Shown here one piece after another: positions 1 through 52,008 of a DNA stretch of 52,008 bases. The notes under the pieces are model-generated. The model had not been told where the DNA came from and did no database searches. It worked only from the letters and a program-made list of their open reading frames with translations. The position numbers and the translations under genes are program-made. This DNA comes from Opitutales bacterium. Lineage in GTDB: Bacteria; Verrucomicrobiota; Verrucomicrobiia; Opitutales; Oceanipulchritudinaceae. Location: assembly GCA_020831585.1 (NCBI GenBank), contig JAFIGE010000017.1, positions 1 through 52,008 of the forward strand, read 5' to 3'. How positions within the stretch are numbered: the first letter of the stretch is position 1; each line of letters opens with the position of its first letter.

Positions 1-161
1 CCCTTTTCGCCAACGACCTTCGCCGCCACGGTGCCCTGCACGAGTATTACCAACCGGAAAACGGCGAACCCGTCCTCAACTGCGGCTTCCAAAACTGGAA
101 CTACCTCGTCCTCATCATGGCCGCCTGGCGCGAAGAACGCCCCCACGTGACGGAGTTTTGA
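1..161 (+). CDS. C-terminal end of a GH63/trehalase-like glycoside hydrolase (5' cut by window)
   Basis: An open frame enters from the left edge (first full codon at 3) and ends at TGA 159-161, giving 52 residues. The segment HEYYQPENGEPVLN followed by GFQNWNYLVL resembles the end of the (alpha/alpha)6-barrel of clan GH-G enzymes (GH63/GH37, mannosylglycerate-hydrolase-like), where a Glu-Tyr-Tyr motif and an Asn-Trp-Asn motif lie near the C-terminus. Codon use is strongly GC-ending, so the frame is very probably real. Seen: frame and motifs. Inferred: family. The enzyme would fit the carbohydrate genes that follow. Another (alpha/alpha)6 glycosidase family cannot be excluded from so short a piece. 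Confidence 0.55.
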   Translation, partial: LFANDLRRHGALHEYYQPENGEPVLNCGFQNWNYLVLIMAAWREERPHVTEF

Positions 162-215
162 GGGGATTGTGCGGGAAAGCGCCAAGAGCTCGCCGCCCTC
201 CGGGGTGCCTCCACT

Positions 216-3200
216 TCAATCGGCCTTTATCGCCAACCGGAGAAACACCGGGCTCGCACTCAGGGCTTCCGCCCGGACCTCAAAGTAGGCGAAGTCCGTG
301 TCCTCACCGATCAAAGAAACGGATTCGGCGGAGACAGCCTGCCACACCTCCAGGTCACCTGACCTCTCGGGCCAGAGGGAAAAGCCTACGGTGCCCTTGG
401 CCACGCGGAACTGGAGGGTAAGCGTGCTGGCATTGTCGTGAACCAGCGTGGCCGCGTCTGAGAGCACGGCCTGCCCCGGTGTCAGGCCAAAGAGGTAGCT
501 TTCGAGGTTGGTGAGCTGGCCCCCGCCGGGCCGATCCATGTGCCCGCGTTCATGCGCCGGCAGATGCGGGAACCCTGCTATCCACGCATCGAAGGCCGGA
601 GGCTCTTCGTTGGCGTTGCGGTTCACCTGATGCACCTCCACATAGTCCAGGTAGAAGTGGCCGCGCGATTCCCGCAGATGGGGATATGGCCGGGGAGCAC
701 CGGACACCACAGGCCGGTTGGGCACCACGCGAAAACGCACGGTGTGTTCCCCATACGGAAGCAGGCCCGTCGAATACACCATCCGCTGGAACATGTGCCG
801 GACGGGCACCTCGAAGACCGCCTCGGGCGTGGTCATGTCGTTCACGTAGACTTCGCAAACAGGGAACTGGCCGGAGGATCCGCCTTCAAAGACATCGGCG
901 GCATAGATATCCAGCTGCACTCCGGTGAAGGTGATTTCAAACTGTCCGCGGGGACGGAAATAATCGGTGCTCTTGTGCACGGAGTTCAAATGGGCGTCTC
1001 CGGGTTGATAAACGACCCCGCCCTGGAGCGCCTTGTCGCTGAGGTCGTAGGCAACCATATCGGAAAAATTGATACGCGTATCGGTGTTGTTGATACGCAC
1101 GCGCTCGATCCCGTAGGTGAACTCCACGCGGTTGCTCACGCGGGTTTGCCCGTCAACGGTGATCTCGGCGTGCAGGTTGTGGGCCCCTTGGGGGGCATGG
1201 CTCCACTCGAAGTTTATCTGCCCGGAACCCCCGCTGGCCGCAGCGATCTCGATACCGTTGGCAAAGAGCCGGAGGCTGTCGATACCGCTGCCGGTGAAGT
1301 CGGCACCGCGCACCTGGATCGACACCGTTTCGCCGCGGGCGATGGTCGCCCCGTGCGCGGGCCAGGTGATCTCGGCCGACGCCACCTCGCCGGGCAAACG
1401 GAGGCCCAATTGCGCGGCGTGCAGGTCGGTGATCGCGGGAGTCGTGTTCGGCTCCACGATGAGGACACCTTTCTCGCCGTTGGTCACGCCACGGGCGTTG
1501 TTGAAGCTGTGATCGATGGGCCCCCGGACGCCCACGAGGGCACCATTGGGCATGAGCTTGGGCATGTTTACCCAGATCCCGACTTCGACATCCATGTTCC
1601 AGTGCACGGCGCGGCGACCGAGGGCGGGACCGGCCCTTGTGTTGCCCCCCTGCTCAGCGGTATTCCGAATGAGGACCTGGTTGGTGTGGATGACATCGAA
1701 AGGGACGGCCCGGTGGTAATCGAAGCAGCCGTGCTCCATATAGCTGTTCTTGTGTACGTTGCCACTGGTGAACCACTCCGTGAGCAGGCCCATGTGGCCC
1801 CGCATTCCCCCATGCGCCGCGGCGGGGACAAAGAAACGAATATCCTCGATGAGGTTGTCGGCCGATTCCACCCGCGAGTTGATGAGGTTGTGCACGGAGC
1901 GGTTGGTCTCGTTGCGAATCGTGATATCGGAAATGGTCAGGTGTTTGCACGCGGAGGAGACGACGGACACGTGGTTGTCGATCGTTTCGAGGTTGCGTAC
2001 CCATCCGTTGACGACGCGGTTGAGGTGCACGGCGGTGAATCCACCGCTGAACTGCTCACGCCATTCTTCGATGGCGGGATAGACCTTCATGTCGTCGAGA
2101 AGCAGGGTCTTGCCGTTGTCCGCGTTGCCTCCGTTGATGCGGAAGGTGATCTCCATCGTGGGGTCGTTGTTGTTCTTCGCATAGATCGCAAAGTCGACCC
2201 ACTCCGAGTTCGTCAGGTTGGCCGTATCGACGAGATTGAGGTGCGAGGTGACACCGTCGACAAGGATGGAATACGAACTGGCCGTTCCGAGGCGGGCGCG
2301 CCCGGTGATGTAAATATGCGTCCAGCTGGACAAGTTGCCCAGGGTGAAGGTCATCGAGCCGTTGGCTGCGGTTTGCGTGAGCACCGCGATACGGCCACCG
2401 TCACGCCCTGGGCCGCCGTCGGCAACAGTGGCGTTTTGCAGGGTCCAGCCGCTGCTGCTGAATGAGCCGTTCTGCGAAAAGCTGAAGTTTCCGGAGTAGG
2501 GCGGACCATCGATGTATTCAATCGTGTTGTAGCCGCGTACTGTCAGGTGCTCCACCCCCACGTTGCGCAGGTGCGCGCCCAACGCATAGACCTCGCTCTT
2601 CCAGTCGATACCATCCGTGCTGCCGTCCTTGATGGCCACGCGCAGGGGCTGGCGCAGGCTAATGGTATTGCCCAAAACCGAGGCCACTTCCACCGGCCAC
2701 TGATAGCGGTTGTAAAGATTCGGCCGCAACCATTCTCCCGTCCCCGCCTGGCTCCAGTTTTGAATACTCCAGGCCGGATAATCGGCCACTTCCTTCGGCA
2801 GGGTGAAGTCGGCGTCGAGCCGCCAGTGCAGCATGATCATCTGGCCCGGCTGGATGCCGCTGGTATCGGTGAGCGTGAGCGTACGGGCACCGCGCGGGTA
2901 TTCCCCGACAATCTCCGCGAGCTTTTGCGCACGCCGCCAGTATTCCCAGGGGTGCGGGTCGTTGCCGTTGAAGATCCCACCCACGGGGTGATCGAAGCGC
3001 CAGGTGTCCCAGGGCAGGAAATCAAAGGTATCCAGCCCCCGGTGACGGTTGATAAAGAGATCCGCGTCCGGACTGACCCAGATGTGCCCACCGGTCCACG
3101 ACCATGGATTGGAGCCTGTATTGCGGTGGGTGAGGATCTCCGCCAGGTTTCGTTTGAAATCGAGGATGGTCGCCGCGGCGGTGCCGTTTTTCTCCTTCGT

Positions 3201-3587
3201 GCCCACTCCGCGCAGAACCACACCGCTGTGGCGGATGAGAATGACACCCTGAAACTCATAGCGCCCAGCCGGAGCCAGCACCGCACCACCGCCCAGCTCT
3301 CCGGCAAAATCCAGCGCAGCTTGAAATGCAGCGGTGTTATCGAAACCGGGCACGGCCTGCGCCCCGAAATCCAAAACATTGGCCACTACCGGCAGGTCCG
3401 GGATCGGAAACTCCCCGCGCATGTAGCCGGCAAAACTGTTGTTGGGCACGTGCGTGTGGTTGTCGGGATTGGCCACATAGCTCTGCCACAGATCCTCTGC
3501 TGTGAGTGCAAGCAAGGAGGGCACGAAAACGAGAGCGAGAAGCCAACTGCACCTGTGCAGCAAACGACGGTTGAGGGGGGGATTCAT
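216..3587 (-). CDS. Secreted pectate-lyase-superfamily beta-helix protein with accessory beta-sandwich modules
   Basis: A 1123-residue protein starting at the ATG at 3587, directly before a classic signal peptide (MNPPLNRRLLHRC, hydrophobic core, cleavage near Leu-Ala-Leu-Thr-Ala). A frame extension to a TTG at 3638 adds nothing signal-like and was not used. The early part has the pectate-lyase-superfamily entry signature (DFGAQAVPGFDNTAAFQAAL, then GGGAVLAPAGRYEF), which opens a right-handed parallel beta-helix. At about residues 366-500 a Ser/Gly/Asn-rich beta-sandwich resembling a carbohydrate-binding module seems inserted before the helix resumes. An Ig-like module and a second sandwich follow, and the protein ends with a short module (SLWPERSGDLEVWQAV ... 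FLRLAIK) like the end of the protein at 9792. Probable role: extracellular binding or cleavage of an acidic polysaccharide. Catalytic residues could not be assigned. It is divergent from the GH50-like gene. Confidence 0.8.
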   Translation of the reverse strand: MNPPLNRRLLHRCSWLLALVFVPSLLALTAEDLWQSYVANPDNHTHVPNNSFAGYMRGEFPIPDLPVVANVLDFGAQAVPGFDNTAAFQAALDFAGELGGGAVLAPAGRYEFQGVILIRHSGVVLRGVGTKEKNGTAAATILDFKRNLAEILTHRNTGSNPWSWTGGHIWVSPDADLFINRHRGLDTFDFLPWDTWRFDHPVGGIFNGNDPHPWEYWRRAQKLAEIVGEYPRGARTLTLTDTSGIQPGQMIMLHWRLDADFTLPKEVADYPAWSIQNWSQAGTGEWLRPNLYNRYQWPVEVASVLGNTISLRQPLRVAIKDGSTDGIDWKSEVYALGAHLRNVGVEHLTVRGYNTIEYIDGPPYSGNFSFSQNGSFSSSGWTLQNATVADGGPGRDGGRIAVLTQTAANGSMTFTLGNLSSWTHIYITGRARLGTASSYSILVDGVTSHLNLVDTANLTNSEWVDFAIYAKNNNDPTMEITFRINGGNADNGKTLLLDDMKVYPAIEEWREQFSGGFTAVHLNRVVNGWVRNLETIDNHVSVVSSACKHLTISDITIRNETNRSVHNLINSRVESADNLIEDIRFFVPAAAHGGMRGHMGLLTEWFTSGNVHKNSYMEHGCFDYHRAVPFDVIHTNQVLIRNTAEQGGNTRAGPALGRRAVHWNMDVEVGIWVNMPKLMPNGALVGVRGPIDHSFNNARGVTNGEKGVLIVEPNTTPAITDLHAAQLGLRLPGEVASAEITWPAHGATIARGETVSIQVRGADFTGSGIDSLRLFANGIEIAAASGGSGQINFEWSHAPQGAHNLHAEITVDGQTRVSNRVEFTYGIERVRINNTDTRINFSDMVAYDLSDKALQGGVVYQPGDAHLNSVHKSTDYFRPRGQFEITFTGVQLDIYAADVFEGGSSGQFPVCEVYVNDMTTPEAVFEVPVRHMFQRMVYSTGLLPYGEHTVRFRVVPNRPVVSGAPRPYPHLRESRGHFYLDYVEVHQVNRNANEEPPAFDAWIAGFPHLPAHERGHMDRPGGGQLTNLESYLFGLTPGQAVLSDAATLVHDNASTLTLQFRVAKGTVGFSLWPERSGDLEVWQAVSAESVSLIGEDTDFAYFEVRAEALSASPVFLRLAIKAD

Positions 3588-3688
3588 GGTGAAACGAGGG
3601 GCCGGAGTGGGTTGAAAAGGGTGAATACGGGGGCGCAAAGAATTTAGCAGAATCCCGCCTGGATGTCTTCATTCAAATCCGTTTAAAA

Positions 3689-3702
3689 TTCCTAATTTTG
3701 CG
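3689..3702 (+). promoter_or_regulatory. Candidate operator motif TTCCTAATTTTGCG
   Basis: This motif lies in the 186-bp divergent gap between the beta-helix gene (ATG 3587) and the GH50-like gene (ATG 3774). Thirteen of 14 bases match the site at 14646, and the ATTTTGCG core is shared with the site at 7361. Both of those sit in the control regions of XylR-like regulators. A regulatory role is inferred only from position and recurrence. Confidence 0.35.
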
Positions 3703-3773
3703 TTATCGCAGGTAATCAAAAGAGTTGGGCTAACGGATTGACAATTCGAGATGAAACCTGAGGGTGACCCCCA

Positions 3774-5597
3774 ATGAATCAACAAGCTCCCCGTGAACCC
3801 ATTTCCGCTGATTGGGCTTTTGCACAAGTGGAAAAGACGACAATCACTGAACGGTTTGAGGCCCGGCAAGCTGGTGGCGGCGAGCTCATTACGGACAGCT
3901 CCATTCGTAGTGAGGGCCTTGATTGGGGTGTTGATGGAAATGCTTTGCACATTCACTCAATTGCGAATGAAGCAGAATCGGCCCACTGGCAAGCAGCCCC
4001 TTCTGCCCTGGGTCTCCCCGGGGGTTGGGAGGGGATGGAAACACTCGAGCTGTCCAATTCCGCAGGGCCGGGCAAGATGGAGGTTCGGCTGGAAGTGGTG
4101 GGGGCAAGAAACCTCCTCTCGAGCGACTGGGTGCCCGCCGGGCAAACGATTCGCCTGGCTCTGGGCGAGCTTCCGCTCACTGCCGGGCATCGTCCTCCCT
4201 TCGAGCCCTCCGCGATTCGCATCCACGTCCGCATTGGCGGCGACCCGGCAAACGCCGACCTGCGTTGTAATGCGCTGATCCTGAGGCCCGCTGCCATCCC
4301 GACCCAAGAGCCGGTGCTGGATCGCTTCGGCCAGCGCCTTCGCGCCGAATGGCCCGGCAAGGTTCACACCGAAGCCGATCTGCGCGCACACCTGGAGGCC
4401 GAACTGCGTGATTTCAGGCAGTTTGATCGCAGCGCTCTCGGTCGCTTTGGCGGGTGGAAGACACCATCGCCCTTGCCGGCAACAGGATTCTTTCGCGTCG
4501 AGAGCTGGAATGGCCGCTGGTTCTTTGCCGACCCCGAGGGCCTTCCATTTTGGTCCCTCGGTGTCACCGGAATCCGCTTAAGCGATTATACGCCGTTCCT
4601 CGGGCGGGAATGGCTTTTTGCGGAATTGCCTTCCCCGGATGGCCCGGAGTCCTCTGCTTATATGCGCCGGCCGCTTGTCGAGGAAGGTCCGCCCGACTGC
4701 CTCAGCTTTTACCGCCTCAATGTGCTGCGCAAATACGGCAGCATCGATGCCTGGCGAAAACACCTCTACGAGCGGTTGCCCGCATGGGGATTCAACACCG
4801 CAGGCAATTGGTCGGGCGAAATGCTGGATCAGAAATCCATCCCCTACACCCGCTGGCTGCGGACGAACGGCAGCGGAGCCCCTCTCATCTCTCGCCATTT
4901 TCCCGATGTTTTTGATCCCGCCTGGGATGCCTGGTTCGATGAGTGCTGCGCCAAAGAGGCGGCACCCCACCGGGAGGATCCCTGGATTCTGGGCTGGTTT
5001 GTGGACAACGAACTGCCCTGGGCAAAGATGAACTTTGCCCCCGCAGGCGAAAATCCCGAGGCCTTCTACGCCCGCTATGCCGAAACCTACTTCGCCAAGG
5101 TTGCGCAGACACTGAAAAAATACGTGCCGAACCATCTTTATCTCGGCTGCCGTTTTGTGCGCAATCCCCCCGCCGAGTACATTGTGCAGGCAGCCGGTCG
5201 CTACTGCGACGCGGTCACGGTGAATTGCTACTCCCTGGTGCCGCCACCCGAGGAATTCCGCTATTGGCATGAAACCTGTGGCAAACCCATCCTCATCGGC
5301 GAACACCACCTGCCCCTCGCCTCGGCCCGTCAACTGTCCCCTCTGTATCAGGCTTTCACTACATCCGAGCGGGAAACCTTCTACCTCGAATACCTCCGCA
5401 GTTGGGCCACCACTCCTTTTTCCCTGGGTGCGCACTGGTTCCAGTGGGGGGATCAAGTCGGCACAGGGCGCGCTGATGGGGAAAACCAAACCATCGGATT
5501 TGTGGACATCACCGACCAACCCCACTCCGATCTGTTGAACGCGCTCAAGGTCGCGCGGACGAACCTTTCATCCTGGTTAGGCCTGTCTCATCCCTAG
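3774..5597 (+). CDS. GH50-type (beta-agarase-like) glycoside hydrolase, cytoplasmic
   Basis: A 607-residue protein with no signal peptide. The N-terminal ~180 residues form a beta-rich sandwich-like region; the rest is a clan GH-A (beta/alpha)8 barrel. Signatures I associate with GH50 agarases are visible: GWFVDNELPW with the presumed acid/base Glu413, YLGCRF, NCYS, GKPILIGEHH with the presumed nucleophile Glu510, and the late AHWFQWGDQ followed by DGENQTIGFVDITD. GH50 enzymes usually release neoagaro-oligosaccharides from agar; without a secretion signal this one probably acts on imported oligosaccharides, and the true substrate could be another galactan. Start chosen at ATG 3774, preceded by a GAGGGTG Shine-Dalgarno-like stretch. 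Divergent from the secreted beta-helix gene; the sulfatase at 21650 would suit a sulfated galactan. Confidence 0.75.
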   Translation: MNQQAPREPISADWAFAQVEKTTITERFEARQAGGGELITDSSIRSEGLDWGVDGNALHIHSIANEAESAHWQAAPSALGLPGGWEGMETLELSNSAGPGKMEVRLEVVGARNLLSSDWVPAGQTIRLALGELPLTAGHRPPFEPSAIRIHVRIGGDPANADLRCNALILRPAAIPTQEPVLDRFGQRLRAEWPGKVHTEADLRAHLEAELRDFRQFDRSALGRFGGWKTPSPLPATGFFRVESWNGRWFFADPEGLPFWSLGVTGIRLSDYTPFLGREWLFAELPSPDGPESSAYMRRPLVEEGPPDCLSFYRLNVLRKYGSIDAWRKHLYERLPAWGFNTAGNWSGEMLDQKSIPYTRWLRTNGSGAPLISRHFPDVFDPAWDAWFDECCAKEAAPHREDPWILGWFVDNELPWAKMNFAPAGENPEAFYARYAETYFAKVAQTLKKYVPNHLYLGCRFVRNPPAEYIVQAAGRYCDAVTVNCYSLVPPPEEFRYWHETCGKPILIGEHHLPLASARQLSPLYQAFTTSERETFYLEYLRSWATTPFSLGAHWFQWGDQVGTGRADGENQTIGFVDITDQPHSDLLNALKVARTNLSSWLGLSHP

Positions 5598-5648
5598 CGC
5601 CCGGCGGCCGCTGACCAGGGGTCTCAAAATTGTTAGGCCATGAATTGC

Positions 5649-5853
5649 TTCAGCGCCAAAGGCGCGTCCGATACCAGCCCAGGCCGACGGCCTGGGTGGG
5701 CTCGACTCGACTCTACAAGAATGAGGGCTGAAGGCCCGACTTAAATGGGGCGGCCTAAAAGATAGATTGGGCTTTCAGCCCTACGGATGGGGGATGTGCG
5801 AATGTCCCAGAGCGTTGCTCTGGGCTGGTATAGGGCGCGCCTTCGGCGCTCAA
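5649..5853. repeat. MITE-like element with 34-bp imperfect terminal inverted repeats, in the 5598-6053 gene-free gap
   Basis: The left end (5649-5682) and the reverse complement of the right end (5820-5853) agree at 30 of 34 positions. Inside are small hairpins: CCCAGGCC/GGCCTGGG (5678-5696), a GGGCT-gaa-GGCCC hairpin near 5723, and CCCAGAGC/GCTCTGGG (5806-5824). No frame of gene quality is present. No target-site duplication was found. The rest of the gap (5854-6053) has another hairpin, TTCGGGT/ACCCGAA (5931-5953), and nothing else recognisable. It may be a non-autonomous mobile element or a REP-like cluster mobilised by a RAYT transposase such as the one at 32507. Confidence 0.6.
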
Positions 5854-6053
5854 ACCTTTCATCCGTTCCGCCTGAATTTCACCGACGATGTTCGTGCGGT
5901 TCTACCGGAGTAAGGAGTCCTGAGGCTGGTTTCGGGTGGGCCTTTGACCCGAAGGCCCGAGCGCCGATCACATTGAGCAATGTTTCTTCTGGTTGGAGAC
6001 CATGAGTCTACTCGGCGCGCCCCCCGCACGGGTGCGTGCGCAACCGCTTGTCC

Positions 6054-7193
6054 CTAGCTCATAGCAGGCCGGACACGTTCCCGGAAGGCAGAAGGAGTTT
6101 CGCCCGTTTCCCGCTTGTAGACTTTGCTGAACCCGGACTGATCCGGTATTCCGGTCAGGTCGGCGATCTCTTTGATGGAAAGCCTGGTTGATGCCAGCAG
6201 GTCGCGCGCCTTGTTGATCCGGGCATCAGTGAGTTCGTTGAGCAAAGACCGATGGGTGGCTTTGCGGAAACGGGTTTCGAGGGTCCGCCGGGAGACGTTG
6301 AGTTCCGCCAAAAGCGAAAACACATCCGGAAAGTCAGCGATGCGGCTCTGAATAAGGCGCATCGTGCGCAGGACCAAGGCATCCTCAATGGCCAGCGCAT
6401 CGGTTGAGCGACGGGGAACGATGGATTGCGGCGCAATCAAAAGCGGCGTGGCCGGAGCATTTTCACCGCGATGCAACCGATGGATGAGGTCCGCTGCCTC
6501 AAAACCGATGCGTTCGCCCGACAGACGGATGCTGGAAAGTCCGATCGGGCTGAGTGAGTTTTGGAATGTGTCATTATCCACGCCCAAAACGGCCAGACGA
6601 GACGGAACCGTGGTCAGCGGAGCCGCCAACCGGTCGATCAGCAACCGGGCGTGATGATCCGAGGCGCAGACCATGGCGGTGCGGGTATCCAGATCGAGAA
6701 TCCGGTCAATGGACCGGGCATCCATCGAACCGACGTCAAAGCAATGACAGGGCAGCCCCAGCTCCTTCACGCGCAGACGATAACCCGCCTCCCGGACATT
6801 GGAAAACTCAAGTGCGGATGACCCGAAAAAGGCGATGGTGCGGTAGCCCCTGTTGTAAAAGTAGTCCACCCCCACTCTTCCAATCCGCAGATCGTCATTG
6901 ATAACTTTGGGCACGCGGAGCAGGGGGTTCCGGTTGGAAATGCAGACGATGTTTCGGGAAAAATTGCGCTGTAAACAATCGATGGCCTCATCATCCAGAA
7001 AAAACGCCACCACGCCAATAAACCGAATGTCGGGCGAATGCTTGAAGAGCCTGGGGTCCTGCTCGTATTCGCTGATCAGGTTGATGCCAAATTGTGGATG
7101 CCGTTCACACCATTGGCGCATCCCCACCAAGGCCTGCCGCGCAAGCTCCAGCGTGCCCGGAAGAATCGCGCCGATATACGCGTTTGCGCGCAT
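6054..7193 (-). CDS. XylR-like transcription regulator (LacI-type sensor plus AraC-type HTH)
   Basis: A 379-residue protein from the ATG at 7193, which has AAAGGG seven bases upstream. A longer start at ATG 7277 would add a 28-residue low-complexity tail and is possible. About residues 1-250 form a periplasmic-binding-protein-like sugar sensor (AYIGAILPG, then VCASDHHARLL, AVLGVDNDTFQNSLSPIGLSS), the type found in LacI and XylR. The last ~100 residues are a double helix-turn-helix AraC domain (ARDLLASTRLSIKEIADLTG, SKVYKRETGETPSAFR). In XylR-like proteins the sensor binds a sugar and the AraC domain binds DNA, usually near its own gene. It is divergent from the PEP-CTERM gene at 7510, with a candidate operator between them. 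The ligand cannot be read from the sequence. Confidence 0.85.
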   Translation of the reverse strand: MRANAYIGAILPGTLELARQALVGMRQWCERHPQFGINLISEYEQDPRLFKHSPDIRFIGVVAFFLDDEAIDCLQRNFSRNIVCISNRNPLLRVPKVINDDLRIGRVGVDYFYNRGYRTIAFFGSSALEFSNVREAGYRLRVKELGLPCHCFDVGSMDARSIDRILDLDTRTAMVCASDHHARLLIDRLAAPLTTVPSRLAVLGVDNDTFQNSLSPIGLSSIRLSGERIGFEAADLIHRLHRGENAPATPLLIAPQSIVPRRSTDALAIEDALVLRTMRLIQSRIADFPDVFSLLAELNVSRRTLETRFRKATHRSLLNELTDARINKARDLLASTRLSIKEIADLTGIPDQSGFSKVYKRETGETPSAFRERVRPAMS

Positions 7194-7360
7194 GGCCGGA
7201 CCCTTTGCGCATTGGGGAGGTGCGCAATTTGACCGCTCCCGGCTGTTGTCATCAGCAGCAGATGATCGCTTCCGCATGAATCCATTAGGACAGGAACCCC
7301 GCGTATCGATCAACCCTAATCAGTGCACCCATCCAGTCCTTCGGAGGAGATGGAACCGAT

Positions 7361-7375
7361 CATTTGATTTTGCGC
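7361..7375 (+). promoter_or_regulatory. Candidate operator motif CATTTGATTTTGCGC
   Basis: Located between the XylR-like regulator (6054-7193) and the PEP-CTERM gene (7510). It shares the exact 11-mer TGATTTTGCGC with the site at 14646-14660, which lies in front of the second XylR-like gene. The bases that follow (AAATA) make a partly palindromic TTTGCGCAAA core at 7369-7378. Assignment as an operator is inference. Confidence 0.4.
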
Positions 7376-7509
7376 AAATATCCAAAACAAACCAGCGGAA
7401 TCTCCATAGACCTGGGTGAGCGCTTAGGGTAGAATCACCAACCATCGCTATCACGATTTCCCATCACATCTGAAAACACAATGGAGCAACAAAACAACCC
7501 ATCCTTATT

Positions 7510-8322
7510 ATGAAAAAAAACCGATCACCCCTCCTAGCCACCGCCGGACTCATGCTGTTCGCGGCGACAGTGGCGCACTCGCAAGTTTCATTAATCGTGC
7601 CATTCAATGATGGCGACCTTTCGAATTTCAGGAACGAAACGCCCGCCAACTGGTCGATTGTCTCTGGAAGCGGAGCCCTCACCGCTGCAAGCGACGGAGA
7701 TATCGACAGCATCAACGGCACATACCTGAACCAGTCGTTTTCTCTGCCGGCCAATGGTTTTTCGCTGACTCTTGAGGCCACATACCTATGGCATGGCAGA
7801 AATATCCGTGCCAGCAATGTCGATGCGCTGCGGATTGGTCTCACGACCAGCTCCACAGGGGATGCCCTGCCAGAATATAGCGGAGTGCTTCGACCGACAG
7901 CTTCCGGCAATCGCAACCACCGTGTGGGCAATTACTCCGGCACAAATCTCGTGCAGTCGGGTTCGAATACCAACATCACCAACTCAGCTGTCCCCCTGAT
8001 CCTGGAAACAGTCTTCACGCGCGTCTCCCCGACAGAGATGACGATGGCCACTACCTTATGGAATGACGGCAAATTGACTACCCAGATCCCCACGGTTACG
8101 CGCTCAATTACCGTTGCAGAAGGCTATTTTGACAACCCGTTCTTCGCTGGTCTCTTCATCAACGGAGATGCGTCGCGCGAGGACTTGACAACTTGGACGA
8201 GTGAAATCCGGATCGACAATTTCACTGTCACCGCCATCCCCGAGCCCCGCGTCTACGCCGCGCTCTTCGGTCTCTTCGCGCTCGGCTTTGTGATCTGGCG
8301 CCGCCGCCGCTTGACCCGCTAA
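7510..8322 (+). CDS. PEP-CTERM sorting-signal secreted protein
   Basis: A 270-residue protein with an N-terminal signal peptide (MKKNRSPLLATAGLMLFA, cleavage near AHS-QVS) and a textbook PEP-CTERM tail: Ile-Pro-Glu-Pro, then the hydrophobic stretch YAALFGLFALGFVIW and a final Arg-rich cluster. Such tails are known to be processed by exosortase EpsH/XrtA-type systems and link the protein to exopolysaccharide export. The middle is a beta-rich domain (WSIVSGSGALTAASDGDI, SLTLEATYLWHG) that could be a lectin-like sandwich, but I do not recognise it. No exosortase gene is in the window. It is divergent from the XylR-like regulator and followed by a strong terminator, so it is probably monocistronic. 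Confidence 0.85.
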   Translation: MKKNRSPLLATAGLMLFAATVAHSQVSLIVPFNDGDLSNFRNETPANWSIVSGSGALTAASDGDIDSINGTYLNQSFSLPANGFSLTLEATYLWHGRNIRASNVDALRIGLTTSSTGDALPEYSGVLRPTASGNRNHRVGNYSGTNLVQSGSNTNITNSAVPLILETVFTRVSPTEMTMATTLWNDGKLTTQIPTVTRSITVAEGYFDNPFFAGLFINGDASREDLTTWTSEIRIDNFTVTAIPEPRVYAALFGLFALGFVIWRRRRLTR

Positions 8323-8356
8323 ACGCGGTTATCACTCAGATCCCCTTAACTCAGGG

Positions 8357-8386
8357 CTCAGGATAGATTCCTGAGTCCTTTTTTTT
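8357..8386 (+). terminator. Rho-independent terminator of the PEP-CTERM gene
   Basis: Perfect 7-bp stem CTCAGGA/TCCTGAG... read as CTCAGGA (8358-8363 with flanking C8357) pairing with 8369-8375, a 5-nt TAGAT loop, then an uninterrupted T-run from 8379 to 8386. It lies 35 bp past the stop codon of the PEP-CTERM gene. Confidence 0.85.
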
Positions 8387-8581
8387 GGTCTCGGGGCCAA
8401 TACCCAGTTTCCCAGGGTATCCTCGCTACTATGGCCCCTGCTGACGCCTCCGGCGCTCTCACACCTGAGGTCTCCCCGGGTAAGGTGCATGAACTTTCGG
8501 CCCGTGCCGCACGGCTCTACCTGATGCGTCTTTCGGTGCCGGTCGGATTTCGCATTTCCGCGTACGCTTCGACTCGGCTGA

Positions 8582-8794
8582 GCGCGTCGCGGGCCGCCGC
8601 CCGCACGCAACTCCCCCAACTCCTCGCCCGGGGCCGCCGCCCAGGGAAAGCAAGTCTACCGGGACGCCAGCCTCGGCGGCAAAACCACCGAGTGCCCATC
8701 GCGCCACGGCAAACCCTACGGCGACGCCTGGACCGACCCGCCCCCATCCACTCCACCGGCCGGTCAAATTTGGAGATCCGGTGAGGGAACGTAA
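8582..8794 (+). pseudogene. Possible remnant coding fragment without start codon
   Basis: Within the 8387-8809 gap, one frame is open from after a TGA (8579) to TAA (8792-8794), about 70 codons with no ATG. From about 8645 its codon use is like that of real genes here (mostly G/C third positions) and it reads GKQVYRDASLGGKTTECPSR and HGKPYGDAWTDPPP. I do not recognise the family. It looks like the 3' end of a decayed gene. Two other frames through this region were rejected as Arg/Pro-rich artefacts. Nothing else is visible in the gap. Confidence 0.3.
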
Positions 8795-8809
8795 AGAGAT
8801 CACGCGGCT

Positions 8810-9142
8810 TTAGCCGTTGTGATCCTCGCCTGGTTGGGTCTTTGGCTTGTCCAAGTGGCGACGAATGAACTCGGGGTCACGTCTCAGGTCGACGACTGCA
8901 TAGACAGTGACCGTCTTTTCGTCGGAAGTGTAAAATATCCCATATGGAAATACACGCGACAAGCTTCGGTAGAACTGACGATGGACAATTTGGTGCATAC
9001 CGCCTGATAATTTGAGCTCTTCGATATCCGACCTGATGCACGACGTGAAATAGTCTCCCAGTCCCGGATCTTGCTGCTCGTAAAACAAAAAACCTTCATT
9101 CAGATCGGACAGGGCATCTGATGAAATCCGAATTTTCTTCAT
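8810..9142 (-). CDS. ParE/RelE-superfamily toxin
   Basis: A 110-residue small basic protein starting MKKIRISSDALSDLNEGFLF at ATG 9142. The pattern of an N-terminal strand, a helix with Asp/Glu-rich turn (ALSDLNEGFLFYEQQDPGLG), then the central strands (YRSLSRVFPYGIFYTSDEKT) and a late VYAVVDLRRDPEFIRRHL matches the ParE/RelE toxin fold. ParE members poison gyrase and RelE members cut mRNA on the ribosome; which applies is not decidable here. The start overlaps the stop of the upstream antitoxin by four bases (ATGA), typical of translational coupling in type II modules. An upstream extension to 9175 was rejected because it would run into the antitoxin frame. Confidence 0.85.
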   Translation of the reverse strand: MKKIRISSDALSDLNEGFLFYEQQDPGLGDYFTSCIRSDIEELKLSGGMHQIVHRQFYRSLSRVFPYGIFYTSDEKTVTVYAVVDLRRDPEFIRRHLDKPKTQPGEDHNG

Positions 9143-9345
9143 GAACGCCCGATGCTTCCCTTCACGGTATCCCACTCCAAAAGCTCTGCCTCGCCCGATT
9201 CGACGCGGGCGGCACGCTGATCCAGCAGGTCAATAATCTCAGGAACTTCGGGTGCGGTGGCGAACTCGCCGCGCATGTCATCCCACAAGCGAATCATGGT
9301 GAGCAACTTTTCTTCTTTTGTCATGCTTTTAACGTCAGGGATCAT
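9139..9345 (-). CDS. Type II antitoxin, addiction-module component family
   Basis: A 68-residue acidic protein (MIPDVKSMTKEEKLLTMIRL, then WDDM, and EIIDLLDQRAARVESG) resembling the short helical antitoxins of the addiction-module-component type (TIGR02574-like), with the Leu-Trp-Asp centre and a C-terminal segment rich in Glu that would wrap the toxin. It precedes the ParE-type toxin with a 4-base overlap, in the usual antitoxin-first order. An alternative ATG at 9324 gives 61 residues. Its own start overlaps by four bases the stop of a small frame upstream (9342-9497). Confidence 0.8.
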   Translation of the reverse strand: MIPDVKSMTKEEKLLTMIRLWDDMRGEFATAPEVPEIIDLLDQRAARVESGEAELLEWDTVKGSIGRS

Positions 9346-9497
9346 GTTTCGACGATGACAGCCAAGGCCGAATAGGCAATGACAATTATTTTTTCATTCT
9401 TTTCCCCATCCGTTTCAATAGTGTATTTTCGTGCAGTCTGGGCTGGCTTTCTACACGTCGCAACTAAATTCAGCCTTTGCGCTAAGCCTTTATTCAT
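9342..9497 (-). CDS. Small hypothetical frame preceding the antitoxin
   Basis: A 51-residue frame from ATG 9497 (MNKGLAQRLNLVATCRK...) ending in a TGA that overlaps the antitoxin ATG by four bases. A longer TTG start at 9542 exists. No family is recognised. The ATGA overlap is the only argument that it is translated, as it would couple it to the toxin-antitoxin pair. It may equally be a chance frame. Confidence 0.25.
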   Translation of the reverse strand: MNKGLAQRLNLVATCRKPAQTARKYTIETDGEKNEKIIVIAYSALAVIVET

Positions 9498-9791
9498 CAG
9501 CGCTTTAACCTGCCTGTAAGCCACGATCCCGGCACAGGCCAAAACGCCAGCGTGCCATCTTGTCTCCTCACACGCGCGCGTGTCAGGTCATTTTTCCGCC
9601 CAAAACACCGCCTGCTGCCCAAGCCCCTTTGGTTCCCAGAGGCAAGCCGGTCCTCCCCACCCATCTCCCCATCCATGAAATCGATGAAATCCATGGTTCC
9701 CCTTACCGAGCCCGAGCCCAGGCCCGAGCAAAAGCCATCAACCCTCAGCCTTCATCCAAAACGAAGAAAGAACCCTTTTCTTTAAGGCCAA
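9498..9791. other. Gene-free stretch upstream of the TA pair and downstream of the large secreted protein
   Basis: About 290 bp with short ORFs on both strands, none with a plausible start, family or codon use. A low-complexity minus-strand stretch encodes Met-Asp-Phe-Ile-Asp-Phe-Met-Asp, a simple repeat rather than a domain. No promoter or terminator could be supported. Confidence 0.4.
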
Positions 9792-12700
9792 TCAGCGTTC
9801 GTAGGAGAGTCGGAAAAAGAAGCGGTCGGTTGCGGGGACAGGAAGTTCCACCGAAATCGGAGCATTCTCCCCGGCAAAGGGCCCTTCGACCGTCTGCCAG
9901 CTGTGCAAATCGGGGGAATGCTCCAATCGATAGATCAAGGGGCTGAATCCGAACCACTCAAACCGCACGGTGTTCCCCTCAATGGTCATTTGCGGGCTGA
10001 AGTGGGTCGGGTGCGGGTCCGGCGCGTGCTCATCCGTGAAGGTGAGGGCAAAAGTGTGCCAGGCAGGGCCTGCTTCGGTGGTGCTGGCGAGCAGCCTCAG
10101 GGTAAGCGGCTCGCTTGTGCCCAAGGGTGGAGTGCCGCGCAACAGGGCCATTCCGTCGCCCAAATTCTCAAGGCTCAGCCAGGCGGGCAGAGGGTCTGCA
10201 CTCGACCAAGTGATGGCGTAGCCACTGGGATCCGAGGCGGTCAGCAGGATACTGAATTCCTCCAGAGTCGCGAATGTTTCCACAGGTGGGAGGGATGTGA
10301 CTTGCGGAAAATCCGCCGGTGGCTCGAACAAGGAGAGCGAGGCTACCTGCAACCCGCGGTCTCTCAACCAAGCTCCGGAGATTCTGTTATAGACGCCGAA
10401 TCCGGTTGCATGGGAAAGAACGGTCTGTGCGACAACGGGGGCTCCGCTCCCGCTTTCGGGACTGTCCCAATTCAGCTCCCGCCAACTGAATTGGTTTAAA
10501 TTCCAGTCCCCGGCTGTTGCCACCGCACTGGCCCCGGTGGTGATGGTCACCGACGTGGAGGTGATGGCCCAATGGGTGGTGCCCGCCACTTCATACTCCA
10601 CGATGAATCCACTTTGCGCGGGCGTCAGTGCGGAGTGAATGCCGTCTGACTGCGCCGTGGCGTCGCGCAAATCCGTTTTCGCAAAGGATCGCCAGATGAG
10701 GTGGGTCAGCGTCGTGGTATCCCCTGTGTGGGGATTGGTCGTGCGGATCACACCGGGGGCAGCGAGAGCGGTGGTGTCATAGTTGTTTTGACCGTTGGCG
10801 GCCCATGAAAAGGTGATGGCGCGGCCAAGGGCATCGATGCCGCGGGTGTTCCAATTTGCCACCGTGTTGGTCGCAAAATTATCTGAGATAACGGGCTCTC
10901 CCACCGAACCCGGAGCACGCACAATGATATCCTGTGTGACCGTATCGATTGCGCCGGCGTCATCCGTAACGGTGAGGCGGACGGTGTATCGGCCCGGGGC
11001 GGTGTAGGTAAAGGGCACGACCATGGTGTCGGCGTAGGTGCCTTCTCCCAACTCCCATGCGTAGGCGACGATGGAACCGTCCGGATCAAAAGAAGCGGCT
11101 GCGGACAGGCTTACACTCAAGGGACGGATGCCCTCGCTCACGCCCGTGAGAATGACCGCAACCGGTGGCTGGTTGGCAGCGGGGTTTGTTACCACAAGGT
11201 CGAACTCATGGTTCGTGGTGCGGAAGCCATCCGAAGCCGTCAGGACAATCGGATACGAACCCGTTGCGGCCGGTGCCGTTCCGGTAAAGCGACCCACCCC
11301 ATTGCCAAAGTCAGTGAAACCGAGCCAATCCGGCAAGGTGTTGGTGGAAAGCAGGAGCCTGGGATCACCATGGGCAGACTGAGCGCGCACCTCGCCAACA
11401 TACTCTGCGCCCATGATCACATGGGCGGCTGGGATGTTGGAGAAAACCGGATTTTGCGCGCCGGCCACAGCAATTTGAAAGGACTGCCAAGCCTGCGCGC
11501 CCGCGCTGTTGGTGGCCACCAGTTCCACCCAATGGACTCCGGTGTCGGCCGCGCCCGGAGTTCCCGCAAGTGCATACTCGGCCCCGTTAAAATTGAGCGC
11601 GAGCCATGTCGGCAAGCCTGGGGCGGTCACGGTGACCCCGAGACCGTCCGGATCATTGATGAGAACGTTCAGGCTATAAGGATCACCGACGGCCGCCCCG
11701 GTAAAAGGAACCGAGGCGAACACCGGTGGCTTGTTGGGCAGCGTGTCGCGGTGACTGACCAAGGTCAGGCTATCCGCTTGCATGAAACGGTCCGCCAGCC
11801 AGGCCCCCGATAATTGAATCTGCGCCAAACCCATTGCGCGGGCATGGGTGAGCACGGTGGCTGCCGGGACAACACTGCCCAAACCGGCATTGAGGTCATG
11901 GATGTCGACGCTCTTCCAGGTGAAATCAGCCAGTTGCCAGGAACCGGCGACCGGCGCGATCGGCGATGATCCGGCACTCGTTGTATGGATCGCCTGATCG
12001 GAAACCGCATACTGGATGCCGCTGCCGGTGTCATAACCCATCAACGCACGGACGATCGGATGCCCATTGCTGTGGCGATGGATCCCGGTGGTCGAGAGGG
12101 TCGATTCGCTGAGGTTTTCGCGGTAAGCAAAGGTCTGATAATAGGCAATCGATTGGGTGGAGGAATCTGCTTGGTGGTGTCCGCGGGCGTTCAGGACACC
12201 GGTTGCGGCGTAGCCGCTGTTCCCCGATGCAAGCCAACGCACCGTCGGTTGACCCGCAGCGGTGGATGCCCGGGCAAACGACCATGCGGTCGTCGAATTG
12301 ATGGCAAAGTCGTCATCCAGCAGCGATCCACCCAGCCCGCCGTCGTGGACGGTCAGCAACCATGTCAGGGTGGCTGTATGCCCATTGGCTTGCGCGGTCA
12401 CAGTGACGCGGAACACACCGCTTTCGGCGGGCTCGCCCGCGAGGGTAGCCGTGCCATCGCCATTATCGCTGAGGACCAGACCGGCGGGTGCCCCGCTGAC
12501 CCCGGTGAAGAGCGTTCCGTTTCCTGTGGAGACCACGAGGGTGCTCTGATAGATCCAGTCCTTGATCGCCTGTGTTGGCGGATTGCTTTCAAAGCGCGGC
12601 AGCAGCCCGGGGTCGCCCGCTGTCACGACAAGGGAAAAATCGCGGCTATCGCTCGCGCCCAGATTATCAGACACGGTCAGGCGCAGATTATAGGCACCTT

Positions 12701-14564
12701 CGGGAAACTCCACGGTCGCCATCTCATCGCGTGAAACGATTCGTCCATCAGCCAGATCGGTCCATGTCCACGCAGTGATTTGTCCCGTGCGCGAAAAGGA
12801 GCGCGAACCGTTCAGAACAACAGGACTGGCGGGATCATTCACCGCTGCCACGTGGCCCAAGGCACGAAGGGCGGCCGGTGTCCCGTTGACCACGGCAAAC
12901 CATCCGTCCACATCGGTATCCGCGCCAAGGCGCGTGGGCTGCACGGCACTTACAGTGTGAACTCTGTTGACCGATTGGCTAGGGGCCGGACCGGTGAAGC
13001 CGCCCCAGACAAAGCTTGCGCTGTCCTCGGTATCGAGCAGGCGCACCGCCAGAGCACGGCCTTGGCCACCCGCAACCCGTGTCGAGTACATCCGGGTTTT
13101 GAAATCGGCGCTATAGACCATCAGATAGGAACCACCTGAGTAGCTTCCAGGCCCGAATGGATCAAAAGCAATTTCCCCGCTCCGTGGAATACTGAAATTG
13201 GCACTGGTATTACCGGGTAGGTAAAAGCCGGCGTATGCTTGGCCGGTCACATAAACCCGACCATACAAATCCGCCTCCAGGGCACCGCCCAGCATGGTGA
13301 TGGTGTTGTCTGTACTGCCATCTGATCGCGGCGTGCTCAACCGATTGGTGAACCCGAAAGTACGCAACCACTCAACCGATTGACTCTGCAAGGTATAGGC
13401 GTTGATCACCAATTTGGGCACCGTACTCGTGGCAAAGAATGCATCGAAAAAGCCGTCGCCGACGGTCCAATGTTCGGCAACCGTGAGGTCGAAACCGCTG
13501 AACCGTAAGGGCGTGTTGCCACCATCTGCCTCAGAGCCGATGTAGAGGTTGCCATCGGCACCGATGGACACCCGGTAGGAACGGGTGTCAGCCATGTTGT
13601 TGCTGATTTCCTTGGGCATCCCCAAGAGGTATTGGTAATAACCCGTTGATCTTCCCTCAGCTGCCTCCAGCGCATCAATCTCCTCTTGGGTATAGAGGTT
13701 GGATGGATCGGTTGAAAAAGGATAATTGATATAGCGCGGGTTTGGAATGCGTGCTTCCTTATCGATCCACACATTCCTGTTCCAACCGTGCAATGTCCAC
13801 TTTCTGGGAACACCCGGCTGACCAAAGTCATAGGGCACACCATAGGTGTAAGGGACATCCACCGGTGTATCGATCCCGCCATTGTATCCGCGACTGTAAG
13901 GACCGTTGTACACAAAAATATTGTACCATCCGGTGTAGACGACGGTTTGCGTGCGGCTGTCCAGTGCCACATCCAGGGTATTGCCAGTCCCGGCAAACGA
14001 GCTGATGGGGGTGCCATCGACAGCAAAAACATGCACTGTTCCCAGCCCCGGTTTGTTATCGTCCAACCAAGTGGGGACGAGCGCCACCGAATGACCGTCC
14101 GTGCCCGCATCCACCCGCCAAACTTGCTCGCCCTGAAGGCGCGTCCAGATAACGGCGTCCGCCTCCGGATTCAGCTTGATCAGCCCAAAAACACCCGCCG
14201 CCACATACAGGTTACCCTCCGCGTCAGACGACAGATCATGCACCCGGTCGGCCAGACGGGTGACGGAGAGGATGGTGCGGCCATCAGCGCTCAAACGCAC
14301 AATGGCGGCGTTGCCACCGGCACCGAGAACATGGTTCGCCAAGGCCGGGGGATGGGCATTGTCCAGATTGGCGGCAAGCACGATCGTGCCATCCTCCTGG
14401 ATGACGGCGCCGTTCACGCTGTCCGTTCCGCCGGAACCTCCAAGGTAGCTGGCCGCGCTGATATCAAATTGTCCGTGCAGCGGCGTCAGGCCCGCCACGG
14501 CGGCAGCGACTGCTGCGAGCACCAACATGAACATGCTTACCGGGGTAGGTGGGGTATCTTTCAT
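9792..14564 (-). CDS. Giant secreted multidomain protein (SBBP-like beta-propeller, PKD and Ig-like modules)
   Basis: A 1590-residue protein. ATG 14564 (MKDTPPTPVSMF) sits right before a hydrophobic signal segment ending near LHG-QFD; the in-frame TTG at 14582 is less likely. The first ~550 residues show propeller-like strands (YLGGSGGTDSVNGAVIQEDG, DAEGNLYVAAGVFGLIKL) as in SBBP-type secreted repeats. Next come a PKD-like module (SRSFSRTGQITAWTW ... LRLTVSDNLGASDS), Ig/cadherin-like modules (PPVFASVPFTGAAVGDPY), a clear PKD domain (SFDPDGSIVAYAWELGEG) and a C-terminal LEHSPDLHSWQTVEG...FFFRLSYER module. Two ~200-residue segments (DDDFAINSTTAWSF... and SDNFATNTVANWNT...) look like an internal duplication. 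It probably acts at or outside the cell surface in polymer binding; no catalytic motif was seen. Divergent from the regulator at 14676. Confidence 0.8.
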   Translation of the reverse strand: MKDTPPTPVSMFMLVLAAVAAAVAGLTPLHGQFDISAASYLGGSGGTDSVNGAVIQEDGTIVLAANLDNAHPPALANHVLGAGGNAAIVRLSADGRTILSVTRLADRVHDLSSDAEGNLYVAAGVFGLIKLNPEADAVIWTRLQGEQVWRVDAGTDGHSVALVPTWLDDNKPGLGTVHVFAVDGTPISSFAGTGNTLDVALDSRTQTVVYTGWYNIFVYNGPYSRGYNGGIDTPVDVPYTYGVPYDFGQPGVPRKWTLHGWNRNVWIDKEARIPNPRYINYPFSTDPSNLYTQEEIDALEAAEGRSTGYYQYLLGMPKEISNNMADTRSYRVSIGADGNLYIGSEADGGNTPLRFSGFDLTVAEHWTVGDGFFDAFFATSTVPKLVINAYTLQSQSVEWLRTFGFTNRLSTPRSDGSTDNTITMLGGALEADLYGRVYVTGQAYAGFYLPGNTSANFSIPRSGEIAFDPFGPGSYSGGSYLMVYSADFKTRMYSTRVAGGQGRALAVRLLDTEDSASFVWGGFTGPAPSQSVNRVHTVSAVQPTRLGADTDVDGWFAVVNGTPAALRALGHVAAVNDPASPVVLNGSRSFSRTGQITAWTWTDLADGRIVSRDEMATVEFPEGAYNLRLTVSDNLGASDSRDFSLVVTAGDPGLLPRFESNPPTQAIKDWIYQSTLVVSTGNGTLFTGVSGAPAGLVLSDNGDGTATLAGEPAESGVFRVTVTAQANGHTATLTWLLTVHDGGLGGSLLDDDFAINSTTAWSFARASTAAGQPTVRWLASGNSGYAATGVLNARGHHQADSSTQSIAYYQTFAYRENLSESTLSTTGIHRHSNGHPIVRALMGYDTGSGIQYAVSDQAIHTTSAGSSPIAPVAGSWQLADFTWKSVDIHDLNAGLGSVVPAATVLTHARAMGLAQIQLSGAWLADRFMQADSLTLVSHRDTLPNKPPVFASVPFTGAAVGDPYSLNVLINDPDGLGVTVTAPGLPTWLALNFNGAEYALAGTPGAADTGVHWVELVATNSAGAQAWQSFQIAVAGAQNPVFSNIPAAHVIMGAEYVGEVRAQSAHGDPRLLLSTNTLPDWLGFTDFGNGVGRFTGTAPAATGSYPIVLTASDGFRTTNHEFDLVVTNPAANQPPVAVILTGVSEGIRPLSVSLSAAASFDPDGSIVAYAWELGEGTYADTMVVPFTYTAPGRYTVRLTVTDDAGAIDTVTQDIIVRAPGSVGEPVISDNFATNTVANWNTRGIDALGRAITFSWAANGQNNYDTTALAAPGVIRTTNPHTGDTTTLTHLIWRSFAKTDLRDATAQSDGIHSALTPAQSGFIVEYEVAGTTHWAITSTSVTITTGASAVATAGDWNLNQFSWRELNWDSPESGSGAPVVAQTVLSHATGFGVYNRISGAWLRDRGLQVASLSLFEPPADFPQVTSLPPVETFATLEEFSILLTASDPSGYAITWSSADPLPAWLSLENLGDGMALLRGTPPLGTSEPLTLRLLASTTEAGPAWHTFALTFTDEHAPDPHPTHFSPQMTIEGNTVRFEWFGFSPLIYRLEHSPDLHSWQTVEGPFAGENAPISVELPVPATDRFFFRLSYER

Positions 14565-14645
14565 AATCAATTTTGGGGGCAATGAGGGGAAGCCTCAACT
14601 TTAACACCAATCGAGCCCGAGGTCTTCCCTCATTCACGTTGACTT

Positions 14646-14660
14646 TTCCTGATTTTGCGC
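14646..14660 (+). promoter_or_regulatory. Candidate operator motif TTCCTGATTTTGCGC
   Basis: It sits in the 111-bp divergent gap between the giant secreted protein (ATG 14564) and the second XylR-like regulator (ATG 14676), ending 15 bp before the regulator start. It matches the sites at 3689 (13 of 14) and 7361 (shared exact TGATTTTGCGC). Binding here could both autorepress the regulator and control the secreted-protein gene; this is inference. Confidence 0.4.
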
Positions 14661-14675
14661 TCCCGATAGACTTTG

Positions 14676-15857
14676 ATGAGCAAGAGAGAGCCTAGAAAAG
14701 GCGGGGCTAAACCCTTTTTGGTCGGGGTTTTGCTTGATCAACGTTATCACTATTTGCGCCAGGTGGTGCCGGGCGTCATCCGCTACAAAAACGCTCATCC
14801 GAACATCCTTTTCGCTGCTATCAGAGGGATGCCTGTTCAGGATTTTGCCCAATTGCCGATGTTGCGCGGAGCGGATGGATGGATTGTGCAGTTGGCGGAC
14901 GCGGATCAACTCAAGCAGGTCGAGGCAACGGGACTGCCTTTTGTGAATATATCCAACCTGATGTCCTTTGGGGGACCACGGGTGGTGTCTTCCGAAGAGC
15001 AAGTTGGCGCACTGGCTGCGCGACATCTCCTGGACTGCGGCCTGCGGGAGTTCGCCTTCTGGGGCAACCGCGAACATGTTTACTCGCAGGAGCGGGAAGC
15101 GGCGTTTACCCGTGTGATTGAGCAAGCGGGGTTCACGGTGCGGCACTGGCATGCACGCACAGCAGCGGGTGCGCAGGATGCATTTCTGGCTCGCACACTC
15201 AGTGAGATGGAGAGACCTCTGGGCGTCATGGCCGCCAACGACCGCTTCGCCATGGCGATCTTGCACACCTGCATGGAACTGGGCCGGAGGGTGCCTGAGC
15301 AGGTCGCCGTGATCGGAGTCGACAACGATACCGTCCAGGCGGAAATGCTGCAAACGCCCCTGAGCAGCGTTGCCCTTAACGGCAACGAGGTGGGTTATCA
15401 GGCTATGTTGCTGCTGCACCGCCTGATGCGGGGAGAGCCATGGGATGGATCTGTGCTGCGCGTACCTCCGGTGGGCGTGGTGGCACGGGCCTCGACAGAT
15501 ATTCTTCTGGTGGAGGACCTTGAGATACGCAAAGCCCTGCGTTACATGCGCGCCAACTTTGCCCGCCTCAAAAGTGTCGAAGATGTGCTCGCGGTCGTTC
15601 CGCTCTCCCGCCGTCCCTTCGAAATCCGTTTCCGCAGAGTGGTCGGGCGCTCCCCCTACGAAGAACTGTGCCGGTTGCGCCTCGAACTTGCCCGCTCTTT
15701 GCTGCTCGGTTCCTCGATGTCATTGACGGAAATCGGATCCCGCTGCGGATTCGAAAGCATCAAAGAGTTCAGCTATTTCTTCTGCCGGCACGTCGGCCTG
15801 AGCCCCGGCAAGTTTCGCAAGTCCACGGTGTATGGCTCCGATCCGGGTAACGGTTGA
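14676..15857 (+). CDS. XylR-like transcription regulator (LacI-type sensor plus AraC-type HTH)
   Basis: A 393-residue protein starting at ATG 14676 (an adjoining TTG at 14673 is in frame). The sensor begins at once (PFLVGVLLDQRYHYLRQVV) and contains VMAANDRFAMAIL and QVAVIGVDNDTVQAEMLQTP, hallmarks of the LacI-type sugar-binding fold. The C-terminal ~100 residues are an AraC-type HTH (SLTEIGSRCGFESIKEFSYF, CRHVGLSPGKFR). Same architecture as the regulator at 6054, but the recognition helices differ. It is divergent from the giant secreted protein and probably controls it. Ligand unknown; a plant or algal sugar is likely from the context. Confidence 0.88.
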   Translation: MSKREPRKGGAKPFLVGVLLDQRYHYLRQVVPGVIRYKNAHPNILFAAIRGMPVQDFAQLPMLRGADGWIVQLADADQLKQVEATGLPFVNISNLMSFGGPRVVSSEEQVGALAARHLLDCGLREFAFWGNREHVYSQEREAAFTRVIEQAGFTVRHWHARTAAGAQDAFLARTLSEMERPLGVMAANDRFAMAILHTCMELGRRVPEQVAVIGVDNDTVQAEMLQTPLSSVALNGNEVGYQAMLLLHRLMRGEPWDGSVLRVPPVGVVARASTDILLVEDLEIRKALRYMRANFARLKSVEDVLAVVPLSRRPFEIRFRRVVGRSPYEELCRLRLELARSLLLGSSMSLTEIGSRCGFESIKEFSYFFCRHVGLSPGKFRKSTVYGSDPGNG

Positions 15858-15953
15858 GAAAACCGGGAGTTCGCGGGTTCATCCATGGAAGGCGGTATCC
15901 CGGAGGTAACGCGATCACCAGCGATCGATCGTAGCCGGCGCTCGCGCCGTGGG

Positions 15954-16215
15954 ATGACGGCAACCGTAGGGCCGGCGCTCGCGCCGTGCCGTGCGGGGGG
16001 ATGGGGGTTCGGGCGGGTTTTTCGGGTTCGGGCGGTATCGCGGTCCGGGACGGCCATTCGCAAGCGAAGGCCCTACGCCGTGCCATGACGGCAACCGTAG
16101 GGCCGGCGCTCGCGCCGTGCCGTGCGGGGAGATGGGGCTTCGGGCGGGTTTTTTTGGTTTTTGGCGGTATCGCGGTCCGGAGCGGCTTTCCGCAAGCGGA
16201 AGCCCTACGGGGGTC
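15954..16215. repeat. Tandem duplication of a 131-bp hairpin-bearing repeat, in the 15858-16531 gap
   Basis: Two adjacent copies start with the same bases (ATGACGGCAACCGTAGGGCC) at 15954 and 16085 and stay about 85% alike. A partial third copy (GCCGGCGCTCGCGCCGTG) precedes them near 15932. Each copy ends in a hairpin: GGCC-a-TTCGC/GCGAA-GGCC (16052-16072) and GGCT-t-TCCGC/GCGGA-AGCC (16184-16204). Two base pairs differ between the copies in a compensatory way, so the stem itself seems to be conserved. No gene lies in the block. It resembles REP/BIME-type repeats. Confidence 0.7.
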
Positions 16216-16216
16216 A

Positions 16217-16433
16217 TAAAGAACTCGAGCAGTTGGTATGGAGGACTGCGCCCGGCGAGCGTGTCCATGACCATCTCGGCGACAACCTGGCCGCTGCTGA
16301 TGTTCCGCAGGGAATCAACTTGGGCGTCGACAAGAACGCTGACGCGGAGCTTCTGCAGGAAGAGGGCAATGACCGGAGGATAGGTGACTTTGAAGTCTCC
16401 GAAATCGGAGGGCAGATCCACGTAACCCCTCAT
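16217..16433 (-). pseudogene. Truncated N-terminal fragment of an IS1634-type (DUF4277) transposase
   Basis: From ATG 16433 the minus strand reads about 72 residues with clean GC-ending codons: MRGYVDLPSDFGDFKVT, then PPVIALFLQKLRVSVLVDAQ and SSGQVVAEMVMDTLAGRSPP. This follows the DUF4277 pattern at the start of IS1634-family transposases (a leucine-rich helix, Asp-rich turn, then Ser-x-Gly-Gln-Val-Val and a Leu-Thr/Ala-Gly-Arg-Pro-x-Tyr segment). The match breaks off at about 16217, where the tandem-repeat block begins, and the remaining DDE catalytic domain is missing. It is thus a relic. An upstream ATG at 16466 could also have served as the start. Confidence 0.55.
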
Positions 16434-16434
16434 T

Positions 16435-16450
16435 GCGTAACTGGTTTCGC
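16435..16450 (+). promoter_or_regulatory. Candidate LacI-family operator upstream of the LacI gene
   Basis: The imperfect palindrome GCGTAAC-TG-GTTTCGC lies 81 bp before the LacI-family start at 16532. The same 16 bases with a single change (T to G) occur in reverse orientation at 20474-20489 between the TonB receptor gene and the divergent secreted-protein gene. A direct repeat CTGgTTTCGCAT / CTGTTTCGCAT overlaps it and continues to about 16466. Recurrence in the two places one regulator would be expected to bind supports an operator. Confidence 0.55.
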
Positions 16451-16531
16451 ATTGTCTGTTTCGCATAATTTCATAGGATTTGCGGATACTGTTGCACATC
16501 TTCCGGAATTCCCTCCTTACCCCCGCGACCC

Positions 16532-17623
16532 ATGGAACCGATCACTACCCAACCCCAGCGCGTCACCATGCAAGACATAGCCGAGTCTCTCGGCCTAAGC
16601 AAAGCGACCGTGTGCCGGGCGCTCCTGCAGCGGGCGCGTGTGGCCCCGGCAACACGGGAAAAGGTGGAGGCTGCGGCAAAGAAGCTGGGCTACCTGCCCG
16701 ACCCCACGCTACGCGCGCTGAGCAAGCACCGCTGGGCGAAACATGCCGCCGAGCGCTCGTCCTACAGAATTGCCCTGGTGGAAATTAACAGCCACCGCAC
16801 AAATCTGAAGGGAGGGACGGAAGATCCTTCGGCGCGGGGAGCCTTCGCGCGTGCGCAGGAACTCGGACTGGAGATGGACAGCTTCGCTTTCGAGGAATAC
16901 GCCAAGCCATCGCGCCTGGGGGACGTGCTCTTTCATCGGGGTTACGACGGCATTCTCTTCAACATCCGGGGACCGGCCTTGGACTGGAAGTTTCCCTGGG
17001 AGAAGTTCTCTTGCCTTTCCATCAGCTTTGATCACCCCTCCCACCGGCTCCACCAAGTATGTAGCGACTGGTTCAACGCAGTGTCTGTGGCGGTCGAGGA
17101 CATCCGTTCCCGCGGCTACAAGCGCCCGGGATTTCTTCAGTTTCGCCGGGAAAACCCCAGTATCGATCTGCGCACCAAGGCGGCTATTCTTCTCTGGCAA
17201 GAGGAGCTTTCGGCGGGCACCAGTTCCGTGCCCCGGATGTTTGAGTATCTGCCGCCGCCGGCGGGAGACGAAGGCGGTTTTTATGTCCAACAGCGCGGGC
17301 GCTTTGCCGCTTGGCTTGAGGAGGAAAAACCGGATGTCGTTATCGACGGCGGCTATTTTGGCTATTGGTGGATGAAGGATCTGGGCATCCGCGTGCCGGA
17401 GGATATCGGCTACCTGCGCCTGCGCCACTCCGTGAATGCCCCACCGGATTTCGTCAATGGAGTGGACCACAAACTGACGGAACAGGGCCGCTGGGGCGTG
17501 GACCTTCTCTTCAATATGATCCAGCTTAACCTGCGCGGAATTTCCGAGCAGCCCATTCGCATTACCGTGAAATGTGAACCCTTCGAGGGCCGCACCCTCC
17601 GGCGGCTTCCTCAAAAGCGGTAG
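16532..17623 (+). CDS. LacI-family transcription regulator
   Basis: A 363-residue protein. Residues ~11-58 form the LacI HTH and hinge (VTMQDIAESLGLSKATVCRA, then ATREKVEAAAKKLGYLPDP). The rest is a divergent sugar-binding domain (IALVEINSH, GYDGILFNIRG, SISFDHPSHRLHQVCSDWFN) that ends without the usual effector-domain consensus. LacI proteins usually repress carbohydrate genes and let go upon binding a sugar. Its stop overlaps by 13 bp the stop of the convergent TonB-receptor gene, so the two genes end tail to tail. A palindrome upstream recurs in front of the receptor gene, suggesting that this protein controls both. Start at ATG 16532. Confidence 0.9.
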   Translation: MEPITTQPQRVTMQDIAESLGLSKATVCRALLQRARVAPATREKVEAAAKKLGYLPDPTLRALSKHRWAKHAAERSSYRIALVEINSHRTNLKGGTEDPSARGAFARAQELGLEMDSFAFEEYAKPSRLGDVLFHRGYDGILFNIRGPALDWKFPWEKFSCLSISFDHPSHRLHQVCSDWFNAVSVAVEDIRSRGYKRPGFLQFRRENPSIDLRTKAAILLWQEELSAGTSSVPRMFEYLPPPAGDEGGFYVQQRGRFAAWLEEEKPDVVIDGGYFGYWWMKDLGIRVPEDIGYLRLRHSVNAPPDFVNGVDHKLTEQGRWGVDLLFNMIQLNLRGISEQPIRITVKCEPFEGRTLRRLPQKR

Positions 17624-20346
17624 CTCGCCGTTACGAGGAAGCGGCGCGGGTCCTGGACGTTGAAACGGTCGGGGACAAAAAACGTCTGTCCGTCGAGCAC
17701 GTAGTTGCCGAACCGATACGGGCGGACGATCTCCTTGTCGAAGAGATTGGATACATTGAGCTGGAGGGAAAGGAGGCCACTGCCAAGTTCCCGTTCATAA
17801 CCGGCGACCAGCGTAAAGAGGGTGTATCCACTGGCGAATACATAATCGAAGGGATCGCCCGGGCGGTTGCCCACGGTGCGCGCACCCCGGATATTGGCCC
17901 CACCCCCGATGGAGAAACCGTCGAGGGGGCCGTCGCGGAAAAAGTAGCGGGAGAAGATGTTCGCCGTGTAGCGGAAGGTCTCATCGATGCGGCGTCCTTC
18001 GGCAAATCCGCCGATGCGTCCATCAATTGCCTGCAGGCTGTTGCGGGCAAGGTCGCCGCGCAACCGATCGGATAGATCCTCAGATGCTTCGAGTTCGGCG
18101 ATTTGGCTTTCCCAGGCGGCCCGGTTGGCCGCCACATAGGCCCGTGTGTCGGCAAAGCCGCCCGTCTGTTTGGTTTCCGGAAAGGCGATATTGAAAAGAA
18201 GACGCCAGTTCGGTGTGGGATTGGCCGTGAAATCCAACTCCCATCCCGTGCCGCGGAAAGAGACGCGGTCCTGATAATTGTCGACCTGAAGATTGTCCTG
18301 CTCGAGGGCGCTCCAAATGCGGTTGATATTAGCGGCTTCGCCGCCGATGCGGTTGTTCTCCTCTTCGTTGCGGTAATAGGTGACGGTGCCGGAAACACGT
18401 TCATCGAAGAGGAAGAGCTTAAAGCCGCCCTCAATGCCCTTGCTCTCCAAAGAAGGGAGGCCCCGTCCGTCGATGCCAATGGCCACATTACCCGCGTCGA
18501 AGGACTCGGAGTAACCGGCGAAGGCGCTGAATGAGCGGGTGAAATGGTAGACCGCGCTACCATTGAGGCTGGTCACGTTCTGTTTGTCCACCGTGGTGGT
18601 TGAGCCGGTGCTGATGATTTCGCGGGTTACGGGGGCACGTTCCTCCAGTCCGCGGTTGGTGCGCTCGCGGTAGAAATCGCGACGGGCACCGAGCATCGTG
18701 TGGAGGGCCCGGCTTGGCAACCACTGCCCGACGGCGGCGGTCTGTACGTAGGCCACTGGCTTTTCGGAGACAAACGCGCGGGTGTGCGCCTCGCGGGCTT
18801 CAATCCCGCTCACGGGATCGAAGCTTGGCGGAAGGGCCACGTCGAGCGACCGGTCGGATGCGTAGCGCCTCACGAAGATACGGTTGGCCGGGAGAGATTG
18901 CTCGTTATTACCCACCAGTTGCGGGTTCGGGCCGTTGGTGCGCACCCACTCATACCAATCGATGGAGAAGCGGTCCTTGCGCTGCCCGGCACTAACAAGG
19001 AAACGGTGATCCGTGAGATCACTCTCCAGCAGGTAGGCAAGGGAGGCGCGGTAATCGATGACTTCGTTGGTCTGCTGATCGGTCCAGAGTCGTGCCTGCC
19101 CATAGGCCTCGCCAAGGTAGGGGTTGGGTTGGCCGCCGGGAAGGGTCTCGTTCACATCGATCGTCCAGGCGTCGAAGAACCAGCGCCGGGCGTCGCGCGT
19201 CTGCTTCTGGTAGTTGGCCGCCACCTCAAGGAAAAGGTTGTCTGTGATACGATGTTCCCAAAAAGCGGATACGGTGATGTAATCGTTGTAGACGCCTGCG
19301 CTCGGGGCCTGCAGGGACTCTTTGTGGCTGGGGATAACAGCGCTGGCGGGGAGTCCCGGCTGCGCCTCCGGCAGGAGTTGCCGGAAGTTGCCCGCCGTGT
19401 TCGCAAAGCCCTGAAAGTCCACGAGCCCCAGATCGGGCCGTCCGGCGTTGAAGACAAGCTGAGTCTGGCCTTGGCGCTGAAGCGTCGGCGGGACTTCACC
19501 GGGCGGGATGAAACCGGGATTGGTGGTGACGCCGTCCCACTGGCTGAAGTTGTCCAACATGCCGAAGGTGATGAGCCGGTGCATATCCCCCCACTCGCCC
19601 TCCAGGCGGATGGTGGAGCGCTCGTTCGGACGGATGGTGACGGTGGCAAAGAGGCCCTCGCGGTCGTTTTTGCCCACGTCGCGCCAATCGTCGAAACGCT
19701 GTAAAACGCCCGCCACGCGCACCTGGACTGTTTCCGATACCTCATAATTCGCGTCCGCCGTAACACGGAATCCGCCAAAGCTGCTCCATTGCAGAAGGAC
19801 TTCACCGAAATTGTCACGGTGCGCCCGTTTGGAGTTGATATTGGCGATCCCCCCCGAACCGGAATCCCCGAAGACCAGACCGTTGGGGCCACGGGAGAAA
19901 TCGATCCGGTCGGTGCTGAAACCGTCGGAGTTGATATACCAGCGGAAGAAATTGCGCGTCTGATAGCGCCCGCCAAGGCTCCGGAAGCTCACCTGATAGT
20001 CGTTGTAAAGGTCTTGACCGCGCACCTCCGTCTGCGGCACCGCGTTTGGAGCCCAGCGGGCCGCTTCAATAAAATTCGTCGCCCCGACATCACGGATAAA
20101 CGCTTCCGTCATCACGGTCACGGAGGCGGCTGTATCGCGCAACGCCGTCGCGAGGCGCCCACCCGCAAGGGAGGCGGTGGCGGTGTAGCCACGGTCGCCG
20201 GACACATCCACAATAAAGGGCGAGAGTTCGTAGATCTCGTCGTCCTCCTGCGCCCAAAGGCCGGGCGCGAGAGTTGAGCCACCAAGAAGCGCAACGGCAA
20301 AGGAACGGCGCGCGAAGGGAGTTTGAAGGGTAGATAGGAAGTGCAT
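17611..20346 (-). CDS. TonB-dependent outer-membrane receptor
   Basis: A 911-residue protein from ATG 20346, followed by a signal peptide (FAVALLGGSTLAPGLWAQ). Starts further upstream (20385, 20412) would put ~15-22 odd residues before it. The mature start EIYELSPFIVDV is probably the TonB box. A plug domain follows (VTVMTEAFIRDVGATNF, FSRGPNGLVFGDSGSGGIAN) and then a ~700-residue beta-barrel that ends in a terminal Phe (RFLVTASYRF), as needed for BAM-assisted insertion. Such receptors import large substrates, often oligosaccharides or siderophores, using TonB-ExbBD energy. No SusD homologue is next to it, as is usual for Verrucomicrobiota. Divergent from the secreted protein at 20614. Confidence 0.92.
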   Translation of the reverse strand: MHFLSTLQTPFARRSFAVALLGGSTLAPGLWAQEDDEIYELSPFIVDVSGDRGYTATASLAGGRLATALRDTAASVTVMTEAFIRDVGATNFIEAARWAPNAVPQTEVRGQDLYNDYQVSFRSLGGRYQTRNFFRWYINSDGFSTDRIDFSRGPNGLVFGDSGSGGIANINSKRAHRDNFGEVLLQWSSFGGFRVTADANYEVSETVQVRVAGVLQRFDDWRDVGKNDREGLFATVTIRPNERSTIRLEGEWGDMHRLITFGMLDNFSQWDGVTTNPGFIPPGEVPPTLQRQGQTQLVFNAGRPDLGLVDFQGFANTAGNFRQLLPEAQPGLPASAVIPSHKESLQAPSAGVYNDYITVSAFWEHRITDNLFLEVAANYQKQTRDARRWFFDAWTIDVNETLPGGQPNPYLGEAYGQARLWTDQQTNEVIDYRASLAYLLESDLTDHRFLVSAGQRKDRFSIDWYEWVRTNGPNPQLVGNNEQSLPANRIFVRRYASDRSLDVALPPSFDPVSGIEAREAHTRAFVSEKPVAYVQTAAVGQWLPSRALHTMLGARRDFYRERTNRGLEERAPVTREIISTGSTTTVDKQNVTSLNGSAVYHFTRSFSAFAGYSESFDAGNVAIGIDGRGLPSLESKGIEGGFKLFLFDERVSGTVTYYRNEEENNRIGGEAANINRIWSALEQDNLQVDNYQDRVSFRGTGWELDFTANPTPNWRLLFNIAFPETKQTGGFADTRAYVAANRAAWESQIAELEASEDLSDRLRGDLARNSLQAIDGRIGGFAEGRRIDETFRYTANIFSRYFFRDGPLDGFSIGGGANIRGARTVGNRPGDPFDYVFASGYTLFTLVAGYERELGSGLLSLQLNVSNLFDKEIVRPYRFGNYVLDGQTFFVPDRFNVQDPRRFLVTASYRF

Positions 20347-20473
20347 AAGATCAAAGGGGTTCTTGTGAAGGTGAAGGTGAAGCATCCCGCAAATGGGTAA
20401 GGAAGACCTCATCGTCGAGCCATCATCTCAGTCTCCCGAGCCTTCCCACGCAAGCGCGGCCCCTCACTTCGGG

Positions 20474-20489
20474 GCGCAACCAGTTACGC
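20474..20489 (-). promoter_or_regulatory. Candidate LacI-family operator between receptor and secreted-protein genes
   Basis: Read on the minus strand, GCGTAAC-TG-GTTGCGC matches 15 of 16 bases of the site upstream of the LacI gene (16435-16450), and the shared stretch runs to 17 of 18 with the two flanking T bases. It lies about 128 bp upstream of the TonB receptor ATG and about 125 bp upstream of the secreted-protein ATG, so one site could serve both divergent promoters. Confidence 0.55.
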
Positions 20490-20613
20490 AAAAGTCATCG
20501 CCCGCAACAGGTTCCGCCGCCGCAGACGCGCCACCGACCTCCAACTCTTGGCTGAATGGCTCTCCCACGGCGGATTCCCGCCATAGCATCCAATTACCTC
20601 GAATATCCAATCC

Positions 20614-21510
20614 ATGAATAAACACCCCGTTTCCGCTCTCCTTTTCGGCACGCTGGCCATGGCTCTCGGCAGCCTGTCAGCCTCTGCCGAAGAATACCTC
20701 GTCTACTCGGAAGACTTCTCCGCTTACGCCCTCGATACGGCACTCACCAATGCAAGCCCCCTCACCACCTGGTGGACACCCAACTGGAACAATGGCGACG
20801 TCGTGCAGGCCACAGTCTCGACCACCGGTCCCGATGGCGTGCGCGCTTTCACGCGTTCCACCCAAGTCATCGCCGGGCGTTTTTATGGCGGCGGCATCCG
20901 CGGGGATACGCGGGCCTTTGAGATTCCGGCCAACGCCTCCAGCAACCCCGAAGATGTCACCCTGAGCCTCTGGATCAAGGGAACATCTTCACAGAGCCGC
21001 GGCCCTGTGGGCATCAGCGTGATCAGCAAAGACGAAGCGAACGCCAACACGGGTGCCGTCTACCACTTACTCCCTATCGTTCCGGGGGAATGGACCGAGA
21101 TTTCCATTCCCTTCGCCGAAATGCAGGACGGCATTCCGAATATTGCGCCCGCCGACACGGGGTTCGATTTCAGCTCCCCCAAGCTACAGGTCTTTATCTG
21201 GATGCGCACAGATTATGAAGACGGCTGGCCCTTCCAGGAAGATGAAAACCACACGTATTCCGTGAGTATCGCGGATGTCCGGATAACGACCACCCTTTCC
21301 GCAGATCCCGATCCAGATCCGGACCCGGATCCGGAACCCACCCATTGGGGTGAGTTCGAAATCGTCGATGGCTGGGTCAACACAGGTGATTGGCTTGGTC
21401 TCCTCTACGTCGGCTTTGCTCCATGGGTTTACAGCATGGATCTCCACGCGTTTATTTTTGTCCCGGAAGAGCCCTCGGAAGAAGGTGTCTGGACCTACTT
21501 TGTGCGGTAG
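20614..21510 (+). CDS. Secreted protein with beta-sandwich domain, Asp-Pro linker and Trp/Tyr-rich C-terminal module
   Basis: A 298-residue protein with a signal peptide (VSALLFGTLAMALGSLSASA, then EEYLVY). The main domain is a jelly-roll-like sandwich (DVTLSLWIKGTSSQSRGPVG, EWTEISIPFAEMQDG), similar in feel to family-specific carbohydrate-binding modules. A (Asp-Pro)n linker (DPDPDPDPDPEP) leads to a short Trp/Tyr-rich tail (DWLGLLYVGFAPWVYSMDLH ... VWTYFVR) of a kind I associate with secreted Opitutae proteins and take to be a surface-attachment module. It is divergent from the TonB receptor and probably under the same LacI control, so it may bind the receptor's substrate at the surface. 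Followed by a strong terminator. Confidence 0.75.
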   Translation: MNKHPVSALLFGTLAMALGSLSASAEEYLVYSEDFSAYALDTALTNASPLTTWWTPNWNNGDVVQATVSTTGPDGVRAFTRSTQVIAGRFYGGGIRGDTRAFEIPANASSNPEDVTLSLWIKGTSSQSRGPVGISVISKDEANANTGAVYHLLPIVPGEWTEISIPFAEMQDGIPNIAPADTGFDFSSPKLQVFIWMRTDYEDGWPFQEDENHTYSVSIADVRITTTLSADPDPDPDPDPEPTHWGEFEIVDGWVNTGDWLGLLYVGFAPWVYSMDLHAFIFVPEEPSEEGVWTYFVR

Positions 21511-21545
21511 CATCCATCTGCCCCCACCCACCGGCCAATTTGATG

Positions 21546-21584
21546 AAAGAGCCGATCTCCTTTGCGGGGATCGGCTCTTTTTTT
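21546..21584 (+). terminator. Rho-independent terminator after the secreted-protein gene
   Basis: Long GC-containing stem: AAAGAGCCGATCtCC pairs with GGgGATCGGCTCTTT around a TTTGC loop, followed by TTTTTT-type tail at 21577-21584. It is 36 bp past the stop of the gene at 20614 and also lies between it and the convergent sulfatase, for which the opposite-strand T-tract is shorter. Confidence 0.88.
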
Positions 21585-21649
21585 CGGGTGCTTCTAATCC
21601 CTCTTTTTCTGGTCTCTCTCAATCCCCAACAGACCCGACGCACCCTCAA

Positions 21650-23110
21650 TCAGGCAAAGCACTGGCTGATATCCGGCATTTTGCTCTCTGACTCGACGAG
21701 ATGCCGGAGCAGCCGATCCTTCATGCGCCCAAGCTCGTCTTTAAGAAGCGGGTCTTGAATCCGGTTCACCAGTTCATGCGGATCTTGTATCAGGTCGTAG
21801 AGTTCATCTTCGCCCTCAAAGCGGTAAACGTATTTAAAGCGCTCTGTCCGGATCATTTTGGCGCGAAAAAGCGTCTCGGGATAACTCGCCAGAACCTGCT
21901 GTTTGGTCGGGTCGGCCCCTCGCGTGTTGATCGGGGCGGCACGGCGGGCTAACTCCGGCTCAACTCCGCCTTCGCAAAAAGCAAAGTTTCGGTGAACTTC
22001 GCTTTGTCCCGTGGCTACGGGCAGCAAAGAACGCCCCTGGACGTAGCGGGGGGTATCCAATCCCGCGAGTTCACAAACGGTCGGCATGATATCGATCAAC
22101 TCGACAAGCGCGCTCACGCGCCGACCGGCCGGCAGGCGGCCCGGTAGACGCATGATCAGCGGAACATGAACAATGCATTCGAGGAAGGAGGTATCCCATT
22201 TCTCATAGCAGTTGTGCTCGCCCGCGAAATCACCGTGGTCAGAGGAAAAAATTACAAGCGTGCTCTCGGCCAGGCCGGAGGCATCAAGGGCATTCAGAAT
22301 ACGCTCCACCTGGCGGTCAGCGAATTCGCACATGCTGTGGTAGGCCCGCACGATCCTTCTCCGGTCGTCCGGGGCGAGGTGCTCGAGATCCTTGCTCTCG
22401 CGCAGGCAACGCTCGACAAAGGGGGCATCCTCCAAGGGCGGGCTCGGCGGGAGTGGGATGTCCCCGAGCGGTTTCTGCGTAACCGGCATGGAGGGGATTT
22501 CAAAATACGTCGGATGCGGCAGACTCATGTCGATCAGCCCGAAAAGCGGTCGACCGTTGGCATTTTCAATAAAGCTGATCGCCTCATCCGCCGTGACGGC
22601 ATCAAAGTGCTCGCGCAAGGGAAAATCGGTGGGGATGGCTCCTCCAAACGAGGCCCGGCGCAGGTCTGGACGTGTCTCCAAAATGGGCACTTTGCGGAAG
22701 TTCCAGGATGGTGTCTGGTCAAACCATTTTTTGTGAAGGTTCCACTCGACAATATGATTCTTCCCCAACAGGCAAGTGCGGTAGCCCGCCTCCCGAATCA
22801 AGGGAATGAGGTTGGGGGTATTCTCGTAGAGGGCCACGAGGTCATTCTCATCGACCTCGGCATGGTGGGGGGCATCTGTCCGCCCCTTGAGGGTGCGAAA
22901 GCCATCGACATGCGGATACCGCCCGGTCAGCATACTGCAACGGCTGGGAACACACTTGGGCATCTGACAAAACGCATTGTCAAAGACCACCCCCTCCCGC
23001 GCCAAGCGTTCGGCAGCCGGCATCGAAGTAAAGCTATTTCCATGCACCGGCAGGGCGCTCCACTTCATTTCGTCACAAGTGATCCATAAAATATTCAATG
23101 GGGTAACCAT
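21650..23110 (-). CDS. Formylglycine-dependent sulfatase (type I), apparently cytoplasmic
   Basis: A 486-residue sulfatase. The start NILWITCDEMKWSAL is the metal-binding Asp-containing strand, and the sulfatase signature C53-V-P-S-R57 precedes MLTGRYPH. Cys53 would be oxidised to formylglycine by FGE. The later FSSDHGDFAGEHNCYEKW holds further metal ligands, and EDELYDLIQDPHELVN is the usual C-terminal sulfatase motif. There is no signal peptide, unlike most verrucomicrobial sulfatases, so it should desulfate imported sugars in the cytoplasm. Neighbours (TonB receptor, GH50 enzyme) make a sulfated polysaccharide a reasonable target; the exact sulfate position cannot be read. Convergent with the secreted protein at 20614. 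Confidence 0.92.
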   Translation of the reverse strand: MVTPLNILWITCDEMKWSALPVHGNSFTSMPAAERLAREGVVFDNAFCQMPKCVPSRCSMLTGRYPHVDGFRTLKGRTDAPHHAEVDENDLVALYENTPNLIPLIREAGYRTCLLGKNHIVEWNLHKKWFDQTPSWNFRKVPILETRPDLRRASFGGAIPTDFPLREHFDAVTADEAISFIENANGRPLFGLIDMSLPHPTYFEIPSMPVTQKPLGDIPLPPSPPLEDAPFVERCLRESKDLEHLAPDDRRRIVRAYHSMCEFADRQVERILNALDASGLAESTLVIFSSDHGDFAGEHNCYEKWDTSFLECIVHVPLIMRLPGRLPAGRRVSALVELIDIMPTVCELAGLDTPRYVQGRSLLPVATGQSEVHRNFAFCEGGVEPELARRAAPINTRGADPTKQQVLASYPETLFRAKMIRTERFKYVYRFEGEDELYDLIQDPHELVNRIQDPLLKDELGRMKDRLLRHLVESESKMPDISQCFA

Positions 23111-23470
23111 TCGCCAAAAGAAATGCCCGACTCGACTTCAAAGGCACACGGCCTATCCGGGAAACCTGTTGCGTTTTCCGGTTCGTCGGCACCGATCCGA
23201 TCAACCCATCACCGATGGTAGCCCGTCTAGCGCGAAAGGGAGCGATTCCAGAGGTCAGAATCCGCACCCAAAAAAAGAAAACCGCGTCACCTTTCATCCG
23301 CTCCACCTTTCATCAAAAGAAGACATCCGGTGAAGCGGGAAATCCGATCCGGTATTTGCATCGATCCGCTGTTTCCTTAACCTTTGAAAACGTCTCAATT
23401 GGAAGGTTTTTTTGTGGCATGATCGGTTTTCAATGCCCCTGCGTTGGCACCGCCCTTGTCCCCTTAGCTT
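23111..23470. other. Divergent gap between sulfatase and MscS genes, nothing identified
   Basis: About 360 bp. Small frames exist on both strands without start context, family or codon bias. The AT-richer part near 23390-23425 (GAAAACGTCTCAATTGGAAGG) may hold the promoter of the MscS gene, but no -35/-10 pair was convincing. Confidence 0.4.
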
Positions 23471-23998
23471 ATGACTCATCTAACGCCGATTCTTCAAACA
23501 GGAGCCCTCGTGCTTCTCATACTCGTCTTGGGTTTGCTTGCGATGTCCTTTCTCCTGCGCGCCCTCGATTTCGCCGGGACGCGTGCCAAGATGCCCGCCC
23601 TTGTCCTGCAGCCCATGCGCAACGTAGTCAAAATCCTCGTTGCGCTGATCGTGATGACACTCGTGCTCGGACAATTCGGAATCGAGTTGATGTCCATCCT
23701 CACGGCGACCGTGGCCCTCGTGGCCATCGGCTTCTTCGCCGTCTGGAGTTTGGTGAGCCACGTTACGGCAACTGTGCTTCTGGTCATCGTTAAGCCTTTC
23801 AACATGAATGACACCGTCAAATTCGCGGGCGAGGAGGTGAAGGGGAAGGTTGTCGATATCAACCTCTTTTACACTTCGCTGGAGACGGAAACCGGCGACC
23901 GCTTTCAGGTGCCCAACAACCTCTTTTTCCAAAATGCCTTGCACCGGTCCTTCGCTCCGGCAGACCAGCGGGTGGGCATCGCGGAGCACCTGAAGTAG
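23471..23998 (+). CDS. Short MscS-family mechanosensitive channel
   Basis: A 175-residue inner-membrane protein with three hydrophobic segments (residues ~8-30, 52-68, 74-104). The third has the pore-helix pattern rich in Ala/Gly (ATVALVAIGFFAVWSLVSHV), and it is followed by the beta-domain KPFNMNDTVKFAGEEVKGKV and the MscS signature VPNNLFFQNAL. This is shorter than E. coli MscS (~286) because the C-terminal alpha/beta cage is missing; the protein ends soon after the beta domain. It would release solutes upon membrane tension. Followed by a GC hairpin (CCCCGTAATCCGGGG, 24007-24021) that may terminate it. Confidence 0.82.
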   Translation: MTHLTPILQTGALVLLILVLGLLAMSFLLRALDFAGTRAKMPALVLQPMRNVVKILVALIVMTLVLGQFGIELMSILTATVALVAIGFFAVWSLVSHVTATVLLVIVKPFNMNDTVKFAGEEVKGKVVDINLFYTSLETETGDRFQVPNNLFFQNALHRSFAPADQRVGIAEHLK

Positions 23999-24044
23999 GT
24001 TTGCCCCCCGTAATCCGGGGCTTGATGATCGCCCCTGCAAGCCT

Positions 24045-24172
24045 TGCGGTATCTGGGTCCGCCCCGAAATGGGGGAGTAAAGCGTGCGCCCTCCCCGCGA
24101 CGGCAATGCCAGACCGTGTAACCGGTTCCGCACAGGGTGGCCTTGCCGAATGCTCCCTCACCCGGCGACCGT
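24045..24172 (-). other. Cobalamin-riboswitch-like sequence in the 23999-24205 gap
   Basis: Read on the minus strand, this stretch starts GGTCGCC, continues AAGGCCACCCTGTGCGGAAC and GGTCTGGCATTGCCG, then CGCGGGGAGGGCG and ends GGACCCAGATACCGC. The order and spacing resemble the cobalamin aptamer (GGTNCC start, a CTG..CCGC-AAC core, GGGGAGG, and a terminal CAG-ATACC). The match is loose, and no gene begins downstream on this strand: transcription would run antisense into the MscS gene. It could be a diverged or orphan copy, or chance similarity. Confidence 0.22.
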
Positions 24173-24205
24173 TCTCCGTATTCATCCTCCCGCTGAGAAC
24201 CGCCC

Positions 24206-25204
24206 GTGAAAACCCCTTGCCTCCTCTTTACCGGCCCCGGCCGTGTGCTCCCCGCATCGACCGAAATCCCGGCCCCCCGTGCAGATGAAATTTTGGTCCG
24301 TACGGCCTACACCTGCATCAGCCCGAGCACGGAACTCCGCTGCCTGAGCGGAGAGCAAACCGGTGCCCCCGCCTTTCCCTTCATCCCCGGATATAACCTC
24401 GCCGGGATTGTCGAGGAAGCGGGCGACGTGAGCGGTTGGGAGGTCGGCGACCGCGTCTTTGCCACGGGCACGCGGGCGGCCGCGCACGCCCGCTGCTGGG
24501 GAGGGCACTGCGGATTTGCCCTCGTGCGCGGGAGCGACGCTGTGGCCGTGCCAGCGGGCCTCTCCCTTCGCGCCGCCTCCTCCACAAAGCTTGCCGCCAT
24601 CGCCTACCATGGCCTTCTCCAAGCGGACGTGCGTCCCCATGAGCGGGTCGCGGTGGTGGGACTCGGCCCCATCGGGCGTTTCTCTGCTGAACTTTTCCGC
24701 GCAGCGGGCGCGCGCGTAGTCGTCAGCGACCTCAGCGAACGCCGCCGCGCCAGCGCGGCGCGGAGTGGCCTCACCACCATCGATCCGGGCAAGGATCTCG
24801 TGCAGGCTTTCGCGGAGGTGTGTCCGGAGGGCGTGGACATCATTGTCGATGCAACCGGAGCGGGGGCGGCTCTCGCGCAGACCATGCGCCTGGGGCGCAT
24901 GCCGCCGTGGGATCAGGAGATCCATCCCCCCACCCGCTTTATCCTTCAGGGAAGCTACGCCAAGCCGCCGCCCTTCCCCTACGACACGGCCTTCGACCGT
25001 GAACTCATTCTCCGTGTACCCCGCGATTGCAAGCGCAGCGATATGCGGGCGGTTCTCGATCTCATGGCACGGGGACAACTCGACCCCGAGACCTTCATCG
25101 AAGCCGTGGATACACCAGCGGAGGCACCGGCTGTTTATGAGCGCCTCCGGAATGAACCTGAAGCCCTCCTCACCGCCTCCATCCGCTGGGCCGACCTCAC
25201 CTGA
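24206..25204 (+). CDS. Medium-chain dehydrogenase/reductase (alcohol dehydrogenase-like)
   Basis: A 332-residue protein starting at GTG 24206. It has the N-terminal GroES-like domain (DEILVRTAYTCISPSTELRC, AFPFIPGYNLAGIVEEAGD, GWEVGDRVFATG) and a Rossmann domain (RVAVVGLGPIGRFSAELF, with the Gly-x-Gly-x-x-Gly motif). Instead of the usual Gly-His-Glu zinc-site motif it has Pro-Gly-Tyr-Asn, so it may lack catalytic zinc, as in L-threonine/bi-domain type oxidoreductases. It would oxidise or reduce a sugar or polyol using NAD(P). The next gene starts nine bases after its stop, so they form one operation unit with 25214 and 26914. Confidence 0.85.
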   Translation: MKTPCLLFTGPGRVLPASTEIPAPRADEILVRTAYTCISPSTELRCLSGEQTGAPAFPFIPGYNLAGIVEEAGDVSGWEVGDRVFATGTRAAAHARCWGGHCGFALVRGSDAVAVPAGLSLRAASSTKLAAIAYHGLLQADVRPHERVAVVGLGPIGRFSAELFRAAGARVVVSDLSERRRASAARSGLTTIDPGKDLVQAFAEVCPEGVDIIVDATGAGAALAQTMRLGRMPPWDQEIHPPTRFILQGSYAKPPPFPYDTAFDRELILRVPRDCKRSDMRAVLDLMARGQLDPETFIEAVDTPAEAPAVYERLRNEPEALLTASIRWADLT

Positions 25205-25213
25205 TCTCCGCCC

Positions 25214-26947
25214 ATGCTTTTCACCAACATTATCCACCGCGTGGACACACGTGCAGACAGTCTGGACGCGCTTGAATTTCAGTGGTGCGCAGCGCGTCGG
25301 CTCGACCTCCCGACCACCTCCCTGCTGAGCTACCCGGCCCTGTTTGCGCCGGAGGCTCTCGACACGGTGGAACGCCTGCGGGGGCCGACCGACGAACTGG
25401 GTCTGCATTTTCACAATTTCAGCAATCCCCATTTTCAGGAGAAATACGGCACCCGTGAATCGGCCCTCTGGCTCCTCCCGCGCCCCATCCGCACCGCCCT
25501 CGTAGATGAGGCCATGACGACCTTCGAGCGGCGCTTCGGTTACCTCCCGAAGAGCATCGGTGGATACATTATTGATGCATGGACCCTGGCCTACATCAAA
25601 AAGACCTACCCCAGCGTGGAGACCGCCATCACAAGTTGCTTCGAGGAGGGCGTGAAGATGTTTTACGGGAACAACCGCAACTGGTTTCTCTTCTCCGACG
25701 GCGGCCCGTGGAACCCCTACTTTCCCGCCAAGAGCAACGCCCTCATCCCCGCTGCCCATTCGGGGGAAGCCATCGACATCGTCGCCGTGCCCCACCTCAA
25801 CCGCGACATGATCATGGCCCTGAACAACCGCGACGATCTCTTCGCGAGCCACCCCGGCAACCTCTTCCGCGCCCGCATCAACGAGGGTGCCGAATGCCCC
25901 TACCTCTTCCGCTTCATCGATGCATGGGAGCGCCAAGCCGCCCTCAACGGCTGGAGCTACCTCAACATTTTTGTGAGCAGCCCGTGGATGTCGGCGAGGC
26001 ATTGGGCCATTGGCAACATCGACGATGCCCGCACCCTCTACACGCGCATGCTGGAAGATCTCCGGGAACGCGAAGCGCGCGGCAGTAACCGGAACACCAC
26101 CATGGACGGCTTCGGCCAAAGCTTCCGCGAACGCGTGAAACCCGGCGACGCCACCCTCTGCCATTGGAAAGACGAAATCAAACAAGCAAAGCGCGAGGTC
26201 GTCTGGGTGGTGAACAGCCACCACCGCGCTGCTTTCGACCTGAATCGCGGGGGCGCGCTGGTTGACTTCCGCCCCTATGCCGGCCGTGTCGACGGTAATC
26301 TCGGCCCGGAGTGCCCCGCCCTCTGGAACGGCAACCACCCCTTTCTCATCAGCACCGAACACTGCGGAGGGCACTGGAACACCTCCCACCACGCCACCCT
26401 CACAAACGGTATCCACTCATTAAGCACCGCAGACCGCCGCACGCGCGCCACCGTCGAAAGAACGGATGAGGGCGGATGGGTCTTCCGCACCGATCCCCTC
26501 CGCTTCAACCTCGGCGACCATCGGCTAGTCCTGCGGTCCGCATGGGAAGTCTCCACCGGAGCGGAGATCCGTATTCGCCGCACAATTCTGGAATACAGCG
26601 GCGATCCGGCAGACCTGCGCCTATCCGAGATATTCCTAGGCCGCCCGGGCACACACGAATACCCCGGCGACCTCCGGGAGATCACCCTCTGGGCCGATCC
26701 CGGCAGCCGCCTGCCCTTCGCCTACAGCAGCCGGGAGGAAACAATCGGAAATGCGCGCGCTGTCGGAGCGGATGTTCCCAGCCTCGGCGTGCGCGTCGCC
26801 ATGGAAGCCGTCTCGGCATCGATCAGCGGTGTGCTCGGCGACGGCATGCTCTTCAAACCATGTTTCCGCCTCGAACTAAGCTATGCCCCCGAACCCGGAA
26901 AGGATGTGATCACATGTCTGACAACACGCCCCATCAAAAGCCCCTGA
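25214..26947 (+). CDS. Large cytoplasmic protein with GH/deacetylase-like (beta/alpha) barrel
   Basis: A 577-residue protein without signal peptide. The first ~300 residues look like the barrel of the glycoside-hydrolase/deacetylase superfamily (GH57/GH38 neighbours): GLHFHNFSNPHFQEKYG, then FERRFGYLPKSIGGYIIDAW and WFLFSDGGPWNPYFPAKSNA. The C-terminal ~250 residues are beta-rich (FNLGDHRLVLRSAWEVSTGA, RIRRTILEYSGDPADLRLSE) as in the sandwich domains that follow such barrels. I do not recognise a named family or catalytic pair; conserved-looking His65/His67 (HFHNF) and Asp/Asn-Pro positions are candidates. It sits between a dehydrogenase and a zinc-ribbon protein and overlaps the latter by 34 bp, which suggests a shared pathway acting on a modified sugar. 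Confidence 0.6.
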   Translation: MLFTNIIHRVDTRADSLDALEFQWCAARRLDLPTTSLLSYPALFAPEALDTVERLRGPTDELGLHFHNFSNPHFQEKYGTRESALWLLPRPIRTALVDEAMTTFERRFGYLPKSIGGYIIDAWTLAYIKKTYPSVETAITSCFEEGVKMFYGNNRNWFLFSDGGPWNPYFPAKSNALIPAAHSGEAIDIVAVPHLNRDMIMALNNRDDLFASHPGNLFRARINEGAECPYLFRFIDAWERQAALNGWSYLNIFVSSPWMSARHWAIGNIDDARTLYTRMLEDLREREARGSNRNTTMDGFGQSFRERVKPGDATLCHWKDEIKQAKREVVWVVNSHHRAAFDLNRGGALVDFRPYAGRVDGNLGPECPALWNGNHPFLISTEHCGGHWNTSHHATLTNGIHSLSTADRRTRATVERTDEGGWVFRTDPLRFNLGDHRLVLRSAWEVSTGAEIRIRRTILEYSGDPADLRLSEIFLGRPGTHEYPGDLREITLWADPGSRLPFAYSSREETIGNARAVGADVPSLGVRVAMEAVSASISGVLGDGMLFKPCFRLELSYAPEPGKDVITCLTTRPIKSP

Positions 26948-27114
26948 TCTGTCCAGCCTGCTTCGCACGCGAGATTGATCCCGTCATGCTCCACTTTGAC
27001 CCGGAGGACGGTGGCGAATATTATTGTATCCATTGCAGCTATACAGCGCAGAGTCGCGAAGCCGTCGAAGCCTTCCTCCACGACCACATCCGCCACCGGC
27101 ACGGAATCGGATAG
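26914..27114 (+). CDS. Small zinc-ribbon-like protein
   Basis: A 66-residue protein from ATG 26914 that overlaps the end of the preceding gene by 34 bp in another frame. Two Cys pairs (CPACFA near the start and CIHCSY after 24 residues) form a typical zinc ribbon, followed by an acidic helix and a His-rich tail (HDHIRHRHGIG) that may add metal-binding. No named family. The overlap points to translational coupling with the barrel protein. It could be an accessory or regulatory subunit, but this is inference. A longer frame upstream (26476) is an overlap shadow and was not used. Confidence 0.6.
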   Translation: MSDNTPHQKPLICPACFAREIDPVMLHFDPEDGGEYYCIHCSYTAQSREAVEAFLHDHIRHRHGIG

Positions 27115-27173
27115 GTGCCGGCAAAGGGGGCCTTGCCCTTTCCGCACTTGCAAGATGGGCGGGAACCCACCGC

Positions 27174-28985
27174 TCAGGAGCGGGTCTTTTCGAGCTTGCG
27201 GCGGACGTTGGGGTCGAGGATGCGCTTGCGCAGACGGAGAAAGCTTGGCGTGGCCTCGACGTATTCATCGCCTTCAATGTATTCAATGGCGCGTTCGAGG
27301 GAAAAGCGCACGGGGGGCGCGAGCATGATGCCTTTGCCATCTCCCGATGAGCGGATGTTGACGAGGTGCTTGGCCTTCGCGGGGTTCACCGGCATGTCAT
27401 GGCGGCGGGGATTTTCGCCCACAATCTGGCCGCAATAGACTTCCTCTCCGGGCTCCACGAAGAGACGCCCGCGATCCTGGAGCGTGTCGAGCGCGAAGGC
27501 CATCACCTTTCCGTTTTCCATGGAAACGAGCGTGCCCGACTGGCGGGTGACGATTTCCCCGGCCAAGGGGCGATAGCTGTCGAAGAGGTGGCTCATGACA
27601 CCGCGTCCACTCGTCAGGTTCATGAGATCGGCCTCGAACCCGATGAGTCCGCGCGTGGGCGCATTGGCTTCAACCGTCACGCTGCCGTGGTGGTGCGTCA
27701 TGTTGGTGATCTGCGCGCGCCGGCGGGAAAGGTTTTCCATGATCGCGCCCAGGTGCTCCTCGGCCACTTCCACCCAGACATTTTCAAAGGGCTCGCAGCG
27801 CTCCCCGTCGATGGTCTGCTCAATCACGGTGGGCCGGGAAACGAGCAACTCGAAACCCTCGCGGCGCATCTGCTCCACGAGCACGGCGATCTGCATGGCC
27901 CCGCGCGCGGTCACGCGAAAACGGGTGCCCTCGCCGGTTTCCTCCACGCGAATGGAGATGTTGGTCTTCATTTCGCGGATGAGGCGTTCGCGTATCTGGC
28001 GGGAGGTCACGAGCTTGCCGTCACGGCCGGCCAGGGGCCCGTCGTTCACGGCAAACTCCATTTGAATGGTCGGGGGGTCGATTTCGACAAAGGGCAGGCG
28101 CGCGGCGGTGGCCTCGGCGGCGACGGTATCGCCGATGTCGATCTCCTCAAAGCCGGAGAGCCCGACAATATCGCCCGCCACTGCCGTCGTTTCCTCCGTG
28201 GTCACGACCCCGGCATAAGTGAAGACCTTGGTGATCTTGCTGCGCTTATTCGATCCGTTGCGCCCGAGAGCGTAGACGGTGTCGCCCACGGAAATCTGTC
28301 CGCTGAGGACACGCCCGATGCCGATCCGGCCAACGAAATCGCTCCAGGAAATGTTGCTCACCAGCATGCGGAAGGCACCTTCGTCCACGACCGGCGCGGG
28401 AATGCGCTCCACAATCGTCTTAAAGAGCGGCTCCATGTTTGCGCGCGGACCTTCGATTGTGGCATCGGCCCAACCGTTTTTCGCGCTGGCGTAGACGAAG
28501 GGAGCAGCGAATTGCTCCTCATTGGCCTCCAGTTCGAGGAAGAGTTCGAGCACACGGTTGTGCACGGCCTCGGGATCAGCGAACTCCCGGTCGACCTTGT
28601 TGATCACAACAATGGGATGGAGCCCGTTTTGCAGAGCCTTTTTCAGCACAAAGCGCGTCTGCGCCTGCGGGCCTTCGTAGGCATCCACCAGGAGCAGGAC
28701 CCCATCGACCATCTTCATCACGCGCTCCACCTCACCGCCGAAGTCGGCGTGGCCGGGCGTATCCACGATGTTGATGAGGTAGTCCTTCCAGTGCACCGCC
28801 GTGTTCTTCGCGCGGATCGTGATCCCCTTTTCGCGCTCCAAATCCATGGAGTCCATGACCCGTTCGTCGACGCGCTGGTTATCGCGGAAAGCTCCGCTCT
28901 GCCGCAGCAGTTGGTCGACAAGGGTGGTTTTGCCATGATCAACGTGGGCGATGATGGCGATATTGCGGATGTGTTGGGCGTCCAT
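27174..28985 (-). CDS. typA: Ribosome-associated GTPase TypA/BipA
   Basis: A 603-residue translational GTPase, near the normal length (~607). G-motifs are complete: G1 [10 protein letters not shown]3 DTPGHADF, G4 NKVDR. The order of domains (G, beta-barrel, III, V and the TypA-specific C-terminal domain with [17 protein letters not shown] and [13 protein letters not shown]) identifies TypA rather than LepA or EF-G. It binds the ribosome and helps subunit assembly under stress and cold. Convergent with the zinc-ribbon gene; a weak hairpin (AAAGGG/CCCTTT, about 27124-27142) lies in the short gap. Confidence 0.96.
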
Positions 28986-29136
28986 GGGTCAAACAAAGTG
29001 CACGTGCGGGAGACAGATGCAAAACCCTTGACCGTGCGCTCCCTGCCGCACCGGTGCGAGCGCAAAAATAAGGCTTCCGCAAAAAATCCTCCGTCCATCG
29101 TCCACCGGGCACACCGGTTGAAACGGCGGCCGCACC

Positions 29137-30333
29137 TCAATCTTCGTGAAACGCCCGCAAGGCCTGGGCAGCGAGCGGGCCAAGGCTCTCGAAGTAGGGT
29201 CGGCTGATGGGGCACGCTTGGCGCTGAGCATCAAAGGCCATAAAACGGGACACTTCCACGGTTTGGGCAAGCGCGCCGAACTCGCGCCAAACCCAGCTCG
29301 CAAAATTCGGCCGGTCCGGGCGGGTGACCGGCCATGCATAGGATTCGATCGGCACACACTCGAAAAACCGTTGGGCAAAGGCACGCTCCCGCTCAGCCGC
29401 CTCTGCGGCCACAGTACCCTCAACAAAGACCGAGAGCGCGCCACCGCTGCTCTCCGGTGAATGCCAGCCCATGTGGAAATCGAGCGCATGCAAGAGCGGC
29501 CGCCCGGCCGCGGCCTCACGATAAAACCGGGCCGCCGCTTGCACCTCGGGATAGCCAAAAGCCAACCAATCCCGGTTGAAATTGCCGCATTTATCCTCCT
29601 CGCCCGTGGCCGTATACATCAGGTCCTCGCGCCACCCCCCGGCGAGGGCATCGACATTCAGACAAGGTATCAAGGCCCAGGCGAAATCGCCCCGGTCCAC
29701 CGAACCATCCGCCAATCCGCGCGCGAGCGCATCCAGGGCATACAACCCGGCCCACTCCGAATGGTGTTGATACGCCTGCACCACAAAAAGCCCCCGACAC
29801 CGCTCCGGCCTTTCAGGCGGATAGAGGATTCCGTGCAAGGCGCGCCCTTTCCGGCTGAACCCGATCGGTCGCACCGCGCAATCCTCATCGCGCGCACGGA
29901 GAAAATCCAGTAGCTCAACCAGTCGCTCAGCCGCATAAGGAAGCCCCACCCCCACGTAAACCGGTTCGTCGCAGGGCTCCAGCTCCAGGCGCACGCCTCT
30001 GGGGGTGCCGTGCGCGTCTTCAATCCGCCGCCATTTCCGGAGATCTCCACTGAGAAAGCATATCTGCGGCAAAACTTCAGCAAAATTGCGGTTACCCGGA
30101 TAGTAGAAACCCTGCAAATCCGTGGTGTTTCGCTGAGGCCACTCAATGATCAGGGTAAGGCGATCCCTATGGGGCTGCACCCGCGTGAGGAAGTGATACT
30201 GCCCGTTTCCGGGAACGGCGTCCGGGGTGTCCGGGGCCATCGTCACTTCGCCAGCGCGGAAATTCACTACCCGACCGCAGCTCTGCGGAAAGACCGCCTC
30301 TATCGGGGCCGCATGAAACTCCACACTTTGCAT
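29137..30333 (-). CDS. M14-family zinc carboxypeptidase
   Basis: A 398-residue protein using ATG 30333; a TTG at 30357 is the only longer start. The M14 features are present: the zinc motif His-x-x-Glu in QAYQHHSEWAG, the third His ligand in HALDFHMGWH, the CLNVDAL...NFNRDW segment (the Asn-Arg substrate-binding pair), and the late TVEVSRF Glu that acts as general base. The N-terminal ~120 residues form a beta-rich domain as in cytosolic carboxypeptidase-like (CCP/AGBL-type) members. Such enzymes trim C-terminal residues from peptides, including cell-wall peptides. No signal peptide is evident with this start. Neighbours are unrelated housekeeping genes. Confidence 0.85.
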   Translation of the reverse strand: MQSVEFHAAPIEAVFPQSCGRVVNFRAGEVTMAPDTPDAVPGNGQYHFLTRVQPHRDRLTLIIEWPQRNTTDLQGFYYPGNRNFAEVLPQICFLSGDLRKWRRIEDAHGTPRGVRLELEPCDEPVYVGVGLPYAAERLVELLDFLRARDEDCAVRPIGFSRKGRALHGILYPPERPERCRGLFVVQAYQHHSEWAGLYALDALARGLADGSVDRGDFAWALIPCLNVDALAGGWREDLMYTATGEEDKCGNFNRDWLAFGYPEVQAAARFYREAAAGRPLLHALDFHMGWHSPESSGGALSVFVEGTVAAEAAERERAFAQRFFECVPIESYAWPVTRPDRPNFASWVWREFGALAQTVEVSRFMAFDAQRQACPISRPYFESLGPLAAQALRAFHED

Positions 30334-30423
30334 CCAAAGAGCGCACGCCAACGACAAAAAGAAGACAAGCCCGACCGCCGCTTTAACATTAAACAGAGAT
30401 CGATATCAACGCCTCGGCGGCGC

Positions 30424-32214
30424 TCAGGCGTCGATAGGGAGGCTCTGCATGTGCACGTCGCGAAGCTGGCGGGCGGTCACGGCAGTGGGGCCATCGGCCA
30501 TGAGGTCCTGGCCCTTTTGCGTCTTCGGGAAGGCAATGACATCGCGGATCATGGGACGCCCGGCAAGGATGGAGACAATCCGGTCAAAGCCGAAGGCGAT
30601 CCCTCCGTGGGGCGGCGCCCCATATTTGAAGGACCGGAGCATGTAGCCGAAACGCTCTTCCACGACATCCGCAGGAATTTTCAAAACTTCCTCGAAGACC
30701 TTGCGCTGGAGAGCGGGCTGGTGGATACGAATGGAGCCCCCGGCGATCTCCGAACCATTGAGAACGCAGTCGTAGTGCTGCCCGCGGACAGCCTTGGGAT
30801 TGCTTTCGAGAAGGTCCGCGTCTTCCTCCACCGGGGCCGTAAAGGGGTGATGCGCGGCGACATAGCGCCCTTCCGCTTCTTCAAAGATCATCAGCGGAAA
30901 GTCGATCACCCAAAGAAAATTATACCGGTCGGTCGGAATGGACAGCCGACCCCGCTGCTGCAAAAGGCGGGCGGCATCCAGCCGAATACGCCCGAGGATG
31001 GAACAGGCGCGCTCCCATTCGGCGGCGGCAAAAAAGACGAGGTCGCCCGGCTCAATGGCGAGACGCTCCTTCAGGGCCGCCACTTCGGCCTCGCTGAAGA
31101 ATTTCAGGATGGGGCTCTTCCACTCCCCTTCCGCCGACACACGAATGAAGGCGAGGCCCTTCGCACCGAGAGACTTGGCGGCGTTTTCAAGGTCGCGCAT
31201 TTCACCCTGGGTGGCGTCGGCCAAACCCTTGGCGTTGAAGGCCTTGACCACACCCCCGCTGTCGAGAACGCCACGGAAAACCTTGAAATCGCTCTGCGCA
31301 AACAATTCTCCAAGGTCCACGATTTCCAGATCAAAGCGGGTATCCGGTTTGTCCACACCGTAGCGGTTCATGGCATCATGGTAGGCCATGCGCGGGAAGG
31401 GACGCGGGATTTCGACACCCAAAACGTCCTTCCACATGCGCGCGAGAAGACCCTCCACGAGCGCATACATGTCCTCTCGGTCGATGAACGACATCTCGAT
31501 GTCGATCTGCGTGAACTCCGGTTGGCGGTCGGCCCGCAAATCCTCGTCGCGGAAGCAACGCGCCATCTGGTAGTAACGCTCCACCCCGGCCACCATGAGC
31601 ATCTGCTTGTATTGCTGGGGGCTCTGCGCGAGGGCATAGAACTTGCCCGGATTGAGGCGGCTGGGCACGAGAAACTCCCGCGCACCCTCCGGTGTGCTCT
31701 TGAAAAGATAAGGGGTCTCGATTTCGAGAAAACCGTTTTCGGCCAGATAATCCCGCGTGGCTTTGGCCGCCTCGCTGCGCATGCGTAGAGTGCGGTACAT
31801 CGCCGGACGGCGGAGATCGAGGTAGCGGTATTGCAGGCGCAGGTCCTCATTCACCTTCCACGCCTTCTCATCTTCGAGCGGGAAGGGCGGCGTCTCGGAA
31901 ATATTGTGTATCACGAGGTTCTCCGCGTGCACCTCAATGCCGCCGGTGGGCAGCTTGGAGTTGATATCGGCCTCAGCCCGCGCACAAACTCTGCCGTGGA
32001 TCTCCACCACGGATTCCGGGCGCAGGCGGTCGATTTGCCCGCTGTAGGCGGCGTTGGTGGGATCCACAATCACCTGGGTAAGCCCCTCGCGGTCGCGCAG
32101 GTCAATAAACTGGATTCCGCCGTGGTCGCGCAGGGAATCAATCCAGCCGATCAGGCGAACATCGCTGCCGACGTCAGCAGCGGTGAGAGCGTTACAGGTA
32201 TGGGTACGTTTCAT
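30424..32214 (-). CDS. aspS: Aspartyl-tRNA synthetase
   Basis: A 596-residue class II synthetase of bacterial length. It has the N-terminal OB-fold anticodon-binding domain (DVRLIGWIDSLRDHGGIQFI), class II motif 2 (RCFRDEDLRADRQPEFTQID), the bacterial GAD insertion, and motif 3 (GIAFGFDRIVSILAG). It charges tRNA-Asp. Whether it discriminates against Asn-tRNA cannot be read from this region alone, because no asnS or gatCAB is in the window. Start ATG 32214. The 292-bp gap upstream (32215-32506) has no recognised gene or terminator. gluQ, which modifies tRNA-Asp, lies 6 kb away. Confidence 0.97.
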   Translation of the reverse strand: MKRTHTCNALTAADVGSDVRLIGWIDSLRDHGGIQFIDLRDREGLTQVIVDPTNAAYSGQIDRLRPESVVEIHGRVCARAEADINSKLPTGGIEVHAENLVIHNISETPPFPLEDEKAWKVNEDLRLQYRYLDLRRPAMYRTLRMRSEAAKATRDYLAENGFLEIETPYLFKSTPEGAREFLVPSRLNPGKFYALAQSPQQYKQMLMVAGVERYYQMARCFRDEDLRADRQPEFTQIDIEMSFIDREDMYALVEGLLARMWKDVLGVEIPRPFPRMAYHDAMNRYGVDKPDTRFDLEIVDLGELFAQSDFKVFRGVLDSGGVVKAFNAKGLADATQGEMRDLENAAKSLGAKGLAFIRVSAEGEWKSPILKFFSEAEVAALKERLAIEPGDLVFFAAAEWERACSILGRIRLDAARLLQQRGRLSIPTDRYNFLWVIDFPLMIFEEAEGRYVAAHHPFTAPVEEDADLLESNPKAVRGQHYDCVLNGSEIAGGSIRIHQPALQRKVFEEVLKIPADVVEERFGYMLRSFKYGAPPHGGIAFGFDRIVSILAGRPMIRDVIAFPKTQKGQDLMADGPTAVTARQLRDVHMQSLPIDA

Positions 32215-32506
32215 GGATCAGGTGTCCGACAAAACGCTCCAAGGTGAAGGTTTCCGCTTCCGGCACAAGGAAAATTCCCGTCACCCAAGGCACCGGGGTG
32301 CCGGTTCACTGATTTCGAAACCCGTCGGTATCCACCAAAGGGTGGCGAGCAGAACCGTTGCCACGAAAACACCACCCTGGAAAAATCCAGCTGATGGCTC
32401 AAGCGCGCGATCCAATTGATCGCCGTGAAGGCGGTTGGACGTCCGTCCGGCAACGACCCGTGGAAACCCTATCCCGAGAGATTGAAGCGAATCTGAAGCC
32501 TTGTTT

Positions 32507-33496
32507 TCAGGGTGGTTGCTCTCCGGCAATCCCGAAGAACCCTCCCCTACTGAGTAAGCGCGCCCCCGTCTTTCGCCGCCCGAACCAGCCCCTATTCTCC
32601 GCAAACCACCGGTCCACATACGCCTTGCTCCCGATCACCACCCCTTCCGTGAAATAGCGAACCCTGCAGCGCAGCTCCTCGATCCGCGTCAGCTCGCCAC
32701 CCGCCACCTTCCCCTCGCCCAGCAGATACCAGCGGTAGTCCTGCGCACGCGACCGCCCCGCCTCGCGCGCATCGCTCACCTTCTTTACCCCGCCCTCCCC
32801 CGGAGCCTCATCCCCCCACGCCCGCTCCAGCAGCGCATACTGTTCCACCTTCCCCCGCCCAACGGCCTCCCCGTAGCCGCTCCAGCGGTAGTCCTTCGGG
32901 TCCTTCACCATCCCCGCACGCACCGGATTCAGATCGATATACGCCCCCACCGCCAGCAGCGCCTCCCGCGAAGGCTCCACCAGCACGCTCCGGTAGCAAC
33001 CCTCCCACAGCGTCCCCACACGGTCATTCTGCCGGTTAAAGCCCAGCGCATACCGCTGCTTGAGCATCTTCACAAACATCGGCAGCGAACCCATCCGCCC
33101 AATCAGCAACCGCCGCATCGACTCCCTTTCCTCACCGCCCACCTTCAAGGCCAGGCGGATGCGCTCCAGGCTCAACGGCTGCCCCTCGCGTTCCTTGCCC
33201 CCGTAGATCAGCGCGCTGCGCCGGATCAGCTCCGCGTCATCGATTTCGCCCAACGCCTTCGGCACCTCCACCAGCACGTGGAAGTGATTGCTCATCAGGC
33301 AATAAGTCAGCAACCGCAGCCCGCAGAACTCCACCAGCCGCCCCAGCAGATCGCGGAAGCGCTCCTTCTCCTCCGCCGCCTCCATAAAGAACTGCCGCCC
33401 GTTACACCGGCTGACAACATGATAGACCGCCGCCCGCCCCCTCAAAATCGCCCGCGGCCGGCGCTTCCGCGAACGGGGTGTGATTTTTCGAAGCAT
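32507..33496 (-). CDS. REP-associated tyrosine transposase (RAYT/Y1 family)
   Basis: A 329-residue protein with start at MLRKITPRSRKRRPR (ATG 33496); the frame extends upstream to 33742 but those residues are low-complexity and overlap pyrG. It has AVYHVVSRCNGRQFF, the His-hydrophobic-His motif LMSNHFHVLVE that holds the metal, and the catalytic Tyr in AYIDLNPVRAG. RAYTs nick single-stranded DNA at REP hairpins and are usually domesticated, one per genome or few. The C-terminal extension after ~residue 220 is typical of Verrucomicrobiota versions. The hairpin repeats elsewhere in this window (15954, 5649, 49641) may be its substrates; this is inference. Confidence 0.88.
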   Translation of the reverse strand: MLRKITPRSRKRRPRAILRGRAAVYHVVSRCNGRQFFMEAAEEKERFRDLLGRLVEFCGLRLLTYCLMSNHFHVLVEVPKALGEIDDAELIRRSALIYGGKEREGQPLSLERIRLALKVGGEERESMRRLLIGRMGSLPMFVKMLKQRYALGFNRQNDRVGTLWEGCYRSVLVEPSREALLAVGAYIDLNPVRAGMVKDPKDYRWSGYGEAVGRGKVEQYALLERAWGDEAPGEGGVKKVSDAREAGRSRAQDYRWYLLGEGKVAGGELTRIEELRCRVRYFTEGVVIGSKAYVDRWFAENRGWFGRRKTGARLLSRGGFFGIAGEQPP

Positions 33497-33596
33497 GATC
33501 CACCCCACCATATCCGAATTCCGCATGCAAGTTTTAATGACGTCGTAATAAAATTTTGACGCAAGATGGCGCCGCAAAAATGGGGCGGACGGGACA

Positions 33597-35207
33597 TTAG
33601 CCTTGCCTTGCCTGGCGGCGACGGAGGGCGGCGGCGACGAAGGAGGCGAAGAGAGGATGGGGCTTGCGGGGTTTGCTCTTGAACTCGGGGTGGAATTGTA
33701 CGGCAAGGAACCAAGGGTGATCCGCCACTTCGATGATTTCAACGAGGTCGCGCTGGGGGTTCACGCCGCCTATGCGAAGGCCGGCGGCGACCAAGGTGTC
33801 GCGGTAGGCGTTGTTGAACTCGTAGCGGTGACGGTGACGCTCGCTGACAATCGGGAGCACGTAGGCTTCGCGGGAGAGGGTGCCGGGAGGGATTTCGCAA
33901 TCGTAGGCTCCCAAGCGCATCGTTCCGCCTTTGTCGGATATGGTCTTTTGGTCCTCCATGATGTCGATGACCGGGTGCGGGGTGTCGGCATCAAACTCCG
34001 TGCTGTTGGCCTTTTCCAGACCCGCGACATTTCGGGCAAATTCAATGACCGCGATCTGCATGCCGAGGCAAAGCCCGTAGTAAGGGATGCCCTCTTCCCG
34101 CGCAGTACGGGCGGCGGCGATTTTGCCCTCAATGCCGCGCGATCCAAAGCCGCCGGGCACGAGGATGCCGTCCATTTGCTTGAGGCGCTCCGTGGCCCCC
34201 TGGCTTTCGAAGTCTTCGGAATCGAGACGGTGAATGAGCACTTCGCAGTCATTGGCAATGCCGCCGTGCGTGAGGCTTTCGTAGACGCTCTTATAGGCGT
34301 CCTGCAGCTCAATGTATTTGCCCACGACCCCAATGTCGACGCGGTACGCGGGTTCTTTGAGGATGCGCACCACGCGGTCCCATCCGTTTTCAAGCTGTGG
34401 ACGATTGCCCAGACCGAGGTGTTCGAGGACGAGCTGGTCCAGCCCCTCGCGCTCCAGCATGAGGGGCACCTCGTAGATGGAAGTTTCCACGTCCTGCTCC
34501 TCAATGACGGCCTTGACGGGAACATTACAGAAGAGGCTCAGCTTCTCGCGAATATCCTGCGTAAGCGGACGCTCGGTGCGGCAGACGAGGAGATCGGGAA
34601 AGATCCCGATTTCACGTAATTTGGCCACAGATTGCTGGGAGGGCTTGGTCTTCAACTCCCCGGCGGCGGTCAGGTAAGGCAGGAGCGTGACGTGCACGAA
34701 GACGACATTGCGCCGCCCTTTTTCGAGGCTGAACTGACGCATTGCCTCGAGAAAGGGAAGACCTTCAATATCGCCGACGGTTCCGCCGATTTCCGTGATA
34801 ACGATGTCGACACCCTCCGCATTTGCCTCAAAGCGGCTCTTGATCTCGTTGGTGACATGCGGGATGACCTGGATCGTTTGCCCGAGGAAATCCCCGCGTC
34901 GCTCGTTGCGGATGATGGTGTCGTAGATCTGACCGGAGGTGAGGTTGTTGTGGCGACTGAGGGGGCTGTTGGTGAAGCGTTCGTAGTGCCCAAGGTCGAG
35001 ATCCGTTTCCGATCCGTCATCGAGAACGTAGACTTCTCCGTGTTGAAAGGGGTTCATCGTGCCCGGATCGACGTTGAGGTAGGGGTCAAACTTTTGCAGT
35101 TTCACGCGCAGTCCGCGTTGCTCAAGGAGAGCCCCAAGGGCACCGGCCGTGAGGCCTTTGCCAAGGGAGGAAACCACGCCTCCGGTGATAAAAATGTGCT
35201 GAATCAT
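33597..35207 (-). CDS. pyrG: CTP synthase
   Basis: A 536-residue protein with complete synthetase and glutaminase domains. The start ([20 protein letters not shown]) holds the ATP-binding P-loop; [20 protein letters not shown] follows. The C-terminal class I GATase has the nucleophile Cys in [16 protein letters not shown] and His-Glu in [11 protein letters not shown]. It makes CTP from UTP, ATP and glutamine. Start ATG 35207. Upstream is the divergent ABC-exporter gene; the gap contains the perfect palindrome CGCAAGCTTGCG. Confidence 0.97.
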
Positions 35208-35413
35208 GGGATCAAAGGAGCGCCCGGAGAAGCGATAAAAGGAGTTTAGCCGCTTTCGAGTCTCTACGGGCCTTAAGCGAAATCGGCTCTTTCCGGGAGT
35301 GGCAACGGGAAAGCGTCGGGCAGCGGCACTTTTTTTTCAGGGAGATCGAAATGCACGAGCGCCCCCAAGCGCCCCACCCTTTCTTATGCGGGACAAAAGG
35401 GGGCCAAATCCCC

Positions 35414-35425
35414 CGCAAGCTTGCG
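35414..35425. promoter_or_regulatory. 12-bp palindrome upstream of the ABC exporter genes
   Basis: CGCAAGCTTGCG is a perfect palindrome 31 bp before the ATP-binding-protein start (35456), following a GGGGG-ccaaat-CCCCC hairpin at 35399-35414. It could be an operator or a small hairpin in the leader. No regulator gene is adjacent. Confidence 0.25.
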
Positions 35426-35455
35426 CCTTCAGGGAGATGTTTCCTTACTGGGGTG

Positions 35456-36418
35456 ATGTTTCTCCCTCTGCTGCAAATCGAGGCCTTGAGCAAACGGTAT
35501 GGTGACAACCTTGCCGTGGACGACCTCCACCTCAGCATTCCGCCCGGGGAAATCTTCGCTCTCCTCGGCCCAAATGGTGCCGGAAAGACAACAACCATTG
35601 GCTGCATCTGCGGAATGGTACAGGCCTTCGAGGGCTCCATTTGCGTGGCGGGCCACGATGTCGTGCGCGATTACCGCCTCACCCGCCAGCTCGTGGGCGT
35701 TGTTCCACAGGAATTAAACTTCGACGGTTTTTTCAAAGTGGAGGATGTCTTGCGCTACCAGGCCGGATTCTTTGGTCGGCGCAACGGGCACGAACGGGCG
35801 CGGGCGCTCCTGGCAGAGTTTCGGCTGGAGGAGAAAAGCCGGTCCAACACCCGCTGGCTTTCGGGCGGAATGAAACGCCGCCTCATGATTTGCAAGGCAC
35901 TCGTGCACGACCCGGTCCTGCTTTTCCTCGACGAGCCCACGGCGGGCGTCGATGTCGAACTGCGTGATGAACTCTGGAACTATGTTCGCCGGCTCCGCGA
36001 TGAGGGGGTGACCATCGTCCTGACGACGCACTATCTGGAAGAAGCGGAGAAGCTCGCCGACCGGATTGGGATCATCAGTGACGGGCGTATCCTGCACGTG
36101 GATACAACAATAGGTCTAAAGAGCCGCTTTGGCTCCCAATGGCTGCGCCTGCACACGGTGGAACCGATCCCGGGGGATTTTCCGGGACGTCTGCCTGCTT
36201 GGAGTCCGCGCCTGGAGGACAACCGAACGCTTCACCTCTCGCTTCAAGGGGCGGGCGGTTCTTCCGAAGAACTGCCGGCAACGGCTTGGATTCTCAATGA
36301 AATCAGCCGAGCCGGTCTGACCATCCGAAAAATCGAGGGGGGTTCCAGTTCACTCGAAGACATCTTCCGCCAGATTCTCCACGAAAAGACCGCCCCCGCG
36401 CGGACGCAAACGGCATGA
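35456..36418 (+). CDS. ABC-2 type exporter, ATP-binding protein
   Basis: A 320-residue ATPase. ATG 35456 was chosen since the ABC fold begins right there (LLQIEALSKRYGDNLAVDDL); the frame extends to 35351 but that part is not ABC-like. Walker A GPNGAGKTTT, Q-loop VPQE, signature LSGGMKRRL, Walker B LLFLDEPTAGVD and the H-loop TTHYLEEAE are all intact. The C-terminal ~90 residues match the substrate-domain type of DrrA/NodI/CcmA exporters. It energises the permease encoded next, with which it overlaps by four bases (ATGA). Substrate unknown; drug, lipid or polysaccharide export all occur in this family. Confidence 0.93.
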   Translation: MFLPLLQIEALSKRYGDNLAVDDLHLSIPPGEIFALLGPNGAGKTTTIGCICGMVQAFEGSICVAGHDVVRDYRLTRQLVGVVPQELNFDGFFKVEDVLRYQAGFFGRRNGHERARALLAEFRLEEKSRSNTRWLSGGMKRRLMICKALVHDPVLLFLDEPTAGVDVELRDELWNYVRRLRDEGVTIVLTTHYLEEAEKLADRIGIISDGRILHVDTTIGLKSRFGSQWLRLHTVEPIPGDFPGRLPAWSPRLEDNRTLHLSLQGAGGSSEELPATAWILNEISRAGLTIRKIEGGSSSLEDIFRQILHEKTAPARTQTA

Positions 36419-37302
36419 AAAGCAATCCGCCCAAGACGGTCACCCGGCCCCCGTTGAACGCTCCGCAGCCAACCCCCTACCCCGCCGCCGAAGCCGCCGC
36501 CCGACTTCTCCAGGCACGCCTTGGGGAGGCTCGCACAAACGCTGGCTGGTGGGGCACCTACATTCTCTTCCGCAAGGAAATGGCGCGCTTCCTGGCCATC
36601 CTCGGACAAACCATTATCAGCCCGGTCATCACCACCGTCCTTTGGTTCCTGGTCTTCGGCTTTTCACTTGGCGAGCGCCTCCAGGACATCCGGGGCATTC
36701 CCTACGTGGATTTTCTGGTCCCCGGCCTCATCATGATGGCGGTGATGTCCAACGCCTTCATCAACAGCTCCTTTTCCTTTCTCATCACCAAAGTGCATGG
36801 CTCCGTGGTGGACATCCTCATCACGCCCTTGTCGCCAAATCAGATCATTCTGGCCTACACGGGCGCGGCCATGGTGCGGGCCTGTCTTGTGGGGTCGGTA
36901 ATTTGGGTGGCGGCGGCCCTCATGGGCGCGGGTACGCTTTACCATCCGGGCTGGTCTCTCCTTTTTCTGCTCCTCACGAGCGCGGCCTTTGGCATTGCCG
37001 GGCTGCTCACAGGGATTCTCGCGCGGGAATTCGACCATGTGAACTTCATTCCCAACTTCCTCCTCGTTCCGCTCAGTTTTCTCGGAGGGGTCTTCTACTC
37101 GGTGAGGCTTCTTCCCGAGCCGTGGGACAACGTGTCTCTGTTTAATCCCATCGTCTACATGGTGAACGGTCTTCGCTACGGCATGACCGGGATGAGCGAC
37201 GTCTCTCTCATCCTCGGTCTGGCCCTGACCTTCACAGCCATTCTCGCGGGCTGGGCGACTACCTATGTCATCCTTCGAAAAGGCTGGCGCCTGCGCACCT
37301 GA
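36415..37302 (+). CDS. ABC-2 type exporter, permease
   Basis: A 295-residue membrane protein with a ~50-residue cytoplasmic N-terminus (Pro/Ala-rich) and six hydrophobic helices, beginning around residue 58 (FLAILGQTIISPVITTVLWF). It contains the ABC-2 motif NPIVYMVNGLRYGMTG near the C-terminal helices. Start ATG 36415 overlaps the ATPase stop, so the two are translationally coupled. Together they would export a substrate across the inner membrane. The DrrB/NodJ-like order suggests small lipophilic or oligosaccharide cargo, but this is unproved. Confidence 0.92.
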   Translation: MKSNPPKTVTRPPLNAPQPTPYPAAEAAARLLQARLGEARTNAGWWGTYILFRKEMARFLAILGQTIISPVITTVLWFLVFGFSLGERLQDIRGIPYVDFLVPGLIMMAVMSNAFINSSFSFLITKVHGSVVDILITPLSPNQIILAYTGAAMVRACLVGSVIWVAAALMGAGTLYHPGWSLLFLLLTSAAFGIAGLLTGILAREFDHVNFIPNFLLVPLSFLGGVFYSVRLLPEPWDNVSLFNPIVYMVNGLRYGMTGMSDVSLILGLALTFTAILAGWATTYVILRKGWRLRT

Positions 37303-37323
37303 GCGCGGAAGCGCCCTTCTGAA

Positions 37324-37941
37324 ATGAATCTCACCGCCGCCCTCTCCCTTTCTCTCATCATGGTCACCTTGGCCGCTATTCCCAGCGCCAGCGTGGCCCT
37401 GGTTGTCGTGCGTTCGGCAACGGGTGGCGTGCGCAGCGGACTGGCGGTGGCGGCGGGCATTGTGGTGGCCGACCTCCTCTTTGTGGCGCTTGCCATCACC
37501 GGGATGAGCGTGATCGCGGAGGCCCTGGGATCATTCTTCGCGGTGCTGCGTTATGCCGCCGGGGTGTATTTGATTTGGTTGGGCGTCCACCTCATCCGCT
37601 CCCGCCGCACAGCGCCTTCAATCCCCGGTGTGGCCTTGAAGCATTCCACGGCGGGCAGCTTTCTTGCCGGCTTTCTCCTCACACTCGGGGATCTGAAAGC
37701 CATCCTCTTCTACGCCAGCCTTTTCCCGGCCCTGCTCGATCTCACAAAAATCTCCCTCGCGGACGGCTTGCTCATCGTGTTCGTCACGGCGGTCACCGTC
37801 GGGGGCACAAAGGCGTTTTACGCGGTCGCGGCGCGGCGTCTTGTGCACCGTTTTCACACGCCCGAGCGGTCGGCCTTGCTCCGCACCAGCGGCGGTTTCC
37901 TTCTTGCCGGAACAGGGACCTATCTTGTTCTGAAAACCTGA
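37324..37941 (+). CDS. LysE/RhtB-family exporter
   Basis: A 205-residue protein with six predicted membrane helices (first: ALSLSLIMVTLAAIPSASVA). The LysE-family hallmarks are visible: an N-terminal helix followed by a Gly-rich turn (SATGGVRSGLAVAAGIVVAD), then FFAVLRYAAGVYLIWLGVHL, and the central FLAGFLLTLGDLKAILFYAS. LysE proteins expel amino acids such as lysine, homoserine or threonine. Twenty-one bases after the ABC permease stop, so likely cotranscribed; the link in function is unclear. Confidence 0.85.
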   Translation: MNLTAALSLSLIMVTLAAIPSASVALVVVRSATGGVRSGLAVAAGIVVADLLFVALAITGMSVIAEALGSFFAVLRYAAGVYLIWLGVHLIRSRRTAPSIPGVALKHSTAGSFLAGFLLTLGDLKAILFYASLFPALLDLTKISLADGLLIVFVTAVTVGGTKAFYAVAARRLVHRFHTPERSALLRTSGGFLLAGTGTYLVLKT

Positions 37942-38002
37942 CGAACTCCGGAATCGACAAATTTGATGGCCCCAAGGCATGCGGTAGCCTTAGTTCTGGA
38001 GA

Positions 38003-38875
38003 ATGCCCTACCGCGGTCGAATCGCGCCCAGCCCCACCGGTTTTCTTCACCTTGGCCACGCCGCTACGTTTGCACAGGCGTGGCGACGGGCGCGCCAGGC
38101 GAAGGGGACGATCCTTCTTCGCATTGAAGACTTGGATCACGAGCGGTGTCGGCGGGAATTTACTGAGGCCATCACCGAGGACCTCACCTGGTGGGGCCTG
38201 AACTGGGACGAGGGGCCGGGAATGGGCGGCCCCTTTGCGCCCTACACTCAAAGCGAGCGACGGCCTCACTTTCTGGCCGCGTGGAAAGCCCTTCGCGACG
38301 GGGACTGGATCTACCCATCACCTCACTCGCGGAAGGATGTCGCCGCCGCGCTTTCGGCTCCGCAAGAGACGGATGCCCCGTATGGGGGACATACGGGCGA
38401 AGCTATTTTCCCCCCTGAGCTTCGCCCTGGGGCGGGAGCGGGTCGGAACGTGGCCGCGCCCGCAGGCGTAAACTGGCGTTTCAGGGTGCCGGATGGAGAA
38501 GCGATCACATTTACGGACGGCCGTTGCGGGGCGATCCGCTTCGTCGCCGGGCGTGACTTCGGGGACTTTGTTGTCTGGCGGCGTGACGATGTGCCCGCCT
38601 ACGAACTGGCTGTTGTGGTGGACGACCATGCCATGGCCATAACCGAAGTGGTGCGTGGTGAGGATTTGCTCCTCTCAACAGCCCGCCAGCTTCTTCTCTA
38701 CCGCGCCTTGGGTTGGAATCCGCCGGCCTGGTGGCACGCCCCCCTGATTCGCGATGCCGCCGGCCGCAGACTGGCGAAGCGTCACGCCGCTCTCTCCCTG
38801 CGCAGTTTGAGAGCGATCCATCCGGACGCCGAACACTGGAAGAAGCCCACGACTCTGGCGGAGGTGAGTTCGTGA
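38003..38875 (+). CDS. gluQ: Glutamyl-Q tRNA(Asp) synthetase
   Basis: A 290-residue truncated GluRS-like enzyme, the usual length for GluQ-RS. It has the HIGH-type motif in APSPTGFLHLGHAA, the LLRIEDLD motif and the WWGLNWDEGP segment, but the anticodon-binding domain is absent, as expected. The KMSKS-loop position reads RLAKRH. In E. coli GluQ-RS four residues (three Cys, one Tyr) hold a zinc; the equivalent stretch here (YPSPHSRKDVAAAL) has no Cys, so this enzyme seems to be zinc-free. It attaches glutamate to the queuosine base of tRNA-Asp. Starts at ATG 38003. Confidence 0.92.
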   Translation: MPYRGRIAPSPTGFLHLGHAATFAQAWRRARQAKGTILLRIEDLDHERCRREFTEAITEDLTWWGLNWDEGPGMGGPFAPYTQSERRPHFLAAWKALRDGDWIYPSPHSRKDVAAALSAPQETDAPYGGHTGEAIFPPELRPGAGAGRNVAAPAGVNWRFRVPDGEAITFTDGRCGAIRFVAGRDFGDFVVWRRDDVPAYELAVVVDDHAMAITEVVRGEDLLLSTARQLLLYRALGWNPPAWWHAPLIRDAAGRRLAKRHAALSLRSLRAIHPDAEHWKKPTTLAEVSS

Positions 38876-38959
38876 TTGTCATTTTGCGCAGGCTGCCTTG
38901 TCTGGGATTCCAACGATACCGTTCCCTGTGATTTTTTCACCGATCCTCAAAGTTCACAA

Positions 38960-39961
38960 ATGACATACACGCCCGACGCCGTTTTCTGCCTTGGAAACTC
39001 CGCTCTTGAAACCATTTATGGTCCCATTGAGCGTGCCGCCCTCGCCTCCCTTCTCGGTGGGCAGATTCGGGTTATTCCACCGCGGGAACTGGCCGCGCAC
39101 ATGGATGATCTGAAAAATGTGCGTTTTCTTCTCGGCGGGTGGGGCTCACCCGTTCCGGATGCTGCTTTTTTTGAGCTTTTCCCCAAACTGGAACTTTACC
39201 TTTACGGAGCCGGCGCAACAGATCACATCGAAAACGAGGCCCTTCGCGAGAGCGGTGTGCGGCTGACGAGTGCGATTGCCATGAACGCGATACCCGTCGC
39301 AGAGTTCACCTTTGCGGTGATGATCCTTGGATTGAAAAATGTCGTTCACTTCGTGAATCAAAGATTCCGGAACCGCGCCTTCGACTTCGGCTACACCGAT
39401 TCGCTCGCCGGAACTTACCGCAGCCGGGTCGGGCTCGTATCGCTTGGACACATCGGGCGGCTTGTTGCCGAACGCCTGCGCACTACTGATGTGGAAATCA
39501 CGGCTTACGATCCCTTTATGAGCTCGGAAACGGCCGCGCGCCTGGGTGTGCGCCTGGTCTCCCTGGAGACCCTTTTCACGGAGTCGGATGTTGTGAGCCT
39601 GCACACGCCGCTGAACGCGAAGACCATGGGTATGATCACACGCGACTTGCTCGACCGTATGAAACAAGGCTCCACTTTCATCAACACGGCTCGCGCACGG
39701 CTCATCCAGAAAGGCCATTTGGAGGCCTTTCTCACAGACCGTCCGGACGTGCAGGCCTTCGTCGATGTGACCAACCCCGAGCCGCCCCCGGCGGATTCTC
39801 CCCTATGGACACTCGGCAACGTCGTCCTCACCCCTCATATCGCGGGCTCGAAGGGCCCCGAGTGCAACCGGATGGGTCAAGCAATGGTTGAGGAACTCCG
39901 CCGCTATCTTGCCGGGGAATCGCTCAACCATGAGATCCACTTGCGCTCGTCTCCCCGGTAA
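38960..39961 (+). CDS. D-isomer-specific 2-hydroxyacid dehydrogenase
   Basis: A 333-residue protein. ATG 38960 gives MTYTPDAVFCLG; the in-frame extension to 38876 overlaps nothing useful. The Rossmann motif is GLVSLGHIGRLVAERL with following acidic AYDPF. The catalytic Arg (FINTARARLIQKG), Glu (VTNPEPPP) and His (LTPHIAGSKG) of the family are visible. It would reduce or oxidise a 2-hydroxyacid with NAD(H). Exact substrate unclear (glycerate, phosphoglycerate or sugar acid); the N-terminal region differs from SerA. It follows gluQ by ~85 bp. Confidence 0.9.
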   Translation: MTYTPDAVFCLGNSALETIYGPIERAALASLLGGQIRVIPPRELAAHMDDLKNVRFLLGGWGSPVPDAAFFELFPKLELYLYGAGATDHIENEALRESGVRLTSAIAMNAIPVAEFTFAVMILGLKNVVHFVNQRFRNRAFDFGYTDSLAGTYRSRVGLVSLGHIGRLVAERLRTTDVEITAYDPFMSSETAARLGVRLVSLETLFTESDVVSLHTPLNAKTMGMITRDLLDRMKQGSTFINTARARLIQKGHLEAFLTDRPDVQAFVDVTNPEPPPADSPLWTLGNVVLTPHIAGSKGPECNRMGQAMVEELRRYLAGESLNHEIHLRSSPR

Positions 39962-40012
39962 ACCGGTCGACTGAGAGGAACCCTTCCATTCACAACACGG
40001 AAGTTGCTTGTA

Positions 40013-40047
40013 GGCAATGGGTTTGATGGAAGCCCTGCTCCATTGCC
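40013..40047. repeat. Inverted repeat after the dehydrogenase gene
   Basis: GGCAATGG (40013-40020) and CCATTGCC (40040-40047) could pair with a 19-nt loop. It is 52 bp past the dehydrogenase stop, in the 189-bp gap before the convergent EIIA/cyclase gene. No T-run follows, so a Rho-independent terminator is not certain. Confidence 0.4.
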
Positions 40048-40150
40048 GGGCGACGAAGCAAGCCCGCGAGGGACTACCCCGGATTCCACCAACCGCCCGC
40101 GCAGGTGCGCCTACACACTCAAGTTTTAAAGAATGACCGCTTCCCGGTCT

Positions 40151-41512
40151 TCAGCTCATGGAGCCGATGGGCTTTTCGAGAAGCGGGATCATCACGCCTT
40201 TGCGGAAGAGCGTCACCTGGCCGGTGCTGGCGCTGATGCTGATGGCGAGGCAATCGGCCGCGCGGGAAATGGCAGCGGCGGCGGCGTGGCGGGAACCAAA
40301 TCCGCTTGGCAGGTCTTCGTAAAATTCCGAGGGCGCGTGAATGAGGCTGCCGGCGGACTCAATGACCCCGTCTCCCCGGACGACAAAACACCCGTCGATC
40401 AAAGAAAACTCCTTGATGGTCTCATCCATGAAGGGATTGAGGACGTTGCGCTCCAAGTCCTTGTATCCGTGAAATGGATTCAGGACGAGGGGCTTGATCA
40501 TCGTCATCACCTTCGGGGAATCGCCAAGGACAAAGAGCGTGCCCACGGGTTTGCCCTCGCGCCCTTCCACGGCCAGCTCGGTGGCGATGGCGATCATGCG
40601 CTCCACGACCTCGATTTTAACGGAGGACGGGAGGAGCTCGCTCTCGCGGTCGATAACGCTCTGGAACTCGCGCTCAATGTCCACCACCATGATGGTATCG
40701 AGCAGGTTGCTGGCGGGGATGCCCCCCACGCAGCAGAGGCGGTCGCTGTATTTAAAAAGCCCCCGCGTGAGGCCAATGAGGATGGCACTGCGCACCTGCG
40801 AGAGGCGCTGATTGGAGAATGAGCGCACCTCTATGCACGTTTCCACCGACTTTTGGTCACCCGAGCGATCCGCCGCTGCCCGCGTGACGAGAATGGTGCG
40901 AAAGTGCGGGAAGCCGTCGGTCAGCTCAATGCCACCGGCAAAGGTGTCGCTGAAAACAAGAATGGCGGCGCAGCGGGCATCCTTGGCGACCTTTTCCGCT
41001 TCCCGCAGGAAGAGACGGTTGAAGCGGTTGCGGCGCCGCTCCGGCTTGGCCAGAAGTCCCCCAAAGGCGTTGAAAATACGCTCCTGAAAAACTTTTGTGT
41101 TCCGGGCCGCAACAATATCGTCGACCAGTTCCTGATCGCGGAAGATACGCGCCAGCGAAGCGAGGACGTTGAGGTAGTTGTTTTCGTTCTCCGAGGCGAG
41201 CAGGAGAAAAATGAGCCGCACGTTGGCGTAATCCGTCTTCCCCTCAAACTCGACGCCCTTGGGCACACGGCCGACGGCAAAAATGAAGGGTCGCTTCATC
41301 TTCACGCGCAGATGGGGCATGGCCACGCCGTGACCGAGGTAAGTGGTCATGACGCGCTCGCGCGTGAGGAGTTGGGCGGCGATGCGTTTGGGGTTCAGCT
41401 CATCACTCGAACGGTAAACGGAGACCGTGAGCAATTCAAGGAGGGCTCCGGGCAGGTCCGGGCTTTCAATTTCAATAATGCGCGACTTCGCGATGTACCG
41501 ATCAAGCCGCAT
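40151..41512 (-). CDS. PTS EIIA-type / DacZ-like diadenylate cyclase fusion
   Basis: A 453-residue protein. Residues 1-145 resemble a fructose-type PTS EIIA domain, with the phospho-acceptor His67 in GHGVAMPH and the helix/strand pattern of EIIA2. Residues ~165-340 read as a pyruvate-kinase-C-like alpha/beta domain (CAAILVFSDTFAGGIELTDG). The C-terminal ~110 residues are a DisA_N (DAC) cyclase domain: FVLGDSPKV, LNPFHGYKDLERNVLNPF, then DGC (373-375, replacing DGA) and GFGSRHAAAAAISRAADCLA with R408-H409-A410 (in place of RHR). This PK-like plus DAC layout matches archaeal DacZ as I remember it. It would make c-di-AMP, a potassium/osmotic signal. The EIIA part could couple it to PTS or nutrient status. 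Downstream of nuoA (63 bp), perhaps cotranscribed. Confidence 0.78.
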   Translation of the reverse strand: MRLDRYIAKSRIIEIESPDLPGALLELLTVSVYRSSDELNPKRIAAQLLTRERVMTTYLGHGVAMPHLRVKMKRPFIFAVGRVPKGVEFEGKTDYANVRLIFLLLASENENNYLNVLASLARIFRDQELVDDIVAARNTKVFQERIFNAFGGLLAKPERRRNRFNRLFLREAEKVAKDARCAAILVFSDTFAGGIELTDGFPHFRTILVTRAAADRSGDQKSVETCIEVRSFSNQRLSQVRSAILIGLTRGLFKYSDRLCCVGGIPASNLLDTIMVVDIEREFQSVIDRESELLPSSVKIEVVERMIAIATELAVEGREGKPVGTLFVLGDSPKVMTMIKPLVLNPFHGYKDLERNVLNPFMDETIKEFSLIDGCFVVRGDGVIESAGSLIHAPSEFYEDLPSGFGSRHAAAAAISRAADCLAISISASTGQVTLFRKGVMIPLLEKPIGSMS

Positions 41513-41575
41513 AAGGGAGGACAGGGGTCAGCATCGGGAGGAGCGGGGACAGGGACACCGGCAGGAATCGGAACA

Positions 41576-41947
41576 TCACTTGTCCCATTCCAAGACGCCT
41601 TTCTTCAGCTCGTAAATCAGACCGACCACGAGCACGAGGATGAAAAACAAAACCGGGAAGAGGATGGGCAGGTTTTGCGAGAGAAAATCGCGGTAAACGA
41701 GCACCCACGGGATCAGGAAAACGACCTCGATATCAAAGATGATAAAGAGCATGGCGACGAGGTAGAACTTCACACTGAAGCGCGCCCCGGCCCGGCCTTC
41801 GGGCAACATGCCACACTCGTAAGCGCTGTCTTTGAGGGAATTGGTGCGCGCGCGCTGCCCCATTAAATGGCTGAAACCAAGAATCGCCACGGCGAAAAAA
41901 ACGGCGAGTCCGATTTGGATCAATACAGGCAGGTAGTCGGTGAGCAT
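41576..41947 (-). CDS. nuoA: NADH-quinone oxidoreductase subunit A
   Basis: A 123-residue membrane protein with three hydrophobic helices. The NuoA signature YECGMLPEGRAGARFSVKFY between helices 1 and 2 and IIFDIEVVFLIPW in helix 2 identify it clearly. NuoA is part of the membrane arm at the quinone site of complex I. Unusually, no other nuo gene is next to it: upstream is a DUF362-like gene, downstream the EIIA/cyclase fusion. The rest of complex I must be elsewhere or outside the window. Start ATG 41947. Confidence 0.95.
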   Translation of the reverse strand: MLTDYLPVLIQIGLAVFFAVAILGFSHLMGQRARTNSLKDSAYECGMLPEGRAGARFSVKFYLVAMLFIIFDIEVVFLIPWVLVYRDFLSQNLPILFPVLFFILVLVVGLIYELKKGVLEWDK

Positions 41948-42004
41948 GGTCTAAAAATCGAAATTTCTTCCGGAGGATCAAGCTTTCGCTCAAAGAATTA
42001 TCGC

Positions 42005-43087
<1,083 letters not shown>

Positions 43088-43101
43088 TCAAAAAAACACC
43101 A

Positions 43102-44535
43102 ATGAAGCGCCCCTTAGCAAAGTACAATTCCTTTTTTTGGAGCCTCGCGTTCGCGGCGGTGTTTCTTCTGGCTGCTTGCAGCCGTCCGCTGCCCACCCTG
43201 GAGGAAACCCTCGAAAGGGCGGAATCGTTTCTCGCCCTTGGCGAATTCAGCTCCGCGATTGATCTTCTGGAAGCCTTCGACGAGCGCGAACCGGGCCACG
43301 CCGTGATCGTGGAGACCCTCGCCGAAGCTTATGCCGGGCACGGAGACTTTGCCTCCGCCTCTTTTAACTTCATCCGCCTCGCGGATATGAACCCCGACGA
43401 TCCCCTCCCCCTGCTCTTCGCCGCCAGCGCCCTGCGGGAAGGGGGCGACCACGCCGGGGCGGTTGCGATTTACGACCGCTACCTCCGGGAGCGTCCGGAT
43501 GATATCGCCACCGCACGCGCCGTCGCCGCTCTGCATATCGAACGCGGCAACCGCAGCGCGGCCATCGACACCCTCCTGCGCACAAATCAGGCCGTTCCGA
43601 GCGGGGCCATTCAGGTCGCCATTGGTCGGCTCTTTCTCGACGGACGCAATCTTGGACAGGCCCAGGACTGGTTTGCCAGCGCCCTGAGGCAGCAGGACGA
43701 AACGCGACCGGAAGCCCTTCTGGGGCTGCTGGAGACCGCGCTGGCGGCCAATCGTCCGGCCGATGCAGAGACGCTTCTGCGGCAAATGGACGCCGAATTT
43801 CCCGGTGCCTTCGACCGCTCCAGCCTCGCCGGCCAGCGCCGGGAACTGGTCGAATGGCGCCGACGCCAGGATGAGGCGCGGGAAGCCGCCGCCGCGCTGG
43901 CCCGCGCCCGCCAGCGTGAACGCGAAACGGCCCCAACCGTCCCGGCGGAACCCCTCCCTTCTCCCGAAGTCGAGGTCGCCGTCGTTCCTTCGCCCCCTCC
44001 CGCAGAGCCCGATCCCGCCCCGGTGCCGGCAACACCCCGCCCCACCCCGACTCCCGCACCCCCGCCGCCACCCGGTCCTTCCGCCAGTGCGGCCGACCGT
44101 GGTATAGCCGCTCTCCAACGGGGCGATGCCGCCGCCGCCATCCCCCTTTTCCGTGATGCCCTCCGCGACGACCGGGAAAACGCCGACCTCTGGATGAACC
44201 TGAGTGAAGCCCAGTTTCTCGCAGGTGATTTTGATTGGGCCATGGCCTCCGCCAGCGAAGCCATGCGGCGGCAACCGAATGACGTGAGGCCGCTCATGCA
44301 GTTTCTCCGCGCGGCTCAACAAACGCTTCCCCCGGACCGCCTCATCCGCGAACTGGAGCAAGCCAAACGCCGTTTCCCCCAGAGCGCCGATATCACCCTG
44401 GCCCTTGCCCGCGGATACGCCCGCGTGGGCAATAATCCCCGCGGTGCGCGCATCTTCTTCAACGAGTTCCTCGCCCTCGCGCCCGCCGATCACCCGGAGA
44501 GAGCCTCCGCCGAACGCGAACTTGCGTCATTGTAG
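43102..44535 (+). CDS. TPR-repeat lipoprotein
   Basis: A 477-residue protein with a lipoprotein signal (AFAAVFLLAAC, lipobox Leu-Ala-Ala-Cys with the acylated Cys26). Two TPR blocks (residues ~32-215 and ~330-470; e.g. LAEAYAGHGDFASASFNFIR, LWMNLSEAQFLAGDFDWAMA) flank a helical, then Pro-rich segment (PTPTPAPPPPPGPS). The Pro-rich part probably spans the periplasm or peptidoglycan. Such lipoproteins are scaffolds for envelope complexes. Partner unknown; the divergent DUF362-like gene is the closest candidate. Confidence 0.85.
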   Translation: MKRPLAKYNSFFWSLAFAAVFLLAACSRPLPTLEETLERAESFLALGEFSSAIDLLEAFDEREPGHAVIVETLAEAYAGHGDFASASFNFIRLADMNPDDPLPLLFAASALREGGDHAGAVAIYDRYLRERPDDIATARAVAALHIERGNRSAAIDTLLRTNQAVPSGAIQVAIGRLFLDGRNLGQAQDWFASALRQQDETRPEALLGLLETALAANRPADAETLLRQMDAEFPGAFDRSSLAGQRRELVEWRRRQDEAREAAAALARARQRERETAPTVPAEPLPSPEVEVAVVPSPPPAEPDPAPVPATPRPTPTPAPPPPPGPSASAADRGIAALQRGDAAAAIPLFRDALRDDRENADLWMNLSEAQFLAGDFDWAMASASEAMRRQPNDVRPLMQFLRAAQQTLPPDRLIRELEQAKRRFPQSADITLALARGYARVGNNPRGARIFFNEFLALAPADHPERASAERELASL

Positions 44536-44602
44536 CGTAACTTTGCGTCAGCACCCATTTGCGCCTTGCCTTATATTCCCCAATCTCGCCACTAGGGAGG
44601 GG

Positions 44603-47074
44603 ATGAAACCCACAAAATACGGTCAATTTGCGACGGACGGAAAAGCGTTCCTCCTCAAACAGCCTCTCCTCGACCGCCCCTGGATGAACGTGCTCTCCAA
44701 CGGAGCCTGGTGCGATGTGTGCAGCCACCTCGGCGGCGGCTACAGCTTCCTTGGCAACCCCACCGTGGGCCGCATCACGCGCTGGCACATTGACGGCGTG
44801 CCCCGCGACACAACGGGCAAATTTGTCTATCTCCGCGACGAAGACAGCGGCGAGTGGTGGAGCGCCAACGGCTACCCCCCGACCCGCCCGCTCGAAGACT
44901 GGGAAGCGGAAATCGGCCTCGGCTACAACCGCATCCGCGCCAAGCAGGACGGCATCGCCTCCGAGATCACCTACTTCTGCCCGATGCCCAACGCGGAGGA
45001 CGTCAACCCGAGCCTCGCGGGCGACCCCTGCATGCTCTGGAAGGTGAGCATCCGCAACGATTCCGACCGCACCCGCACGATTTCCGCGACCAATTTCACG
45101 GAACTCGCCCTCGGCAACTGGTATGAAGACACCGCCTGGCGCGAGTTCTACCTCCTATTCAACCGCCAAAGCTTTGAAGACAACGCGGTCGTCACGCGCA
45201 ACGTGCAGTGGGTCAAGTATGTCGGGGGCTGGCAGGCCGCCAACAGCGACGAAAACAACATTCCCTTCGATCACGCCGTCGTCTTTGCCTCCTCCGCCGA
45301 AGTCGTCGGCTATGAGGGCGACCGCTATGAATTCATCGGCTCCTACCGCGACCTCTCCAACCCGCAGGTGATGAATTCGGGCAAGCTGCGCAACCAGGTC
45401 GGCACCGGGCGCGACGCCTGCGCCAGCCTCCAGCACCGCTTCACCCTCCAGCCGGGCGAGACGGCCGAATATGTCATCATTCTCGGCACCGTCGAGCAGG
45501 CCGAGGGCAAGGTCTCCGAGCTGACCTCGAAGTTTGGCACCGTCGCGCAGGCCGACGCCGCCTTCGCGAACAACCAGGCCTACTGGAACAAGGTCATCTC
45601 CACGCCGCAGGTGCGCACACCCGATGACGACCTCAACCTGATGGTCAATATCTGGTTCAAATACCAGGGTTCCGTCCTCTCCTGGTGGAACCGCAACACC
45701 GGCTACTGCTACTTCGGCATCTACAACTTCGGTGTGCGCGACGCCTGCCAGGACGCGGTCAGCCGTCTCCCGCAGGATCCCAAATGGGTCCGCAGCCTGA
45801 TCAAGGACAAGATCATGATCTGGCAGTTCGACGGCGGCGATTACGCCCACGGGGGCAACTTTGTCTCCATGCAGGGCACCCGCACCTTTCACTCGGACGA
45901 CCCCCTCAATCCGCTCTTCATCCTCGGCCACTACGTCCGCGAGACGGGCGATTTTTCGATCCTCCACGAGAAGACGCCCTGGGTCGATCCCGAGACGCGC
46001 ATTTCCGGTCGCTCGAAAAAGCCCGACGCCACCATCTACGAGCACGCCATCGCAGGCATGGAGTTTTTCTGGAGCCAGTTCTCCGAACGCGGCCTCCCCC
46101 TGATCCTCAAGGCCGACTGGAACGACGCCCTCGACCAGATGGGCAACAAGCGCAAGGGCGAATCTTCCATGCTCAGCGGCTGGGCTGTCATCTGCCTCCG
46201 CCTCTTCTACGATTGCATGGAGCACATGGGCGACCACGACCGCCTCGCCGAATACAAAAAGCGCGAAGCCGACCTCATCGCCAAAACGAACGAACTCTGC
46301 TGGGACGGCGACTGGTATTGGCGCGGCACGCACGACAGCGGCTGGGTCCTCGGGAGCAAGTCCAACACCGAAGGCGGCATGATTTTTGGCAACCCCAATG
46401 CCTTTGCCATCGTCGCCGGCTTCACCACCGAGGAACAGAACCAGAAAATCTTCGCCGCCTTCGACAAATATCTCGATACCGAACACGGCAGCTATTGCTT
46501 CTACCCGCCCTTCCCCAAACCGGAACCACGTGCCGGCATCATCAGCCGCTTCGCGCCGGGAACAAAGGAAAACGGCTCCCTCCAGGGCCATAATTCGCGC
46601 TGGCGCGTGTGGGCTGAATTCAAGGGCGGCCGCGGCGACAAAGGATACGAAGTTCTTAAAAAGATGCTGCCCACGACCCGGCACGAAGCCGACCCCGATC
46701 TGTATCGGATCGAGCCCTACGTGGCGCCGCAGTTCACCTATGCGCCCGAGGCCGACCGCCCCGGTGAAGGCTCCCACGCCTGGGCCACGGGCACAGCCTG
46801 CTGGACACTTCTCAATGTGCAGCAGCACATGCTCGGGGTGGAACCCGAACTCGGTGGCCTGCGCATTGATCCCTGCCTTCCCTCCGACTGGGAATGGTCC
46901 GAGATCACGCGCGATTTCCGTGGTGCCCGCTACGAGATCCGCATCGAAAAGCCCAAAGGCATCTGCAAAGGCAAACTCACCCTCGAAGTCGACGGCCACC
47001 CCATTGAGGGCAACCTCGTCCCCGTGCAACCCGAAGGCAAAACGGTCAAGGTGCTCGTGAAGATGTCGGCGTGA
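44603..47074 (+). CDS. GH94 cellobiose/cellodextrin-type phosphorylase
   Basis: An 823-residue protein, typical of GH94 (cellobiose phosphorylase ~820). ATG 44603 follows an excellent Shine-Dalgarno GGGAGGGG; a longer frame to 44405 only overlaps the TPR gene. The catalytic Asp508 sits in LKADWNDALDQMG, the GH94 proton-donor motif. N-terminal parts (LSNGAWCDVCSHLGGGYSFL, YLRDEDSGEWWS) are typical for cellobiose phosphorylase. It would split beta-1,4-glucobiose with phosphate to glucose-1-phosphate and glucose; no signal peptide, so it acts in the cytoplasm. It is followed by a second GH94 gene. Confidence 0.9.
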   Translation: MKPTKYGQFATDGKAFLLKQPLLDRPWMNVLSNGAWCDVCSHLGGGYSFLGNPTVGRITRWHIDGVPRDTTGKFVYLRDEDSGEWWSANGYPPTRPLEDWEAEIGLGYNRIRAKQDGIASEITYFCPMPNAEDVNPSLAGDPCMLWKVSIRNDSDRTRTISATNFTELALGNWYEDTAWREFYLLFNRQSFEDNAVVTRNVQWVKYVGGWQAANSDENNIPFDHAVVFASSAEVVGYEGDRYEFIGSYRDLSNPQVMNSGKLRNQVGTGRDACASLQHRFTLQPGETAEYVIILGTVEQAEGKVSELTSKFGTVAQADAAFANNQAYWNKVISTPQVRTPDDDLNLMVNIWFKYQGSVLSWWNRNTGYCYFGIYNFGVRDACQDAVSRLPQDPKWVRSLIKDKIMIWQFDGGDYAHGGNFVSMQGTRTFHSDDPLNPLFILGHYVRETGDFSILHEKTPWVDPETRISGRSKKPDATIYEHAIAGMEFFWSQFSERGLPLILKADWNDALDQMGNKRKGESSMLSGWAVICLRLFYDCMEHMGDHDRLAEYKKREADLIAKTNELCWDGDWYWRGTHDSGWVLGSKSNTEGGMIFGNPNAFAIVAGFTTEEQNQKIFAAFDKYLDTEHGSYCFYPPFPKPEPRAGIISRFAPGTKENGSLQGHNSRWRVWAEFKGGRGDKGYEVLKKMLPTTRHEADPDLYRIEPYVAPQFTYAPEADRPGEGSHAWATGTACWTLLNVQQHMLGVEPELGGLRIDPCLPSDWEWSEITRDFRGARYEIRIEKPKGICKGKLTLEVDGHPIEGNLVPVQPEGKTVKVLVKMSA

Positions 47075-47125
47075 GGGAGGGACGCCGTTTGACCCTCCTC
47101 ACCAGCAGGCAATGGTTTGAGCAGA

Positions 47126-47199
47126 TTCCATCTCGCGCAATGCGCGATGGTCACTGTGGGTTTGCGAAGGTCGCGGGCAGCGGGACCGCATAAATGCGG
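47126..47199. repeat. Two small hairpins between the GH94 genes
   Basis: A near-perfect stem, TCGCGCA-a-TGCGCGA (47133-47147), extendable by CCAT/ATGG with a bulge, and a second, CCGCAT-AA-ATGCGG (47186-47199). They sit in the 184-bp gap between the two phosphorylase genes. No T-run follows. They may be REP-like repeats or affect expression of the second gene. Confidence 0.5.
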
Positions 47200-47258
47200 A
47201 ACTCCAACAATCCATCACTCCAACCCTCCGAGACTCCAACTCTCCCCATCTAACCACT

Positions 47259-49610
47259 ATGCGCAACGGTCATTTCAGCGAAGACAATCGCGAATACATC
47301 ATCACGGAACCCGAAACCCGGCGCCCGTGGCACAACTTCCTCGTGAGCGACGATTACCTCGTCAACCTCACCCAGCACGGCACCGGTGCCAGTTTCTGGC
47401 AGCCCCTCAGCGAGGGCCTGCGGGTCAACCTCACGGAGGACAAAGACGGCTCCGGCGGCCCGCGTTTTGTGTATTTGCGCGACAATGACAGCGGGGAATA
47501 CTGGTCGCTCACCGGTGCGCCCGGGAGTGGCAAGGATTACGACGAGTGGCGCTGCCGCGTGGGGATGGGCTACCAGGTTCACGAAACCCGCAACAAGGGC
47601 ATTGCCGCCTCCTGGCGCGTCTTCGTGCCCGAGGGCCCGGACCGCCTCGAACTCTGGACCGTCACCCTCACCAACACAACCGACACCCCCCGCCGCCTCA
47701 GCGCCTTCCCCTACGTGGAGATGCACCTCACCGGAGGCAGCACGCTCATGGACTTTATTGCCGTCGTCGGCGGTCACTACGACGCCGAGAGCAAAGCGGT
47801 TTTCGGGATCAACTCCTGCGTGAAGTTTCCCCCGCAGTTCAAGGCCTTCCTCGCCAGCGATGCCGCCGTCGCCGGGATGACGGTCAGCCGCGACGAGTTT
47901 CTCGGCTTCTACCGCACATATACCAACCCCCTCGCGGTGGAAAAAGGCGACGTGCACAACCCCCAGGCCGGCACGGAATGGATCGGGGCGAGCCTGCGCC
48001 ACGAGTTTGAGATCGCCCCCGGTGCCTCCGTCAGCTTCAACTGCGCCCTCGGCGTCATCGAGACGGTCGAGGAGGGCAAAGAAAAGATCGCCCGCCATCT
48101 CGCTCCCGGGGCGGTGGAGGAAAAATTCGCCGCCCTGCGCGCGAAGGCCGATGCCCTCGTCGCGCGGCAGCACGTGGAGACGCCCGACCCGCAGTTCAAT
48201 CGCTGGGTCAACGTCTGGCTCAAGCACCAGCTCGCCTTTGTCGCCCGCTGGGGGCGCGTCATCGGGCGCGGTTACCGGGACATTTTGCAGGACAGCTTTG
48301 GCCACCGCCTGACCGATCCGGCGAAAGCGCGCGCCTGCATCCTCGAAGTCTTCTCGAAGCAATTCCCCGACGGTCGCTGCATCCGCGCCTGGCGTCTCCC
48401 CAACGCCCAGCTCGACACCCAGCACTACGCCGACTCGCCGAGCTGGATGATCATGGCCCTCGCGCAGTATTTGAAGGAAACGGGGGATTTCGCCGTCCTC
48501 AAGGAACCCGTCCCCTACCTCAACGCCGACGATCCGAACCTGCCCTCCGCGTCCTCCGGTAGCGTGTGGGAGCACGTCGTTCTCGCGCAGCGTCACCTCC
48601 TTGAACACCGGGGCCGGCACGGCCTCAGCAAAATCTACTACGGCGACTGGTGCGACACCATGAACGGCGTCGGCCGCGCGGGCGAAGGCGTCAGCGTGAT
48701 GCTCTCCATGCAAGTGAAATGGGGCTGCGACCTGCTCACCGAGTTGGCTGAGGAGATCGGCGAGTCTGCCGTGGCAGAGGAAATGCGCGCGGGCGCCGCC
48801 GACCTCACCGACGCCATCAACCGCTCCACCTGGGACTCCGCCGGCTACTACATGCGCGCCTTCGACGATGAGGGCCAACCGGTGGGGGCCTTCAACGGCC
48901 CCGCCGAAGACAAGGGCGAACTGCGCATCTTCCTGAATCCGCAAAGCTGGTCCGTCATCAGCGGTGTGGCCGATGAGACCCGTGCCAACTCCGCCCTGCA
49001 AGCGGTGTATGACAACCTGGATACAGGTTACGGCATGGTCCTGAGCTACCCGCAATCGACTTTCTTCAAGCCGCGCATCGGGCAGATGTCCATCATGACG
49101 CCCGGCTTCTACGAAAACGGCAGCGTTTATACGCACGGCAACTGCTTCTGGTCCGCCGCCCTCGCCATCGCCGGACGCGGCGAGGAAGCCTGGCAAGCCA
49201 TCCGCACGGTCCTCCCTGATACCGACAACAAGCCCAACACCGACACCGAGCCCTTCGTCATTCCCAACATGTACATCGGCCCGGTGGTGAAGCGCCGCGA
49301 GCAGCGCAGCCTCTACCTCAGCGGCTGGCGAACGGGCTCCGCTTCCTGGCTTTACCTCACCGCCATCGAATGGATCATCGGCCTGCGCGCCGAATACAAG
49401 GGCCTGCACATCGATCCCAAGTTGCCGCAAGGCTGGACCACCTGTTCCGCCACCCGACACCTGCGCGGAGCAACCTACAAGGTCTCGATCCGCCTTGAAG
49501 CCGGCGCTCAGCACAGCCTCCGTCTGAACGGCGAAACCGCCTCCGGCCCGCTCATCCCCTATCAGCCCAGCGGCAGCGGCAACACAATCGACGTCATCCT
49601 CCCCGCCTGA
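47259..49610 (+). CDS. Second GH94-type phosphorylase
   Basis: A 783-residue protein with GH94 architecture: the N-terminal beta-sandwich (RPWHNFLVSDDYLVNLTQHG, YLRDNDSGEYWSLTG), then the (alpha/alpha)6 barrel with the presumed catalytic Asp466 in YYGDWCDTMNG. It lacks the Asn-Asp-Ala motif of the first enzyme and its sequence differs strongly, so it is a paralogue of another specificity. Candidates within GH94 are cellobionate, chitobiose, laminaribiose or cyclic glucan phosphorylases; I cannot decide. The tandem position suggests they act on related beta-glucosides or on successive products. No signal peptide; start ATG 47259. Confidence 0.85.
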   Translation: MRNGHFSEDNREYIITEPETRRPWHNFLVSDDYLVNLTQHGTGASFWQPLSEGLRVNLTEDKDGSGGPRFVYLRDNDSGEYWSLTGAPGSGKDYDEWRCRVGMGYQVHETRNKGIAASWRVFVPEGPDRLELWTVTLTNTTDTPRRLSAFPYVEMHLTGGSTLMDFIAVVGGHYDAESKAVFGINSCVKFPPQFKAFLASDAAVAGMTVSRDEFLGFYRTYTNPLAVEKGDVHNPQAGTEWIGASLRHEFEIAPGASVSFNCALGVIETVEEGKEKIARHLAPGAVEEKFAALRAKADALVARQHVETPDPQFNRWVNVWLKHQLAFVARWGRVIGRGYRDILQDSFGHRLTDPAKARACILEVFSKQFPDGRCIRAWRLPNAQLDTQHYADSPSWMIMALAQYLKETGDFAVLKEPVPYLNADDPNLPSASSGSVWEHVVLAQRHLLEHRGRHGLSKIYYGDWCDTMNGVGRAGEGVSVMLSMQVKWGCDLLTELAEEIGESAVAEEMRAGAADLTDAINRSTWDSAGYYMRAFDDEGQPVGAFNGPAEDKGELRIFLNPQSWSVISGVADETRANSALQAVYDNLDTGYGMVLSYPQSTFFKPRIGQMSIMTPGFYENGSVYTHGNCFWSAALAIAGRGEEAWQAIRTVLPDTDNKPNTDTEPFVIPNMYIGPVVKRREQRSLYLSGWRTGSASWLYLTAIEWIIGLRAEYKGLHIDPKLPQGWTTCSATRHLRGATYKVSIRLEAGAQHSLRLNGETASGPLIPYQPSGSGNTIDVILPA

Positions 49611-49640
49611 TCGGGCCATTCAGTATCGGCAATTTCGGTA

Positions 49641-49663
49641 GCCGGGATGCTTCAGCGCCCGGC
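49641..49663. repeat. GCCGGG/CCCGGC hairpin between convergent genes
   Basis: GCCGGG (49641-49646) and CCCGGC (49658-49663) around an 11-nt loop in the 70-bp gap between the GH94 gene and the convergent PIN-domain toxin gene. No T-run follows. It looks like REP-type intergenic hairpins seen elsewhere in the window. Confidence 0.45.
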
Positions 49664-49680
49664 ACAATGCGCGCCCCCTC

Positions 49681-50100
49681 TCACCGCTCCGGCGAAAAGA
49701 GCCCGCCCGGCCCCGGTTCGTAGAGGCGCAACCCCGTCACGCGCGCAATCGCGCCGAAATGCCCGTCGATGGCATACACCCGCTCGCCATCCTTCAAGGC
49801 GATGGCGGCGATGAGCACATCCATCCACGGCACCGTCACACCCTGATCACGAAGTTTCCACGCCAGCGCAATTGCCCGCTCCCAATCATCCGGACCGCAC
49901 GCGCGAAAGGGTAAAATGGAGAAATAGCCTCCGAGCGAGGACCGTTCATTCGACCGCGCCCCCCCGAGAACCTCCAGGCGCACGGGCGCGCACAAACGGG
50001 CCTCATAGACCTCAAGCAGCCCTTCCAGGGCAACCGCCACCTCCAGGCTCCCCTTGCGGCGCAGGGCCTCGATCCACACCGAAGAATCGACCAAAACCAT
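49681..50100 (-). CDS. vapC: PIN-domain ribonuclease toxin (VapC-like)
   Basis: A 139-residue PIN domain. The conserved acidic residues are in VLVDSSVWIEAL (Asp5, Glu12), PVRLEVLGGA, DVLIAAIAL and YAIDGHFGAIA. VapC-type toxins are Mg-dependent nucleases acting on tRNA or rRNA. It follows its antitoxin by 14 bp in the usual order. Gene symbol given by family only. Confidence 0.88.
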   Translation of the reverse strand: MVLVDSSVWIEALRRKGSLEVAVALEGLLEVYEARLCAPVRLEVLGGARSNERSSLGGYFSILPFRACGPDDWERAIALAWKLRDQGVTVPWMDVLIAAIALKDGERVYAIDGHFGAIARVTGLRLYEPGPGGLFSPER

Positions 50101-50114
50101 GGGTCGCCCCGCCC

Positions 50115-50351
50115 TTACTGGCCAAGCGGCGGAACCGGATTACCCGGATCGGTCGCATCCTCCGCCACCGCCAGCAGCGTTTCCGGATAGTCAAAGGCAC
50201 GCTCGCGGATCAAGCGGCCGAACTCCCGCGCCTTGCGCCGCCGCACAAACTCCGCCACCGCCTTCGCCACCGCCGGGCTCTTGTTACGCTCGCCCGTCAA
50301 CTCCATGACTTCGCCGAGGAGCGACTCTTCAATATCCACCGTGATTCTCAT
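50115..50351 (-). CDS. vapB: VapB-like antitoxin
   Basis: A 78-residue protein from ATG 50351 (MRITVDIEESLLGEVMEL). The start at 50381 adds ten unlikely residues. The ribbon-helix-helix-like start (RITVDIEESLLGEVMELTG then KSPAVAKAVAEFVRRRKA) is typical for VapB antitoxins, which bind DNA with the N-terminus and the toxin with the C-terminus. It precedes the PIN toxin. The 287-bp gap upstream toward trxB has no other gene. Confidence 0.85.
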   Translation of the reverse strand: MRITVDIEESLLGEVMELTGERNKSPAVAKAVAEFVRRRKAREFGRLIRERAFDYPETLLAVAEDATDPGNPVPPLGQ

Positions 50352-50638
50352 GAAAACAAATTCCTCATCTTTTTGCACCAAGTCAAGCCTGACTTTTCAT
50401 CAATTGACCAACTTGCCCTACCGGACGCCACCCATGCTCAACCTGGCTTGAACGCGCGATTCCACGGCTTCGTCGGGACTAACCGGTCAAGTCGGCTTCG
50501 CCACGGAGGAGCACAACCGGCAAAACTTAGCCGCTTTCGAAAAGAATTTTAACACCGCCCACGCCAACTCGAAATTCCTTTATGTGATTTTTCGCTTTCT
50601 TTTTGCGTCTCTCATGGGGCAATCTGTCGGTGATCATT

Positions 50639-51565
50639 ATGGAAGACATCATCATTCTCGGAACCGGTTGCGCCGGTTTGACCGCTGCCATTTACGCCGC
50701 CCGCGCCAATCTCAGCCCGCTTGTTTTGGAGGGGAACCAACCCGGAGGTCAGCTGACCACGACAAGCGAGGTGGAAAACTTCCCCGGCTGGCCCGAGGGT
50801 ATTGATGGGTTTGAACTGATGGACAAACTGCGCAAACAAGCCGGCCGCTTCGGTGCCCGCTACACCTTCGCCGAAATCACGACCGCCGACCTTTCCGGAG
50901 ATTTGAAGAAACTCACCGCCGCCGACGGAACCGTTTATACCTGTAAGGCCCTCATCATCGCCACCGGAGCCCGCCCCCGCACGCTCGGAATCCCGGGCGA
51001 AAGCGCCATGTGGGGCGGCAAAGGCGTCAGCACCTGCGCCACATGCGACGGTGCATTCTACCGGAACATGGAGGTGGTCGTGGTCGGCGGGGGCGACAGC
51101 GCTGCCGAAGAAGCCCTCTTCCTCACCCGCTTCGCCTCAAAGGTTACCCTCATTCATCGCCGCGACGAGCTCCGGGCCTCAAAGATCATGGCGGATCGCG
51201 TCCTCGCCCATGAAAAAGTCGAGACGGTGTGGAACAGCATCCCCGAGGAGGTGCTGGCGGATGAGACGGGCAATGCGCGTGCCGTTCGTGTGGTCGATGT
51301 GAAGACCGGCGAAAAGCGCGAAATTCCGTGCAAAGGTTTCTTCATCGCCATCGGCCACATTCCAAATACCGCCCCATTCAAGGGCCAACTGCCCCTCGAT
51401 GAAAACGGCTACTTCATCCCCGAGGGCAAAAGTCAGGTGCGCACCGCCTATCCGGGAGTTTACGTGGCCGGGGATTGCGCTGATCATATCTTTCGTCAAG
51501 CCATCACCGCAGCAGGTATGGGCTGCCAAGCAGCGATCGAAGCGGAACGCTGGCTCGCCCAATAG
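50639..51565 (+). CDS. trxB: Thioredoxin reductase
   Basis: A 308-residue flavoprotein. ATG 50639 ([20 protein letters not shown]) starts right at the FAD-binding Gly-x-Gly motif; a start at 50603 adds twelve unlikely residues. The redox-active CATC motif is in [13 protein letters not shown], the NADPH site in [16 protein letters not shown], and the C-terminal FAD motif in [20 protein letters not shown]. It reduces thioredoxin with NADPH in the cytoplasm. Nothing in the neighbourhood suggests a special role. Confidence 0.96.
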
Positions 51566-51902
51566 GGTCCGAAGAGCCGCACTTAGGGATATCCACGCCC
51601 GAATGCTATTGCCGATTGACAAAATCAGCATCACTTTGACAAAAACTCTTCTCCCCCGGGCGCAAGGCGTCCCCCGGTGTTTTCCGGCGGGGTTGCTTTT
51701 CCGCGCGAAAGGTCTCGGCAGCATGGTCATTGTCCTAAATATGCTCACCCGGGCTTGGCTACTGCCGCAGTGCCCTGCGCGCACTGCCACGGCGATTGTG
51801 ACCCTCGAGCACAGTTCTCTCATCACAATATCAATATCGGAGATAAATAAATGTTCTGAACATTTAAATTGACCTTCACGACGCTTCCGTTTGGATGACG
51901 AA
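51566..51902. other. Gap between trxB and the partial transposase, containing a 19-bp perfect palindrome
   Basis: No credible gene; the small frames lack codon bias. The AT-rich end holds TAAATGTTC-T-GAACATTTA (51848-51866), a perfect inverted repeat 37 bp upstream of the transposase-like ATG at 51903. The half-sites TGTTC/GAACA equal those I recall for the Verrucomicrobia LexA box, but that box has a 4-bp spacer whereas here it is 1 bp. Confidence 0.55.
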
Positions 51903-52008
51903 ATGAGCATGGGTAGAAAGTATTGTCGGCGGCTGAAGTATCCGCGATTAGCGTGCCACCACCTTATTTCGAGGGTGGTGCAGAAAAGGCGGTTGATGGA
52001 TGAGGAGG
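51903..52008 (+). CDS. N-terminus of a RAYT/Y1-type transposase (3' cut by window)
   Basis: From ATG 51903 a frame runs to the window edge (35 full codons): MSMGRKYCRRLKYPRLACHH, then LISRVVQKRRLMDEE. The segment His-His-Leu-Ile-Ser-Arg-Val-Val-x-x-Arg matches the conserved start of REP-associated/IS200-like Y1 transposases in Verrucomicrobiota (compare YHVVSRCNG in the copy at 32507). The His-x-His metal motif and catalytic Tyr would follow outside the window. A second ATG at 51909 could be the start. A palindrome lies just upstream. Confidence 0.65.
   Translation, partial: MSMGRKYCRRLKYPRLACHHLISRVVQKRRLMDEE

Follow-up and report, generated by a model that had tools for sequence, protein, structure and literature searches.

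A PTS EIIA domain fused to a predicted diadenylate cyclase in Opitutales: a candidate link between a regulatory phosphorelay and c-di-AMP

The minus strand of the 52,008-nucleotide stretch of Opitutales DNA analysed here (the window) encodes, at 40151..41512, a protein of 453 residues plus stop (ATG at 41512, stop at 40151) in which a PTS EIIA domain is joined to a pyruvate kinase C-terminal-like domain and a C-terminal diadenylate cyclase (DAC) domain. As judged from sequence, this fusion is the sole DAC and the sole EIIA_2 of a genome that also has EI and HPr, and its catalytic core is conserved. The reading that we prefer, though we hold it at no better than even chances, is that the fusion is the cell's c-di-AMP synthase, the EIIA of which receives from a regulatory, non-transporting PTS, such that the state of His67 would set the DAC.

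All three domains score above their Pfam cut-offs. The EIIA domain (residues 1-154; 41051..41512, minus strand, as for all features of the protein) matches PTS_EIIA_2 (PF00359) at residues 41-146 (80.5 bits against a cut-off of 27, E 1.6e-22); the DacZ_P/pyruvate kinase C-terminal-like domain (residues 156-284; 40661..41047) matches PF21755 at 162-284 (58.2 bits against 27.4); and the DAC domain (residues 292-444; 40181..40639) matches PF02457 at 314-440 (68.3 bits against 27, E 5.5e-19), with nothing found 3' of it in the Pfam search. The three folds are recovered in an AlphaFold2 model made with 72 sequences (mean pLDDT 86.2; pTM 0.60, at which the relative placement of the domains is uncertain). 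On comparison of the model with solved structures, residues 1-152 match EIIA-Ntr (1a6j; Z 19.1, rmsd 2.3, 147 aligned), residues 156-283 match the C-terminal domain (residues 344-471) of Mycobacterium tuberculosis pyruvate kinase (5ws9; Z 14.2, rmsd 3.2, 120 aligned) and residues 292-444 match DisA (9y4s; Z 16.1, rmsd 2.5, 130 aligned). A preliminary description had proposed this architecture, with His67 in a GHGVAMPH motif (41312..41314) and with D373-G374-C375 (40388..40396) and R408-H409-A410 (40283..40291) in the places of the DGA and RHR motifs of the cyclase. The Pfam and structural results bear out the architecture, and all three motifs are where they were placed; the gene coordinates given were likewise exact, though the strand, which is minus, had gone unstated. 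His67 is the expected phosphorylated histidine, a role presumed from that of its counterpart in PF00359 proteins.

The fusion is real and is no artefact of frame, since the whole protein, used as a query, finds a match in 92 of the order's 103 genomes, mostly as single open frames of ~450 residues; the 11 genomes without a match to the whole protein include some that are incomplete. A DAC is present in 371 of 387 genomes of the phylum and in 59 of 63 from the window's own order and family. In 57 of these 59 the best DAC E-value is 6e-24 or weaker, whereas in the rest of the phylum it mostly lies between 1e-30 and 1e-44; the other two (G220, G307) have both DAC types. On this sequence evidence, a divergent DAC replaces CdaA in the window's order and family. 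Outside the order, a few genomes likewise have a divergent DAC alone, among them G004, where it is a fusion (L107), and G179, G246 and G340; a search of the class around G004 covered a single genome. A DAC of another type, in a 402-residue frame with E about 1e-31, was seen at L103, L104 and L105 (G441, G307 and G220, respectively); it is additional to the fusion in G220 and G307, and is the only DAC found in G441.

Reduced forms also occur in Opitutales. At four loci (L082-L085), in genomes 0.8-0.9 Mb in size, the match is confined to the pyruvate kinase C-terminal-like and DAC part, and EIIA_2, EI and HPr were not found in these genomes. A further set (L089-L092) comprises EIIA-less DacZ-type proteins with DGG and RHL or RHV motifs, which form a clade of their own, and in three genomes (G169, G431, G455) an EIIA-less DacZ-type copy is found beside the fusion.

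No EI, HPr or EIIB/C had been seen in the window; the genome encodes each of EI and HPr once, on contigs other than that of the window. The EI has the three domains expected of it (PTS_I_fam, 552.9 bits) and the HPr has the motifs GVHARPA and GKSIMGL. The one EIIA_2 of the genome is the fused one, and profile searches of the assembly, which is 98.5% complete, gave neither a PF02378 EIIC nor an EIIA-man; sole EIIA here thus refers to two EIIA families, EIIA_2 and EIIA-man. Across 40 genomes, hand-picked to span the order rather than drawn at random, EI and HPr are both present in 24. In 12 of these there is no EIIA_2 besides the fused one, which in one genome (G407) has Tyr in place of His67; of the remainder, 11 have a further EIIA_2 and in one (G301) no EIIA_2 passes. 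A PF02378 EIIC is present in 3 of the 40 genomes and absent from 21 of the 24 with EI and HPr. In half of the EI- and HPr-containing genomes the fusion would therefore be, as far as tested, the only EIIA open to the relay.

In the preferred reading, EI and HPr would carry phosphate from PEP to His67, HPr being the donor that phosphorylates the EIIA histidine in this family. DAC activity would then be set, via dimer contacts, by whether His67 is phosphorylated, and perhaps also by a small ligand bound to the pyruvate kinase C-terminal-like domain. Because two DAC domains must face each other for catalysis, a domain lying between EIIA and DAC could act as a gate. The direction of control is a guess, i.e. 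that the unphosphorylated protein is active and that phosphorylation restrains a default-on cyclase; the guess is made because three genomes (G149, G172, G301) have one DAC each, without His67, and presumably still make c-di-AMP. The output would be control of K+ and osmolytes. That phosphorylation couples metabolic state to c-di-AMP, as had been suggested, is plausible, and is made likelier by the occurrence of EI and HPr in the same genome. A c-di-AMP riboswitch was considered as an output and set aside: RF00379 was found in 0 of 40 genomes, with scoring in 12 of these, the window's own included, confined to 62 first-look candidates each (62 of 136 for the window's own genome), and with B. 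subtilis and C. glutamicum positive among 14 controls.

The histidine itself gives a mixed picture. Of 92 Opitutales rows, a total that takes in fragments and rows without EIIA, 75 have His at position 67. Among the Opitutales genomes compared, His67 is kept in 18 of 23 with EI and HPr, vs 6 of 16 lacking either; in terms of EI alone, 39 genomes divide into 19 with both His67 and EI, 5 with His67 only, 5 with EI only and 10 with neither (Fisher p 0.007). The tree gives only 2-3 independent pairs, so the co-loss of His67 and EI was not taken as proof of phospho-control. There are five Opitutales genomes that have lost His67 while keeping EI and HPr, and five that keep it while lacking EI. On a 141-row tree, built without the EIIA columns, the state of the histidine changes at least 11 times. 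The switch, if real, is thus often dropped, and the repeated loss of the EIIA histidine, even beside EI, is evidence against universal phospho-control.

The same repeated loss speaks for an alternative in which the EIIA is a phosphorylation-independent structural or docking module, serving oligomerisation or localisation and belonging to the PTS by descent only. The Fibrobacterota also favour such a module: among the 21 rows listed, 13 have Gln at the histidine position (L155, L158, L159, L161, L163-L166, L168, L170, L178, L186, L187), 7 have His and 1 has Lys, and yet EI was found in all 21 genomes. Other groups point the opposite way, with His in 10 of 10 Spirochaetota and 15 of 15 Planctomycetota rows among the matches listed, some of which are close kin or come from one genome. 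Within the window's lineage, moreover, most members retain His67, its motif and R51, and the window's own genome has both EI and HPr. On balance a docking role appears unlikely, if by no means negligible. Presence of EI across phyla (49 of 50 genomes, with the Kiritimatiellae MAG of L201 as the exception) was dropped as support for a switch, because EI is also present in all five genomes with an EIIA-less relative (L193, L199, L200, L202, L214) and so does not single out the fusion.

The assignment of the EIIA as fructose-type in the preliminary description stands only in part. NCBIfam places fructose-IIA slightly ahead of PtsN (52 vs 46 bits, both below cut-off), but the nearest solved structures and the phmmer matches are EIIA-Ntr (PtsN), with which the fusion has the EIIA fold and the active-site motif in common. 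The PTS-Ntr is a regulatory PTS, as is proposed here for a genome that has no PF02378 permease. There are also differences: PtsN is free-standing and acts by binding, whereas the present EIIA is fused to a cyclase, and the EI of the window's genome has no GAF domain match, unlike EI-Ntr, which carries a GAF domain.

The likeness to PtsN brings K+ into consideration from two sides. In PMC7900238, c-di-AMP is described as a reporter of K+ for the majority of Gram-positive bacteria and for many Gram-negative ones, the alpha-, beta- and gamma-proteobacteria excepted, and PtsN as acting on K+ uptake in E. coli, where its unphosphorylated form binds TrkA and KdpD; PMC9239096 describes binding of PtsN to KdpD, and action of the pair, in Sinorhizobium as well. 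These partners, and the structural proximity of the EIIA to EIIA-Ntr, would fit a reversed flow, in which the EIIA is adjusted by the cyclase half and by c-di-AMP and itself binds K+ transporters or kinases, as PtsN does in Proteobacteria, with the fusion setting synthesis of the messenger beside its target. It is the cyclase, however, that is the constant part of the protein, the EIIA being absent by Pfam from L082, L089 and L200, all of which keep the pyruvate kinase C-terminal-like and DAC domains, and we consider a reversed flow improbable.

With regard to the DAC half, its proposed resemblance to DacZ rather than to CdaA or DisA holds by NCBIfam profile score: DacZ 112.8 bits, CdaM 28.4, CdaA 27.2, CdaS 24.9 and DisA 19.8, all below cut-offs, with the cut-off of the archaeal DacZ equivalog (NF041371), which the fusion fails, being 430. 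In a DAC tree of 130 rows, from which 31 named redundant loci and short rows had been removed beforehand, 14 CdaA rows split off at support 100 with the window protein on the opposite side, the Fibrobacterota form one group (support 97), and the EIIA-less reduced forms fall among Opitutales (SH-aLRT support 91, not starred). Thus the phylogeny sets the protein apart from CdaA. Its bearing on the other families is narrower, with no DisA row and with two DacZ proteins from Haladaptatus plasmids as the only archaeal rows, both on long branches and with their join with L221 flagged as doubtful. The DacZ/DacY (CdaZ) proteins of archaea likewise have a pyruvate kinase C-terminal-like domain followed by DAC but, unlike the fusion, are without EIIA; in the two plasmid DacZ proteins, as in the fusion, the third position of the RHR motif is not R. 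CdaA and DisA have the DAC fold and the D, G, R and H core in common with the fusion. CdaA has N-terminal membrane helices and DisA a DNA-binding C terminus; no DisA linker or DNA-binding domain follows the DAC of the fusion in the Pfam search.

The occurrence of DGC and RHA had raised doubt as to whether the cyclase is active, a doubt that is weakened by comparison with relatives. All 72 aligned relatives retain D373, G374, R408 and H409, and it is the third position of each motif that varies. At the third position of DGA, the 92 Opitutales rows have 80 A, 4 C, 4 G and 3 S (one row is without the region), with no DGC elsewhere among 152 rows; at that of RHR, 70 have A and 15 have S, and other groups have A, Q, R, T, V, L or E, with further residues across the branch. 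Two archaeal proteins annotated as DacZ have RHH, and the CdaA of the phylum has DGG at 13 and DGA at 6 of the 19 loci read (30 fetched). DacZ of Haloferax volcanii is an active Mn-dependent DAC, in which D194 lies within the DGA motif, according to PMC6741144. Because the four core residues are invariant, the third positions vary and this DacZ is active, cyclase activity would be expected of the fusion despite DGC and RHA. Loss of activity in the window's lineage, which would leave a pure sensor or binder, was rejected as very unlikely: the rarity of DGC and the missing third R speak for it, but the invariant core, the variable third positions, here and in DacZ and CdaA, and the standing of the fusion as the only DAC in its genome, by genome-wide profile search, speak against.

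The class to which the protein belongs appears to have been named already. Corrigan and Gruendling reportedly introduced, in 2013, a naming scheme with a class DacD, reportedly defined by EIIA plus DAC; in the fusion, EIIA lies N-terminal to DAC. DacD is given as a class of the 2013 diadenylate cyclase naming scheme in PMC6741144, which lists as its members in 2019 proteins of Lacunisphaera limnophila, Puniceicoccaceae, Coraliomargarita, a Verrucomicrobia bacterium and an Opitutae bacterium, i.e. members from the window's own lineage. Lacunisphaera limnophila belongs to Opitutales. The fusion thus probably belongs to an already named but functionally blank class, and the class is probably not new. 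A literature search covering few subscription papers found no study of an EIIA-DAC protein, such that a described family of the same architecture is apparent in name, without functional work in the literature searched.

The present analysis adds the sole-EIIA wiring, which appears to be the new part, along with the distribution across phyla and the recurrent losses of the histidine. To our knowledge, the control of DAC enzymes is poorly understood. The fusion supplies a candidate signal, i.e. PEP-derived phosphate on one histidine, with EI and HPr as its carriers and c-di-AMP as its output, all of which could be rebuilt from three proteins. It would join PtsN-type action on K+ and c-di-AMP in one polypeptide, and would permit a direct test of PTS state setting c-di-AMP. 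A broader proposal, which we put forward tentatively, is that in many Opitutales the EI-HPr relay has been reduced to setting c-di-AMP. The EIIA that acts on K+ through contacts with transporters and kinases in alpha-, beta- and gamma-proteobacteria, which are the exceptions to c-di-AMP signalling, would here be attached to the c-di-AMP synthase, with two logics of K+ control in one protein; some lineages would then have frozen the switch, by replacing His with Gln or Tyr, or lost it.

The spread was followed with L107 as the reference. Of the 582 candidate stretches listed from the named genomes scanned, 520 encode a relative, and 80 loci were kept. Among these matches, EIIA-DAC proteins occur in Fibrobacterota (Chitinivibrionales, Chitinispirillaceae and Fibrobacter), Spirochaetota, Planctomycetota, Kiritimatiellae and one deltaproteobacterial MAG, with groups set by record titles, except for L187 and L191, which were placed by kinship. 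Both EIIA and DAC are recognised by Pfam in seven of seven proteins tested from outside Opitutales (L156, L157, L165, L172, L173, L185, L201). The middle domain is less uniform at the level of profiles: DacZ_P is above cut-off in four of the seven, is weak in L172, L185 and L201, and was not found in L107, and PK_C scores below cut-off in L156, L157 and L165. EIIA-less DacZ-like proteins are also present among the matches listed, in Thermodesulfobacteriota (L199, L200, L202, L214) and in a Planctomycetota MAG (L193); for L200 the arrangement of pyruvate kinase C-terminal-like plus DAC domains without EIIA is confirmed by Pfam.

The genome neighbourhood was considered as a functional clue and gave no strong lead; among the few representatives of neighbour clusters identified by Pfam, none is a K+ transporter or MscS. 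The upstream neighbour of the fusion, at a distance of 63 bp and in the same orientation, is a nuoA-like gene (Oxidored_q4; 41576..41947, minus strand), and members of its cluster are found at 21 of the 105 loci compared. At the Fibrobacterota loci (L155-L207), a gene of an acyltransferase cluster is beside the fusion in 19 of 21 and a gene of a phosphoglucose isomerase (PGI) cluster is present at 14 of 21, with one representative of each cluster identified by Pfam. Elsewhere in the window, an Acido-Lenti-1 RNA (RF01687) is found at 5806-5850 on the plus strand (39.2 bits against a cut-off of 37).
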